64,000 nucleotides of DNA, taken from the NCBI GenBank assembly GCA_021030905.1, contig JAGFMI010000023.1:310001-374000 (forward strand), written 5' to 3'. Position numbers and translations under genes: made by a program. The notes beneath the pieces are model-generated. The model searched no databases and had not been told where the DNA came from. It was given only the letters and a program-made list of their open reading frames with translations. Source of the DNA: Pyrenula massariospora. Lineage: Eukaryota > Ascomycota > Eurotiomycetes > Pyrenulales > Pyrenulaceae. The number at the start of each line of letters is the position of its first letter. Positions within the stretch are counted from its first letter, which is position 1. Below are positions 1 to 64,000 of the stretch, one piece after another.

Positions 1-626
1 CGGGGAGTTCTGCTTGTCTCCGTCAATCGAATCATGTGATTCTGCTGAGAAGGATTCAAGTATCGGCTGGTTGGTTAAAGATACTAGCAACTGACGGGAC
101 CAAGATTCTTTCAGTCCAAAATACCGACAAGGGAAAGCAAATACTCGAGCTTTCTCCGACCTTGCAGACTTATGCTACCCCCACCTGAAGCAGCCGAGCA
201 TATAAAAGCCTGTAGCATACGATTGGACACATCGCGAAAAGCATCTGAAACTCAAGAATCGGCTTAATCATGCACGTAACTGGTATCTATTACAGTAGAG
301 GCTCTTTCCCAGGCTTCTAGTACTAGTGTCATGTGGATGCCGGTCGTTGAGCGAAGATGGGTATGCGATCTGAGATGCAAAGACATTCAACGAGTATACA
401 GAGCTTCATAGGAGAGAGGCAAGAGCGAAGAAAAAGTTGTACAGTGGACTAGTCATAGGATCTAGAAATAACGTTCTTGTTGCCAAGTTTACAACTTCCC
501 TCTCTTGTCTTCAATCGACCACAATCAGCATCTACCTGACAAGAAATCACATCGCGCATTCTAGAACTTTTGGTGTTTATAAGAATTTCCTATTAGAGGC
601 CTCTACACCGCACATCTTCGGTCAAA
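1..626. other. Intergenic, no supported gene
   Basis: No reading frame here has a family signature or sensible splice joins. A TATAAAAG box-like sequence lies at about 201-208, but no convincing gene follows it on the plus strand. The stretch lies downstream of the minus-strand gene that ends at 627 and probably holds its 3' flank. Confidence 0.5.
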
Positions 627-1780
627 TTAAGTCTGGGATCTCAACTCCTCTCCCAGATCATTTTTCACTCCAATGATACTATCATAATCGCCATTCTTGA
701 CTATGCCACCGTTTACCTCCACGTACCCATACTCATGGCCTTGCAGCACGCCAATGCCGATATTGCCATTGTGTACTTTCGCACCGTCACTGACAATGAT
801 ATGATGATATTTGTGACTACTGTCACCCGCTCGCTTCATTGCGACCGACCGGCTTTCAGTTTTCGCGAGACTAGCTGTGTTCCCATTAGAGACCATGCAG
901 TTGCCTTTACAGACAATCTTCGTGAAAGTGTGGGAGCTGTTGATTTCTGAGGAAGTAGTCAGTTGATATTTCGCACACGTTCATTACACGTTTGAAATAC
1001 TTACGGCCTATAGGCGTGGATCTTTCAATCTCCTCAATCCTAGTATCAATATCTCCTTCGGTAAAAGTTTGCGCAAAGTTTGAACTCGGTGGATCCTCTG
1101 CAGCAAGAATCAGAGGGGACTCGGGCTCACGCCATGCGTGAGAGCAACGGCTTATTTGCTTGAGTTGAGGAGCGTTCTTGTATGTCACTTTGTCAGCATC
1201 TTGACCGTGGTACCTGGGCGGTTTTCCGTGTGAAACTTACGCTTCCCTCGGTATCCATTGGTGAGTGATCCTTCAAATTCCCAGACCTTCTATTCTGAAG
1301 TTGTTCAACGCTTTCGCTAATCCTGGATAACTGGACGGTCTGAAAGCCTTCGACATAGGAGCTCAAAATGGCCCTTCTGCATTGAAGGGCGTTGAAATGC
1401 TCAGAGATCTTTCTTGTTCTGCTTCCCTGGGCAACTCTCATGTATCTTCGTGCCAGTGAACTGCTAGCCAAGTAATTTGTCTCGTGATTAAGAAGCAACA
1501 GAAGCTCCTGGGCGTCTGTCAAGGTGCCGTCAAGCTGGTTGGACAGGCCCAACTGAGCTTCATTTAAGTTGGCCGCGGGCTTGCCGCGGACGCTGAGGGT
1601 CTTCTTGATCACTCGAGCCACCTCTACGAGACAGTCAATCTCACTTTTGTATTGGTCGAGACAGCGTTGAGATTCAGACGCGGCACGGCGAATCCTGGAA
1701 ATCATGGAAATTATCTCAACGCCGTAATGTATGACCTGACTCACGGACGTGACGACACCCACAAACTCCAACCCTGACAT
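627..1780 (-). CDS. HeLo/SesA-like cell-death protein with three HET-s-related amyloid motifs
   Basis: Three exons on the minus strand (1780-1241, 1176-1005, 946-627) give a 343-residue protein. The start is ATG at 1780; the codon upstream in frame is TTG. Both introns have GTAAGT donors, CTGAC-type branch sites and AG acceptors. Residues 1-165 are helical, beginning MSGLEFVGVV, and resemble the N-terminal HeLo-like/SesA domains of fungal cell-death effectors and NLR proteins. From about 240 to 330 there are three tandem copies of a motif of about 20 residues (242-261, 281-300, 307-325) with the pattern H-x-[YF]-x-x-[IV]-x-V/C-x-G-x-x-V-x-NG[ND]. This is the layout of HET-s-related amyloid motifs, which template amyloid from an NLR onto a pore-forming effector. 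Known family biology: the effector is soluble until nucleated, then acts on the plasma membrane. The role here is inferred. The protein appears intact and is divergent to the gene at 2553, whose N-terminus carries the same motif. Confidence 0.75.
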
Positions 1781-2552
1781 AGCGGCAAGCAACCGGTAAA
1801 GGGGAAACTACTCTCGTCATGCAATTTTATCTCAGCCTGCTCGCGGTCGGTATGGCTAAATGACGCGAAGGCCTGATGAAGCTACCGAGGCATTGCAGTG
1901 TGCCTTGCAAGTTCAAAATCTAAGGGTTTGGATTTTGATAAGAGTTTCGGCGACAATCACATACTGCCACGAGCTTTGGACATTGTGACACGAAACGACG
2001 AGGCTGCTGAGCTTTGTACCAGGATAATGTTCGCTACCAGATGTTTTTTGCCGAGAATGAGTGAATGTAGCATCCTCAAACGGTCAAACCGACCAAAAAA
2101 TACCTTTCTAAGGATGCCTTCAAAAATGGGAAATAAGTCGCCGAAGGTGCCCGATGAGTGATTTGAGTTTACATTTTGCAGCCATTTTTTGGCTTTCTGG
2201 AATGACAAGGATGGTGCATCTGAAGGCGTCATTGTACGACATTGTGAATTGAGATCCCTTGCAATCGCGGACTATCCAACTTTGATATCCTAGCATCAGA
2301 TAGTCGTGGTACCAGCCGGGAAAGATCCAAAATGAACCGATTGCTTTTTCGTTGCATCGACTGCAAGGAGCATTTTCCCCGTGAATCCTGCCTGTTCGAT
2401 CGTATATAAGCGAGATTCGTCCTCTCCTTCACCTCTTGGCCTGTAAAACTTTTTCCAGCCGCATGTTCATTTTCCAGCCCTTAGAAAAGTTGACCACCGA
2501 CCCAAGTCATTCGTCGTTATTTGTCCCTCTCTACTCAAGAGCTCGGATCAAA
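1781..2552. promoter_or_regulatory. Bidirectional promoter of the amyloid-motif gene pair
   Basis: This 772-bp spacer separates two divergently transcribed genes that share an unusual motif, so co-regulation is likely (inference). A clear TATATAAG sits at 2403-2410, about 145 bp upstream of the plus-strand ATG at 2553. Short reading frames inside it show no family signature. Confidence 0.5.
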
Positions 2553-3074
2553 ATGTCTCGTTATGGAGCTGTCAGTGTATCAGGGCGGTCAATGGTGCAT
2601 AACGGGTAAGACCATCTTGTGAGTACCTCCAAGAATGAGACCACGAATAACCTATCATCCAGTGAAAGTCACAACAACGGGACGATCAACTACCGCTACG
2701 GAAACTCCGAACGATGGATTGAGAGAACGGTCGGGGTGGAATACCGGGTCGACGACCTTAGACGACAGCAGGACGCTGAATACAAAGCCCAACGACGCCA
2801 TGTCGATCATGAAGGTCGGCGAGAAGCCGAGAGACAACGAGCCGCAGCCACTCGGCGACAAAACGATATGGAGCGCCAGCGACGGGCGGACTTTGAGAGG
2901 CAGCGCCGCGCTGCATACGAAAGGGAGGCCGAGCATCGTCGCATACAGGACGCGTTGTATCAACGGGACCGCCGTCAGAACCAAATGATGCAGGCGGCTA
3001 TGCAAGCAAACCGCAGATTGATGATGGAGATGCTGAATCTACGGCAAGGAATGATGGCTCGGCGGCGGCATTGA
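2553..3074 (+). CDS. Small protein: N-terminal HET-s-related amyloid motif plus charged coiled coil
   Basis: Two exons, 2553-2605 and 2663-3074, give 154 residues. Without splicing, the first exon meets TAA straight after the motif. A 57-nt intron (GTAAGA donor, CCAG acceptor) restores frame to the long downstream frame. Residues 3-18 read RYGAVSVSGRSMVHNG. They align without gaps to residues 283-298 of the divergent effector (KYHHIIVSDGAKVHNG), with 7 of 16 identical, including the VHNG end. In known systems this position belongs to an NLR receptor that seeds the effector. Here residues 35-125 are instead an Arg/Gln/Glu-rich helix with ERQRRA-type repeats, and the C-terminus is Met- and Arg-rich. 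No nucleotide-binding domain is present. It could be a receptor-less adaptor or seed, a regulator, or a shortened former receptor gene. The first exon rests on one splice inference. Confidence 0.6.
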
Positions 3075-5492
3075 AAAACTCTGGGATTGTCGCAAAATCC
3101 GAAGAAGGTTTTTCGAGCTTCCAAATAGTCTATTTCACAGATCGGAAATTGTGTTAGCTTTAGCTTTAAGTAATATCGATCTGATTTTCTTTCTTACCGT
3201 GGAAACGCTTGGGAGGGTACATGATCTGAACCAATCCGTAGAGAGCCGTTGATTGAATGATGAGACGCAAAAAGCCGTGAAATCGAAGCTATTCCACTTT
3301 ATATTGACGTGTCAACTCATGGAAGTAGAGACAATAAGTCTCATTACTCGGGCATAGTAAGCTGCTGCAGATGAGCATCCTTAGAAGCGTGTCCTCACCA
3401 TCCTGTACCATTAATTTTCATTTTTCATGCCGTGCTGTACGAATTAGAACCGCGTAAACTACATCTCTAGCGGCTAATCACCAGCCGCAGGTTTTGGACC
3501 AGTCCCAAATAAAGACTCGGCTGGGGTTCGTGCCTTGCGTCATGATATGCTTCACCCGTCTCGGAGCTTCCAATGATAAGCACGTGCAAATACCTATCGG
3601 GAACAAAGCAATTTCGATGTGTAGTCTTAGCGTACTGAAAGCGCCTTATTAGAATTTCATAGAGGGAACCAATCTTCTCTCATCAATTTATAATACTCAG
3701 CAGCTTCTCCCTGTTGTCGTTTTGTCATTGTTCCATCTTCTTGCTCAAAATACCAGCAGTGCATTTTCTTCGTACCTCGCTATGCATCGGAAATTGGATT
3801 GTGACGAAATGTACTTATGTTGCCCAAAATGTTTTCCATGATCATACTTGTACTAGTCTTCCATGGGACGACGCAGGAGATTTTCGTCCTGGAATAGGCT
3901 GAGAAGGTTGACCGTCCTGCTCCAAGGGACAAGTACTAAACGGTCTGGGGTACTAACTCATGAAGATTTGCAATTTTACAAAGAGGGGGGCGTAAACACT
4001 ACCTACATGGGCAGGTCGGCGACTTTTCGTTTCCGCGCCGAATGCGTGGAAGCCAGGGTGAGTAAGAAGGGCAGTACAAGTATTTCCGTATAATTTGTGG
4101 AGACGATATTGCTGTCGCATCGTCAGATGTGCGCTGGCCCAGGTCAGTCTACACGGTCTTACTCACATGCGCACGTTTCGAGCTCCGAGATTGAGGGGTG
4201 ACGCAGGAGCTTCGAGCTGGTCCAATGGCCAGTAGATTCCATGCACGCTGTATCCTTTTCTTGAAGCAGGAAGATGTAGTTTCGAGATGTTTGACCCGGA
4301 TTTGATGAGTACCATTACAGATTTTTTGTACCCTATCCGTTTTTCGTTGCCATTGAGCTTTCGTGATGGCTGTGACCGTCTATGCTATCTCATGGCACCG
4401 CGGTCGCCACCAGGCTCCTAGCTAGATCAATTATTGTAGAAGCATCTCAGAAGCTATACACTGAACTAAATCGATATGGATTCGTCGCATTGTCGTAGTA
4501 CCTCAAGTGGTTGCGTAAGCAATTAATACAGTTAAAAGATGAAGACGACAGTAAAATAGAAACCCGGAAGGAGCTAGAATCAGAGCCGACTTTCCAACTT
4601 TTTGCTACTACAAAGAGGTTTGTTGCCTTCTTCTCCACGTAATTGTAAGTAGCTGAGTATATCACAGCACGGGCCACTGAGGTCGGCTTTGATCGCCAGA
4701 TAGGGTACCTACCGACCTGGCACGAGCCTACCACTGCCTACCTGGTATTTTACCTATCTAGTGCTTTAGCGCCGGAAGCTTTTGTTCTTCCAGACCGAAC
4801 CTTTTCAGACAGCAATCTTACCTTATGCAATCGCTGCCTCGACATCGACACCGTTCATCGCCCTACGACATCACTCGATGGACGTCGACCAATGTCATCT
4901 GATGGTGTCTGCATGTTTGATTCTTTCAGCGGCACTCAGAGCCAAGTCGTCCTCTCGAGTATCCCGACCCGCACCGGCGCCTGGATTCTGATCCGCTTCC
5001 CCCTCGGAATGCCACAAACGATCTTATCAGACAATGCAAAGTCGTTACACAGTTCTCCCACATGCATGATATGCTGTGAGACCCTGTCCAAATTCTCCGC
5101 CAATGTTCTAGTCATGAAACATCGGGCCAGGCGCAGAACCAACCTTCTCCGGCAATCATGGACCGTTTCTCCGCCACGGCTAAGGCTCGAGGAGTTTCTC
5201 CCCGCGTTCCCCTAATTTACACGTTTCCCATTCGCGAGAAACCGAGCTCAGGGTCCACGCGTTCCTGCAGATAGCAGATCACAATCATCAAAAAATCAAT
5301 CTACATGCGGTGGAATAATCACGGGAAAACAATGATGCTTTTTTGGCCGCACATCTCTGGGCAAAGGATCGAGGATCTGGATGTTTCGATGAGGAATGTA
5401 GGTATTATTGTAGGGTATAACATGAGAGACAACCTCCAATTTCATATCTGTCAGGTACACAAACTTTCATTTTGTAACTCATTCAATCCAAA
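3075..5492. other. Gene-poor stretch of about 2.4 kb
   Basis: Only short reading frames occur and none has a recognisable domain or coherent splice joins. The last 400 bp should hold the promoter of the GH7 gene at 5493. No terminal repeats or transposase remnants were seen. Confidence 0.5.
5178..5205 (+). promoter_or_regulatory. Possible XlnR-like and CreA-like sites upstream of the GH7 gene
   Basis: GGCTAA, the core bound by XlnR/XYR1-type cellulase activators, lies at 5178-5183. CCCCGC, the reverse complement of a CreA/CRE1 site (SYGGRG), lies at 5200-5205. They are about 290-315 bp before the cellulase start. Six-base matches are common by chance, so this is only suggestive and rests on the nature of the downstream gene. 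Confidence 0.3.
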
Positions 5493-6960
5493 ATGGCTTC
5501 CCTTGCTGTCTTCGTCTTCTCATCTCTTGCTGCCGCCCAACAGATTGGCACCAACACCCCCGAGGTCCACCCAAACCTCCCATCGCAGAAATGCACTCTC
5601 ACAGGCGGTTGCCAAACTGTGAATACCTCCATTGTCCTGGACTCACAATATCGGTGGCTTCATACTGTTGGCGGGTACACAAATTGCCAAGCAAGCGGAG
5701 CTTTTAACACATCAATCTGCCCTGATGCTGTGACTTGCGCCCAGAACTGCGCCGTAGAGGGTGTCGATTATTCTGGCTACGGGATCGCCGTGGATGGCGA
5801 TGCAGTAACGCTCAATCTTTTCCTTAACAACAACAATGTGACAACGCTGGCGTCTCCTCGGGCCTACTTGTTGGCAGAGGACGGCACCAACTACGATATG
5901 TTCAAGTTGCTTAACCAAGAAATTAGCTACGACGTGGATGTCTCTCAAGTCCCATGCGGCATAAATGGCGCTCTGTACCTTTCTGAGATGCTTGCAGATG
6001 GCGGCTTCAACAATTCCACTAATCCGGCCGGTGCAAAATACGGCACCGGATACTGCGATGCGCAATGCCCAGTGACCCCTTTTGTCGTTGCTGACGGCAC
6101 GTACGAGGTAGGCAAAAATCATAGTCGCAGCTTCTCCCGTATCTGACTTTTCTCCAGGCAAACCTCGATTCCCACGGCAATTGCTGTTCAGAGATGGATC
6201 TCTGGGAAGCCAATTCTGCTGCTACACAACTTACTCCTCACCCCTGCGACTACAACACATCGGCTCCTTATCTCTGCAGTGGCAACACCTGTAATACCGT
6301 ATGCGACAAGGCCGGCTGCGAGTATAACCCTTACCGTCAAGGGAACCCGGACTACTACGGTCCTGGGAAGGTCGTCGATACGACAAAGCCCTTCACTGTA
6401 GTAACTCAATTCGTTACAAACGACAATACGACTACAGGGCAATTGACCGAGATCCGGCGATTATATGTACAGGACGGAACGGTCATTGCGAATGCCAAGA
6501 GCAACGTAACAGGCCTGGCACCGTATGATAGCATGAGTGACGAATACTGCACAGAGCAGAAAACGCTTTTCGGTGACACGCAGAACACCTTTAAGCAAGA
6601 AGGTGGCTTTACCCAATTCTCTCGCGCACTCGCAAACGGAATGGTGCTTGTATTCTCTATTGTAAGCCTCAAAATCCCTCTTCATCTTTAACCATGCTTA
6701 CGAATTTTGCGCAGTGGGACGATGCCTCTGGTGGTATGACATGGTTAGACGCGTACACTGGAGATGGCACCCACACAGGAGATATCAGGGGCCCGTGCTC
6801 GATTGACTCTGGTAATGCGACAGCACTGCAGCAGAACTATCCAAATGCGCAGGTCACATTCTCGAACATCAAGTCAGGCGATATTGGGTCAACATTCGGT
6901 GGCGGGACAACTGCAGGTGGACTGAGGAGGAGAACGAGGAGCAGGTTGGTGAGGAATTAG
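5493..6960 (+). CDS. Glycoside hydrolase family 7, endoglucanase-like (Cel7B type)
   Basis: Three exons (5493-6107, 6158-6661, 6715-6960) encode 454 residues. A short signal peptide ends near residue 16, before QQIGTNTPEVHP, the classic mature start of GH7 cellulases. The catalytic block CCSEMDLWEAN (residues 214-224) keeps the nucleophile, Asp and acid/base (E217, D219, E222). CGINGALYLSEM, AGAKYGTGYCDAQCP and GMVLVFSIWDD are family hallmarks. The VEGVDYSGYGI and GKVVDTTKPFTVVTQF segments look closer to Trichoderma EG1/Cel7B than to cellobiohydrolase I. That implies internal cleavage of beta-1,4-glucan outside the cell, though cellobiohydrolase is not excluded. The protein ends after the core with a basic tail and has no CBM1 or Ser/Thr linker. 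Both introns are about 50 nt. Confidence 0.92.
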
Positions 6961-9211
6961 ATTAGTCTTGTTGATTTGTTGTCAATCTATAGAGCAAAAT
7001 AAAAATTGCTTGATAAAATTGCCTCCTTATCAGGGAGGACTACAAACCCCAATGTCAAACCGCTCGATTCTTTGATACTTCCTCTACGTCTCCATCGCTG
7101 CCGCCTCCTCTCCCACCTTGGCCCCTATACCACCTCTTATATGCTTTAAGCCATTTTAAACAAAGTAGGCTAATCTCGCCGCAAGCCGTGGCAGATGGGC
7201 AGCCATTACGGTTTTCACAGGCCACGTCTCTAACGTACGCACCACAAGTTTAAAAATTCTCTTTAGCAATCGCTCGCTTTCTCTTCCTACTTATCCATCC
7301 TCCACCAGTCAACAACCAGTCAGCACCTCGCATCGAAATCCAGCGGAGTTGGGCACTCTTCTGCGTAGCCGGTTGGCTGAATCTTCGTTGAGGACGTATG
7401 CCGCTACTTGCCTCTCTACACCGCTGTCAAATCCAAACCTTCGACACCACACCATAACAACAGAAATAGAAGAATAGCAGATAATGCTCACCTCAACTCA
7501 CGATAGATGGAACACGGCCCTCGTCTCTGGTTTCTGCATCGTTGCTGGTGGCGGCTTGAGCTAACTTTGAGCCCTCGCTTCAGCAATACCTCACCGTCTA
7601 TTGCTCACTTCGTCTTGCTTTCTATTCTACAACATCGATAGTCAAAGCCGTTAAGCAGTTAATTTTGCTCAGGTGGAATATTCACTTCTGTGGTTGCGAC
7701 ATCTCTGATGTGTTCGCATTATGGCTAGATCTCAGATTTCTGACCACCTAGAAAAGTCTGCGAAGAGTCCGTCACGGGTTTAGGAAACCAAACGATGTGA
7801 CGAAGCAGTTTGAGCAAGAGAAAATAAATGACTTTGAGCTACTAAGAAAGCTCTGCTTGAAGCGTGACAAGAGAGGAAAGAAGAAGAATTGCGAATGTAG
7901 TCATCTATATGGTAGAAGAAGCCGCTGTAGCGCGCTCAACGTGGCAGCAGTAACTGCTTTTGCGCCTCTAGAGGTAGGAAATGTTCCTCTCGGTGCTTTT
8001 TATAAAGCTACACGGTCGCGTAGGGAGGCCGTTATGGTACACGCATTGCAAGGAAGGGTTGTGTGAAGATCTGGGACTGTCCCGTGGAGCACACATGCGT
8101 GAGGAAGCGGCGGTGTGTCATTAAAGGTGATCGATATAGGGCCTGAGTAGAACTTGTACCGGAAATCACGACAAGCTTCTCTATTCCCGTTTGAGATTCG
8201 TCCGACCAACTCCGCAGGTCTCCGGCGCCATTGGTTAGACACGTGGTGCCCAGAGAATGAAAGCGGATAGGCATAAGGTATAGTAGAAAAGTTGCACTTG
8301 AAGTTGAGATCGATCAGCATCATTGCAAAAGCTACGCTGCCTCTGTCCTTCTAATCTATAGATGCCATATTGGATTAGTGCTCGCATAGAAACGCCTCAG
8401 ATTAGGAGGCTCGGAAGAGATGGAAGGCGTCTCATTCTCTCCTTTGGCACTCAGACTTGAACAAGATTTCTAGTTAGCTTCTAGTCAGGGCTCTTCGTCG
8501 GACAAGTGTCAGCGAAGCGGCCCTTGTCTTCGCGGCTCGGCTTGGAGTTCAGGCTGTTAGGGCGGCTATATTTGGCGAGCAAGGAAGAAATTCGAAGTTG
8601 GAAAGACGGTCTAATTCATCTGCTGATGACGAGACTTAGAGAGACATGTACCATGCGCAAATAAGAGAAAGAGGAGACACGGTAAAGGAGATACGAAAAC
8701 CATGGACAAGAAGCCAACTGGTCACTAACATGACTGTCTTCTACTTGGTCTTTCGTGTTGACGCGCAAACAGCTTTTCAAACATAAATGAAAAACATCTC
8801 CAACATGTCTTAGTAAGAGACACGAATCAACTAACTTTATTTATTCACGAGCTCACAAAAACAAAGAAGAACGGGAAGCGTACCTATTTCTATCTCTCCC
8901 GACGAATCAGCCCGCTTCGTGCGTAGCACGAGATTTTACGGTCGAGATGCTAGACTAAGTCTAGAGACTTTCGAATAATCGGATCGAACATCGCAGTATT
9001 CGGCGGTCAGCGAAATGTCTTCACACATCCCCATCGGCGACGGCAGAAAAACATCAGCTCCAATATCAAGTCGAAAAATACGCCAAGACCCAATCCCCCG
9101 AGGTTGACCCGCTCCATCTTCCGCCGCTGCATGACATCTTCACCCAATCCACCGCTCTCCAAACTCTCTCGACGAATTTACAGATCCCACCCCAACCCAA
9201 ACGCACCCAAA
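6961..9211. other. Gene-poor stretch of about 2.2 kb
   Basis: No supported gene. Short frames such as 7797-8066 and 8000-8323 lack homology signatures and overlap on opposite strands. The left edge is the GH7 3' flank and the right edge the CBP4 promoter. Nothing repetitive was noticed. Confidence 0.5.
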
Positions 9212-9704
9212 ATGTCCAGATCCAAAATGTGGTGGAAGATAGCCGGCCTGTACCTCCCCCTCCCTCCTCTTTCCCCCCTCCCGTCCATCTCCCACTAACA
9301 ACTCTCCACCCGCAGAGCCGCCGCCTGCCCCGTCGTAACCTACACGGTAATGAAGCTCACGATCCCCAAAGAAGGCGAGCTCTTCAACAAATTCTCCCCG
9401 GAGCTACAAAAGCAAAACCTCGAGCTGCGCGACGAGCGCATGAGGAATTACCAGGAGTACCTGGACCAGCTGCAGCGGTATAGTCGGAGTGATAAGCCGA
9501 GTACGCTTGCCCCCCTCCGATAGTGTTTTTGTGTTGGAGAGGGGAGAGCGAATGGCTAACGGATGCGGTGTTGTAGTATGGGTGGTGGCGAGGGAGGAGG
9601 ATGCGAAGAAGAGGAGGGCGCAGAAGGAGAGGGATGTGCAAGGGCGGGCGGAGGCGCAGAGGGTGAAGGAGGAGATCAGGGCGGAGGCGAGGAAGCCAGT
9701 TTGA
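9212..9704 (+). CDS. cbp4: Cytochrome bc1 complex assembly factor CBP4
   Basis: Three small exons (9212-9249, 9316-9500, 9577-9704) give 116 residues. The N-terminus MSRSKMWWKIAG is followed by a hydrophobic membrane segment. Then come EGELFNKFSPELQKQNLELR and the conserved YSRSDKPIWVV, both hallmarks of CBP4 (compare EEELFKRYNPELQKR and YSKSDKPIWV in other fungi). The C-terminal third is a charged Arg/Lys/Glu coiled coil. CBP4 binds newly made cytochrome b in the mitochondrial inner membrane during complex III assembly. Both introns fall where joining restores the conserved words. No single exon is long enough to show the gene alone. Confidence 0.88.
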
Positions 9705-9968
9705 GTTTGATTGTAATGAACAGAAATGGAATGGAGTGAATGACTGGACTTGACAGGGACCGCGGCGGGGCATATGTTCATTTGTATGAAGAGTGTTGGA
9801 CGGCATTGCCAAGGGCGTTTCTAGGACATTACTCTGACATTCTGCATTTGCTATCAACGCCTGATATAGGCATGAACTCTTCATCGATCTCAAGTTCTTC
9901 GTATTCCCATCCCTCCTAACGCCGCATTGAAGTGCGCTGTTTATACACAGAAATGAAAGGAAAAAGAA

Positions 9969-11414
9969 TCATGCCACCATCCACCAGGCACCACCAAGCA
10001 CACCAATGAGCACCAAAGTGGTGAGGAAGCCAGCTCCCACTCTGTCGCCCGTTGTGATTGCCTCTGGTGCCGGACCATTCGGCCCTGCATTGCTGTTCGA
10101 CCCTGCGGCGGGGTTGCCCTTGCTGGTGCCGCCAGTGTTGTTTGTGACCGGCCCAGCAACCTTCGTGATCAAGTTCGACTGGATGACTTCCAAGGCGCTC
10201 ATCTGCTCGCCGACACCCATGCTTCCATCGAAAGAGTTCTTTGTCCATTGCAGGCCACACTGGTTGCCATCTTGCCCGCCGCTACAGGATGAAGCTGCCG
10301 CCTGTGCGGATTTCTGAAGCTTGGGCATGATCAGGTCATACGTGAAAGGGGCAAGCTTAGTAGTTGCGGCCATCCAGCGTGCAAGGTAAGCTTTGAAGGA
10401 GCGTTGATCTGTGTTGCATTTGCCGTTGGGTTCACAGGCAACTTCGAACATGACGTTATTTTGGAAGAAAATTTCGGCTTGCGTGAGGATGCCTCGGATG
10501 CGTTGTTCCCATACTGGGTCTCCTTTTGTCTAAAAGCATGTTAGCTGGGTCACAGCTGGTAAAAGAGAGACTTACCAAATTGTACATGTTGGCAGCTCCA
10601 AGGAGGAATACACCAGAATTATAGGACCATTGGATGTGGTTCTGAGAGGTACAATTCTGAGTGTCATCCGTCCCGTCGAAGAATTCATATTTTGAACTCA
10701 TAAGACCAACAGCCGATACCCAATCCCACATCCGATTCGCCCAGTCAGCATATGTCTGGTTACCCGTATACATGGCTAGACGAGCGGCCATGTTGAAGAA
10801 ACAACCGTTCGAGATCGTGTTCTTGTAATTGTAGCCATTGTTGAAGGTAAAGATTTGCCATCTCAAACCGCCACCGCAAGTTTGCGTATCCCATCGTTGT
10901 GCTTGAGTGTTAAACACGGCTTGAGCGAGGGAAAGCCACTGCGGTTGGTCATCAGGAGGGTTTGGGAATTTTTCCTCTGCAGCAGAGAGGGCAGCCATCC
11001 CCCAAAATGCCTGGTCGTCGTTTCCTTCGGTCTTGGTTTGATTCGGAGGCATGTAATCTTCATTTGGCCCGACTTGGAAGAGAAGCGCTTGCGTGGTAAC
11101 ATCGTTGTATGTAGTATCCCCAGTATAGTACCAGTAGTCGACCAACGCTCCGAACATTGCGCCAGCTTCCCACCAGTAATAAGGCTGGGGAAGATTCCCA
11201 GGGACATCACCAGTTCTATTCCCGGTATAATAGGTCATCATGCCACGGGCAATCGTGGATGCGGCAGCCTTGATGGAATCTGGAAACGTCAGCGGTTGTA
11301 GGCTCACTTCTACTCGGAACGTCTACCTGTGCTTGAAAGGTCTATGTTGATAGCGGCGGTAACAGCTTGAGCGCCGAGTAGAGCTAATGCTCCATGCCTT
11401 GTAAAGGCCTTCAT
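9969..11414 (-). CDS. GPI-anchored GH76 mannan endo-1,6-alpha-mannosidase (DCW1/DFG5 family)
   Basis: Exons 11414-11327, 11279-10576 and 10529-9969 encode 450 residues, the usual length for DCW1/DFG5. A signal peptide ([21 protein letters not shown]) leads into an (alpha/alpha)6 GH76 domain. [17 protein letters not shown] is typical, and [12 protein letters not shown] carries the catalytic Asp pair at about residues 117-118. The tail is Ser/Gly/Asn-rich and ends in a hydrophobic stretch, fitting a GPI signal. Family role: cross-linking GPI-anchored mannoproteins into the cell wall by acting on the GPI glycan. The gene runs convergently with CBP4, 264 bp away. Confidence 0.93.
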
Positions 11415-12574
11415 TTTGTGAGACCTGGCGTGCTTCCTAATCCCGCGTCGTATCACCGCACCAATGTCGTTGCAAGAGAGGGTTCGTAGGTGCTGTGCCG
11501 GCAGACGAAGAGAGTGGCGAGTGCGTAGAGCAGGAAGAGCGAGCGATGACCCAACGAGCGACGATTGATACCGGACAATCTGTAGAGACTGGCTCAATGA
11601 GAGGTACGAAGAGTTTATTGATGGAGGGACAATTAAGGTAGGCAGTGGACAACGGTGTCCTTGATTTCGTTTGGTGAACACGAGTCGGGGGGCGGGATAA
11701 GGGTCAGGAGAATGCGCCAAGGGCCGGTCGCTAGACAACAAGCGCCGATGGATGAAAGAGGGCCGAGTGTCGAGCAGGTGTGCCTACGACGGATTACACG
11801 CAAATGACCAAGTCGTTCTGGAGTTCTGAACCAGATTGTGAGGCCTGTGGCTGTTCCAGAAAGGTGGGCTTGATATCATGATTGCACGATCGCCGGCTGC
11901 AGCTGTCACAGGGACTGTCGCGCCTTTGCCTCAATCTCCTGCATCCTTGCTTCTATTATTGGACCCGACTCAACTATCCTTTGATGAACGTACAGCGCCG
12001 GCAAAAGCCAGCGCTCAAATAGATTAATGCTCCACGGAAGGACAATTCACTTCCGGTCTCTCCTTGCAGTCCAGATATCCCACAGCCTTCCCTGCTCACT
12101 GAGCCTCGGTGTGAAGATTTGCCACGGTATTCGTAATGCCTAGTGAGATGCGCCGTACAGCCACGCTTAGCCGTAGAGGAGCCGACACAAAGAGCGGTTG
12201 TTTGTCAGCCTGCATAGGTCGGACAACCATCATAAAGCGACGAGCAGTTCATCGTTGCTATCACCATTCTTCCCACTACCAAGAGACTTGCTGGCGTGAT
12301 TTGAGTGATCCTACTTGGCGCTCTACCTGGACATACCCTGTGGTGGTGAGCACAGATCCCCGTGAAGCGCGGCCTCTAGCGCAACCGAAACCCCCGAAAC
12401 AAGCTGCGTCTCTTGCAAGCTGGCCCAACCTCCATCACTACCTCTACCTACACGCATTATCTCCCAATCTTGATCATTCGCACCTTTCATTAAGCCTGCG
12501 ACTGCGAAACAGACCTCTAGATCAATCCAAACTCTACTTTTCATCGACTTTTGGATCGCCGTACCAACTTCACC
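11415..12574. other. Divergent promoter region between GH76 and Snc1 genes
   Basis: About 1.16 kb between two divergent starts. A 200-codon open frame at 12136-12738 runs through the Snc1 5' leader and first intron, has no family signature and is taken as chance. No other feature was recognised. Confidence 0.5.
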
Positions 12575-13106
12575 ATGGCCGAGCAACGCGAACAGCCGTA
12601 CGATCCTTACATCCCTTCGGGAGGTCAATCTCAAGCTGGAGGCAATCAGCGAACGGCAGCTTTACAAGCGGTAAGTGGATAGTTGTCGAAGGCTCCTCTG
12701 AAATTTTTGTCGCAACTCCATGGACAAGGGTGATTTAGTTACGGATCAGCTCGTTTCCAAAGCCTTCGCAAATGGCTAAGATTGCTGACACCTGTCTTAA
12801 CAACAGCAAATCGATGACACCGTTGGTGTGATGCGCGAGAACATTAACAAAGTTTCCCAACGTGGCGAGCGCTTAGATTCTCTGCAAGACAAGACGGACA
12901 ACCTGGCCGTGTCTGCTCAAGGCTTCAGGAGAGGTGCGAATAGAGTCAGGAAGCAGATGTGGTGGAAGGACATGAAGATGAGGATGTGCTTGATAGTTGG
13001 CATCATCATTCTGATCGTCATCATCGTTGTCCCTGCTGGTATGATTTCCAAGTCTCAATCCAAGACCTGCATTAATGAATACCCAGTTGTTGCGACAAAG
13101 CATTAA
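12575..13106 (+). CDS. snc1: R-SNARE synaptobrevin Snc1/Snc2 homologue
   Basis: Three exons (12575-12670, 12807-13038, 13087-13106) encode 115 residues. A Pro/Gln-rich head is followed by a SNARE motif from about 35 to 90. It includes [19 protein letters not shown] with the zero-layer Arg, then [11 protein letters not shown] and one C-terminal transmembrane anchor ending IVVPAVVATKH. The last 20-nt exon is needed: without removing the 48-nt intron at 13039-13086, the anchor is followed by an unrelated hydrophilic extension. The protein sits on secretory and endocytic vesicles and pairs with plasma-membrane t-SNAREs during exocytosis and hyphal tip growth. Confidence 0.92.
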
Positions 13107-16651
<3,545 letters not shown>

Positions 16652-16967
16652 GTTGTCCGGCAAGTCTTGTACGCCCGTTGAAAAAAAAGTCAGCATGGCG
16701 CATAGGGTAGATTTATAAATTTTGGAGGTTATGATCGAGAGTCGAAAGATTGCGGGAGGCCGCCGCAGAAATGATACCATTTTCTTCCGCAATGCCAATC
16801 GTACGTCTCTCAAAACGCGCCTTTGCTTCCCGACGCAACGTTTGTCCACCAACAATCAAATGTGACAACCCTTGCTTTTCTTTGATAAGGTCAGGGGCGC
16901 GCTCTTCGTCATTCCTCTTCTCCCTATCTCGGTGTGATATTTTCAGTGTCTATTTCTTTCACCAGAG

Positions 16968-19292
16968 ATGTTCTATAACCATGAAGGTAGTATCAGGCTA
17001 CAGCCTTTGACCTCGCGCTCATCTCAGCTTTTAGTGCTCACATCGCGCCAACACGGTGTTGCGACAATCTGGTAAACGCTGGCTGCAATTTATTATAGTC
17101 TTACTAATATCTTCAGGCTCGTGGCGACGCTCGGCTCAAAATCTTCACTAAGAAAAGTCACCAGAAAGGCAATCCTCAATGTCGACCTACCCAAAGCATG
17201 CGATACCATCATTGACCCAGCTGCTCCAATGGCTCTTCGTCTGCAAAGCAATCTTCTGTGAGTTTCTGTGTTCTTCTTCTAGCTTGTCGCTCACCTTACC
17301 AGCTATGGCGTATCTCGCGTCTACTCGCAGCAATGCACGTACCTGCTCCATGACGCCGAAGCTACGAAAGACCGCTGGAGGCAAATTTCGAGGATCGTCA
17401 AGGACACAGCTATTGATCCTGATGCAGGAAAAGCCAGGTAGATCCGGAGCTGTAGATAGAGATGGCGGTCACTGATCTCTCACCGCCTAGGCGCGAGCAA
17501 TTGACCATTCCAGATGATCCTACATTCATCCTCGATTTAGCCTTCGACTTCGACATGTCTGTCATTGACGAGCCTTCCATGACACAGACTTCGAGTCTTC
17601 TGTCACTGCCATCCTTTTCCTCTGTGTCTTCTAGGCACACGCAGCCCCAACTCGCCTTTCCATCTTCGGAGACGCCTCCGGCTGGCGGTTTCATCATGGG
17701 ATTCCCCGGCGATACAAGCTCAGCAAAAAAGACAGTCAGCAGGGTCGAGCCCACTTCTATGTTTGAAGAATCAGGTCTCCTTCCTGATCCAGGCTTCTAC
17801 TTTGACGAGCAAGGCAATGAAGTCCAGGGATCAGCTACACGCATTAGCCATGTGCCATCCTCTATTCCTCGCGCCGAGAGTCGTGCTGAGAGCGAATCTG
17901 CCATTGCACAAAGTGTTCACCATGAGCATCAAGCTGGTATTCGTGCTGCTGCAGCTGAGGTAAGGTAGCTGGTAACTTACTGTCTCAGCCAGTTAACCTC
18001 CACCAGTCCGGCGATGCGTTCACCTTTGACGATCGCATCCAAGCTATAGGCGACGACATTCTTCCCGAGGCTGAGCCTTTCCCCCCTCCCACCGAACAAC
18101 ATCGCGTCTCTTCAGACCGTCCAGAAGAAGAGCAGAACGAAGAAAAAGAGTCCCCCGCCGTTCCTCAACGCCGCAAGCGCGTCAAACCTCTAATCGTCGA
18201 CGACCGCGCAGAGCTCCTCAACCGTGATCTCGCTCAATGGAACGAAGACTATTTGGAGAATATGGCTGGAGCACGACGTATAAAAGAGGCCCATAAAACG
18301 ACCGCACAGGCAAAGAGGAATGCCGCTTGGCTAGTGTTTGGACGGGGCATTGGAGATGTGGGTATGGGCCTGGGTAGGGAGCGTGTGCCAGGACCACTAG
18401 ATGAATTCAGCGGAGACAGGTTGATGGCTTTGGTCTTGGGGAAGGAGATAGGGAGGAAGCGAGAGAGAACAGCGACAGCAAGTGATGATGAGGGAGATGA
18501 AGGCAGAGGAAGGCGTGTGAGACTGAGGGACAGTGAGGAAGAGCAAGAGGCCGGGAGGGGTGCTGAGCAGGATCGAATGATGGATGAAGGAATTGGTATT
18601 GGCGATGCCTTTGACGTGAGCCTCGAGACCCTCTCAGCTGTACCCTTACTGATCCTGAATTTGACCAGGACGTTGAGCTCCCTCGGGCTGCACCCCCTTC
18701 CCTTTCCGACCTACCCTCTTCTCAAATGCCATGGAACATCTCCGCAAGTGTCACACGAGCGGTGTCTCGTCTCGCTTCTGCTAGATCCGGCTTTAGCGGT
18801 AGTATTCCTTCTACCGTTGGTGCTCCCATCCGACCGCTTGGTTCCCGCCACCGTATCTCCTCTGCCAGCCCACTCCTAGGTCGTGGCACACATCGCCTGA
18901 GCAGTCTTGAGCTCCCTGAAGGCGGCGACCTTGGCACGGACGTGGATATCTCTGGCCTTTCGGGAGATGATGACGAGGGGTTCAATCTACCCCAGGCTCC
19001 AAGTGACGATCTGTTCCAGCTGCACACTCCCGGGCCGACAAGCATGCAGCGACAAAATCAATGGGAACAAGCTGCTCTGGACGCTGAGTCCAACAACTTC
19101 TATCATTTCGTGAGACAGAAGACTGCCGACGGTATGGAAGAAGCAGTGTTCGAGGAGCTGCTGCCTCCAACTGAGTACAGCAAAGTGGTTGGCGCACAAG
19201 CGATGCTACATGTTTTGAGTCTCGCGACGAAGGGGCTGATTCGCGTCCAGCAGGATGAGGCGTTTGGACCGATTGTCATGGGTGTTCTATGA
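16968..19292 (+). CDS. rec8: Meiotic cohesin kleisin subunit Rec8
   Basis: Seven exons (16968-16986, 17035-17071, 17117-17257, 17303-17437, 17491-17959, 18007-18615, 18669-19292) give 677 residues. Joining the first four yields the kleisin N-terminal domain: MFYNHEVLTSRQHGVATIW, then VATLGSKSSLRKV, DPAAPMALRLQSNLLYGVSR and YSQQCTYLL. That matches Rec8 better than mitotic Rad21. The middle is acidic and disordered, as expected for a separase-cleaved kleisin. The C-terminus (AQAMLHVLSLATKGLIRV, FGPIVMGVL) is the winged helix that contacts Smc1. All frames join cleanly. The exon 6 start at 18007 was chosen because the earlier AG would leave a 29-nt intron. Rec8 holds sister chromatids together in meiosis. 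Confidence 0.87.
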
Positions 19293-19963
19293 TGTGGCAT
19301 AAAGAGGACCGAAGCGGAGACATATATATTATGGGAGCCGGCGTGCCTTGTTTTGAAAGGATTTCGGAATGTAAGAGGAGCGTTCTTCGTGGATGTCCGA
19401 AGACTATGGGAGATAAACAAGTACGTAGATAGACGACTCCGCAAGCACAGTTGCAACGCCAAAGTGTCTCTGAAAAATCAACGTGACGCGTCGAGCTACA
19501 AAGCAGCTGGAAGCTGCCAAAAGTCAGCCTGTGATGGAGCTGCACCTGAAGGAGACTTATATTTGTATTGCGGCTCCATGCAGATGGCGCATGGTTGCCT
19601 TGTCCGAAGGTGGCCGCGGGCAGCCTTGCAGGGTGACACCGGTTCAGTACCATGGTTCTCATGAGTGATTTTTCTCACAACTTGAAGCCCACCATGAGCA
19701 CTTCACGTAAGAAACATCTAGTGATTTTTTTGAACGCAACACTGGCAGCATTCCTTCTACCTAGCCTAAGGTGCCGCTGGTGGTTCACTCTTTCTGTTTC
19801 TGACTGACCGACGCGCTTTGTTTGCACACAAGGCTGCGGCTCCATGTTTTATACAACCATCTTTATTGCTTCTGCTCTCTACCAGTATTTGCTTTCCATA
19901 CTTGCCATCTGCCGCGGTCAACTAGCGAGTAGGAAGACAAATCCACGGACGACGACATCGACG
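19293..19963. other. Intergenic between rec8 and the E2 gene
   Basis: No supported gene. Short frames on both strands (for example 19353-19664) overlap and have no signature. An in-frame ATG at 19844 could extend the downstream protein. Confidence 0.45.
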
Positions 19964-22900
19964 ATGTCGTCAAAGGCTGTAGACATTGATGGGAGACACG
20001 CCGACCATACCTCTACATCTAAAATTCCAGAGCTTATCGACTTAACGGAATCACCTCCTCCGCGATCTACGAGTCCCTCCGAAGACGCAGACGAAGACTT
20101 GAAGCTTGCCCTGGCGCTACAAGCCCAATTTGACGCCGAGGGTTCGGAGTCTTCCCATACAGCGACGGCGGGCTCATCCGACCTCCAGGAGGACGTCGTC
20201 GCACAGTATAGCGATGACTTTGATGATGACGGCCATCTCGGAGATTATAGCGAAGGCTACCATACAGATGATCCGGATGAGGATTACAGAGTCCCCAAAG
20301 AACGGGACCAATCGGGTGAGATTGACATCGTCGACCAGGAAATGGACAAATATTTTTCCGCTCAACCAAAATCTTTGCCAAAAAGAGAAACTCTTCCAAA
20401 CAACAATATAGACGTGATTGACTTGACCATTAATGATTCTGATACAGCAGCCTCACTTCAGTCATCATTCGACAAAGAGTATGCCGCCCACCCAAAAAGG
20501 GATGGCGATCCGGTCGTTCCTTCACCTGCCCAAGAAGACTGCCTGAGACAGTACACGCAGAAATTTCCATTTCTATATTGTGCAGGTTGCTCCAATATCT
20601 CGAAAATTACTGAATATGACTCAAAAGTCGATGCTGTGAGATGGTTGGAAGAAAGAGAACCAAACGGCCTAATTCAATGTCGGGAATGCACGACCCTGAC
20701 ATGTGGCGGATGTGGCGCTACTAATAATTGTAAGGGGAAAGCGAAAGAACAAGCCAAAAATTCCATCTGGCATTGTGATGACGGCCGTCTCTTCGCTATA
20801 TCGGTTCTTCTCATCCATTATGAGGAGCATCAAGCGGAAGCGTCTCTCGAGAGGGAGCAGAAAGCTAGACGGCGAGCGAGTCTTAAGAGGAAACAGTCAT
20901 TGGACCACTCTCATCGAGGAAAACCTCTCAAACACCCATCTGTTTCGTTTGGAAACTTTCCTCCTGCCATTGACTTTGAAATGCCGTCGATGGGTCATGA
21001 TCTGGATTATGAGTTTATGGAAGAAGCCGACGATGGTCTCGACATTGAGCTTTGGGCTGAAGCTGTCGCGTCTAAATCAAAAGCTTGGATCCCTCAAACC
21101 CCGTCGACACAGCCATATGTGGGATCAATACCTGCGAAATCACGTAGCGAGCCGCTCTCCTCTAGGTTGGACGCTGCAAATACCAAACTTCAAGCCCTAA
21201 AGACTTCCATTTCACATCGGGAGGCAGACATAGGACCGCCACACGGTGGGCCTCAAAAGCCTCCATTTCAGAAATCATCGTCAGATGATCAACATGATTC
21301 TCTAAGCGCCAAGTCTGATGTTGCTCTGTTCACAAAGTCGACAACAGGAGCGCCTTCTCACAGTGCTCACCAAGCAAAGCGCGTATCCAAGCGTCTCTCG
21401 CAACCGCTACCCGCAACACCAAAGTCCTCTGCAACTACTCCGAAGACATTGAAGCCCCTGGAGTTACCATCTAAGTCGCATCCTGATACTAATTATGAAG
21501 TGGAAAAGCATGGTAAAAACCAGGCTAAGAATACGTCTTCTTTTGGTCCCACATCAGCGCCATTGACGTCGGAATCCTCTTGGCTTCATCCATATGTAGA
21601 CTTTCAAAAGTCTCTTTTCGCCCAGATGCCTCCTGGCATGTTTCAAGGCTCTAATTCACATCCTGAAAAGCCTCCCAGCGGCCCTCATACCCATTCACAC
21701 CATCCTCCAGTTCCTCACAGCGAACTATACGACTTTTGCCCAATGCCACGGTCCGGCAGAGCTCGCCTATCAAACGGTACGGGCTATGGTGGACCTGATT
21801 TCGAAATGATGCAGCATAGCCGCCACCATCGGCAGAAAAGGCATGCAGATGAACTTGACATACAAATTGATAATGCTGATGAAGAAATGATGGAAAAGAT
21901 CCTTGGACTTTTAGTCATTGTTCTTCCGAACATGAACCGTGAGACTACATTCGATATGGATCCGCCAGTTACACTCGTCCCGATGTTGGCTGTTTGTAAG
22001 CTTGTCCACAAGAGTGCTGAGCTACTGCGTAACGACTCCGTGGGAGACATTGCCAAACGACCTACTCTTTACCATCATGTCCTCGACCTTATAGAGTTGC
22101 TCGCAAAGCATTATGCCCTCTTAGATGTCGTCAGCTCTGGGAGGAAGACGTATACACTAGGTCTACGATCATTCTACGGAAAAAATTTGGGGGAAAAGCA
22201 GACCAACGGCGAAGAAGTCACATCGATTCAAGCATGCATGAAAAACCTGGCTACTCAGGCCAGAGCCATCGTCCAGCGTGCCGCTAACAGCAATGGCGCT
22301 TTTCAAGAAGATGATGCCCAAGATATGCTGCTCTTGTGCTCCCGAGTCGTCGAGGTAGCTAACATTATTGCTGCGTGGGTTTCTTCGTCAGTTCCAGAAA
22401 TAGCAACGCCACCGTCCTCCACCGCTCGAGACCAATGGCATGAATTCAATCAACAGAACTCCATCTTAGATGTCGACGATGATCTTATCCTAAAAGGACA
22501 CTACTACAAAGATCAAGCTCTTCGCCTGGAGACCTTCCGCGCCGGCCGTATGAAACGTCTCGTTGAAGAAACAGTCACGCTACAGACTTCTCTCCCACCG
22601 GGCATATTCGTCCGATACGCGACGTCCAGACCAGACGTCTTGAAAGTGTTGATTGTCGGTCCATCGGATACTCCGTATGATGGAGGGCTGTTTGAGTTTG
22701 ACGTCTTCTGTCCTCAAGACTACCCTACCGTCCCGCCTCTCTTCCAATTCCGAACGACGGGCGGAGGACGTGCAAACTTTAACCCGAACCTGTATCACTG
22801 CGGGAAAGGTATGTTCTATTTTGTCCGCTGTCATCCCCCTTCTCATCAAGGTCCAAACTCCAGCGCACCCGTCAAGCGGGGCCGCTGGATCTCCGCCCCA

Positions 22901-23386
22901 CCGAAACACCATCGACGAGAGCTGCAAGCTAACAAAGAATTTCCAACAGTCTGCCTCTCCCTCCTCGGCACCTGGTCCGGCGAGCCCTGGTCCCCCGCCA
23001 AATCCACGCTCCTCCAGGTCCTCGTGTCCCTGCAGAGCATGGTGTTCTGCGAGAAGCCGTGGTACAACGAGCCCGGCCGCGAGCGCCACGTCATGCACCA
23101 CAGCGACCGCGAGAACCCGGAGAGCGAACGGTATAATGCGGAGGTGCAGGGGTTGACGGTGCAGCATGCGGTGGTGGGGTGGTTGGATAGGCAGAAGCAC
23201 GGGGGGTTGGGGGTGTGGGAGGGGGTGGTGGGGTGGTATTTTCGGCTCAGGGGGGAGGAGGTGGTGAGGGTTGTGGAGGGGTGGGGAAGGAAGGGGGGGA
23301 GGAATGTCGGGGTGAAGATGGTGGCTGGGGTGAGGGAGAGGGTGTTGGGGAAGGGGAAGGGGAAGGGGAAGGGGATGCAGGCTTAG
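19964..23386 (+). CDS. Large UBE2O-like ubiquitin-conjugating enzyme with SUMO- and ubiquitin-binding motifs
   Basis: Exons 19964-22808 and 22950-23386 give 1093 residues if the ATG at 19964 is used. An upstream in-frame ATG at 19844 would add 40 residues. Near the N-terminus PELIDLTES and DVIDLTINDSD look like SUMO-interacting motifs, and DEDLKLALALQAQFD is UIM-like. At about residues 200-260 four CxxC-type pairs suggest zinc binding. A long disordered Pro/Ser-rich region follows. The C-terminal UBC fold has LKVLIVGPSDTPYDGGLFEFDV, then GKVCLSLLGTWSG with the catalytic Cys, and PWYNEPG, all typical of the UBE2O/BIRC6 class of E2/E3 hybrids. Removing the 141-nt intron is what creates the conserved GKVCLSLLGTW. 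Cellular target unknown. The extreme C-terminus is Gly/Arg/Val-rich and G-rich in DNA. Confidence 0.85.
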   Translation: MSSKAVDIDGRHADHTSTSKIPELIDLTESPPPRSTSPSEDADEDLKLALALQAQFDAEGSESSHTATAGSSDLQEDVVAQYSDDFDDDGHLGDYSEGYHTDDPDEDYRVPKERDQSGEIDIVDQEMDKYFSAQPKSLPKRETLPNNNIDVIDLTINDSDTAASLQSSFDKEYAAHPKRDGDPVVPSPAQEDCLRQYTQKFPFLYCAGCSNISKITEYDSKVDAVRWLEEREPNGLIQCRECTTLTCGGCGATNNCKGKAKEQAKNSIWHCDDGRLFAISVLLIHYEEHQAEASLEREQKARRRASLKRKQSLDHSHRGKPLKHPSVSFGNFPPAIDFEMPSMGHDLDYEFMEEADDGLDIELWAEAVASKSKAWIPQTPSTQPYVGSIPAKSRSEPLSSRLDAANTKLQALKTSISHREADIGPPHGGPQKPPFQKSSSDDQHDSLSAKSDVALFTKSTTGAPSHSAHQAKRVSKRLSQPLPATPKSSATTPKTLKPLELPSKSHPDTNYEVEKHGKNQAKNTSSFGPTSAPLTSESSWLHPYVDFQKSLFAQMPPGMFQGSNSHPEKPPSGPHTHSHHPPVPHSELYDFCPMPRSGRARLSNGTGYGGPDFEMMQHSRHHRQKRHADELDIQIDNADEEMMEKILGLLVIVLPNMNRETTFDMDPPVTLVPMLAVCKLVHKSAELLRNDSVGDIAKRPTLYHHVLDLIELLAKHYALLDVVSSGRKTYTLGLRSFYGKNLGEKQTNGEEVTSIQACMKNLATQARAIVQRAANSNGAFQEDDAQDMLLLCSRVVEVANIIAAWVSSSVPEIATPPSSTARDQWHEFNQQNSILDVDDDLILKGHYYKDQALRLETFRAGRMKRLVEETVTLQTSLPPGIFVRYATSRPDVLKVLIVGPSDTPYDGGLFEFDVFCPQDYPTVPPLFQFRTTGGGRANFNPNLYHCGKGMFYFVRCHPPSHQGPNSSAPVKRGRWISAPPKHHRRELQANKEFPTVCLSLLGTWSGEPWSPAKSTLLQVLVSLQSMVFCEKPWYNEPGRERHVMHHSDRENPESERYNAEVQGLTVQHAVVGWLDRQKHGGLGVWEGVVGWYFRLRGEEVVRVVEGWGRKGGRNVGVKMVAGVRERVLGKGKGKGKGMQA
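23344..23372 (+). repeat. GGGGAA hexamer tandem repeat at the 3' end of the E2 gene
   Basis: About four copies of a GGGGAA unit lie inside a strongly G-rich coding tail (about 23150-23530). The copies encode a Gly-Lys alternation. Runs of four or more G could form quadruplexes. Confidence 0.6.
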
Positions 23387-24307
23387 GGGGCTGCGATGGG
23401 GAGGATGGTTGATAGGGGTAGGAAGGAGGGGAGGAGGGGGAGAGAGAGGGTCGAGGAGAAGGTCAAGAAGGCGAGGAAGCTGGAGGGTAAACTGGATAAG
23501 CTGAGGAAGGGCCTGGGAGGCCATATAAGGTAGCTGCCTACCTACCTAGAATGATAATTCGCCCTGCATAGCGGAGCTGAGGACATTTCTCTGGTCTTGT
23601 GTTGTGTTCGTCATCAACAGGCTATCCAGTCTGGTCTTCGAGAGCTTTGACGCGGGCAGAGAGGCGGTGGGAAACGGGCTCGCAGTAATTAGTTAAATCT
23701 TGTGCTTTTGCGCGTAATATGTTATGGCTCATTGATACAACCCACTCATCGCATAGTTATACGAGGCGCAAGCTCAAGGCAAAGCGTGGGCTTTGGATGG
23801 ATCGCTCGAGGAAGGACACTGGAAGGAATGGGGATGAGGGGAGAGAAAAGATAAGCGACGAGTACCGAAGGCGTGGAAAATTGGTACGAGGAAGGACGGT
23901 CAGGTTGACGAGCAGAGGAGTTTTCGCTTGTGGCTCCGTCGTTTAGGCGAGCAACGCAGTCGCTAGGGGCTTTGAGACCGAGGACGCGATTGAGAGGCGA
24001 AGGAGAGAAATAACGGCGGAGTTTGATGTCTCGATAGTGAGGGTTGGGGGAAGAATAGAATCGAAGACTGAAATGGAGCTGATAGAATGTAAATTTGAGC
24101 CGTCTCGCAGCCATGGAATTTTGGGAATAAATAATAAGCTAGTGAAAATATTTCTAACATTACAATTTTTCCAGTCCGCCTCAAGCCGTGGGTATATATA
24201 CAGACATCCAATCTCGGCCTTTGTCCACAAACTGCGATCCATGAAGGCTTTTCACTAAATAGACAGCCAAGCTGTACATACCTATCCGCTCACTTCATTC
24301 ACACCAA
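23387..24307. other. Convergent intergenic, purine-rich at its left end
   Basis: Tail-to-tail spacer between the E2 gene and the minus-strand PEBP-like gene. The first 140 bp continue the G/A-rich tract of the E2 3' end. Overlapping short frames on both strands at 23719-24258 show no signature. Confidence 0.5.
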
Positions 24308-25363
24308 TCACGATACCATAACAGCAGCCACCAGCGCGACAAATCCCACTACCATGCCAGACAGATACCTCGTTCCTGCCACCGCATCGTTCGATCCCAC
24401 GCCCGACGCAGACGCGGACCCTGATGCCGACGCACCGGCCGACCCGCTGGGCGCACTGCCGCTTGCACTCGCGCCGGCACCAGCTGCACTTCCGGACGCA
24501 GTCCCAGTCGCAGCGGCGCCGGCCGAGCTTGTCGAAGCACCCCCGCCCGCAGCCCCGGTGGCTGTTGCGGTGCCGGTCCCCGTGTTGATGGAGGGGGACT
24601 CGAACGTGACAGGCCCGAAGCTGCTCGAGCTACCGCCTTGGTTCCCGCCCGAGGCGGCGCTGGTCGCCATGGTGGTCTGCTGTCCGGGGTTCGAGGGGGC
24701 GGAGCTCGAGGCGACGGTTGCGGTGGAGGTTGCCGAGTTCTGGCCTTGGCTGCTACCGCCGTTTCCGTTGCTGTTGCCGCCTCCGAGGTCGACTTTCATG
24801 GCCACGCCGGCCTTGGCGGCCTTGAGGCCGTTGGCTGACTGGAAGGCGGACACGTCGAATTTGGAACCACCCTGCGGTAGGCCTTGGAGGTTTCCGTTTC
24901 CCTGGCCGTTGACCTGGTACAGCAGGAAGGAATATTGTCTCTGTCCGGTTTCTCCAAAGGCGCCGGGTGCCTGGTATTTGACGAGCGGCTGCGTGCTGCT
25001 TTCGATGCCTGTCTTGTCCCCGTCGGCCTTGAAACCGGCCTGCAGGAAATGTAGCGCCATGTTGTTGCCGTCGGTGCTGTCGACCATCATGACGGTGAAT
25101 TGAGCGACGGTGGAGACGCCGCTGGCATCCCCGAGGGCGAAGACAGGCGTCTGAGAGGTACTCGACTTTTGGAGGGTAGAGCCGTCATTGAAGCCGTTGG
25201 CGCTGTCGCCTGTGTAGGAGACTTGAAGTTGGATAGCGTCAGGCTCGAAGCCGGATGAGAGGGATGGGGGGACTGTCGTGCCGCCGTTCCCGGAGGACTG
25301 TTGGGCGAGGGAGAAGGAGAGCGTGAAAAGGGAAATGAGGAGTGACTGAGAAGTATACATCAT
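24308..25363 (-). CDS. Secreted, GPI-anchored PEBP-like protein
   Basis: A single exon of 351 residues. It has a signal peptide (MMYTSQSLLISLFTLSFSLAQ) and a folded region at about 45-195. TVMMVDSTDG, LVKYQAPG, RQYSFLLYQV and FDVSAFQSANGL in that region resemble the phosphatidylethanolamine-binding protein fold. A long Ser/Gly/Ala/Thr-rich stalk (about 200-325) and a C-terminal hydrophobic tail (YLSGMVVGFVALVAAVMVS) fit a GPI anchor. Likely a cell-wall or plasma-membrane surface protein; ligand unknown. PEBP assignment rests on short motifs. The GC-rich stalk opens a 249-codon frame on the other strand, taken as a shadow. Confidence 0.75.
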   Translation of the reverse strand: MMYTSQSLLISLFTLSFSLAQQSSGNGGTTVPPSLSSGFEPDAIQLQVSYTGDSANGFNDGSTLQKSSTSQTPVFALGDASGVSTVAQFTVMMVDSTDGNNMALHFLQAGFKADGDKTGIESSTQPLVKYQAPGAFGETGQRQYSFLLYQVNGQGNGNLQGLPQGGSKFDVSAFQSANGLKAAKAGVAMKVDLGGGNSNGNGGSSQGQNSATSTATVASSSAPSNPGQQTTMATSAASGGNQGGSSSSFGPVTFESPSINTGTGTATATGAAGGGASTSSAGAAATGTASGSAAGAGASASGSAPSGSAGASASGSASASGVGSNDAVAGTRYLSGMVVGFVALVAAVMVS

Positions 25364-26107
25364 GATAGTCGTATTTGAATATTCTTAAGAGAAAGGTTGG
25401 TGCTTCACGTTGGTGATGAGACTTGATTATGAGTAGAAGCAATACGGAATGAAAGACTCGTCTCTCAGAGACAATGAAGAAACGAAAAATTGAATTGTTT
25501 AGGAGATCTGTCAGTCAACCTCAACGGAAAGAAAAGAAACTGGACCCCGTGGCTCTGCAATAACGGTCCTCTAATATGAAACTCACCTCAACGGAAGTCA
25601 TGACAGCCGTTTCCCTTCTCAGATCTGATCAGGGGTCCCACACCCCAGAGCGTTAGGAGAACGGTGTGACAAACGGGCCATAGCTCGCTCAGGGCAATGC
25701 TGAAGTAGGTTACTAATGAACGGTGTAGTCTATCTTTTTCCATGGCGGTAAATTTGCGGCGGAGCGCGTTTCAGCTGTGTCGCGACCATGAAAATTGGGA
25801 GGGAAGGTTTGCCTCGGCGAGTGTGGCGCAGGAGCACACATGAGCTGAGGTTTTCTAGACGGGGCTAACAGTCCGAGAAGGGTGATTGCGCGTATGAATT
25901 GATTAGACGCCGTTAAATCAGGTCGTAAATGCCCTTGAAAATTTCAGTGGTTGTGCTCTCGGGGGAGGGCGTGGGTTGCAAGCGCCAAGGCCAGCCCTAC
26001 TGCCATTACGTGGCCATAGTTAGACCACTGTTCTAGGAATAGATACGACATATGTCTATCCACTTTGTAGTATTATTTCGAGATCCATGGCTCCTATCTA
26101 GGTGACT
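25364..26107. other. Intergenic, promoter of the PEBP-like gene
   Basis: About 740 bp with no supported gene. It holds the promoter of the minus-strand gene ending at 24308 and the 3' flank of the PrpD gene. Confidence 0.45.
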
Positions 26108-27751
26108 CTACCAGTCCATCGTGTCTTTCACGTACAAGTTCACATACTTGTCCACCTCCATCTTCTCCAACTTCTCTGGGTCATTGCCTAGATCTACCAA
26201 CTCCTGAACCTTCTGCTCCGAGTAATGCGGGCCCAGGTGTCTCTTGTACTTTGCCAAAATCTCTGGCTTAGCTTCCTCTCTCCTCAATCTGTGACCTAAT
26301 GGTGCTTCAACTACAACCTCCTCCAACACAGTTCCATCGTTCAATGTCACTGTCAACGCATTTGGAATTGACCGCAAAGATGCGTCATGGTAGTCCTTCG
26401 TGAACTGCGGGTCTTCGACGCACTTTATCCGCTTGCGAAGGCTCTCGATCAAGGGAGATGTAGCAGCTTCGCCTCCGTCTGTGTAGTCGGTCGCTTCGAG
26501 GCGGTTGAAGACGAGCATTGTCGCAACCATGTACTGCACGCAGTGATCCCGGTCGGCGAAGTTGTCCATCGGCTTGAACTGCTTGTCGATGATTCTCACG
26601 CAGGCTTCGTGTGTTCGGATGGTTATTTCTTTGATGTCTTCTGCAGACTTGCCTTGAGACTTGAGTGTTGCGTGGATCTTCTTGGCCGCTTCGATGGCTG
26701 TCTGGGAGTGAAATTCAGCAGGATAAGAGACCTTGAAAAGGACGTTCTCCATCACGTAGGATGTGTAAGGTCGCTGGAAGGCAAACTTTCTGCCGCCGAA
26801 GCAAACGTCGTAGAACCCCCAGACAGGTGCCGAGAGGACCGTAGGAACTCCAGACTCGCCTTTCAACACCTTGAGCGCGAGATTGACAGCTCTTTGGCAG
26901 GCGTCTCCTGCTGCCCATGATTTTCGTGACATGGTGTTGGGGCTATGTCGGTATGTTCGGAGGGATGCACCGTCTACCCAGGCTAGGGAGACAACATCTT
27001 TTGTTTGTGTCTCATTGAGGCCCAGCATCTTGCTAACTACCGCGGCGCTGGCAACTTTCACGAGGAGAACGTGGTCCAGGCCCACCTTATTGAACGAGTT
27101 CTCCAACGCCAAACAGCCTTGAATCTCGTGTGCTCTGATCATGGCTTCTAAGACGTCTCTTATTGTAAACAGTTTTCCGTTGCCGAGGTTGTCGCCAGCT
27201 CTGTTTGTTCGTGAGATCCAGTCAGATACAGCTAAAATAGCTCCTAGGTTGTCTGACGGATGTCCCCATTCTGCTGCAAGCCAACAATCATTGTAGTCCA
27301 GCCACCGTATCATGGCTCCAATGTTGAATGCACCATTGACGGGATCCAATTGGTATGGTGTTCCTGGAACGCGAGGGCCATTCGGCACGACAGTACCTTC
27401 AACAACTGGTCCAAGCAACTTTGTACATTGCTTGAATCTCAGAGCCTCTAGGCCACAGCCAATGGTATCGAGGAAGACGAAGCGCGCGGTATCGAAAGCA
27501 AGAGGAGAATCGATCTTGTATTGGTGGACGTAGGAAGCAATGTCAGAGACCTCGGTGTCGTACTGTCGTGGACCGGCAGGCGGAGGGGCAGAGTAATTTT
27601 TGATTGACTGAGAAGAAAAGGAGGACATTGAGGATGGTGTGCTTCGATGTGGGAGCTGTACAGCTCGAGGGATATGAGGAGCCGCAAGAGTAAGCTTGCT
27701 CTTAGGCAGGGCAGTGAGCAAACGACTCGACCGGAATAGCGAGATTGACAT
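26108..27751 (-). CDS. prpD: MmgE/PrpD family protein, probable mitochondrial 2-methylcitrate dehydratase
   Basis: One uninterrupted exon of 547 residues starting at ATG 27751. The first 50 residues are rich in Ser, Arg and Leu with no acidic residues, as in mitochondrial targeting sequences. The body matches the MmgE/PrpD fold from its start (DIASYVHQY, ARFVFLDTIGCGLEAL) through RWLDYNDCWLAAEWGHPSDN to the C-terminal VTLNDGTVLEE domain. In fungi this family dehydrates 2-methylcitrate in propionyl-CoA breakdown; cis-aconitate decarboxylase is a close relative that sequence alone does not exclude. The targeting sequence favours the methylcitrate cycle. The absence of introns is unusual among its neighbours. 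Confidence 0.88.
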   Translation of the reverse strand: MSISLFRSSRLLTALPKSKLTLAAPHIPRAVQLPHRSTPSSMSSFSSQSIKNYSAPPPAGPRQYDTEVSDIASYVHQYKIDSPLAFDTARFVFLDTIGCGLEALRFKQCTKLLGPVVEGTVVPNGPRVPGTPYQLDPVNGAFNIGAMIRWLDYNDCWLAAEWGHPSDNLGAILAVSDWISRTNRAGDNLGNGKLFTIRDVLEAMIRAHEIQGCLALENSFNKVGLDHVLLVKVASAAVVSKMLGLNETQTKDVVSLAWVDGASLRTYRHSPNTMSRKSWAAGDACQRAVNLALKVLKGESGVPTVLSAPVWGFYDVCFGGRKFAFQRPYTSYVMENVLFKVSYPAEFHSQTAIEAAKKIHATLKSQGKSAEDIKEITIRTHEACVRIIDKQFKPMDNFADRDHCVQYMVATMLVFNRLEATDYTDGGEAATSPLIESLRKRIKCVEDPQFTKDYHDASLRSIPNALTVTLNDGTVLEEVVVEAPLGHRLRREEAKPEILAKYKRHLGPHYSEQKVQELVDLGNDPEKLEKMEVDKYVNLYVKDTMDW

Positions 27752-28115
27752 GACTGGGTACTAAGTAAATGTTTGCCGCTATATCCAAGCGGCTTCGGTG
27801 GAAGTACAAAACACTTACCTTTCCCTCGGAAGCTCTAGCAATGCAAATACATGTTTTAGAAGATTAAATGTTGAGGACGAGGAAGCTGGCGCGGGGAAAC
27901 ACTTGGATTCCCCGCAGGAACTGTTCCTGGCCGAGGTAAGCCAAAGGGCCTCGCGCCGACCACTACACATGGCATAGAGACCGCTTGAAGGTAGTGGTGA
28001 AATGCGCGGTCATTCAGGCTAATTTATCTACCTACTCATGATCAGATATGAACACCTTTGCAATCCTCTATCATCAGATTTTTATACCACAGAAGCCATC
28101 AGAGGCAGAAACCGA
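27752..28115. other. Spacer between tandem minus-strand genes
   Basis: About 360 bp carrying the PrpD promoter and leader and the 3' flank of the DUF3818 gene. Nothing else was recognised. Confidence 0.45.
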
Positions 28116-30335
28116 TCATCCCCCCTCCCCCTTTTTCCAGCGACGGAGGAGCTCCAAGAATCTCCTACCTAGAAGTTCCCTTATCTTACCCACGTTTGGA
28201 GGCTTAGGCATCTCGTTTTCAACCTGCAACTCCTTTTCTTCGTCACCTTTCACTTTCCCTTCGACATCGGTCCTTGCAGATCTTTTGACGTCCAAATCCG
28301 CCCCTCTCCTGATCTTGCCGTTTGGCTTGGAAGGTGTGATCTCCGTTTCATCTAGCAACGATTGCCATCGCTCGATATATGCGCCGGGACCAAATGATTG
28401 TTTACTGGCTTCCTCAGAAAGCACTGCCTCGATCCGTTGTGAAGACGATTGATGAAGAAAGGACAGATACGCTGCGTATAGATCAAGTTCGTTCATTACA
28501 GCTTCCCGTTCATCAGAGGAGATTTCTTTCACCAAACTATTAAGATTAGCGATCATATCGTCTTGTCTCTCGGTACCTGCTTCAGCTTTGCGGAATTTTG
28601 ACACCACATGGTGAACGAAATCTTGGTACTCTTTAGTTATCTCTTTCCCATTTTTGGAAACTTGATGCAAGAATCGATGAGAAGAGCCTTGGTGCTTTTC
28701 TAATAGCTGCACATAATCAAGGACTGAAGGTGGGTTCGAGTCTACCTTTTTTGACAGCTTGATGAAGTCATCAAGGAATATCTGGGCGTCGTATACTGTG
28801 CCGCTAAGATCAACTGCATTATGAATGGCACGAATGACAGGTTCATAGGCTGTTACAAGGTCCCGCATCACTGGCGTGAGCATATCCGGATTCTGCCGAC
28901 ACAATATGCTGATTAGGCGCTGACGGTCGGCAATGGAGAGCTGGATAGAGAGGTAATCGAGTGCTAAAGAATGCGTAGAATCCGGCAAATCCGCCGAGTC
29001 GGTGATGATGATAGACGCCATTGATTTGCTCTGAGATTCTGCAAGAGGCGTAGTCTTAGCGGAATGAAAGGGTTACAAAAAGATATTAATCCGCCTTCAC
29101 GAAGAATAAGAGAACCATGACTGGAAGACTCACTACTTGTAGATCGCAATCTCTCTTGTTCTTTATGGTTCATTCCAACGTATTCCTTCAGTTTGCTAAG
29201 CTGATCTTTTTTCGGCGCTTCTTTCTTCTTCTCGATGACGGATATACGCTTCTTCAAACTGCTCACATCCCAATTGAGGACAGTAGAGATTATTCTGCGG
29301 GACGAGTCAGCGGCATGAGCGCTGGGCATGGCCACCTCCAAAGAAATAGAGTGGCATTTCGCTAAGTTGCATTGCTTGGGACCAAGATTCTATGGCCAGA
29401 ATGCTGCACATGGCGAAAGCATGTACTAATACACTCACATTTGTAACAGATTCATTCCTTCGTCAGCGCCGGCACTAACACCTAGCCAATTTGTCATTGC
29501 CCCGACGCTCGCCTTAGCTAGAACAACCTTGACCATTGCACTGATCATCGATGCCGCATTCCCAATGCGCAATGTCGAGCGGACGAGAGCGTAGGGAATC
29601 AATTTATGAACTGACTCTAGCAACCCGAGAATCGATGGCCCTTTCGGAGATACCACGAAAATAAAATGGAGAATTGAAGCAAGGCTAGCTAGGATCAGAT
29701 ACTAGACACTGTCGTTTCAAATTGAGGCACCCTTACTTTAAGACTATGTATCGATGTGCGGCTTGAACGCGGAGAGGATGGTCGCTCAGTTTGTCGGTCC
29801 TTGCAGCATCGGCGAACAGGCTATCGATGGCATCGCCATAGACACTTGTCTGGATCAAGTCTTCCCAGGCGGCAACACTGTCAAGAGGAGAATCAAGATC
29901 ATACTCTCCATTTTCCTTCCGAAGCGCGCGTTTTTCAAGCCCGCCAAAATATCCCCGTGCAAGATACTCTAGAAGGACGGAAGTCGCGGTGGAGAGCGTT
30001 TTCCGTTGCCCTAGCGCCCCTTTATCATAGCTTTCGCTAAGATTCGCCGAGGAGAGGGAAGAGATTAATGGCAGAATCCGATCTAGCCAATAGCTCTGGT
30101 TCACAGCTTTTAAGCCAGGCAAGTGAAGCCCAAGACGAGTGAAGAGATGCTGCAGAACCGGAGTAGCGGGTTGAACGGTGGAAAAGATCTGGAAGGGATC
30201 TCCATAATTTTGTATGGTGTTCGGATCTTTGAAGCTTTCAATTTCGGCATAGGTTTCGTAATGAGTGAGGATATTTAGTAGTGCAGATGTCTGACTGTCG
30301 GTTAAAACATCCGAAGCCTTCTCGTTCTCCGCCAT
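28116..30335 (-). CDS. PX-associated domain / DUF3818 protein lacking a PX domain
   Basis: Four exons (30335-29737, 29684-29439, 29294-29134, 29038-28116) give 642 residues. Residues 10-190 match the PX-associated (PXB) domain: LTDSQTSALLNILTHYETYAEIE, NLSESYDKGALGQRKTL, VLLEYLARGYFGG. DUF3818 follows directly: HFIFVVSPKGPS, IPYALVRSTLRIGNAASMI, LAKASVGAMTNWLG, ADEGMNLLQ. In Lec1-type proteins a PX lipid-binding domain lies between or beside these two; none is visible here. A coiled coil (KKRISVIEKKKEAPKKD) and a C-terminal helical domain with a basic tail follow. Exon joins were fixed by matching these conserved words; exon 2 starts at the second of two nearby AGs to keep frame. Probable membrane-contact or lipid-related role, by family only. 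Confidence 0.82.
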
Positions 30336-31536
30336 ACTTCGTTCTTCAATACTATCAACAACAAAGTGTCAAATACTGGTTTTCATTTTGTACGGCGTAG
30401 GAGAGGATTTTCATAGCAGGTCATTTAATCGTAATCGAGAAACAAGATGTACATTTAGGTTTGTAAAGTGGTCATGGGTATTCCCTAATATTTTCATGAG
30501 ATGGAAACAGCATAAGCCGAAGGCGTAAAATGGCTCCGGATTCAAGGCAGAAGCATTGCCTCTTCCTTGGCAAATCGCATACGCGTCCAACTGATTATTT
30601 CCCCTAATTCTCTTCAGCATTCGATATCCATATTTAAGTAATATGATGACTTTGCCGTTAGCGCAAAGTGGGTCTGCATTTTCGATTATCGAGGCCTAAA
30701 GTTTGCTGCTCGAGGAAGACCGACAGTGATGTCACTCTTTCACTTTGGATTTTCAGAACGCGAAGGATCGCTTGTCTTGTCACATCTGTGATCCGCGCTG
30801 ACACATACAGATCTATTCTGTACTATTACAACAAGAATCGAGCCAGCTCCTGAGAGACCTTTGCCAGACTAGAACGGACCAGCGGCGCCACTTCGCAACC
30901 ATTGTAACTGATATTTTCCGGAATAGCATTGCGCCCCCCCCCCAAAACCGACATACTAAAAGTCCACGTCGATACTGGCCCTTTTTCTCAAATGCTCTTC
31001 GCTGGATTCAAGGCTAATATTGCCTGGCTTGATGACCTTTGCTCCGCCGTGACGGCCAAACCTCCGACTGGTACCTAGCTTTGTAAGCCATGTGGTTGTG
31101 GCGCGCACCAGGCCCTTTTCTCAAGCCTTCATCGCTAAATACAGGAGTCGTCGGTCAGTTTCGCAATCTTAGGTCCAGATCCGTTCCCTTCCGCCTTCTG
31201 TGAGATGGTAGATTCTTTTCTTTTTCCAAAATAATTCCACTTGTCCTTGTCTTCTGTTCTGGGTGGCGTCTGCACGACTTCTGTGGAAAGCCATCATGCC
31301 ATGTGTTCTGCAGTCTCCGAATTACCTGCATGACGTCTGGCTATCTTTCATGGTTACTTCTTAGCGATGTTGCACGTCTTCAAAAAATTAGCCGAGCTTC
31401 TAGATCATGATCCGTCCATACAAAAAATCCTTAAATGCAAGATGAGACAGGATAACGGGGTGTCATACCTCCTTAGCCCCTTGTTGAGTCGTGAGAGTTC
31501 CGTGAAAGTCTTTTCTTCATATACACAAACGCTTCA
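30336..31536. other. Divergent intergenic with a poly-C tract
   Basis: 1.2 kb between divergent genes. A run of at least ten C lies near 30932-30943. Short frames at 30411-30620, 30668-30853 and 31367-31600 have no signature. Confidence 0.45.
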
Positions 31537-32609
31537 ATGCTCCTACCTCGCGACCAACTTCCCGGAAATGTGCCTCAGGCCGCAAATGTGGCCTATATGA
31601 CTGTGGCCATGTTGACGACTGCAATCACTACATCCCTCTGCGGTATGCATTTGCTCTCCATGGTGGCATGCCATGCTGACATTTCAAAGTATCTCGCTTA
31701 AGAACAATCAAAGATGAGAGAGGCTTCAAGCGGGTTAAGGCTATCCATATCATTACGGCTTCCGTCTACTTCCTCGGCATTCTCTTCGCCAGCACCGCAG
31801 CCATAACTAACTTCGGCTTTGGTCTGCTTGGCCCTACTGAATGTGAAGCTGCTATCGTAATATGTCTCACATTCTACTGTGGCCAAAAGGCCATGTTGTA
31901 CCTCTTCCTTCTAGAGCGGACGCATGTAGTTCGGGGTAGTACCACTCGTTGGAAAGATTGGGTTTACCTTCTTGGATCATTCGTCGTGGTCATCGGCTTT
32001 GGGCTAGTCACCATAATTGCTTTCATCCACAGAAAGCACAACTTCAATCCGGACACTTCAACATGTCACATTGGCTTAGCCTCCCACGTGGCCTTGGCTC
32101 TCCTCTCTTACGATGTTACGGTCAATATTTTTCTGACCTCCGTCTTCCTCTTCTACGTCCGTCCATTTCTTACAGGGAGCTTTTCCGCGGTCTTCTTCCC
32201 CCGAAAATACCCTCATCAACCGCCATCACTCGATAATTCTGCCGATTCCGCTCTCCACGATATGCACATCCCCCAACCCGCCCTTAAGCGAGTAATCCGA
32301 AAGTCCTTTTGGGGCTGCGCATTAATCATACCTCCCACAGTTGCGAACTTAACGATTCTTCTAGTGATGAACGGGCGGCAGCAGGCATGGATGTGCCTCA
32401 CTCTGTGTACACTCGATGTACTCTGGGGTACTGTGGTCACGCACTGGTTGACGAATAATCCTGAGGGGTTGGGGTCGGAAAGGAGCAGAGCATCTGTCAG
32501 GTGGGGCCGGTTGAATAGTAGAACGCTGCAGGCGAAATCCAGCTCGGGGAAGGGCTGGAATGGACAGAGAGAGGGGCATGGAAGTTCAAATTGGGTGTCA
32601 AAGGTCTGA
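31537..32609 (+). CDS. Conserved multi-pass membrane protein of unknown function
   Basis: Two exons (31537-31642, 31690-32609) give 341 residues. The first exon supplies MLLPRDQLPGNVPQAANVAY and transmembrane helix 1. The 47-nt intron joins it in frame to helix 2 (VKAIHIITASVYFLGILFA). About seven hydrophobic segments follow. FYCGQKAMLYLFLLERTHVVRG between helices 3 and 4 is a signature of an uncharacterised Pezizomycotina family sometimes loosely labelled GPCR-like. The C-terminal 80 residues are basic and Ser-rich, probably cytosolic. No receptor function is claimed. It ends tail-to-tail with the SnoaL-like gene 321 bp away. Confidence 0.72.
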
Positions 32610-32930
32610 AAAAGACTAGGAGGCTTTCTGGGCTGACTAAGGTCAAGGCCTGGCGATGAAAGTAGCTGCTAAAGCACCCCGACACCTGCCAACAGCACCT
32701 TCGGCAGCGACTTCTGTCACCCAGCCTCAGATATCATCTTTTAGGTCTTTCGTAATTAGATACTAAGTTCAAACATTTGTCGGCATTAGAAGCGCAATTT
32801 TGGGAGGACCTTTATTGAAATGTTAAGACTTCTTTCATCTTAGACCTATCCGGAATATACTCCTAGCAGCCATGTCTCGAAGCCAGGTCCCGATGTTCAA
32901 GGACAGCAGGCAATTCTCGAGCTTTTGACT
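32610..32930. other. Convergent spacer
   Basis: Short tail-to-tail gap between the membrane-protein gene and the SnoaL-like gene; it should hold both terminators. No gene seen. Confidence 0.4.
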
Positions 32931-33668
32931 CTACTTAGGCTCGGAACTCACTGCTCCCATCAAAACCTCCATATTCCCCACATACCAAACAACATCGGCC
33001 TTCATGCTCGTGATCCTCCAAGGGTTACCGTCTCTACTCTCACCATCCATCCTCGTCAGCTCATAATATCCGCGACCCTGCCGGTAGTATTAGCGGGGAG
33101 TGAGAAAGCGGGCGGACAAATGAAAACGTACCCCGTTCTGCAGCACATTTCCTCCAGCTTGGTTTCCAGAATCTTTTCGAAGAGCCACTGTGACGTACGC
33201 CCAGACTTTAACTTTCTGAGGTATCAACACCGCGTCTCCGGGCTGTGGGAGTTCGGGAACAATGGCTCTTCTCGGCAAATCTTCGTCAGCCAGTGTCTTG
33301 TCTGGGGAAAGGAATGAAAGACAAGCGATAAACGGGCCTTACGTAATGGTGTGCTGCGTGCTAGTCATATCCTTCATCATGCCCTTCCACTGATCCACCT
33401 GAGCCTGGGCGGTGACGGACTTGACCTCGCCACCAAACATTGACGTGTAGTCCACGGATATGGTCGGCGCAAAAACATTGGTTACTAGTCTGGACCAGTC
33501 CTGAAGATCGGTTGCAAGATACTGTCATGGCCGGATGGTTAATGGAGAACTGGCGGGGTACGAAAGATGAGGATACGAACTAACCATCCAGGTGAGGCAG
33601 TCGTGGATGTTGGCGCGATCAAGGAGGTACTGTGTTGCAGTGTAAGAACACTCTTTTGCTGTTGCCAT
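32931..33668 (-). CDS. SnoaL-like (NTF2 fold) protein
   Basis: Four exons (33668-33585, 33521-33343, 33270-33132, 33077-32931) encode 182 residues. N-terminal ATQYLLDRANIHDCLTWMYLATDLQDWSRLVTNVFAPTISVDY is split by an intron. Then come GMMKDMTSTQHTIT and the C-terminal GRGYYELTRMDGE with WRITSMKADVVWYVGN. This pattern is typical of the SnoaL-like domain found in small fungal dehydratase/cyclase-like enzymes. Substrate unknown. Exon 3 has two equally usable AGs three bases apart (start 33270 or 33267), which would change one Arg. The gene is divergent to an NmrA-like reductase 940 bp away. Confidence 0.75.
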
Positions 33669-34609
33669 AGCCACGAATTGTATCGAGTATCACTTCTTTC
33701 TGGGCAAAATTCAATCGAGGGGTTTGATGCAAGAAAATACGTGAAACAGGTTAAAATGTTCGAGACGATAATAGGAAGTCAGAGACACAGATGAAGGATG
33801 AGTTAAAAGGAAAATCTCTCGCAACCCTAGATATGGAGGGGCTTTAAAGTGAGATATTGAGAGTAACGTCGGGACTACTTGACCTTCACAAAATATCAAA
33901 TGTTGTAGTCCTGTTCAGAAATTGCAGGCAAATGGCCCTTTTTAACCCCCAGGTCTGGCTCGAAGGCGATCTCTCGAACAGCATTTCCCGTTCATATTTC
34001 CCCTGAATGACATACGTCCATTAGTTCCGCGACGACAGTCACCGCTCAAACCCTATGACCTTCTCCAGTATGGCGAACGAGATTCCGTGTAGCAGGAAGA
34101 ACACAAACCACCAACCCGGCGGCCCGCCGTAAAGCTGATGGTTTGAGTGGCGAATTCTCCTTCCCCGCCCGCCGGTCGGAACAACCTTGAGCCTTGGCTT
34201 CTTTTCCAGTGCTTCAAATCTTCACGATGATCCATAGAATTTTCACTGCCGCTCTGGAGTTTCTTGCTGTATCCACTCTTTCGAGTTCGTCTTTCATCAT
34301 CACACATATGCATGATTTTTCGGCCGAACTTAATAATGTGAGATTGTGAGGTGAGTCTGCTGCTATGCGACGTAGTATTAAAGACTCTGCCTGTGCCCGT
34401 GGGTTAGGCCACCAGTCCTTTACGTACAACATCTCAATCCACGGACGAGACGTGCTTGGCTTAACTCAGAACATTTTTTTTGTTTGTCGAACGGAAAAGG
34501 AAAGTACCAAGTATAAAGCAACGATTCTTTCTTCTTTGCCAAGTGCAAATCAATTTTTATCTTTGCTCAAACACCGATCAAAGCAAAAACATACTTCACA
34601 TCCTCTACA
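33669..34609. promoter_or_regulatory. Divergent promoter between SnoaL-like and NmrA-like genes
   Basis: A 940-bp head-to-head spacer. Short overlapping frames at 34053-34432 have no signature. It may co-regulate the two genes (inference). Confidence 0.4.
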
Positions 34610-35611
34610 ATGGCGATCCTCCTCACCGGCTCTAACGGCAAGACCTCCTCCCGTATCGCCTCTCTTCTCCAAGCCTCCTCCCACCCCTTTCTCGTCGGGT
34701 CCCGCGCCCCATCCCCCTCTCCGCCCCACCCCTCTGTCAAGTTTGACTGGCTCGACCCGGCCACTTACCCTATCCCCTTCAACTCCTCTGAAGCCAAATC
34801 CTCCCCCATCACCGCCATCTGGATCGTCATGCCTCCCGTTTCCGACCCCGTCCCGCACGTGAAAGCCTTCATCGACTACGCCAAAGACCATGGCGTGCAG
34901 CGCTATGTCCTCCTCAGCTCCAGCCTCATTCCCGCCGGCGGCCCCATGCACGGACAAATCCACGCATACATCTCCAGCCCCGAGCTCGGAGTCGAATGGA
35001 CCGTCCTCAGGGCCAGTTGGTTCATGGGTATCGCCCTTCTCTCCTCTAACTCAACCCTCCTCCACCTGAACAGTGTTAACATACAGTATACGTCACAGAG
35101 AACTTCTCCGAACTCTCCTACCTCCCCACCATCCGCGACGAATCCGCCATCCGCACCGCCGCCGGATCGGGCAAAGTCCCCTTCGTCTACTGCGACGACA
35201 TCGCCGCCGTCGCGCACGCAGCCCTCACCGACACCGCGCCGCATAACTGCGAGCACTTCGTGCTCGGCCCGGAGCTGCTCAGCTATGATGACGTACACTT
35301 CCCCCCACCCCCTTCTTTTTCCCACTCCCGTTTTAAACTGTAAACTGACATTCGCAAAGGTCGCAGCGATCCTCACGCAAGCCCTAGGCCGCGAGATCAA
35401 GCACGTCCAACAGACGTTCGAGGAGCGCACGCAGGACTTTGTGCGGGGCGGGCTGGCGAGGGACTACGCGGAGATGCTGACGAATTTGGATCTGATGATC
35501 GCAAGGGGGATGGAGGAGCGGGAGAGCGATGCGGTGGAGCGGGTGGGCGGGAAGAGGGCGGTGAGGTTGGGGGAGTTTGTTGAGAGGTGTAAGGGGGTTT
35601 GGGGGAAGTGA
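34610..35611 (+). CDS. NmrA/EasG-like NAD(P)-binding reductase
   Basis: Three exons (34610-35027, 35099-35292, 35360-35611) give 287 residues. It starts MAILLTGSNGKTSSRIASLLQ, a Rossmann dinucleotide-binding loop. HVKAFIDYAKDHGVQRYVLLSSS and VEWTVLRASWFMENFSE follow, the latter made by splicing. Then PFVYCDDIAAVAHAALTD and GREIKHVQQTF. This is the layout of the NmrA-like family that includes festuclavine/agroclavine dehydrogenases (EasG/FgaFS), but no other ergot gene is nearby, so that reaction is not implied. Coding DNA is extremely C-rich at first and G-rich at the 3' end. Confidence 0.85.
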   Translation: MAILLTGSNGKTSSRIASLLQASSHPFLVGSRAPSPSPPHPSVKFDWLDPATYPIPFNSSEAKSSPITAIWIVMPPVSDPVPHVKAFIDYAKDHGVQRYVLLSSSLIPAGGPMHGQIHAYISSPELGVEWTVLRASWFMGIALLSSNSTLLHLNSVNIQYTSQRTSPNSPTSPPSATNPPSAPPPDRAKSPSSTATTSPPSRTQPSPTPRRITASTSCSARSCSAMMTYTSPHPLLFPTPVLNCKLTFAKVAAILTQALGREIKHVQQTFEERTQDFVRGGLARDYAEMLTNLDLMIARGMEERESDAVERVGGKRAVRLGEFVERCKGVWGK

Positions 35612-36155
35612 GGGGTGAATTGTAGGAGAGGAGGCCTTCGTAGGGCGAGGGGAGGAGGGGTTGTGGGGGGGGGTGTGGATTCGTCGGTTCAATCAGAGGA
35701 GGAAGAAAAGACAGGGGAGATCGTGAGAATTAGAGATTGATTCAGATAAGGTGTTACGAGAAGGATCCGAAGGCTATGAAGCTGCGGGTGAGATAAAACA
35801 GCTTGACCTTTTCCATGATCAGTTGTGATAAGGGTGGACGTGCTCTTTAACCGCTCTAGTTTCATAGTCACTTTTCCCAAATTCAATATGTTTCACTACA
35901 CATGGAATCAGACGCGGCATTGCTAACCCTGGTGAACTCAGACGAAGCAAGCCCAGCCGATCTTCGACACACGAATGACTTCAAAGATACGCTGTCGGCA
36001 TCTCTATAGAAGGATAGAAAGGTAGAAGCAGAGACATCTCCGCCGGAGAAGTAATATCCACAGACGACGCGAACATCCAGTAGCCCCTCCCCGTACACTG
36101 TCCTCACCCACCACCACAAATCCCCAGCCCCCCCTCCCCAAACCACAACAACCCC
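35612..36155. other. Convergent spacer, G-rich on its left and C-rich on its right
   Basis: Tail-to-tail gap between the NmrA-like and spherulin-4-like genes. Both flanking gene ends are G-rich on their own coding strands, so the plus strand is G-rich at about 35420-35680 and C-rich at about 36060-36240. No gene seen. Confidence 0.5.
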
Positions 36156-36935
36156 TCAACCCACCGTATCCAGCGCCCCCAGAAAACTCCCCCAATCCCC
36201 CCCCAGCCCATCATACGCATCCCCCGCCTCACTCACATAAACCGCCCCAAACCCGTCATCCGCCAGCTCCCCCACCGTCTCCCTCATCCTCTCCTCCCCG
36301 CCCACTGAGTGTATGATCGCCGCGAACTGGGCCGGGTTCACGCCCTCCACCCCCGCGTAGCTCGTTTGGGGGGTGGACTCGTAGATGACGACTTGGTCGG
36401 CGTAGGCGAAGTAGGCGGGCGAGGCGGGCGGGGTGCCGGGGTTGAGTGTGATGAACGGTGGCCTGGTGGTGGGGAATTTGGTGTGGGTGTACTCGGCGAG
36501 GGCGGCGTAGTACGCGCTATCGGCGGCGGCGGTGGTGGTTTCGTCGAAGAAGATGCCGTCCGGCGCGAGGTCCGGGAGGGCGAGCCATTTGTCGATGTCG
36601 GACTGGACCGAGGCGGCGGGGCGGGCGGTCCAGGAGGTGTGGATGTAGCCGAGGAGGAGGGCGTTGTTGTGGGCGGCGGCGGCGAGTTTGAGGGCTGAGA
36701 TGGCGGCGGAGAAGGCGGGGTAGTCGGGGTCGGAGGGGCCGGAGAGGGGGCCGGTGTGCGGGTTGATGATGAGGTAGAAGGTTGTGTTTGGGTATTGGGT
36801 GAGGGCGGTCTGGATCGGGGCCCATTTGTTTTCGCCGAGGTCGGGGTAGATGTACATTGGGAGGATAACTCCGGGTTTTGAGAGGGATAGGAGGAAGAAA
36901 GTTGAGAATGTGAGAAGAGCGAGGAGGTACTGCAT
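36156..36935 (-). CDS. Secreted spherulation-specific family 4 (spherulin-4-like) protein
   Basis: A single exon of 259 residues from ATG 36935; the upstream frame starts with GTG and is ignored. Signal peptide MQYLLALLTFSTFFLLSLS. Family hallmarks: ILPMYIYPDLGENKWAPI, FYLIINPHTGP, LLLGYIHTSWTAR, PDGIFFDETTT and NPAQFAAIIHSV. The fold is a TIM-barrel resembling glycoside hydrolases, and members are secreted, but the reaction is not settled. It ends convergently with the NmrA-like gene. Confidence 0.88.
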   Translation of the reverse strand: MQYLLALLTFSTFFLLSLSKPGVILPMYIYPDLGENKWAPIQTALTQYPNTTFYLIINPHTGPLSGPSDPDYPAFSAAISALKLAAAAHNNALLLGYIHTSWTARPAASVQSDIDKWLALPDLAPDGIFFDETTTAAADSAYYAALAEYTHTKFPTTRPPFITLNPGTPPASPAYFAYADQVVIYESTPQTSYAGVEGVNPAQFAAIIHSVGGEERMRETVGELADDGFGAVYVSEAGDAYDGLGGDWGSFLGALDTVG

Positions 36936-39909
36936 ATTGAGACCTTCCGAGAGCGTCACGAGAGAAGAGAAAATGAATGGCAGATTTATTTTTCTTGGTA
37001 ATGAATGTGAAGAGAGCCAAGGCTCTCAGAGAACAAGAATCGAAGGAATGAAGAATAAAAGTCTGGCATCTACATTGGGTTGAAGCCAGATGCCCAAATC
37101 TTATGAATACAAATCGCTGAAGCAAAAGAACATCGCTTGGCAAGGGAACAACTCACAGGGACTGTGGTCCACTACGAGGTAGCCTTTGTCGCTAATATGG
37201 CACGATCTCTATATCATGAAGGGGCCACAAAAGAGATTGCTTTGTGAGGGCCTGAGGGGCAATCACGACTGTAATTTGCTGTCATGCGTCACGTTTGCAG
37301 GTTGAACAAATATATCGTTGGTGGATTAGGATTTTCCATGACGGCGAACTTCCGATGACCTGCAGTTGATAAAGCAACGCCGATGTCTCGTCGCCCTGTT
37401 CGCAAGACTCTGTGAATTCGGTAGGCGGCCGCATTATCCTGCGTATGTCAAATCTCGACCACGTGGAAGAGACGGTGGGCTAAAAATGGTACCTTAAAGG
37501 CGATTAGTAGAAAAGTACGTGGTTCGGTTGCGATGATGAAACAGCGAACAAGAGGATATGTCCAACTGTTGGAACTTTGATGAATTGACGCTCGCGCTTA
37601 TCTACGAAGAGAGTGGAAGAAAGATCTCTCGACTGTCGTTGGAAGGCAGGGGACAAGTCTAGCCAAAGGCGTCGATGGCGAGTCTGAAAATTTGGGGGCT
37701 CCGGGCACGCCGCTTGTACCACTTTTGGGAAAGGACTGCGATATCATCGATGTCGTCGGGAATCATTGTTCAAGGTCAGTCTCGGAATGACAGATCAACA
37801 GCAAGTGGACACAAAATGGTGTCGATTGGTCTTTGGCAGTCATTCGGGGATGTGTCTCTTTTGAAAGTGTGTAGTTGTCCCCGAGACTCTCAGCTATCGC
37901 CACTGGAGAGCAAGCTCGTCTCAGGCAATTCGAACCACAATAAAATCTATTAGACGATGCATTTTAGCTTTGATCTGAGGCTGCCAGTGACTCTGCCTGC
38001 ATCAAAATCGTGCTTGGGTCGTGAAGGAGGGACTTGAGGCAACGAGTACGCTTGGACATTGTAAATTCAAAGTCAGTCGAGCGAACGTGCTAGAACAAAT
38101 CGCATCAGAGTAAAACGAGGTTCGTGCAGGCTTTGTGAGGCGTTAGAGCCACGGACAGGTTCATGCCCTCAGCGACAGATAGAGCTCGGCTTCAACTTCC
38201 TAGTGAGTGAGGAAGCTTTCGCGGAACCGGATCGCTGGCCCCTAAGGTCTTCGCGTAACGTGAAATAATCGCTCATCTAAGCGTTTCAAGATAGATGTCA
38301 AAACTCAAAATGACCACACCTCTCCAGAAGATCCCGAGATAGGACGACCATAATGCGATATAAGGTATTGGTCAGCAAAGCGTTCTGGCCTTGAGATGCT
38401 GCAGCTCTTGCTGAGTATTCGTTCTACGGAGAATGTTCGACATAGCCAGATCTTGCCACCTGTCTGACCTAGAAACATCACGCGGCTACCTGCTCTTCAC
38501 TTGGCGGAATAAAAGGATTCTATCGACGTTCGCGTAGAATGTTCGTGGTCGGACGCTGCGCGGTATTTTTTCCAATTCCAGGTCCTTCACAGAGGAACTA
38601 AACGTTGCTAAAGCCGAGCGAGCCCTATTCGCCCCCAATGGCCGATTCCATGAATCAAAGGAGCTCAAGACCCCGCTTGCAATGATTGACGCCTTTCTTG
38701 CGGCGGACATGCTCCTCGCGTTTCTCTCCTGTCACTGCAGGACACGTGCATACCCTTTTACTTCAAGCATCTTCGGCGTACAGCCATTGCCTGCAACGTA
38801 AGCATGGCTAATGCTCGACGGTGGGCTCGGCACTTCCTCTTCCGCATCAACTTTTTCAGCTGTAGTGCCATCTTTTAGACATCATCACGAGATGGATTCT
38901 AGAGACCTGAATTAGGCTTGGCAGGTCCGGTCCCATAGTCACGTTCCCACACTGAAGTCCGACGCTTCAACATAGTCTCGTCGATCATCAGATTCGCGAG
39001 TCTCCCAATTCAAGACAATACTCCAAATACGGAAACTGTACCTGGCACTATCGGGAAAACGTTTCCCAACCCGTCCACCAGCAGCCAGCAGAATTTTGGA
39101 GCAGGATCATGCCGTCAAGACATCAAAACAAAACTGTGAACAGGCGTTGATGAATTCAGGTATCGAGAAGGACTCACGCTGATGATGTGAGATCAAATCG
39201 TTGTTTCCTGTAATCCACCCTGATCGCTAGAATTCTCTGACGCTCCCCCAGATTATCCGTGCAGGATCGTAGGATCTACACAGTCTGATGTCTCAGGTCT
39301 CCTCTTCTCAAGACTCTCAAGAATACTACAGTGGACAAGTTCTCATTACATGGCCACCACACTTCGGAATTGGGCGCATAGTAACCGACTCCTCCCCTTG
39401 GCGACTAGTTCTAAACCCAGCCTGTCTGCATCCCCACCCTGTCTTGTACGACCACCATCCATGCTGCCTGGCCCCTAAACGCGACCGTCAATGTGAATGC
39501 AAAAGGGGGCCGAGAATGCAAGTCGTTACTTTGCAAGGCTTCGGACTTACAGATCCTGACTATTCGACATCTGTCACCTTGCGGCTTGCTGATCCAGGTG
39601 GAGATGCAACATCAGCCACTGGGCGTCTGGCTGAGGCGAATCACGGCACATGCTCTCCACTTCAAAGCGCCGCAGGTTATTAACGGAAGGCTATCAACGG
39701 AAGGCTGACTCTAAGTATATGGAACGGACAACAATGTTTTGCGTCGGACGTCCTACAAGCTTCTCCTCATTGCTTTCATCCTATCTTAGACGTTCTCCGG
39801 TGCTACTGGCCATCCAAATCTTGATGTGGCCCGTAAATACAGCTCGTCTCTACTCATGTAGAAATTAGTCAAACCCTCCGAAAATTGATTCACGTGTATT
39901 GCTTGAACT
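36936..39909. other. 3 kb gene-poor region
   Basis: The longest gene-free span in the window. Candidate frames (37504-37722, 37675-37953, 38486-38710, 39288-39683) lack signatures and good splice joins. A small direct duplication (AACGGAAGGCT twice) is near 39680-39706. No terminal repeats or transposase words were noticed. Confidence 0.5.
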
Positions 39910-41645
39910 ATGGCACTGATGTCAAGCCTTGCACTTCCTTTCCCACTCCTTTCTGCAGTTGTGCTTCTTGGATTGTTCATACGCTGGAGGATCTCTCTTA
40001 GGCCACCACCAGGATTGAAAAGCTTGCCAGGTCCTTGGGGTCAGTGATTGGTCAAGGAACTTGCTGCATGTTGTTGACTGTCTAGGCCTCCCTTATATCG
40101 GACGAGTCCACGATGTTGACCCAGATAAACCATGGTTCAAGCTTAAGGAGTTTGCCGACAAATATGGCCCGGTCTTTCAGCAAAGAATCATGGGACACGA
40201 GCATGTCTGGCTCGCCAGTGCAGATGTCGCTCATGATTTCATGGCAAAGAGAGCGAATATCTATTCCGACAAGCATGACATCCCAGTTATGTCTGGTGTG
40301 AAGGATCGGGCGCAGTACTTACCATTGCTTGGATACAATGGTACGAATGTTGCTTGGTTAGTGAAGTGCTATGTTAACACTCTATCAGAGGATCACCGAC
40401 GCCATCGAAAATTCGCCGTCAGTGTTATGACCGAGGCTCACAATGCCCGGTACTACGATTATCCGGTCCTAGAATGCAAGCGGCTCCTTGGCAAGCTTCT
40501 AGAAGACCCTGATGACTACGTCACTTTAATCGATCGTTACACAGGGAGGATTACTTGCCGGCTTGCATGGGGAGATCCTGAACAGGCAATCTTCATACGT
40601 GAGAATGCGGCCTTGTTCCTGCACGATATATCTCCCGCCGGCCCAACGGTCAACTCTTTGGAACCATTGAGATTCCTTCCTGATTGGCTGGTCACTTCCA
40701 AGAAAAATGAGTATCTTCGCAACAAGGCCGAAGGCGAAATGTTCCTAAGTCAACTTTATAAAGTCAAGAAGAGGATGGCCGAGGGTACCGCCGGACCAAG
40801 CTATGCTCGTGCCTACCTAGAAAGGAAGGAGAGCTGGGGCTTCAAGGACGATCAGGAGGCAGCGTTTGCGATCGGAATGGGCAGTAACGTAGGTATCCAC
40901 ACCATCTCCAGCCCTTTGACTATCTTCATCCTCGCGATGGTCCTCCACCAAGACTGGCAAGCCGCCCTTCGGAAAGAACTCGACGACGTCCTCGGGAACC
41001 GAATGATCCAGCCCTCCGACTCCCCACGCCTCCCATTGCTCCGCGCCTGCATCCTGGAGTGCATGCGCTGGCGGCCGCCCGTCCCGCTCAACCCGCCCCG
41101 CCCCGCCATCAAAGAAGACGTCTACGATGGCTACCACATCCCCAAGGGCGCCTACGTGCACGCCATCGAGTGGTAAGCCGCCCCCCTCCCCTTTTCCCCA
41201 ACCAACAATCCCTCCCCACCATGCTAACCCCCCGATCAGGGCCATCTCCCGCGACCCCACCCGCTACCCCTCCCCCGACACCTTCAACCCAGACCGCTGG
41301 CTCAACCCTTCGTACCCCACCTACCGCGCCCCCCTCACCGAACACCCCACCATCATCGGCCACCACCAGTTCTCCTACGGCAAGCGCGCCTGCCTGGGCC
41401 AGCACCTCGGCCAGGCCGAGCTGCTCATCGCGTGCGGCGCCATCGTGTGGGCGTTCACGCTGGAGCGGCGGGTGGATAAGAATGGGGGGTTGGTGGGCGT
41501 GCCGGACTACGACTTTGCGACGCTGCCGTTTAATAAGCCGTTTCCGTTTAATTTTGACTTGAAGGTGAGGGGGGAGGAGAGGGCCGGGGTGATTAGGGGG
41601 ATGTGGAGGGAGAGTGAGGGGGAGGTGGTGGATTTGCAGATTTGA
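39910..41645 (+). CDS. Cytochrome P450 monooxygenase
   Basis: Four exons (39910-40039, 40086-40340, 40389-41172, 41240-41645) encode 524 residues. An N-terminal membrane anchor (LLSAVVLLGLFIRW) is followed by a Pro-rich hinge and LPGPWGLPYIGRVH. ECMRW is the K-helix ExxR, PDTFNPDRWL the PERF-like region, and FSYGKRACLG the heme loop with the Cys ligand. The I-helix reads AFAIGMGSNVGIHTISS, without the usual AGxDT, as in a subset of fungal P450s. The second intron removes a stretch that would break YNEDHRRHRKFA. Reaction unknown. No biosynthetic core enzyme lies nearby. Confidence 0.92.
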
Positions 41646-42979
41646 GTTTTGGTTTGGTTTGGTTTGATTTGATGGGGTGAGGGGCTGGCCGTTGTTGGAA
41701 TAAGGTATTGCGGTTTTGGGTGATTAGTGATACTTGGATCCTTGGGTACGGTTGGGGGTTTGAGATTATTAGAACAATGTCCTGCTTGGGTGAGCGAGTA
41801 GAATGTAGCAAGTCAATAAAAGAAGAGTTCCAAGACATGCGAGACAATAGAGAACAGAAAAACGTAGATCTTCAGATGAGGAGGTTTCTCAGCAGTCAAC
41901 CACATGGTCCTGACCGGTGGGACACTCCTAAACTCCGGCGACATCTCCCAACAGGAACCCCGACCACACCAAACGAAAAGCCTCAACAGAGAAGCTCTGG
42001 GCTTAAGATCAATCTGCAATGTCAGATCGCCCTGCTAAGTAGTGAGCCGTCTCGACGGTGCCCTACCTACAAATTTGTGCGTGCCTAATACCCAATTTAA
42101 GAGGACCTGCTTCCGGCCACGGGCTGCTTCTACAGGTATGTGGGCATTTTAGAGCTCCAGTACGCTAGTATCCATCGCAAAGCTGCTGTTAAGTCCGTCG
42201 GCTTGGTATAAGAGGCTATTTGACGACAGAGGGGGAAAAGGGGTACGGGGGAAAGGTCTCTGGAGGCGGATTCGTGTTTGCATTAGTAGATGACAAACTT
42301 GACTGCGCTCTTCATGCGACTCTTAGATAGTTATGATAGGGAGGGAAGATATGACAGGAAGAATAGAAGATGCAATAGAGAAGAGGGTTGAGTGGTTAAC
42401 AGAAGAAATAACGAGCACACTTTTAGAGCGAGGCTAAGGAGTTTAAAGTCACTTCGCCGCCGGGATGCTAGGAGAAATGTATCGAGGCGATGAATGCACG
42501 GATGAGAACATCGACCTGAAAGTTGGGTGATTTTCGCGGGATTTTTCGCATGTGCTTCCTGACTGTTTCGAGCTTTGGTACATCTACGCTCTATAGCAGC
42601 TTTCTGGCCAGCAGAGTGCGAGTATGAGTGTCGTCCAGATTGAATTGCACGGCTGATCTTATGACGGACATGCCTCGTATGCAAGAGCAATCGCTGCAGA
42701 CCCGAGTTTGATAGTGAGCAAAGATGGCCGATTTCATGATCCAGGTAGAAAATTGACAGATAAAGAAAAGGCCGAAAGGAGAATTGGAGGGTGCAACAGC
42801 CTTCATTTTTAGCGGTAACTAGGAATGCAGGATAATAAGAGATATATACCGTGCTTCTATAACCACCAGCAGCGACAGCCCAAAGGTGATAGGTAATCAC
42901 TATAGTATCCGGACGATTTCAGGCCATCCACAGCTTGAGCAATGTGAAATGTTCAAGCTTCAAGGATTTCTATTGCGCC
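41646..42979. other. Convergent intergenic with a TTTGG-type repeat
   Basis: 1.3 kb between the P450 and AAA gene ends. Just after the P450 stop, at about 41646-41672, a short TTTGG pentamer repeat (about four copies) occurs. Frames at 41708-42088 and 42331-42900 lack signatures. Confidence 0.5.
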
Positions 42980-45579
42980 TCAATGGAACTCGTCTTGCGT
43001 TCCTCGCCCAGATCCGGAGCTGGTCCCATACGCATCATACCTATACCCGAATCCCGCAGCTCTTTTGCTCAGTTCCTGCTTGTGAACATGCTCGAGGTAA
43101 TCTTTGAATTCCATTGACATCTGCACTGTTGCCCTAATGTGCTCCCGTTTGATGAGAATGCGACCTTCCTTATCTTTGTCACCCTGGGATTCAGCGAGGG
43201 CAACGGCAACCTGAAAAGCTAAAATACAAGAGCGATCAGTCTTGATTGAATTCTCAGTCGAGTGAGGAGAGTGCTATCGTGAACTTACCGTTTCTGATCT
43301 CCCTTCCGTTCCATTTCAGTTTCTTCATATCCTCTGACTGAATGTAATCCTTAGCCCCCTGTGGTATTCTCATAGTCGTCTCTCGTTCCTCCTCTAGCTT
43401 GAGGAAGAAGGTTTCCCATACTTTGGTGCGTTGATCATCGCCAAATTCGGGATAGTAAATTTGGACATGTATGCGAGAGACAAAAGCTTCATCAAACACG
43501 CCGACACGATTGGTAGTGATGAAGAGTATACCTTTGAAGTACTCTAATGCGCGAAGGAATCCTGCGACGAGATGATTGCGTTTGATGTCCGAGACGGTTC
43601 TCTGCTCCATATAGATATCTGCCTCGTCGATGAGCATGATCGCCCCCCAGATTTCTCCCAATTGAAACCATCTTAGGAGGTTTGATTCGATCTTTTCTGG
43701 CTCCACTCCAATGTCTGAGCACGTTAAAGACAGTAAAGGCCTCTCGGTATAGTCCGCAATGCATTCTGTGTCTCTTAATTGCTGTGAGGTCATCAGAAAG
43801 TGGTGATAGCAACTGACCTGCAGTATAGGTCTTTCCGACACCGGGTTTCCCATGTAGAAGAAAGGTCAATCCTTCCCCTTTTCCCTCGATAAAATCGGCA
43901 GACCAGGATGCTTCTGATTTTTTCCGGTCAAGTGATTTATGGACACGTTCAACCGGGATGTATGGCTTTTCCTCCTGCAAGGACGATCCAGGGTTGCTAC
44001 GAATATAGACACGAGTAAGATTCTTAATCATGTCTTTCGTAGTGTTGTGCATGACCAGACGATCAAAGAGTGATTTGTCAAAGCGATGCTCATGAAATCC
44101 AGATATGTGAAGAAGCGCTATGTTGTTGTCGATTAGCGTAAGTTCAATCATTCTTTTACTGTAAACATAGCTTTTGTTTGACTCACCCCAATTTCTCGCC
44201 TTAAATAAGAACGCTTCCACCGTGGTATCACATAGAAAGTATTGATGTTCACTGAGCTCTTTAACGAGGAGGGGATTGATGTTCGAATAACCGGCGAAAC
44301 GCGGCTTCACAGCGTATCGATATATTAGCCGCTCGCATCGATCACAGAGGCATATCTGCTTTGGATTAGAAGGGTGCTCAACACTTTTAAGCAGTATGCA
44401 TCGCTCGTCTCTGCTATTCTCCAACATGTAATGGATCGGGTCTACTATGGCAATACTAGTAAACTGAATATATCAGGTCAGCTACAAGAGGGTATGAGAA
44501 CAGCTGGGGGCTGACACTTTGCCTTGGGAACGTCGTGGAGAATCCATCGAACCATCGACAATTCCTCTTTTGTCGAAGTGAGTACCATTTTTTGCCCTGG
44601 TTGGTGAAAAAGGTTTTGATACTCTGAACATCTTCCTGATCGACGTCTTCACTGAATCTCAGGTACTCGCAAGGGTACGCCACGAGAGAGACAATTTCCT
44701 TTTCCCCGGCGAAACGTCCTATTTTGCTCGCGTATTTGCCAGCGCCCACGTGCGTCGAATTAGCATTCATGTTCCAAAAGGCCAACTCATAGACGTCTGT
44801 CTTGCCATTCTTAAGGGTGAAATCGACCCCCATGAACACGTAGGGGCTATGTTCGCGGACTTCTGCACGATCATAGTAGACGTCGCAGCCTGGTTTGAAG
44901 AGTAGCCACAGCATGTCGAAGGTGACATAGCCTCTTGCGTGGCGCTCCCTTTCAGCGACAATGGCCTCTTCGATCCGCTCCTTGACGAAGTCTAAAGCAA
45001 TATCGATGTGCCTGTGCATATAACGGTTCGGACAAGTACTTGAGATTTCTTCGTCTGCCTTAGGTTCAAGTCGCTTACGGTACTCGGTGAGCTCACGCTC
45101 GAAGAAGATGAAGATGTCAAACGGTTCCATAACCTTGATGTTAGTACCAGAGAGATCAATGCCAGGGAAATAATCCACAACACATCTCAAAGCTTCATTA
45201 AGAGCGGGTGACAGAATCCTGATGTATGAATGGCCTCTACTTGTGCCGTGCAAACCTCGTGCCTGTTCGCTGCTTGGAGGTGGGGGCTTGTCGAATTCGT
45301 CCGTCGCACGAACTTCAACATACTCTAGAACTGGCTGTTGCTCGGAGACATTCTGGCTCTTCTTATCGTCGTCGTCGTCGAGAGAAATCTTCTCGCCGCT
45401 GATGGTGCTTACGTACTCAATTCTGCGCTTAATGAACTTTTCAGTCTCTGAAACCGACTTTGGCTCGTCGGGCGTGTTCTCTTCCTGGCCTTCATTATGA
45501 TCTGTCTGTATAGTCTTTTCAAAGATGTGTGTCAGGTAGTCACCTTCTAGCTTGGTGATAGCAGACTTACCGTAGCCAT
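42980..45579 (-). CDS. AAA+ ATPase with N-terminal DUF7025 domain
   Basis: Six exons (45579-45571, 45514-44516, 44463-44187, 44117-43818, 43765-43289, 43218-42980) give 766 residues. The first exon holds only MAT. DUF7025-type region at about 150-340 (FVDYFPGIDLSGT, FDMLWLLFKPG, VFMGVDF). Walker A GKPGVGKT at about 518-525, Walker B MLIDEAD at about 572-578, sensor-like ITTNR, and arginine-rich SRIHVQIYYPEF. The C-terminal lid has WNGREIRNAFQVAVALAE, made by splicing. This is a large, poorly studied fungal family of Bcs1/CDC48-like ATPases. The 69-nt intron at 44118-44186 is a multiple of three with no stop, so retention would add 23 residues. Divergent to a DUF7708/NACHT-like gene. Confidence 0.87.
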
Positions 45580-46011
45580 TATAAGTGTGAATGTCGTGAT
45601 CAGGAAACGGTCATTGGTGTCCTAATTGGCCAGTTTGTCGCTGACATGAAAAATTTCTTCCTTTGTTCAGGTGGACGTTGTAGCAAGGCTATCTACTGCA
45701 CGGACATCTCTCAACAGACAAGGCTATAACATCCCGGCCGAGGCTGAAGTCAAAGGCTTGGATAGCGGCCACCAGCGCCGACTGCGGGGAAGCCAGTGCC
45801 CGTTTTGGCAGGGTCGTTGGCGTTCACTCAGCTAAGAAGTTAGGCTGCAGGCTGTCTTTTCAACGGGGCTAAATTCCAGAATGGGTTTGTTGCACAATGA
45901 TATCGACTTGCCTTGAAAGCTGCATTGCCGGCACTTGTCATCCAATTGGTTCACGCTAGCGGCAGAGACTTAGCAGAGAGGTGATGTCGGGAATACTCTA
46001 AGAACCTTTGA
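45580..46011. promoter_or_regulatory. Short divergent promoter between AAA+ and DUF7708 genes
   Basis: Only about 430 bp separates the two head-to-head starts (528 bp if the downstream gene starts at 46108). Shared control is likely by position. No recognised element was identified. Confidence 0.4.
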
Positions 46012-48269
46012 ATGCGTTTAGTGATTTCAGGGCCTCGCCTTGGTTTTTCTGTCGTTGGATTTCACCACATGCTAGAATCACACCCGATCATTTCTTCAAA
46101 GTACGTAATGGATACTGATTTCGTGAAGTCTAATTCAGATGCTTTGGTGGCTCGCTTTTCACGGGAACTCGAAGAAAGGCAGCCTTCTCAGCATGACAGG
46201 GACGAATATGCTCAGCTTCGATCGGACTTTATAGAAGAGAATAAACGGAAGGCAAAAGAAAGACAAGCTGAAATAGAACGGATTCGGGCACAGTTCGCCA
46301 TAGAGAGGTTTGTAGTAGTTTTAGGCTCTTCTGATGCGGATATGTTTTCTAACATTTTGAAGACCAGATGAAGTCGTTTTATTTCACACAGCATGCCAAG
46401 AGCTTCGAGAATCCATGAAAAACTTCCAAGAGCTCGTACCTAGGCATTTCAAGAGGAATACTCAAGCGAAAACTTGGTTAGACGTTGAAAGCGTGGTCTC
46501 CGAGGTGTATGCCGTGTGGGAGTCACATGGCAAAGGAACTTACGCAGGCCGGGCTAAAGAGCAACTTCGAAAGATGTGTAATGGTATTCATAACCATTCG
46601 ACGGCTCTCAAGATACTTCCAACGGAAAGTGAATATGTCTCTCTGGTGGCTGGGTCAGTTGGCATGATCATTAAGGTTTGGACTTTGCTTGGCTTTTGCA
46701 TCGTTTGCAAATTCGATGGGAAACGCTAACCACTGGGTGGCAGGCCTCAGCAAATTACACGATGATCGCTGAATCTTTCGCCATGGGTGTAATTGTTATC
46801 AATGATGCTGTGAATATCGTTGAAAAGAGCAAGGTGTATGATTCGTTGGCGATTCAGCGGTTGATCATGCGCATGTACACCAAGATATTTTCATACTTAG
46901 GCAAATTCATGGCATGGTTCACTGCTCGTAGCAGAACAAGATTTCTGAAAAGCTTCAATGAGAACATCCACAAGACATTCCAGGATGAACTCACTCAGAT
47001 CAAAGATATATCAGGTCTAATCTCTGAGCAAATTCAACGGCACATGTCCGCAGATGTCAAAATTGCAAGACTTGTCTCTGAAGAGACCAGTGTGGAGCTT
47101 AAATACCTTGTCCAGCTTGCTGAGGCCCAGGAAAGACAATCTAAGCATCAAGACATTGCAAGTGCAGAGCTACTCCAAAACTTGATCCACGAACAGTTTG
47201 TCAAGTCTGGGGGAGACCTTGAGAAATCTTTGCAACGGATCATGAACGGTTATGTCGAGCGGCTGACACGGGAAATTTCTGGAGTAGGGATCACTAATCT
47301 CCTCAGACAGCAAGCGTCACCGCGTGCTGGAACAGTCTCTAAACAAGTGACATATCATGGCCAAGCTGGTACCGAGACTCGCTCAAGGTCGTACATAAGC
47401 TTTGGGATGCTAACTGAATCGTAGACGAGAAGAGTGAGGATCCAAGTAATCAACGCACACAAGACGCCACAGAAGAGAATTTCGGTATGCTTGAACAGCG
47501 GGGAAGTGATGTCAAGTTAAACTCTCGGAACCTGGAAGACTTTTTTGACTGGGAACACGTTTACCCGTTCCCAAGTATCCCATGGCCGTTGCATTCGGAA
47601 GCTAGCTTTGTGTCAAGATTGAACAATTTCACGACGAGCGTTGTTTCAGAGATCCTGTATGCCCACGACAGATTTCAATCGGAGACTTTGAAGCTCTTGC
47701 GGGAATCGGCTGGAGGATATATATCGCTCGCTCGGGAAAGCGGGATTCCTGTCGTGTCCTACTTCTGTCAACTGGCCCATGAGAACCCACCACCCAAGAG
47801 AACACGTGAAACTGTGGAACTTACAGCTCTCCTATACTCCATGATCAGACAGCTGGTCGATGTCCTTCCTGCACGATTCATCTCTCCATCTAGATCTTTC
47901 ACAGAGGACAGATTCGCGAGCTTAGACGGAACCTTGAATACGTGGGACGAAGCTATAAGTGTATTTACTGATGTTGCGAATTGCGTCGATTTACCTCTGA
48001 TTCTCTTCGTCATAGACGGTCTTAATGTCCTGGAGGATGATTTTAAGTTTAGCACGAGTGGGAAGTTGGAGAATCTGGTCAGTACTTTGAAATATCTGGT
48101 AAGCACTAGCAAAGAGGATGGCCGCGCTGTCAAAGTTCTTTTCACCACGGAGGGAATATCAGGAGTCCTAGCTCGGGAAATTGATGAGAGAGACACTGTA
48201 TCGTGTGACAACTCGTCGCCTTCTGGGCCGGTCAGAGTTGGAAGGTCTGGCCAAATGCTTTCACTCTAG
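46012..48269 (+). CDS. DUF7708 / NACHT-like STAND protein without a P-loop
   Basis: Four exons (46012-46307, 46363-46675, 46744-47368, 47425-48269) give 692 residues; starting at the in-frame ATG 46108 would give 660. The intron 1 acceptor was chosen because it follows a good CTAAC branch site and joins FAIER to PDEVVLFHTACQELRESM in frame. Residues about 110-330 match the fungal DUF7708 domain (AKTWLDVESVVSEVYAVW, SEYVSLVAGSVGMIIKASANY). A helical linker follows, then an NTPase-like region (IPVVSYFCQLA, LYSMIRQLVDVLPARF, Walker-B-like LILFVIDGLNVLEDD). The place where a GxGKS loop would lie reads ESAGGYISLARESGIP; relatives of this family also appear to lack the loop. No C-terminal repeat sensor is present. 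Likely part of fungal self/non-self or defence signalling, by family only. Confidence 0.75.
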
Positions 48270-48948
48270 TTCATTGCTCGGAACGGCTCGCATGCTACCG
48301 TAATAGTGCAATGAGAAGTGTTAATAATAGCAGAAGGTAATCCGGAGATTATGCGATAGAATGTTCTGTGACATTTTGATTGTCCTGCTTCCTTGTTCTA
48401 TATTCTGAAAACGCATTAAAGAGGTGAGAAGGAAGTCCGCGCCACTTTCCCTCATAAACAACATGGCTACAGGTGGCCGGTATGTGGCCCGGACTTCTTT
48501 CTCACCCCCTTGGTATGTTCCGAGCGTATAAAATCTGAACAAAACCGCTACTAAAGCTCTAAATTCGAGTTCTTGGCCAAAATTTGGGCTTGTCTGTCCT
48601 AGGCACATTTTGTGGAGCGATGAGGGAGTCCTGAGATTGAGATAGACATTTGATGGTCTTAGTAGATCACCAAATGGCCTATGGCAAGGAACTCTCGTTC
48701 ATACAAAGACCGACTTCGTTAATCTGGACTAGCAATTTACAAAACACGTGGACCATGAGCGTCGAGATCACAATACCAAGAGAAAAATCCGCTGTCAGTG
48801 AATTTAGTTCTTAGTTCGCGATTTCTAGTTTCTATGCGCACTTCGTCTCAGTTCTCGCGACACAAGTAAATGACATCAAGCCCTAGCCCCAAGCCCTACC
48901 ATCCGAAAACAGCCACCAAATCCCCCTCCACCCAAACAATCACCCTCT
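48270..48948. other. Intergenic, promoter of the methyltransferase gene
   Basis: About 680 bp. A short minus frame (48321-48608) lacks a signature. The right end is C-rich and leads into the coding region at 48949. Confidence 0.45.
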
Positions 48949-50135
48949 ATGCAGCCAATGGCCCCCCTCAAAGTAAACAACAAAACCCTCCATATCCTCG
49001 ATGGCGGTCTTGGCACTTCCCTCGAAACCCTCCACGCCATCAAATTCTCCCCCTCAACCCCCCTCTGGTCCACAGACCTCCTCCTCCACTCCCCCTCGAC
49101 CCTCCAAAACCTCCATACCGCCTTCTCCCACGCCGGCGCAGATATCCTCCTCACCGCCACCTACCAAGCGTCCTTTACCGGCTTCGCAAACACCCCCCGC
49201 AGCGGCGCGTCTCATGACAATGGACGAGATGTCACTGGGTACAGCAAAGAAGAGGCAGCCGCGCACATGCGCACCGCCGTGCTCCTCGCGCGACACGCCC
49301 ACCAGACCGCCGGGAAGCACGACGATGACGGGATCGTTGCCCTAAGCCTAGGCGCATACGGCGCGACGATGTGTCCGAGCACAGAGTACTCCGGGCGGTA
49401 TGATGCAGAGCACGGCTCGGTGGAGGCGCTCGCGAGGTTTCACGCAGAGCGGCTACAGGTCTTTGCGGGGGACGGGGGGACGTGGAAGGGGGTTGAGTGG
49501 GTTGCGTTCGAGACGCTGCCGAGGGTGGATGAGGTGTGGGCTGTGAGGGAGGCGGTGCGGCGGACGATGGTTGGGGTGGAAGGGGAGAGGAAGAGTTTCT
49601 GGATTAGCTATGTTTTCCCGAACGAGGACCAACGGCTGCCTGATGGGTCGGGGGTCAAGGAGGTGGCGAAGGCGATGTTTGATGGGTATGTACTCATAAT
49701 GTTGTTTTATCTATCTGCCTCCTGTGGAGAGGGCCCAATGCTGACGCTCCATTGTGCGCTGCTGCCTGTAGAGACCTCCCGCTCCCTGATGCAGTGGGCG
49801 TGAATTGCACGAAACTCCCGCGTCTCCTCCCTATCGTGCAGGCCCTGCACGATGCGATTAAGACCTATCACCCTAACCGACGGCCGACGCTAGTGCTCTA
49901 CCCCGATGGCGCGAAGAATCTTGTCTACAACACGGACACGCGGGAATGGGACCCGAAGTCGGCGACTGACAATGCATCTCAGATGTCATGGGACGAGGAG
50001 CTGTTCAGGATCGTGCAGTGCCTGGCTAAGGAGGAGGATGCGATCTGGGACGGCTTTATTGTAGGCGGGTGTTGTAAGACAACGCCGGATATGATCGGGG
50101 CGCTGAGGAAACGGTTTGAAGATGGCGGCGGGTGA
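48949..50135 (+). CDS. Homocysteine S-methyltransferase
   Basis: Exons 48949-49685 and 49772-50135 encode 366 residues. The N-terminus has ILDGGLGTSLE and the body has ADILLTATYQASFTGF and ALSLGAYGATMCPSTEYSGRY. The zinc ligands are GVNC after the splice and GGCCKTTP near the end, all standard for the MHT1/SAM4 family. These enzymes move a methyl group from S-methylmethionine or S-adenosylmethionine to homocysteine in the cytosol, making methionine. Codon 4 is another Met (48958). The coding strand changes from C-rich to G-rich at about 49390. Confidence 0.93.
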
Positions 50136-50273
50136 AGGTAAGTCAGTGTAGACTAGGCTCTCGAGAAACTTCGTGCTTTCCAACACGGAAAGGCCCTTCG
50201 GATTTGGCGGAGAATAATTCCCGGCTACGTGTTCAAGAACGTAGGCTTTAAAATAGTGAACGCTAAATGGTGA

Positions 50274-51655
50274 TTATACCAGTATCAGGCCAAGAGCCAA
50301 AGCCATACACACTACAGCCAATGCGTGTATCGGCCGCCCCTTGGTCCACGCTGCAGCCGACCTCCTGCTAGTCCCACAACAGCTGTTCCGATTATATGTG
50401 ACATTGTTCGCATTCGCCGCGACCTGGAACACCGACCCATTGACATTTCCAACGTTGTAAAAGTCCACCAACATAAAATTAGGTGGCCGATTCCACTCAG
50501 CTGTGCAATTCAACCGCATCCTCTCTAGACTGCCCTCTGTGCCCGCGTCATCTGAGTTGGTCTCGTTCAAAAGAGGGATTGCTGGAGTGAGAAGGCTGAA
50601 CGAGGCAACAGATATATTTACATTGAGGTTGTGATTTGCCATGTACATTCTCTCCTTATATGGGGCGTTTGGAGGTCGTTGCGCAGTGCAAGGGAAAGAC
50701 CGATCGGTCGGTGAAAAGGGCGTTTCGAACATTTGGCCAAACTCATCCAACACATATGGAACCGCGGTCTGATTGGCTTCGTAGTCCAACATGACAACCG
50801 CACGGGTGTTTTTTAGTATCATCTCTCCAAGTGTAGGCCAATCGTTCAGCGACATAGGAACGGTGGGAGGGGTGTAGACGAAATCGATAAGGCCGGACGA
50901 TATGATGGGTTGAGTATAGTTTTGAGCGGTGACGACGTCGCTGTTACCCATCAGAATTGTTATGACATCGAAGCGGTTTAGGCGCAGCCAGGTCGTGACC
51001 TGGGAGAGGTAGCTTTCTAGCGTTCCAGCGTTTAGGATATCGCAGCTCGTATGGCAAAGATACAAGGTTCCATTGATATTGTGGGTTTGAAATTGAACTG
51101 CACAAAAAATCTTAGATCGGGGGTTCCACCCAAAGGGTGAGAATACATACGCATACGGATACCATCATTCAACTGTGACGTGACGTCTAGGTACTGGTTG
51201 CTTGCTGCATTGCCAGGTCTGGTGAACGGGGAGTTATGTGCGGCAATGTATGTCACATTGCTAAACCTGCGGCTGCAGAATTGCGGATGGCCGTTACATG
51301 GCTGAGTGTTCGTTGGTTGTGAAGCGGTCGAAGTGCTGGTAGCGTTGGCTCCAGTGCCGTTGATAGGTAGACTAGAAGCCCCAATAACTGTAACTGTGGC
51401 TGATGTGCTTGAGCTTGAACTTGAAGAGTTTGAGGTGCCGCTGCCAGATCCTGTGCTTGATGTGGATGATAAGGTCGCAGTATCGACGGCTGTAGTATCC
51501 AGGCTCCGGGTTGAGCTGTAACTCTGAAACCCTCCCGACGGTGTGGAATCGCCATAGTTGGTACTGCTAGGGTTACCAGATCCTGTCAGTGTGATTTGGG
51601 CATTGGCGACAGTCGTTGTGAGACAACAGCTCAGCAGTATTTTCTGGAGGAGCAT
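50274..51655 (-). CDS. Secreted GPI-anchored PLC-like phosphodiesterase
   Basis: Exons 51655-51151 and 51097-50274 encode 442 residues. A signal peptide (MLLQKILLSCCLTTTVANA) is followed by a long Ser/Thr-rich region (about 25-115). A PI-PLC X-like TIM barrel follows. The first catalytic His is in VTYIAAHNSPF, the second in TLYLCHTSCD. LRLNRFDVITILMGN and AVVMLDYEANQT are typical. The C-terminus is Ser/Arg-rich and ends ALAVVCMALALGLILV, fitting a GPI anchor. Likely acts at the cell surface on lipids or GPI; substrate unproven. Convergent with the methyltransferase gene, 138 bp apart. Confidence 0.87.
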
Positions 51656-52218
51656 CGCAGAGCTTGCAGGGCCATCAAATTCCTATTTTGGTTAGCATAT
51701 ACCGATAAGACCTTATCAGAGAGGCTGACGTCACCGAGACCTGAAGCTTTGCGATTTTTCACAGACTGAAGGGCATGAGTATCGTCTTCAAAAGATGCCT
51801 GGTCGGAGTAACAGTGGCTGTTGATATCCTAAGCTGCCTTCAAGTAGCATATGACGCGCATGCGCCTCAATGACGATCAATTCTACCTTACCGCATTGTT
51901 GTCTTAGGAGCTTCGACCAATGCCGTACACGCTGTGGCTGATTGATCCAGTCAATGTAGCCGAAATCCACACTTGCAATGCTTGCCGAGCTTTCCGTGAA
52001 AGAGCTCTAGAAGCTCATACGTCGTGTTTTGCGCGTTGCAAAGCGGCTGAGGCTCCCTGGCTCCACCATGATGTCGGTCTTTTTTGCACAGGCATCAAAA
52101 AGACGCAGTCTGATTTCACCGCTCTTCAACCACTATCTGGCACCTTAGTCATTCTTTTGCTTAGAGTTTCTGAGAGAATAGCTGCTCTGTCTCAAGATCT
52201 TTCGCCCTTCTACGGGCG
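51656..52218. other. Divergent spacer
   Basis: About 560 bp head-to-head between the PLC-like and SUR7-family genes. A plus frame at 51920-52357 overlaps the SUR7 start in another frame and has no signature. Confidence 0.4.
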
Positions 52219-53332
52219 ATGGCCATTGTGCCATGGCGAAGAAAAGGAGCAGGTTCATTCGATCCTGTTAATCTACGTCAAAATTCAGGAAGAATTACCA
52301 AAAATTCTCCGAGTTCATATCATGTCTATCGCGTCTTGCTGTCTTTCTTGCACTTAGCAGCGCTTGTATTTCTTATTCTTGTCGAAATAGGCAACATCAA
52401 GAACAAGCCTATCATCAGAGATGTACGCGCCCCTAGAACTAAGACAAGATATAAAAAGCTCAAGCCATGAGCTGTTTGATTACTCAGAGCTAATTGAAGT
52501 TCTCTAGACGTGGTTCTTCCAAATCAATCTCAGCAACATCGTTCCTCAGTCTCTCCCTAATTACGAGCTTGTCAACAGCGTCGCACGTACTATCGGCCTC
52601 CATGATTTCGTGCGTCTCGCTATCCTCCCATATAACACTCTTGCTCATATCCTCCCATACTCTTCGCCCCTATCCATTACCACGAACTTTCCCACTAATC
52701 CATAACTACCATAGTACCAAGTCGGCCTCTGGTCTTTCTGCGAAGGCTATAACGACAGCGGCATTACCTTCTGCTCGAAACCCCGCCCCCTTTACTACTT
52801 CAACCCCATCTCAATCCTCCTTAACGAACTCCTCCCCGGCGCAACCATCACCCTCCCCTCTAATATCTCGCACGCGCTCCACCTCGTCCGCCTCGCCTCC
52901 CGCTGGATGTTCACCTTCTTCCTGCTCGGCACCATCCTCACCTTCCTCCTAATCTTCCTCGCCCCCATCGGTGTCTCGTCCTACCCCCGCTGGCACCGAC
53001 GCGGCCGCCGTCTTCTCCTCCGCAGTGTTCCGCTCACGATCCTGTCGGGTTTAGCGTTGGTGTTCACAGTCATCGCGAGCGTAGTTGCAACCGTCATGTT
53101 TGTGATTTTCCGGAATATTATCACCGGGCAGCAGGATCTGCAGATTGAGGCGAGCGTGGGGATTCAGATGCTAGCATTTATGTGGACGGCGGTCGGGTTG
53201 GACTTGATCGGATTTCTGTTCCAAGCTGGGATTTGCTGTGGAGTGTGCTGCTGTAGTGGTAAGCGGAGGCGCGAGAAGCAGCAGAGACGCAGTGAGATGG
53301 AAGGAATGAGGGAGAAGACGCGAAGTAGATAG
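52219..53332 (+). CDS. SUR7/claudin-like plasma-membrane protein
   Basis: Exons 52219-52422, 52508-52609 and 52715-53332 give 307 residues. After removing two introns the sequence reads LLSFLHLAALVFLILVEIGN (helix 1), then TWFFQINLSNIVPQS, ARTIGLHDFYQVGLWSFCEG and a second Cys 12 residues later. This is the claudin-like GLW-x-x-C...C signature of SUR7 proteins. Three more hydrophobic helices follow (FTFFLLGTILTFLLIFLAPI and others), then a basic Cys-rich tail. SUR7 proteins mark eisosomes/MCC domains and affect wall integrity. The start is uncertain: ATG 52219 gives about 45 residues before helix 1, longer than usual, so an upstream exon is possible. Confidence 0.82.
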
Positions 53333-53823
53333 GGAGGCAGGAAGTAGTCAGTAGGAGACCGTACCTTTTTGACTCTACGCTACGAAATGAATACTCTTCG
53401 AACCGATCGCTCCCTACCCCTATATATTTCATCTTTCGATCGTATATTTCCTAGTTTTAGCAACCCATATCCTCGTCCGCATGCTAGATGGTCTTACCTC
53501 AAATGGTCCGACCGCATCAATTCCACAGTCAGGGTCCATCAACCCCTTTTCCCCTGGGGTCATCCGGGCGGGAAACTCTTCTCTTCCCCACTTGATCCTG
53601 TCGACATGTCACGTCAGTCTTATCACTCGCTAAATATCATTGCGAATACATGTGGGAAGCCGAGAGACTCTCATCAATCTCCGTGCAAGTTTTTGATCTA
53701 CGGCAGCGGATCAGTGTAAAAGGACTGGCGATGCACAAAACTTCTAGCCTTGGTTCCTTATCTAGACATATATAACCTAGGCGGGAGACATAATATCGTC
53801 TTTCTCTAATTGCTTTCAGCACC
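53333..53823. other. Convergent spacer
   Basis: About 490 bp tail-to-tail between the SUR7 and FAD-monooxygenase genes. Overlapping short frames only. Confidence 0.4.
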
Positions 53824-55207
53824 TCAGCTCCTCCCCCCAAAATACTCCTCAGCAACTTTGACGCAATCATGCCCATAAATCATCCTCTGCACCTCCGCAT
53901 CCGCCCACTTGTCCGGCACCTCCCCACTCCGCCCCTTCTCCCTCGCCTCCCGAAACAGCCGATCCCTCTCCTCCCTCGCCGCCCCCTCGCCCAGATGCAG
54001 CGCCCTCCCCGACGCCGCGGCCAGCTCCACCAGCGTCTCCGCGCGCTCCTTGCGCAGCGACTCGTACCCTTTCAGCGCTTCATTCACCGCTGCCGGCTCC
54101 CGACTCGGCAGATGCGCCAGCGCGACCGCGATCACAGCAGCGTCCTCGATGGCCTGTGCCGCGCCCTGCGCCAGGTGCGGCAGCGTCGGGTGGCACGCAT
54201 CACCAAGCAGCGCGACCTGGCCCTCGACCCAGGTCGGCAGCGGGGCGTGCACGCGCAGCTTCCACTCGCACACCTCGCCCTCCGGCACGAGCGCGAGCAG
54301 CCTCTGCACGCGGGGGCAAAAGTCCGCAAAGACGGCGCGCATGTCCTGCTTGGCGCCGCGGGTGGTGTACGTAGCCGAAGGGGCGGCGGCGAAGTTGGCG
54401 TCGGGCTGGGCGCTGGACATGTTGTAGACGGTCTTGTTGCTGACGGGATACGCGATCCAGTGGCGCTTCTCGCCGATCCAGCGGGTTGCGCTGTCGCCGT
54501 CGAGGAGCGCGAGGAGGGCCGGGTCGTGCGCGAGTTGGGCGCGGGTGAGCATGATGCGGTAGGCGGACTGGCCGGTGTCGACGATGCTGGCGGAGAGGTT
54601 GAGCGAGGAGAGCATCGAGGCGCGGATGGGGCTCTTGACGCCGTCGGCGGCGAGGAGGACGTCGGACGTGACGGTGTAGGGTTCGCCGTCTCGGGGCTTG
54701 ACGCGGATCGAGGGTCTGGGGGAGAAGGAAAGGACTTCTTCGACGGTGGATGAGAAGTGGAATTTGATGGCCTTTTCTTCCCGCTGGCAGGCGGCGTAGA
54801 GTGATCCAGCCAACGAGGATCGGTGGCCAACCATGTGTGGATAGCCATACTCTTTTTCGACGTATGCTAGGTCGACATAGGTCAACTCATCGTCCGAGGA
54901 ATGCTCTACAGTATTCGATCAGTCCTCTTCCTATACTTAGACGTATAGGGAGTCTCTAACGTCTAACGGTCATATTCTTAAGCTCAACAGCTTCCTTAAA
55001 TATGTCATTCCAACAGCCGAGCCGGTCCAGTATACGTGCCATATTGGGAGCTAACTGTATCCCAGCCCCTACGAATCCCAAATTCGAAGCCATCTCATAC
55101 ACATCGATATGCGTGAATCCCTGTTTAGCCAGGGCAAGAGCAGCCGTAAGCCCCCCCATGCCGGCGCCGGCGATGCAGATGTGGAGATCGGATTTGATGC
55201 CCGCCAT
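53824..55207 (-). CDS. FAD-dependent monooxygenase, salicylate hydroxylase-like
   Basis: Exons 55207-54961 and 54905-53824 encode 442 residues. GAGMGGLTAALALAKQG at about 14-30 is the FAD-binding Rossmann loop. VYEMASNLGFVGAGIQLAPN follows, then DVLLAADGVKSPIR (DG motif) and VALLGDACHPTLPHLAQGAA (GD motif). This is the group A flavoprotein hydroxylase layout, closest to salicylate and 6-hydroxynicotinate-type hydroxylases. Cytosolic oxidation of an aromatic compound is likely; substrate unknown. The gene is very GC-rich in its second exon, which opens long antisense frames taken as shadows. Confidence 0.9.
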
Positions 55208-56064
55208 ACTGTGGTTGGGACGAAGAAATTCGCAGAGCCATCTTCATTGCGAAATGTTTGTTCTAGTTATAGCAGATGGTAGATCGAAATCCTACCCATT
55301 GGCGTGCCGCTGTGTCCCTCGGCCCCACAGGTCTTCCGCGCACTCTCCCGCTCTCCACCTCCCTTTTTGCCGGGTGGCGATCCATGGCGGAGTTGCTGGG
55401 TGCAGCTTTTTAAATGCCGGCAGAGCTGGCCGCGGACGAAGGAAAGGTTCTATCCTGGCGTAAAGTCTTAACCGCAATAGCCGCACTTTCATAAAACCTT
55501 TGATCCCAAGGGTATGTGAAATTTTCGAGAGCCGTGTTCTTCGCAATTAAAGTTGGACCCGATTGGGATCGGCTCTGGACAGTCACTCTATGCACTATAG
55601 ATTGGACCTTCCAAGAGCGCGTTTGCATGGTCAAAGACTTTTCGTTGACTGGCGGTGCTAATCACCTTATTTCAGCCCTGCTGAAATTCTAAAAGAGTGC
55701 TTGTGGTACCAAACCCGAACTTAAGGACCACCAAGAAGCAAGCATAAACATACACAAGAACTTGCCACGGAGCCAATCTAGGCTCTAGCTGAAATGTCTT
55801 GACCCTGAGCAGAATGCGACACAAATGCCACCTCAATCCAGTATTACAAGAGACCCCGAAATGAAAGGGGATACTAATTACAGTGTTTGAAAAGGTGCGA
55901 CACCCAGCTCAGTGCAAAGCTATCATTCGGCGGGTTAATCTAGGGGGAAATTATCTCCTTTTGTTGACCTCGAGCTTGCACTCTCGCCTGGACATCTGTG
56001 CTTGAGGATAGAAAGCAACTCAATTCAGGCAATGCGTACAGCTCCACCTTACCGACATGATGAC
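55208..56064. other. Intergenic between tandem minus-strand genes
   Basis: About 860 bp holding the monooxygenase promoter and the 3' flank of the secreted-protein gene. No supported gene; frames at 55292-55634 overlap without signature. Confidence 0.45.
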
Positions 56065-59000
56065 TTAGTGATTGCCATGATCTGAGTCATAGCTCTTGTG
56101 CGTCTTGAACCAGTCTGTCGGAAAGTTCTGACAACCTTCCCATCCCTTCTTTCGATCCCACCAAGATGGGAAGTCGGTCCAGGGACGCATAGGCCAACCC
56201 TTGGTAATGTCTGGCCATTTGGACTACGCAGATGCGTTAGTGGCTCGCGAAGAAGATTATAGGACAGATAGACAAGGGACCGATGACTATGGGGTACTCA
56301 CATCGTAGGCCATCATCGCATAGTTATGCCGGATCAAATCAACGTCGTCTCCGTTAGTATATTTTAGAGAAATAATAAGATTTGCGAAATGTCCAATAGT
56401 GAAAGGAGAATCTAAAGTAGAATAGGGCAGATCGGTTGCCGCTCCAGCAGCTGCTAACAAGACGCTCGGGTCCGTGGGCTTGAAGTCAACGGACCAGCCA
56501 GTTGAGACAACGCTGCGATCAGATGAGCACACACTTATGTCAAGTGTTGTTCGTAGAAGACGTACGTTTTCACAACCATATCATATCTCATGCAGGCTTT
56601 GTTCTCAGCTGAGGGAACTTCGTCTGACTTGCAACCCGGCATCGACTTCCAGTTCATACCCTGCACAACGTCCACGAGGTGACCTTTATTCGGGATAGTG
56701 CATTTGCTGCCGGCCCTGCCCATCGGGATTTGTTGCTAGGATTATCGTCAGACGAAGATCTTGTTTCTAGAGTATTATACGTACAATTTTCCCCCATGAC
56801 TTGATTTCGACAAGTAAGGCGCTCTCACCAGTGTCGTCCATATCGACACAGATAGGATCCGAGAATGACGGGAACATGCTATACGCTTATTAGTATCAGG
56901 GAAAACTATCTACAAATTTCCTGCTTACTCCCAAAAAGACTTGTGCTCGTCTGCTTGTGCCTTGGAATCACCAGAGCATTTCCATGGAACAAGGCTTTTC
57001 TGGTTAGCGAAACATCCAATAGCAAAACAATTCAGAAGAAATAGTCAAGGCCAACATACAAGACCATATATCGATAGTCAGGATCGGCCCCCATGATTGA
57101 GGACATAAACATGCTAGCAGCTTGGAAGGCGGTCATTTTCTTGGTATCCGGCCATTGATTTACGACGCCATGGCCGTCTTTGTATCCAAAATTACCGAGA
57201 TTCACGTTCGCGACTATCCCGCCCGATATTTGGGCGGCCCAGTTTCGAAGTGCTGTTTTATGTGAATATCGAAGAATCCATCATGCACCCAGGAGATACT
57301 AACCGTCAGGTGTGAAGTCGTACAGAGACAGATGTGACTGCGTTATTTGCAGCTTGTAATCTTCCTTGAGCCGATCACCTAAATACATTGCTGCAATAGT
57401 ATCCGATTGGTACGCTTTGCGCCGGTTTTAGACTTGAGATGGACACATCCGTGACGAGTGAACATACCATCTGTAGATTCTCTTGGGTGTCTTGTCAGTA
57501 AAGTAATCAAAACGGAATGTCATACATACGTCTTATGCCCCCCAAGAATATATGCTCCGAGCTCAATATCACTGGCTCCTATGTACGCACTGGTAAATCC
57601 TCCTCCTCCTCCTCCCCCTCCCCCTTTTACTTTTGTTACTACTGTGCGTTCCATAGTAATGGTGTTTTCCGTCGTTTCGACCGACCAAGGGCCTGGTAAA
57701 GGTGCTGCCTCCGGGTGTTCCGCAACGTAAGGACTGTTCTTGTCATCAGGATCAACTTTCCTGTCTTTTTGGTCCGCAGGTAGAGCTTTTTTGGCATCGT
57801 CGAGTACAGTATAAGGTGGTGGCTTATCCTCGTCGGCTAGGGTCTGAGAACAGGTCTTTGTTGACTTTGAGCATACAGTGATCTTGTCCGTTATGGTTTT
57901 GGGAGCAGTTTTTGCTCTCCCAGCAAAACTCAACGGCTTGAGTTTGCTCGCACTCGATGATATGGCGGACACTGCTTGTGAGATGTCTGCTTCTGCTACC
58001 ATTGCTGCCCTAATTGCCGCCGTCGCGGCTATTGCGAAGGGTACTAGTATGGAGAGTACTCCTAGTACAATGTTGATGATGGCCATCACGTCGGCAGCTT
58101 TCTTCTTGAACCATTCAAACGTCTCAATGAATGAGTTGACGCCTCCGGGATCACCGTGGCCAATCATGTCGAAAACAGAATCTGCATCAGCGAGATTTTG
58201 TTTCCCAAGCTATATGATTGTCCAGCATGATTAATAATCGCTAAGACCGCTAAATGGATCAAATACTCACTGCGAAGAGACCTGAAAGGGAACTGCTAAG
58301 GATAGTTGAAGCTGGGTTGCTCGACGTAACAGGCTTCTGTGGACCAGCACGGGTGACAAGACCGTAACTTTCGGGATGATCAGGATTATCAGAGATCTCG
58401 TCTCTTTTGTTGTTCATGATTGGCGCGCATTCTGGATACGAGAATCTTCATTGAGGCACATTTCATTGACCGGAAATGGGGGGCTGCCTTACTGTCATCT
58501 CCATAGTCGCCTCCATCACCAGGCATACACTGCCCATTGGTGAGATCGTGACAGCCTGCAGTGCCAACCCGTCCAACAGATTCTTCAAGGAATTGTCTAG
58601 AAACACCGTGAGCAAATCGGCTAATCGCCCTCTATTAAGATAACACAAACATCCAGGGCATTGCATCTCTCTTCTTTTTTGTATTGTACTGAGTGGCGTA
58701 TTCCTTTATCATGTCGTTTCTGGTATTCCAATTTTAGCGCAACCGTGACTACGACTAAATGCGACTTACGATTTCTGGGCAGCCATGGTTATATCCCAAT
58801 CTGATTCTCCCAGATTGTGCCCAAAGCCCGTTACGGCGCGTTTATTGGTGGCACCATTGTTACAAGGTACAGCGAGATAGGTGCCTGCGTACGCATTATT
58901 GGTTGCTGTCGGTTGTACAGTCGTAGTACTCTTCGTCGACGATGAATGCGCAACCGAGCTTGGGCCGTTTGACGGACGAGACGGGCCCGATGAACTAGAA

Positions 59001-59257
59001 GGATTGAGCGGCTTCTGGCAGTCTCTTTTCTTGTGATTCCTTCGAACATTGTCACCCTTTTGCGGTGGGTGATTCATGGATCTCCGGTTTCGCAAATGTA
59101 GTCTCCGTTCTTCTGGCGCACTTGCATGACCTTGGTCAGGTGTTCCATCATGTCGCTTTAGTAGCCCAGCATTCCCTTTGGCAGCTTGCGGTACAGCAAC
59201 AGAAAGCACAGAGAAATACAGCAAAGAAAGATAGATGCTTGACGTTGAAAGCCGCAT
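56065..59257 (-). CDS. Large secreted protein of unknown family, 13 exons
   Basis: Exons: 59257-58770, 58719-58651, 58596-58493, 58431-58271, 58209-57530, 57481-57468, 57390-57304, 57252-57060, 56994-56929, 56878-56785, 56735-56566, 56512-56302, 56223-56065. Every junction keeps frame, giving 831 residues. Signal peptide MRLSTSSIYLSLLYFSVLSVA. A basic, Ser/Thr-rich N-terminal part is followed by a Cys-containing segment (AGCHDLTNGQCMPGDGGD). A hydrophobic stretch comes next (INIVLGVLSILVPFAIAATAAI), then a run of nine Gly. The C-terminal 300 residues are Trp- and Cys-rich (ALRNWAAQISGGIVANVNLG, WPDITKGWPMRPWTDFPSWW). Exon 6 is only 14 nt. I do not recognise the family. The size, the secretion signal and the late hydrophobic helix recall multi-domain secreted fungal proteins, but no chitinase or toxin catalytic motif is visible. 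Exon 9's acceptor has an alternative at the AG before it. Confidence 0.7.
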
Positions 59258-60720
59258 CTTGCTACAGAGTTGAAGAGTCGTTCTTACTATGCGAACATAA
59301 CAGGATCGACCAGAAATGAATGAATAAACCAGCTACAAACGACCAAGAGGTAAGAAAAAGAGCGCGAAAATTCTTGAGTAGCTGAAAGAAGGTTAATCAG
59401 AGAAGGCTCTGGGTAAGTATGATTTTCCAACCCAGAAAATGCTTTGGATTATTTGCTTCTTGCGTCGAATAACATGTTGGAAATCAATGAAGTACCCGCG
59501 TACCCGTGTCTTGTGAGTCTACACAGCCAGTGAGACTCCACAGGCAGCATTTGGTCACCGAAAGCGGAGCGCGGAAGCCGGGCACATTGAGCTGGGGGAA
59601 ATAGAAATGTGCTTGTTGGCTGTGTCATTCAAGCATGTAATTGCTGAACAACCAGTTGGTAGAAGCAACTATGGAGTTCTTGCAGCGGTTGCAGATTTAT
59701 GTTGGGGTGCCTAGATAGTGCTTAGCATTGGGACGCGAGAGAGTGTGAAGAGTCTATGGAGAGAGATTGTGGAGGGAAAAATTGGGCGGCTGTTATAGCC
59801 TGACACCAACCAAGTCAAGCATAATGAGCCAACGCGAGGCAGCAGAAATAAGCATAGAAAGAAAGGACACACCAACGCAACTTGGTCATCAGTCGGCCCG
59901 TCATCATCGACTCTGCTTGATGGCCCCATGTTTTGTTCCAGTCTCTGGCGTCTACACATGCCTACATCGCGCGGTGCGACAACTCGGTACTCTAACTTAT
60001 CGTTCAGAAAGAGTCCGAGCGGAAGAGCGTCATGGTCTTCGAAATCACCGGGGATTATGATCAGACTTAACAAAGAATTATTTCATTCGTCGAGCCACGA
60101 TTGAGCGGACACTGGGGTCAGCAAGACCTCAGCGGCCGACGTTGGAGAAGGGTAGAAGAGGCTGTTGGGTTGGGGTTGGAAAAGCGACTGACCGTATCTT
60201 ATTTCTAGTTAGCCTAGAAGCCTACGGCAAGCCTGCAATGATATTGGCCCCAAACCGCCCAGCCCGCAGCCCGACCTTTCGCTATCGTACCGGCACCCGC
60301 GCACTCCTCATAGGGGTGATGTTGTGGGTACGTCAATGGAGCAGACCCTGCGTTCTGGACAGTTAAGGATGCATCCTCTGACTTGTTTTGGTACATCGGC
60401 TGCACATCCTATCCTGAACCGGTAGCTCTTCCAAAGCTTTCAGCTCTTGCTTAGCAATCAACGAATGTGCGACTCTCGAAAGTCGCTCATGGAACCGTGC
60501 TCGGGTCCCATGAACTGTTGCTACACGTAAAGCAGCTATGCCTCAAAAGAGCCATCTACCTCACGCAGCGTCATGTTGACCGCCGAAGATCAACCACTAA
60601 ACGAGTGGTCAGCCATCTTGGACCAGGTATTCAAATATTCACGCCGTCCTCTGATGCTCTCATTGCTAGCCCAGACATTTGTCCCCTAATCTCCTCAACC
60701 TCATCGTAATCACAAGAACA
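59258..60720. other. Divergent intergenic, 1.46 kb
   Basis: Head-to-head region between the secreted-protein and GST-like genes. Short frames at 59711-60073 (minus), 59767-60060 and 60142-60366 (plus) lack signatures. Nothing repetitive noticed. Confidence 0.45.
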
Positions 60721-61538
60721 ATGTCCGATATCATCCTATATGACCTGCCAAGCAAGAGCCCCTGTGCCTGCTGGTCTTATAATCCCTGGAAGAGTAGGCT
60801 TCTCCCTAAGTTCCTTCGAGCTTCATACTGAACATCCCTCAAAGCCCGCCTGGCGCTGAATTTCAAGTCTCTCCCCTACAAGACAGAATGGACAGAATAT
60901 CCGGACATTGCGCCCAAGTTCAAGTCTTTGTCCGTTTCCGGGACTAATACTGTCGGAGAAATGCTAAGCTTCTCAGGGGCCTGGCTCCCAATCCTGGAGG
61001 CACTGCCTATACCATCCCAGCAGTCCGCTTTCCTGATGGAACCGCAATCATGAACTCCCGGAACATCGCCGATGAGCTCGAAAGAAGGCATCCAACCCCA
61101 TCCCTACATCTCGACTCGGCGTACCTGACAGAAGTGATGACGCTTCTCACAAAGGCTTTTGACGCCTTGGATGGAGTCTTCAAGCCTCTCGTTCCTAAAA
61201 TATTGCTCAATCCAGCGAGCGCAGAGTATTTCTACCGGACGCGTGAGCAGAGTTATGGAATGCCGCTGAGCCAACTTGAGAAGGAGAAGGGAGGAGAGGC
61301 GGCGTGGAAGGCAGCGGCACCGGTCTTGAAGGAACTGGGCCAGCTGCTGAGGAGGGAAAGCAGCGGGCCTTTCTTTATGGGAGCCACGCCATCTCATACA
61401 GATTTTGTGTTTGTGGGGTTTTTGCAGTGGGTAAAGACGCTGAAAGGAGGTCTGTTTGAACGGGTGATCGGGCATGATGAGGCTTTCGGGAAGCTTTATG
61501 ATGCGTGCGGGAAGTGGTTAGAAAGGGACGACCACTAG
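60721..61538 (+). CDS. Glutathione S-transferase-like protein
   Basis: Exons 60721-60793, 60845-60929 and 60977-61538 give 239 residues. The thioredoxin-like N-terminal half is built from all three exons: ILYDLPSKSPCACWSYNPWK, TRLALNFKSLPYKTEWTEYPDI, and KSLGLAPNPGGTAYTIPAVRF. The helical C-terminal domain follows (SRNIADELERRHPTPSLHLD onward to KLYDACGKWLERDD). This matches the fungal GST-like family with a GST-N_4-type thioredoxin domain. The Cys-containing position SPCACW may be the active-site end. Natural substrate unknown. The intron 2 donor is GTCCGT and was chosen because it restores the conserved KSLGxxPNP. Confidence 0.83.

Positions 61539-64000: not shown

Follow-up and report, generated by a model that had tools for sequence, protein, structure and literature searches.

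Two divergent genes of Pyrenula massariospora may form an amyloid-signalling unit of the HET-S kind in which the seed motif is borne by a small non-NLR protein, a reading suggested by their sequences to which we assign a probability of roughly 0.45. They lie in the stretch of DNA analysed here, hereafter the window, which spans 64,000 nucleotides (C15:310001-374000) of a 37.8 Mb genome in 33 contigs. The locus occupies window positions 627..3074, and its coordinates, its gene models (with splicing inferred from sequence) and the motif match between its two genes agree with what a first-pass annotation had claimed (Table 1). The pairing of the motif is real and goes far beyond chance.

Table 1. 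Features of the two-gene locus, in window positions.
Feature	Position	Strand	Details and basis
Minus gene	exons 1780-1241, 1176-1005, 946-627	-	ATG at 1780, stop 627-629, predicted 343 aa
Minus gene introns	1240-1177 and 1004-947	-	inferred from sequence
Minus exon 1: ATG and putative N-terminal HELL/SesA-like domain, residues 1-180	1241..1780	-	open frame; hhalign, phmmer
Minus exon 2: linker	1005..1176	-	frame fits; AAG acceptor inferred; without coding bias of its own
Minus exon 3: C-terminal repeat region and stop	627..946	-	gene model
Repeat r1 (H3 = residue 243, G19 = residue 259)	879..935	-	comparison with r2 alone
Repeat r2 (H3 = residue 282, G19 = residue 298)	762..818	-	motif comparison
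Repeat r3 (H3 = residue 308, conserved G = residue 323), one residue shorter	687..740	-	r1+r2 profile with one deletion
TATA-like element upstream of plus gene	2403..2408	+	function inferred
Plus gene	2553-2605 + 2663-3074	+	ATG at 2553, stop 3072-3074, predicted 154 aa
Plus exon 1: ATG in CAAAATGTC context and receptor-side-like motif r0	2553..2605	+	match to r1+r2 profile
Plus intron, proposed (GTAAGA...CAG)	2606..2662	+	inferred from sequence; phases match
Plus exon 2	2663..3074	+	Arg/Glu-rich predicted helix, ~residues 45-120 (2742-2969); Met-rich C-terminus, 121-154 (2970-3071)

The motif match was assessed with a profile built from the effector repeats r1 and r2 only and blind to the plus gene, which was run over 348,978 six-frame 18-mers from the window and the fetched loci, some of them overlapping, a sample and not the whole genome. 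A single match outside r1 and r2 came within 3 units of 27.5, namely the 18 residues that start at the ATG at 2553, which rank first outside the two repeats. The opening word of the plus gene had been described as identical to a minus motif at seven of 16 residues, and the same seven are common to the plus motif and r2 over 19 aligned residues. When the profile was made from all three repeats, the score of the plus motif was reached in none of 20,000 shuffles of the whole plus protein and in one of 20,000 when the shuffling was confined to the first 40 residues. The motif-bearing ATG lies 772 bp from the effector ATG in a divergent layout. The motif r0 contains no D, E or K, four S and one H in 18 residues, a composition that agrees with the receptor-side motifs of PMC4518210, in which D, E and K are scarce and S and H plentiful. 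With its single N-terminal motif the plus gene is like the adjoining gene of a HET-S/NWD2-type pair; it is not, as that gene would be, an NLR with a NACHT or NB-ARC domain. A fortuitous likeness or a wrong gene model would be the simplest alternative, since plus exon 1 is short (53 bases) and has no coding bias, and intron 1 of the minus gene requires an AAG acceptor, a less usual one. We regard this as very improbable, given the first rank among the 348,978 18-mers outside r1 and r2, the placement of the motif at a start codon whose context is good and whose splice sites agree in phase, and a profile score reached by 0-1 in 20,000 shuffles.

The same genome contains a canonical HeLo-HRAM/NLR pair, with a HeLo protein at C3:360827-361717 (from C3:360842, plus strand) and an NLR domain at C3:359626-360114 (minus strand) in divergent layout, which serves as a control. 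Its partner is a divergent NPHP3_N-type NLR, and its HeLo protein gives a sub-threshold match to PF11558 (26 or 23.1 bits, cut-off 32.2). Both pairs were scored in one way over 337,180 19-mers. The motif match of the control pair, whose receptor motif we placed by eye, scores 11.5, and 49 of the 19-mers, own repeats among them, score at least as high; that of the window pair scores 27.5, a value equalled or exceeded by two, both its own repeats. On the window r1/r2 profile, r1 of the control HET-S-like protein scores 23.5 and is second among the 19-mers outside r1 and r2, behind one at window 4072 (25.0), a ranking that supports HRAM kinship.

HRAM effectors have two C-terminal 21-residue repeats joined by a linker of usually 6-18 residues, with G at position 19 and hydrophobic residues at 5, 8, 10, 16 and 18. 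In the minus protein, r1 is the top other match when r2 is used alone (36.0, the next being 31.0, among the 337,180 19-mers), and r3 is the top match outside r1 and r2 to the r1+r2 profile when one deletion is allowed (348,978 18-mers). The position-3 H recurs at residues 243, 282 and 308, so that there are three repeats. The linker between r1 and r2 is 18 residues long, within the usual range, and the extra r3 follows after a linker of 5, outside it. G19 is present in every motif, with one gap in r3, and positions 5, 8, 10 and 16 fit, r1 having C at 10. Two features count against reading the locus as an amyloid pair: position 18 is N, not hydrophobic, in all four motifs (r0-r3), and K or R at position 15 occurs in r2 only. 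The H at position 3 that marks HRAM3 is found in all three effector repeats, the plus motif having S, and judged by motif positions the minus repeats appear HRAM3-like. A profile search for the HET-s motif family, which had been proposed as a check, listed no Pfam match to PF11558 (the HET-s prion domain) for the pair proteins at E values up to 10; that family matches just 38 of 155 HRAM proteins (PMC4518210). Two single-sequence structure models were of low confidence (pLDDT 33.8 and 55.5), and the 33.8 model is uninformative on a beta-solenoid.

The minus gene had been claimed to join a HeLo/SesA-like domain to HET-s-related motifs, and this holds, with three repeats and a domain that hhalign places, weakly, on the HELL/SesA side. 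Aligned to a profile of 11 HELL/SesA domains from the same genome, residues 1-135 gave a probability of 76.5% and a score of 35.4, as compared with at most 18.4 for 100 shuffles, at most 13.2 for 13 natural decoys, and 25.0 and 26.7 for two true HeLo domains. Members of the family left out one at a time scored higher (48-87), and profiles made from N-terminally trimmed domains gave the minus domain just 0.4-6.9%. Among 405 stop-to-stop ORFs from NLR, HeLo, HELL and SesA loci, its best matches were two ORFs upstream of NACHT matches on the same strand (blastp 8e-4 and 0.007; phmmer 1.5e-4 for the first). A Pfam search with the N-terminal domain gave no match, and the 12 structures that Foldseek returned (none at E<=0.001) included no HeLo structure. 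The N-terminus may thus be a divergent HELL/SesA-type domain, a kinship that is weakly supported, remote and not proven; by profile comparison, the minus protein weakly shows the N-terminal HeLo/HELL/SesA domain of an HRAM effector. Codon log-odds for minus exon 1 are 0.097 per codon, one antisense frame being higher at 0.162; for exons 2 and 3 they are uninformative and indicate no coding bias.

Exon 2 of the plus gene is an intact frame of 136 codons whose log-odds of 0.214 per codon, possibly inflated by higher G+C, are the top of its six frames; two genes of the training set reach 0.147 and 0.144. The 154-codon stop-to-stop frame in which it lies is open in just 0.24% of 5,000 shuffles. 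Since no methionine precedes residue 87 in this frame, translation of the full length would have to begin further upstream, and exon 1 offers a start ATG, a fitting phase and a GTAAGA donor. The absence of a consensus-like donor within exon 2 makes additional exons unlikely. The TATA element, the start context and the donor were judged against their consensus forms. If the transcript is not spliced, an in-frame TAA directly follows the motif (window 2553-2609) and the product is an 18-residue motif peptide. In the predicted full-length protein some 25 residues, polar and aromatic, separate the motif from a stretch rich in Arg and Glu, and the end is Met-rich. The first-pass annotation had spoken of a charged coiled coil. 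The charge stands, in that the whole protein is rich in Arg and Glu and free of proline (34 R, 14 E, 8 D, 1 K, 0 P), and from residue 45 onwards charge pairs at i,i+4 are opposite in 14 cases and like in 4. Coiled coil as a firm label was dropped, the heptad a/d positions being hydrophobic at just 2-5 of 8 in each of six 28-residue blocks; with so few, the region is just as likely to be a single charged helix. Pfam returned for the whole protein a sole match, DUF5401 (E 0.061), and for exon 2 alone one further match at chance level (E 8.1).

The partner was also said to have no NLR domain, and this is borne out: no NLR family is among the Pfam matches of the 154-residue protein, and the window gave no NACHT, NB-ARC or NPHP3_N match among the best candidates scored (90 of 92 for NACHT, 21 of 21 for NB-ARC and 150 of 166 for NPHP3_N). 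The nearest NLR-domain matches listed on C15, its sole listed NACHT and NPHP3_N, lie at 508 kb, some 195 kb distant. The NLR repertoire of the genome is large, these counts being lower bounds: at least 75 NACHT, at least 14 NB-ARC and at least 139 NPHP3_N matches, the last forming 124 clusters when matches within 2 kb are merged, alongside at least 20 HeLo matches.

In PMC4518210 a motif-bearing adjacent NLR is reported for 98 of 155 double-repeat effectors, hence 57 lack one, and PMC3321046 mentions one effector with a sigma motif that has no STAND gene next to it. A missing NLR alone is therefore not rare; what is unusual here is a non-NLR neighbour that opens with the motif. One explanation, already put forward as a remnant of an NLR locus, is that a former NLR body was deleted and the motif exon is now joined to an unrelated helix exon, perhaps with loss of signalling. 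The divergent layout, which is that of the control pair, the frequency with which HRAM effectors adjoin an NLR, and the failure to find a relative for either protein all fit such an origin. In addition, the block at 4501-5000 has dinucleotide ratios of 1.04 and 1.00, past the limits used to indicate RIP, but the block at 6001-6500 is past them too. However, tblastn with the 405 ORFs, from which NLR repeat domains are mostly absent, detected no trace of an NLR body around the pair (C15:309285-315480): the top two matches (E 1.8e-5 and 1.5e-4) fall on the effector's own exon 1, and the remaining ones are short, at E 0.002 or weaker. The intact exon 2, with its rarely open stop-to-stop frame, likewise weakens the remnant reading, as does the control pair, in which the NLR motif and the beginning of the NACHT-type domain lie in a single open frame. 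On balance a relic or fusion seems somewhat unlikely.

Elsewhere in the window, frames that we named by eye from their translations resemble a GH7 cellulase (5478-6688, plus strand), a GH76-like mannanase (9972-11322, minus strand) and, over a long frame at 13857-16580, a fused arginine-biosynthesis protein (kinase plus reductase). The block at 6001-6500, inside the cellulase-like gene, has dinucleotide ratios of 0.97 and 0.97, like the block at 4501-5000.

The search for relatives in a set of 5.8 billion proteins found no orthologue of either protein. Residues 1-60 of the plus protein gave no candidate with three common words, and for the minus protein none of 2452 candidates matched at E<=10. 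As a control query, the genome's HET-S-like protein retrieved 100 HeLo proteins, those that are named being fungal, with the nearest from Polychaeton citri, a capnodialean dothideomycete, at 57% identity. This search needs common 5-residue words and so can miss remote relatives. No paralogue of either protein was listed in the same genome at E<=10, and sequence searches of the PDB brought up nothing in one case and two weak, unrelated matches in the other. The lack of relatives has two sides: it agrees with rapid evolution of an immune locus, yet it denies a test of conservation.

The plus protein could also depend on a receptor located elsewhere, as in the earlier suggestion of a seed under a separate receptor. 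With 55 of the 75 NACHT matches fetched together with their upstream sequence, and 56 of the 124 NPHP3_N clusters lying in fetched loci, no motif in the scanned loci (56 of 124 NLR clusters) came to within 3 units of the score of the plus motif. The scan is blind to weak matches, and a receptor as weak as that of the control pair (11.5) would not stand out from the background, so a distant cognate receptor may exist. As an adaptor, the plus protein would be a seed that some distant receptor, or another sensor, recruits or clusters by binding its helix. The long helix and Met-rich end could serve as a docking surface, and the genome has at least 124 NLR clusters; no such sensor was found, however, and the proposal is conjectural and in our view unlikely. 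Alternatively, the plus protein might act as a decoy or brake that binds the effector repeats or caps fibres, and so limits activation from a distant cognate receptor. One motif copy on a charged helix, adjoining the effector, is what such a brake might look like, but no comparable receptor motif occurs in the 56 of 124 clusters, from which weakly matching receptors would escape, and we give a brake the same low credence as an adaptor.

Of the readings offered at first pass, a minimal adaptor-effector pair fits best, with one genome as its basis. The course of events that we infer for it, from splicing through the amyloid fold and seeding to cell death and the control of clustering, would be the following. 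The minus protein, a predicted membrane-acting cell-death effector, would be kept silent by an unfolded C-terminus with its three HET-s-related repeats. The plus protein would display a single repeat at the very start of its chain, with a long charged helix that ends rich in Met as the carrier. Once it is abundant or clustered, the N-terminal motifs might stack into a beta-solenoid that templates the three repeats of the effector and thereby frees the helical domain. Were the intron at 2606-2662 retained, the product would be a free 18-residue motif peptide, near in length to the minimal seeding peptide of NWD2, which has 21 residues (PMC4344463). The fuller proposal is of a naturally occurring death switch that works through amyloid and has a small non-NLR trigger of its own, whose charged helix supplies clustering and whose splicing may set the dose; it is a tentative one that we hold to be rather doubtful.

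If functional, the pair would suggest that a small dedicated protein may replace a large immune receptor. A separate gene made of a motif and a helix would, if the reading is true, show that a motif plus clustering can suffice in nature; the two-gene system would be small enough for reconstitution, and it would argue for searches that start from something other than NLRs. Described motif partners are NLRs, effectors or the prion form of HET-s (PMC9815663, PMC12261475, PMC7889193, PMC3321046, PMC12881547, PMC5485727, PMC12258605), and we found no natural short non-NLR motif partner in the literature, subscription papers and supplements being outside the search, so that absence is not proven. 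In PMC4344463, NWD2(1-30)-GFP, which lacks the NACHT domain, induced prion formation and activated HET-S in the fungus; work in mammalian cells cited there, in which NWD2(1-30) was reported to be insufficient, counts against the amyloid-pair reading. This construct is like the plus protein in placing the motif on a non-NLR carrier, but it was made in the laboratory, whereas the gene described here is natural.

One close likeness is to HET-S/NWD2 of Podospora anserina (HRAM1), which also combines a helical death domain, C-terminal repeats and an adjoining gene with one N-terminal repeat. The neighbour there is a NACHT-WD NLR, in contrast to the helix-rich protein of 154 residues here; there are two repeats there and three here, and the domain of the minus protein seems nearer HELL/SesA and its motif HRAM3-like. 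With the HRAM3 systems, of which PMC5485727 gives a Cladophialophora example, the window pair has in common H3, hydrophobic residues at 5, 8, 10 and 16, and G19, and differs in N at 18 and in having no NLR next door. Another difference is that the HRAM3-like motif NLR12 is reported in single copies in PNP_UDP effectors (PMC9815663). HELLF with its NLR (HRAM5) and HELLP/PNT1 (PP) likewise have a HELL-domain effector that is activated via a motif common to the adjoining gene, but unlike the plus protein both partners are NLRs (PMC7889193). The sigma cluster of Nectria haematococca (Het-eN, SESA, SESB) is similar in that the motif is common to proteins of the cluster including non-NLR ones (PMC5485727); an NLR is present there, however, and the extra partners are predicted effectors. 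A non-NLR trigger as such is already known from the [Het-s] prion, since in HET-S incompatibility the HET-s prion form activates HET-S (PMC7889193). There HET-S is triggered by an allelic variant of itself, whereas the trigger proposed here would be encoded by a distinct gene, unrelated to the effector, whose product has one motif at the N-terminus.
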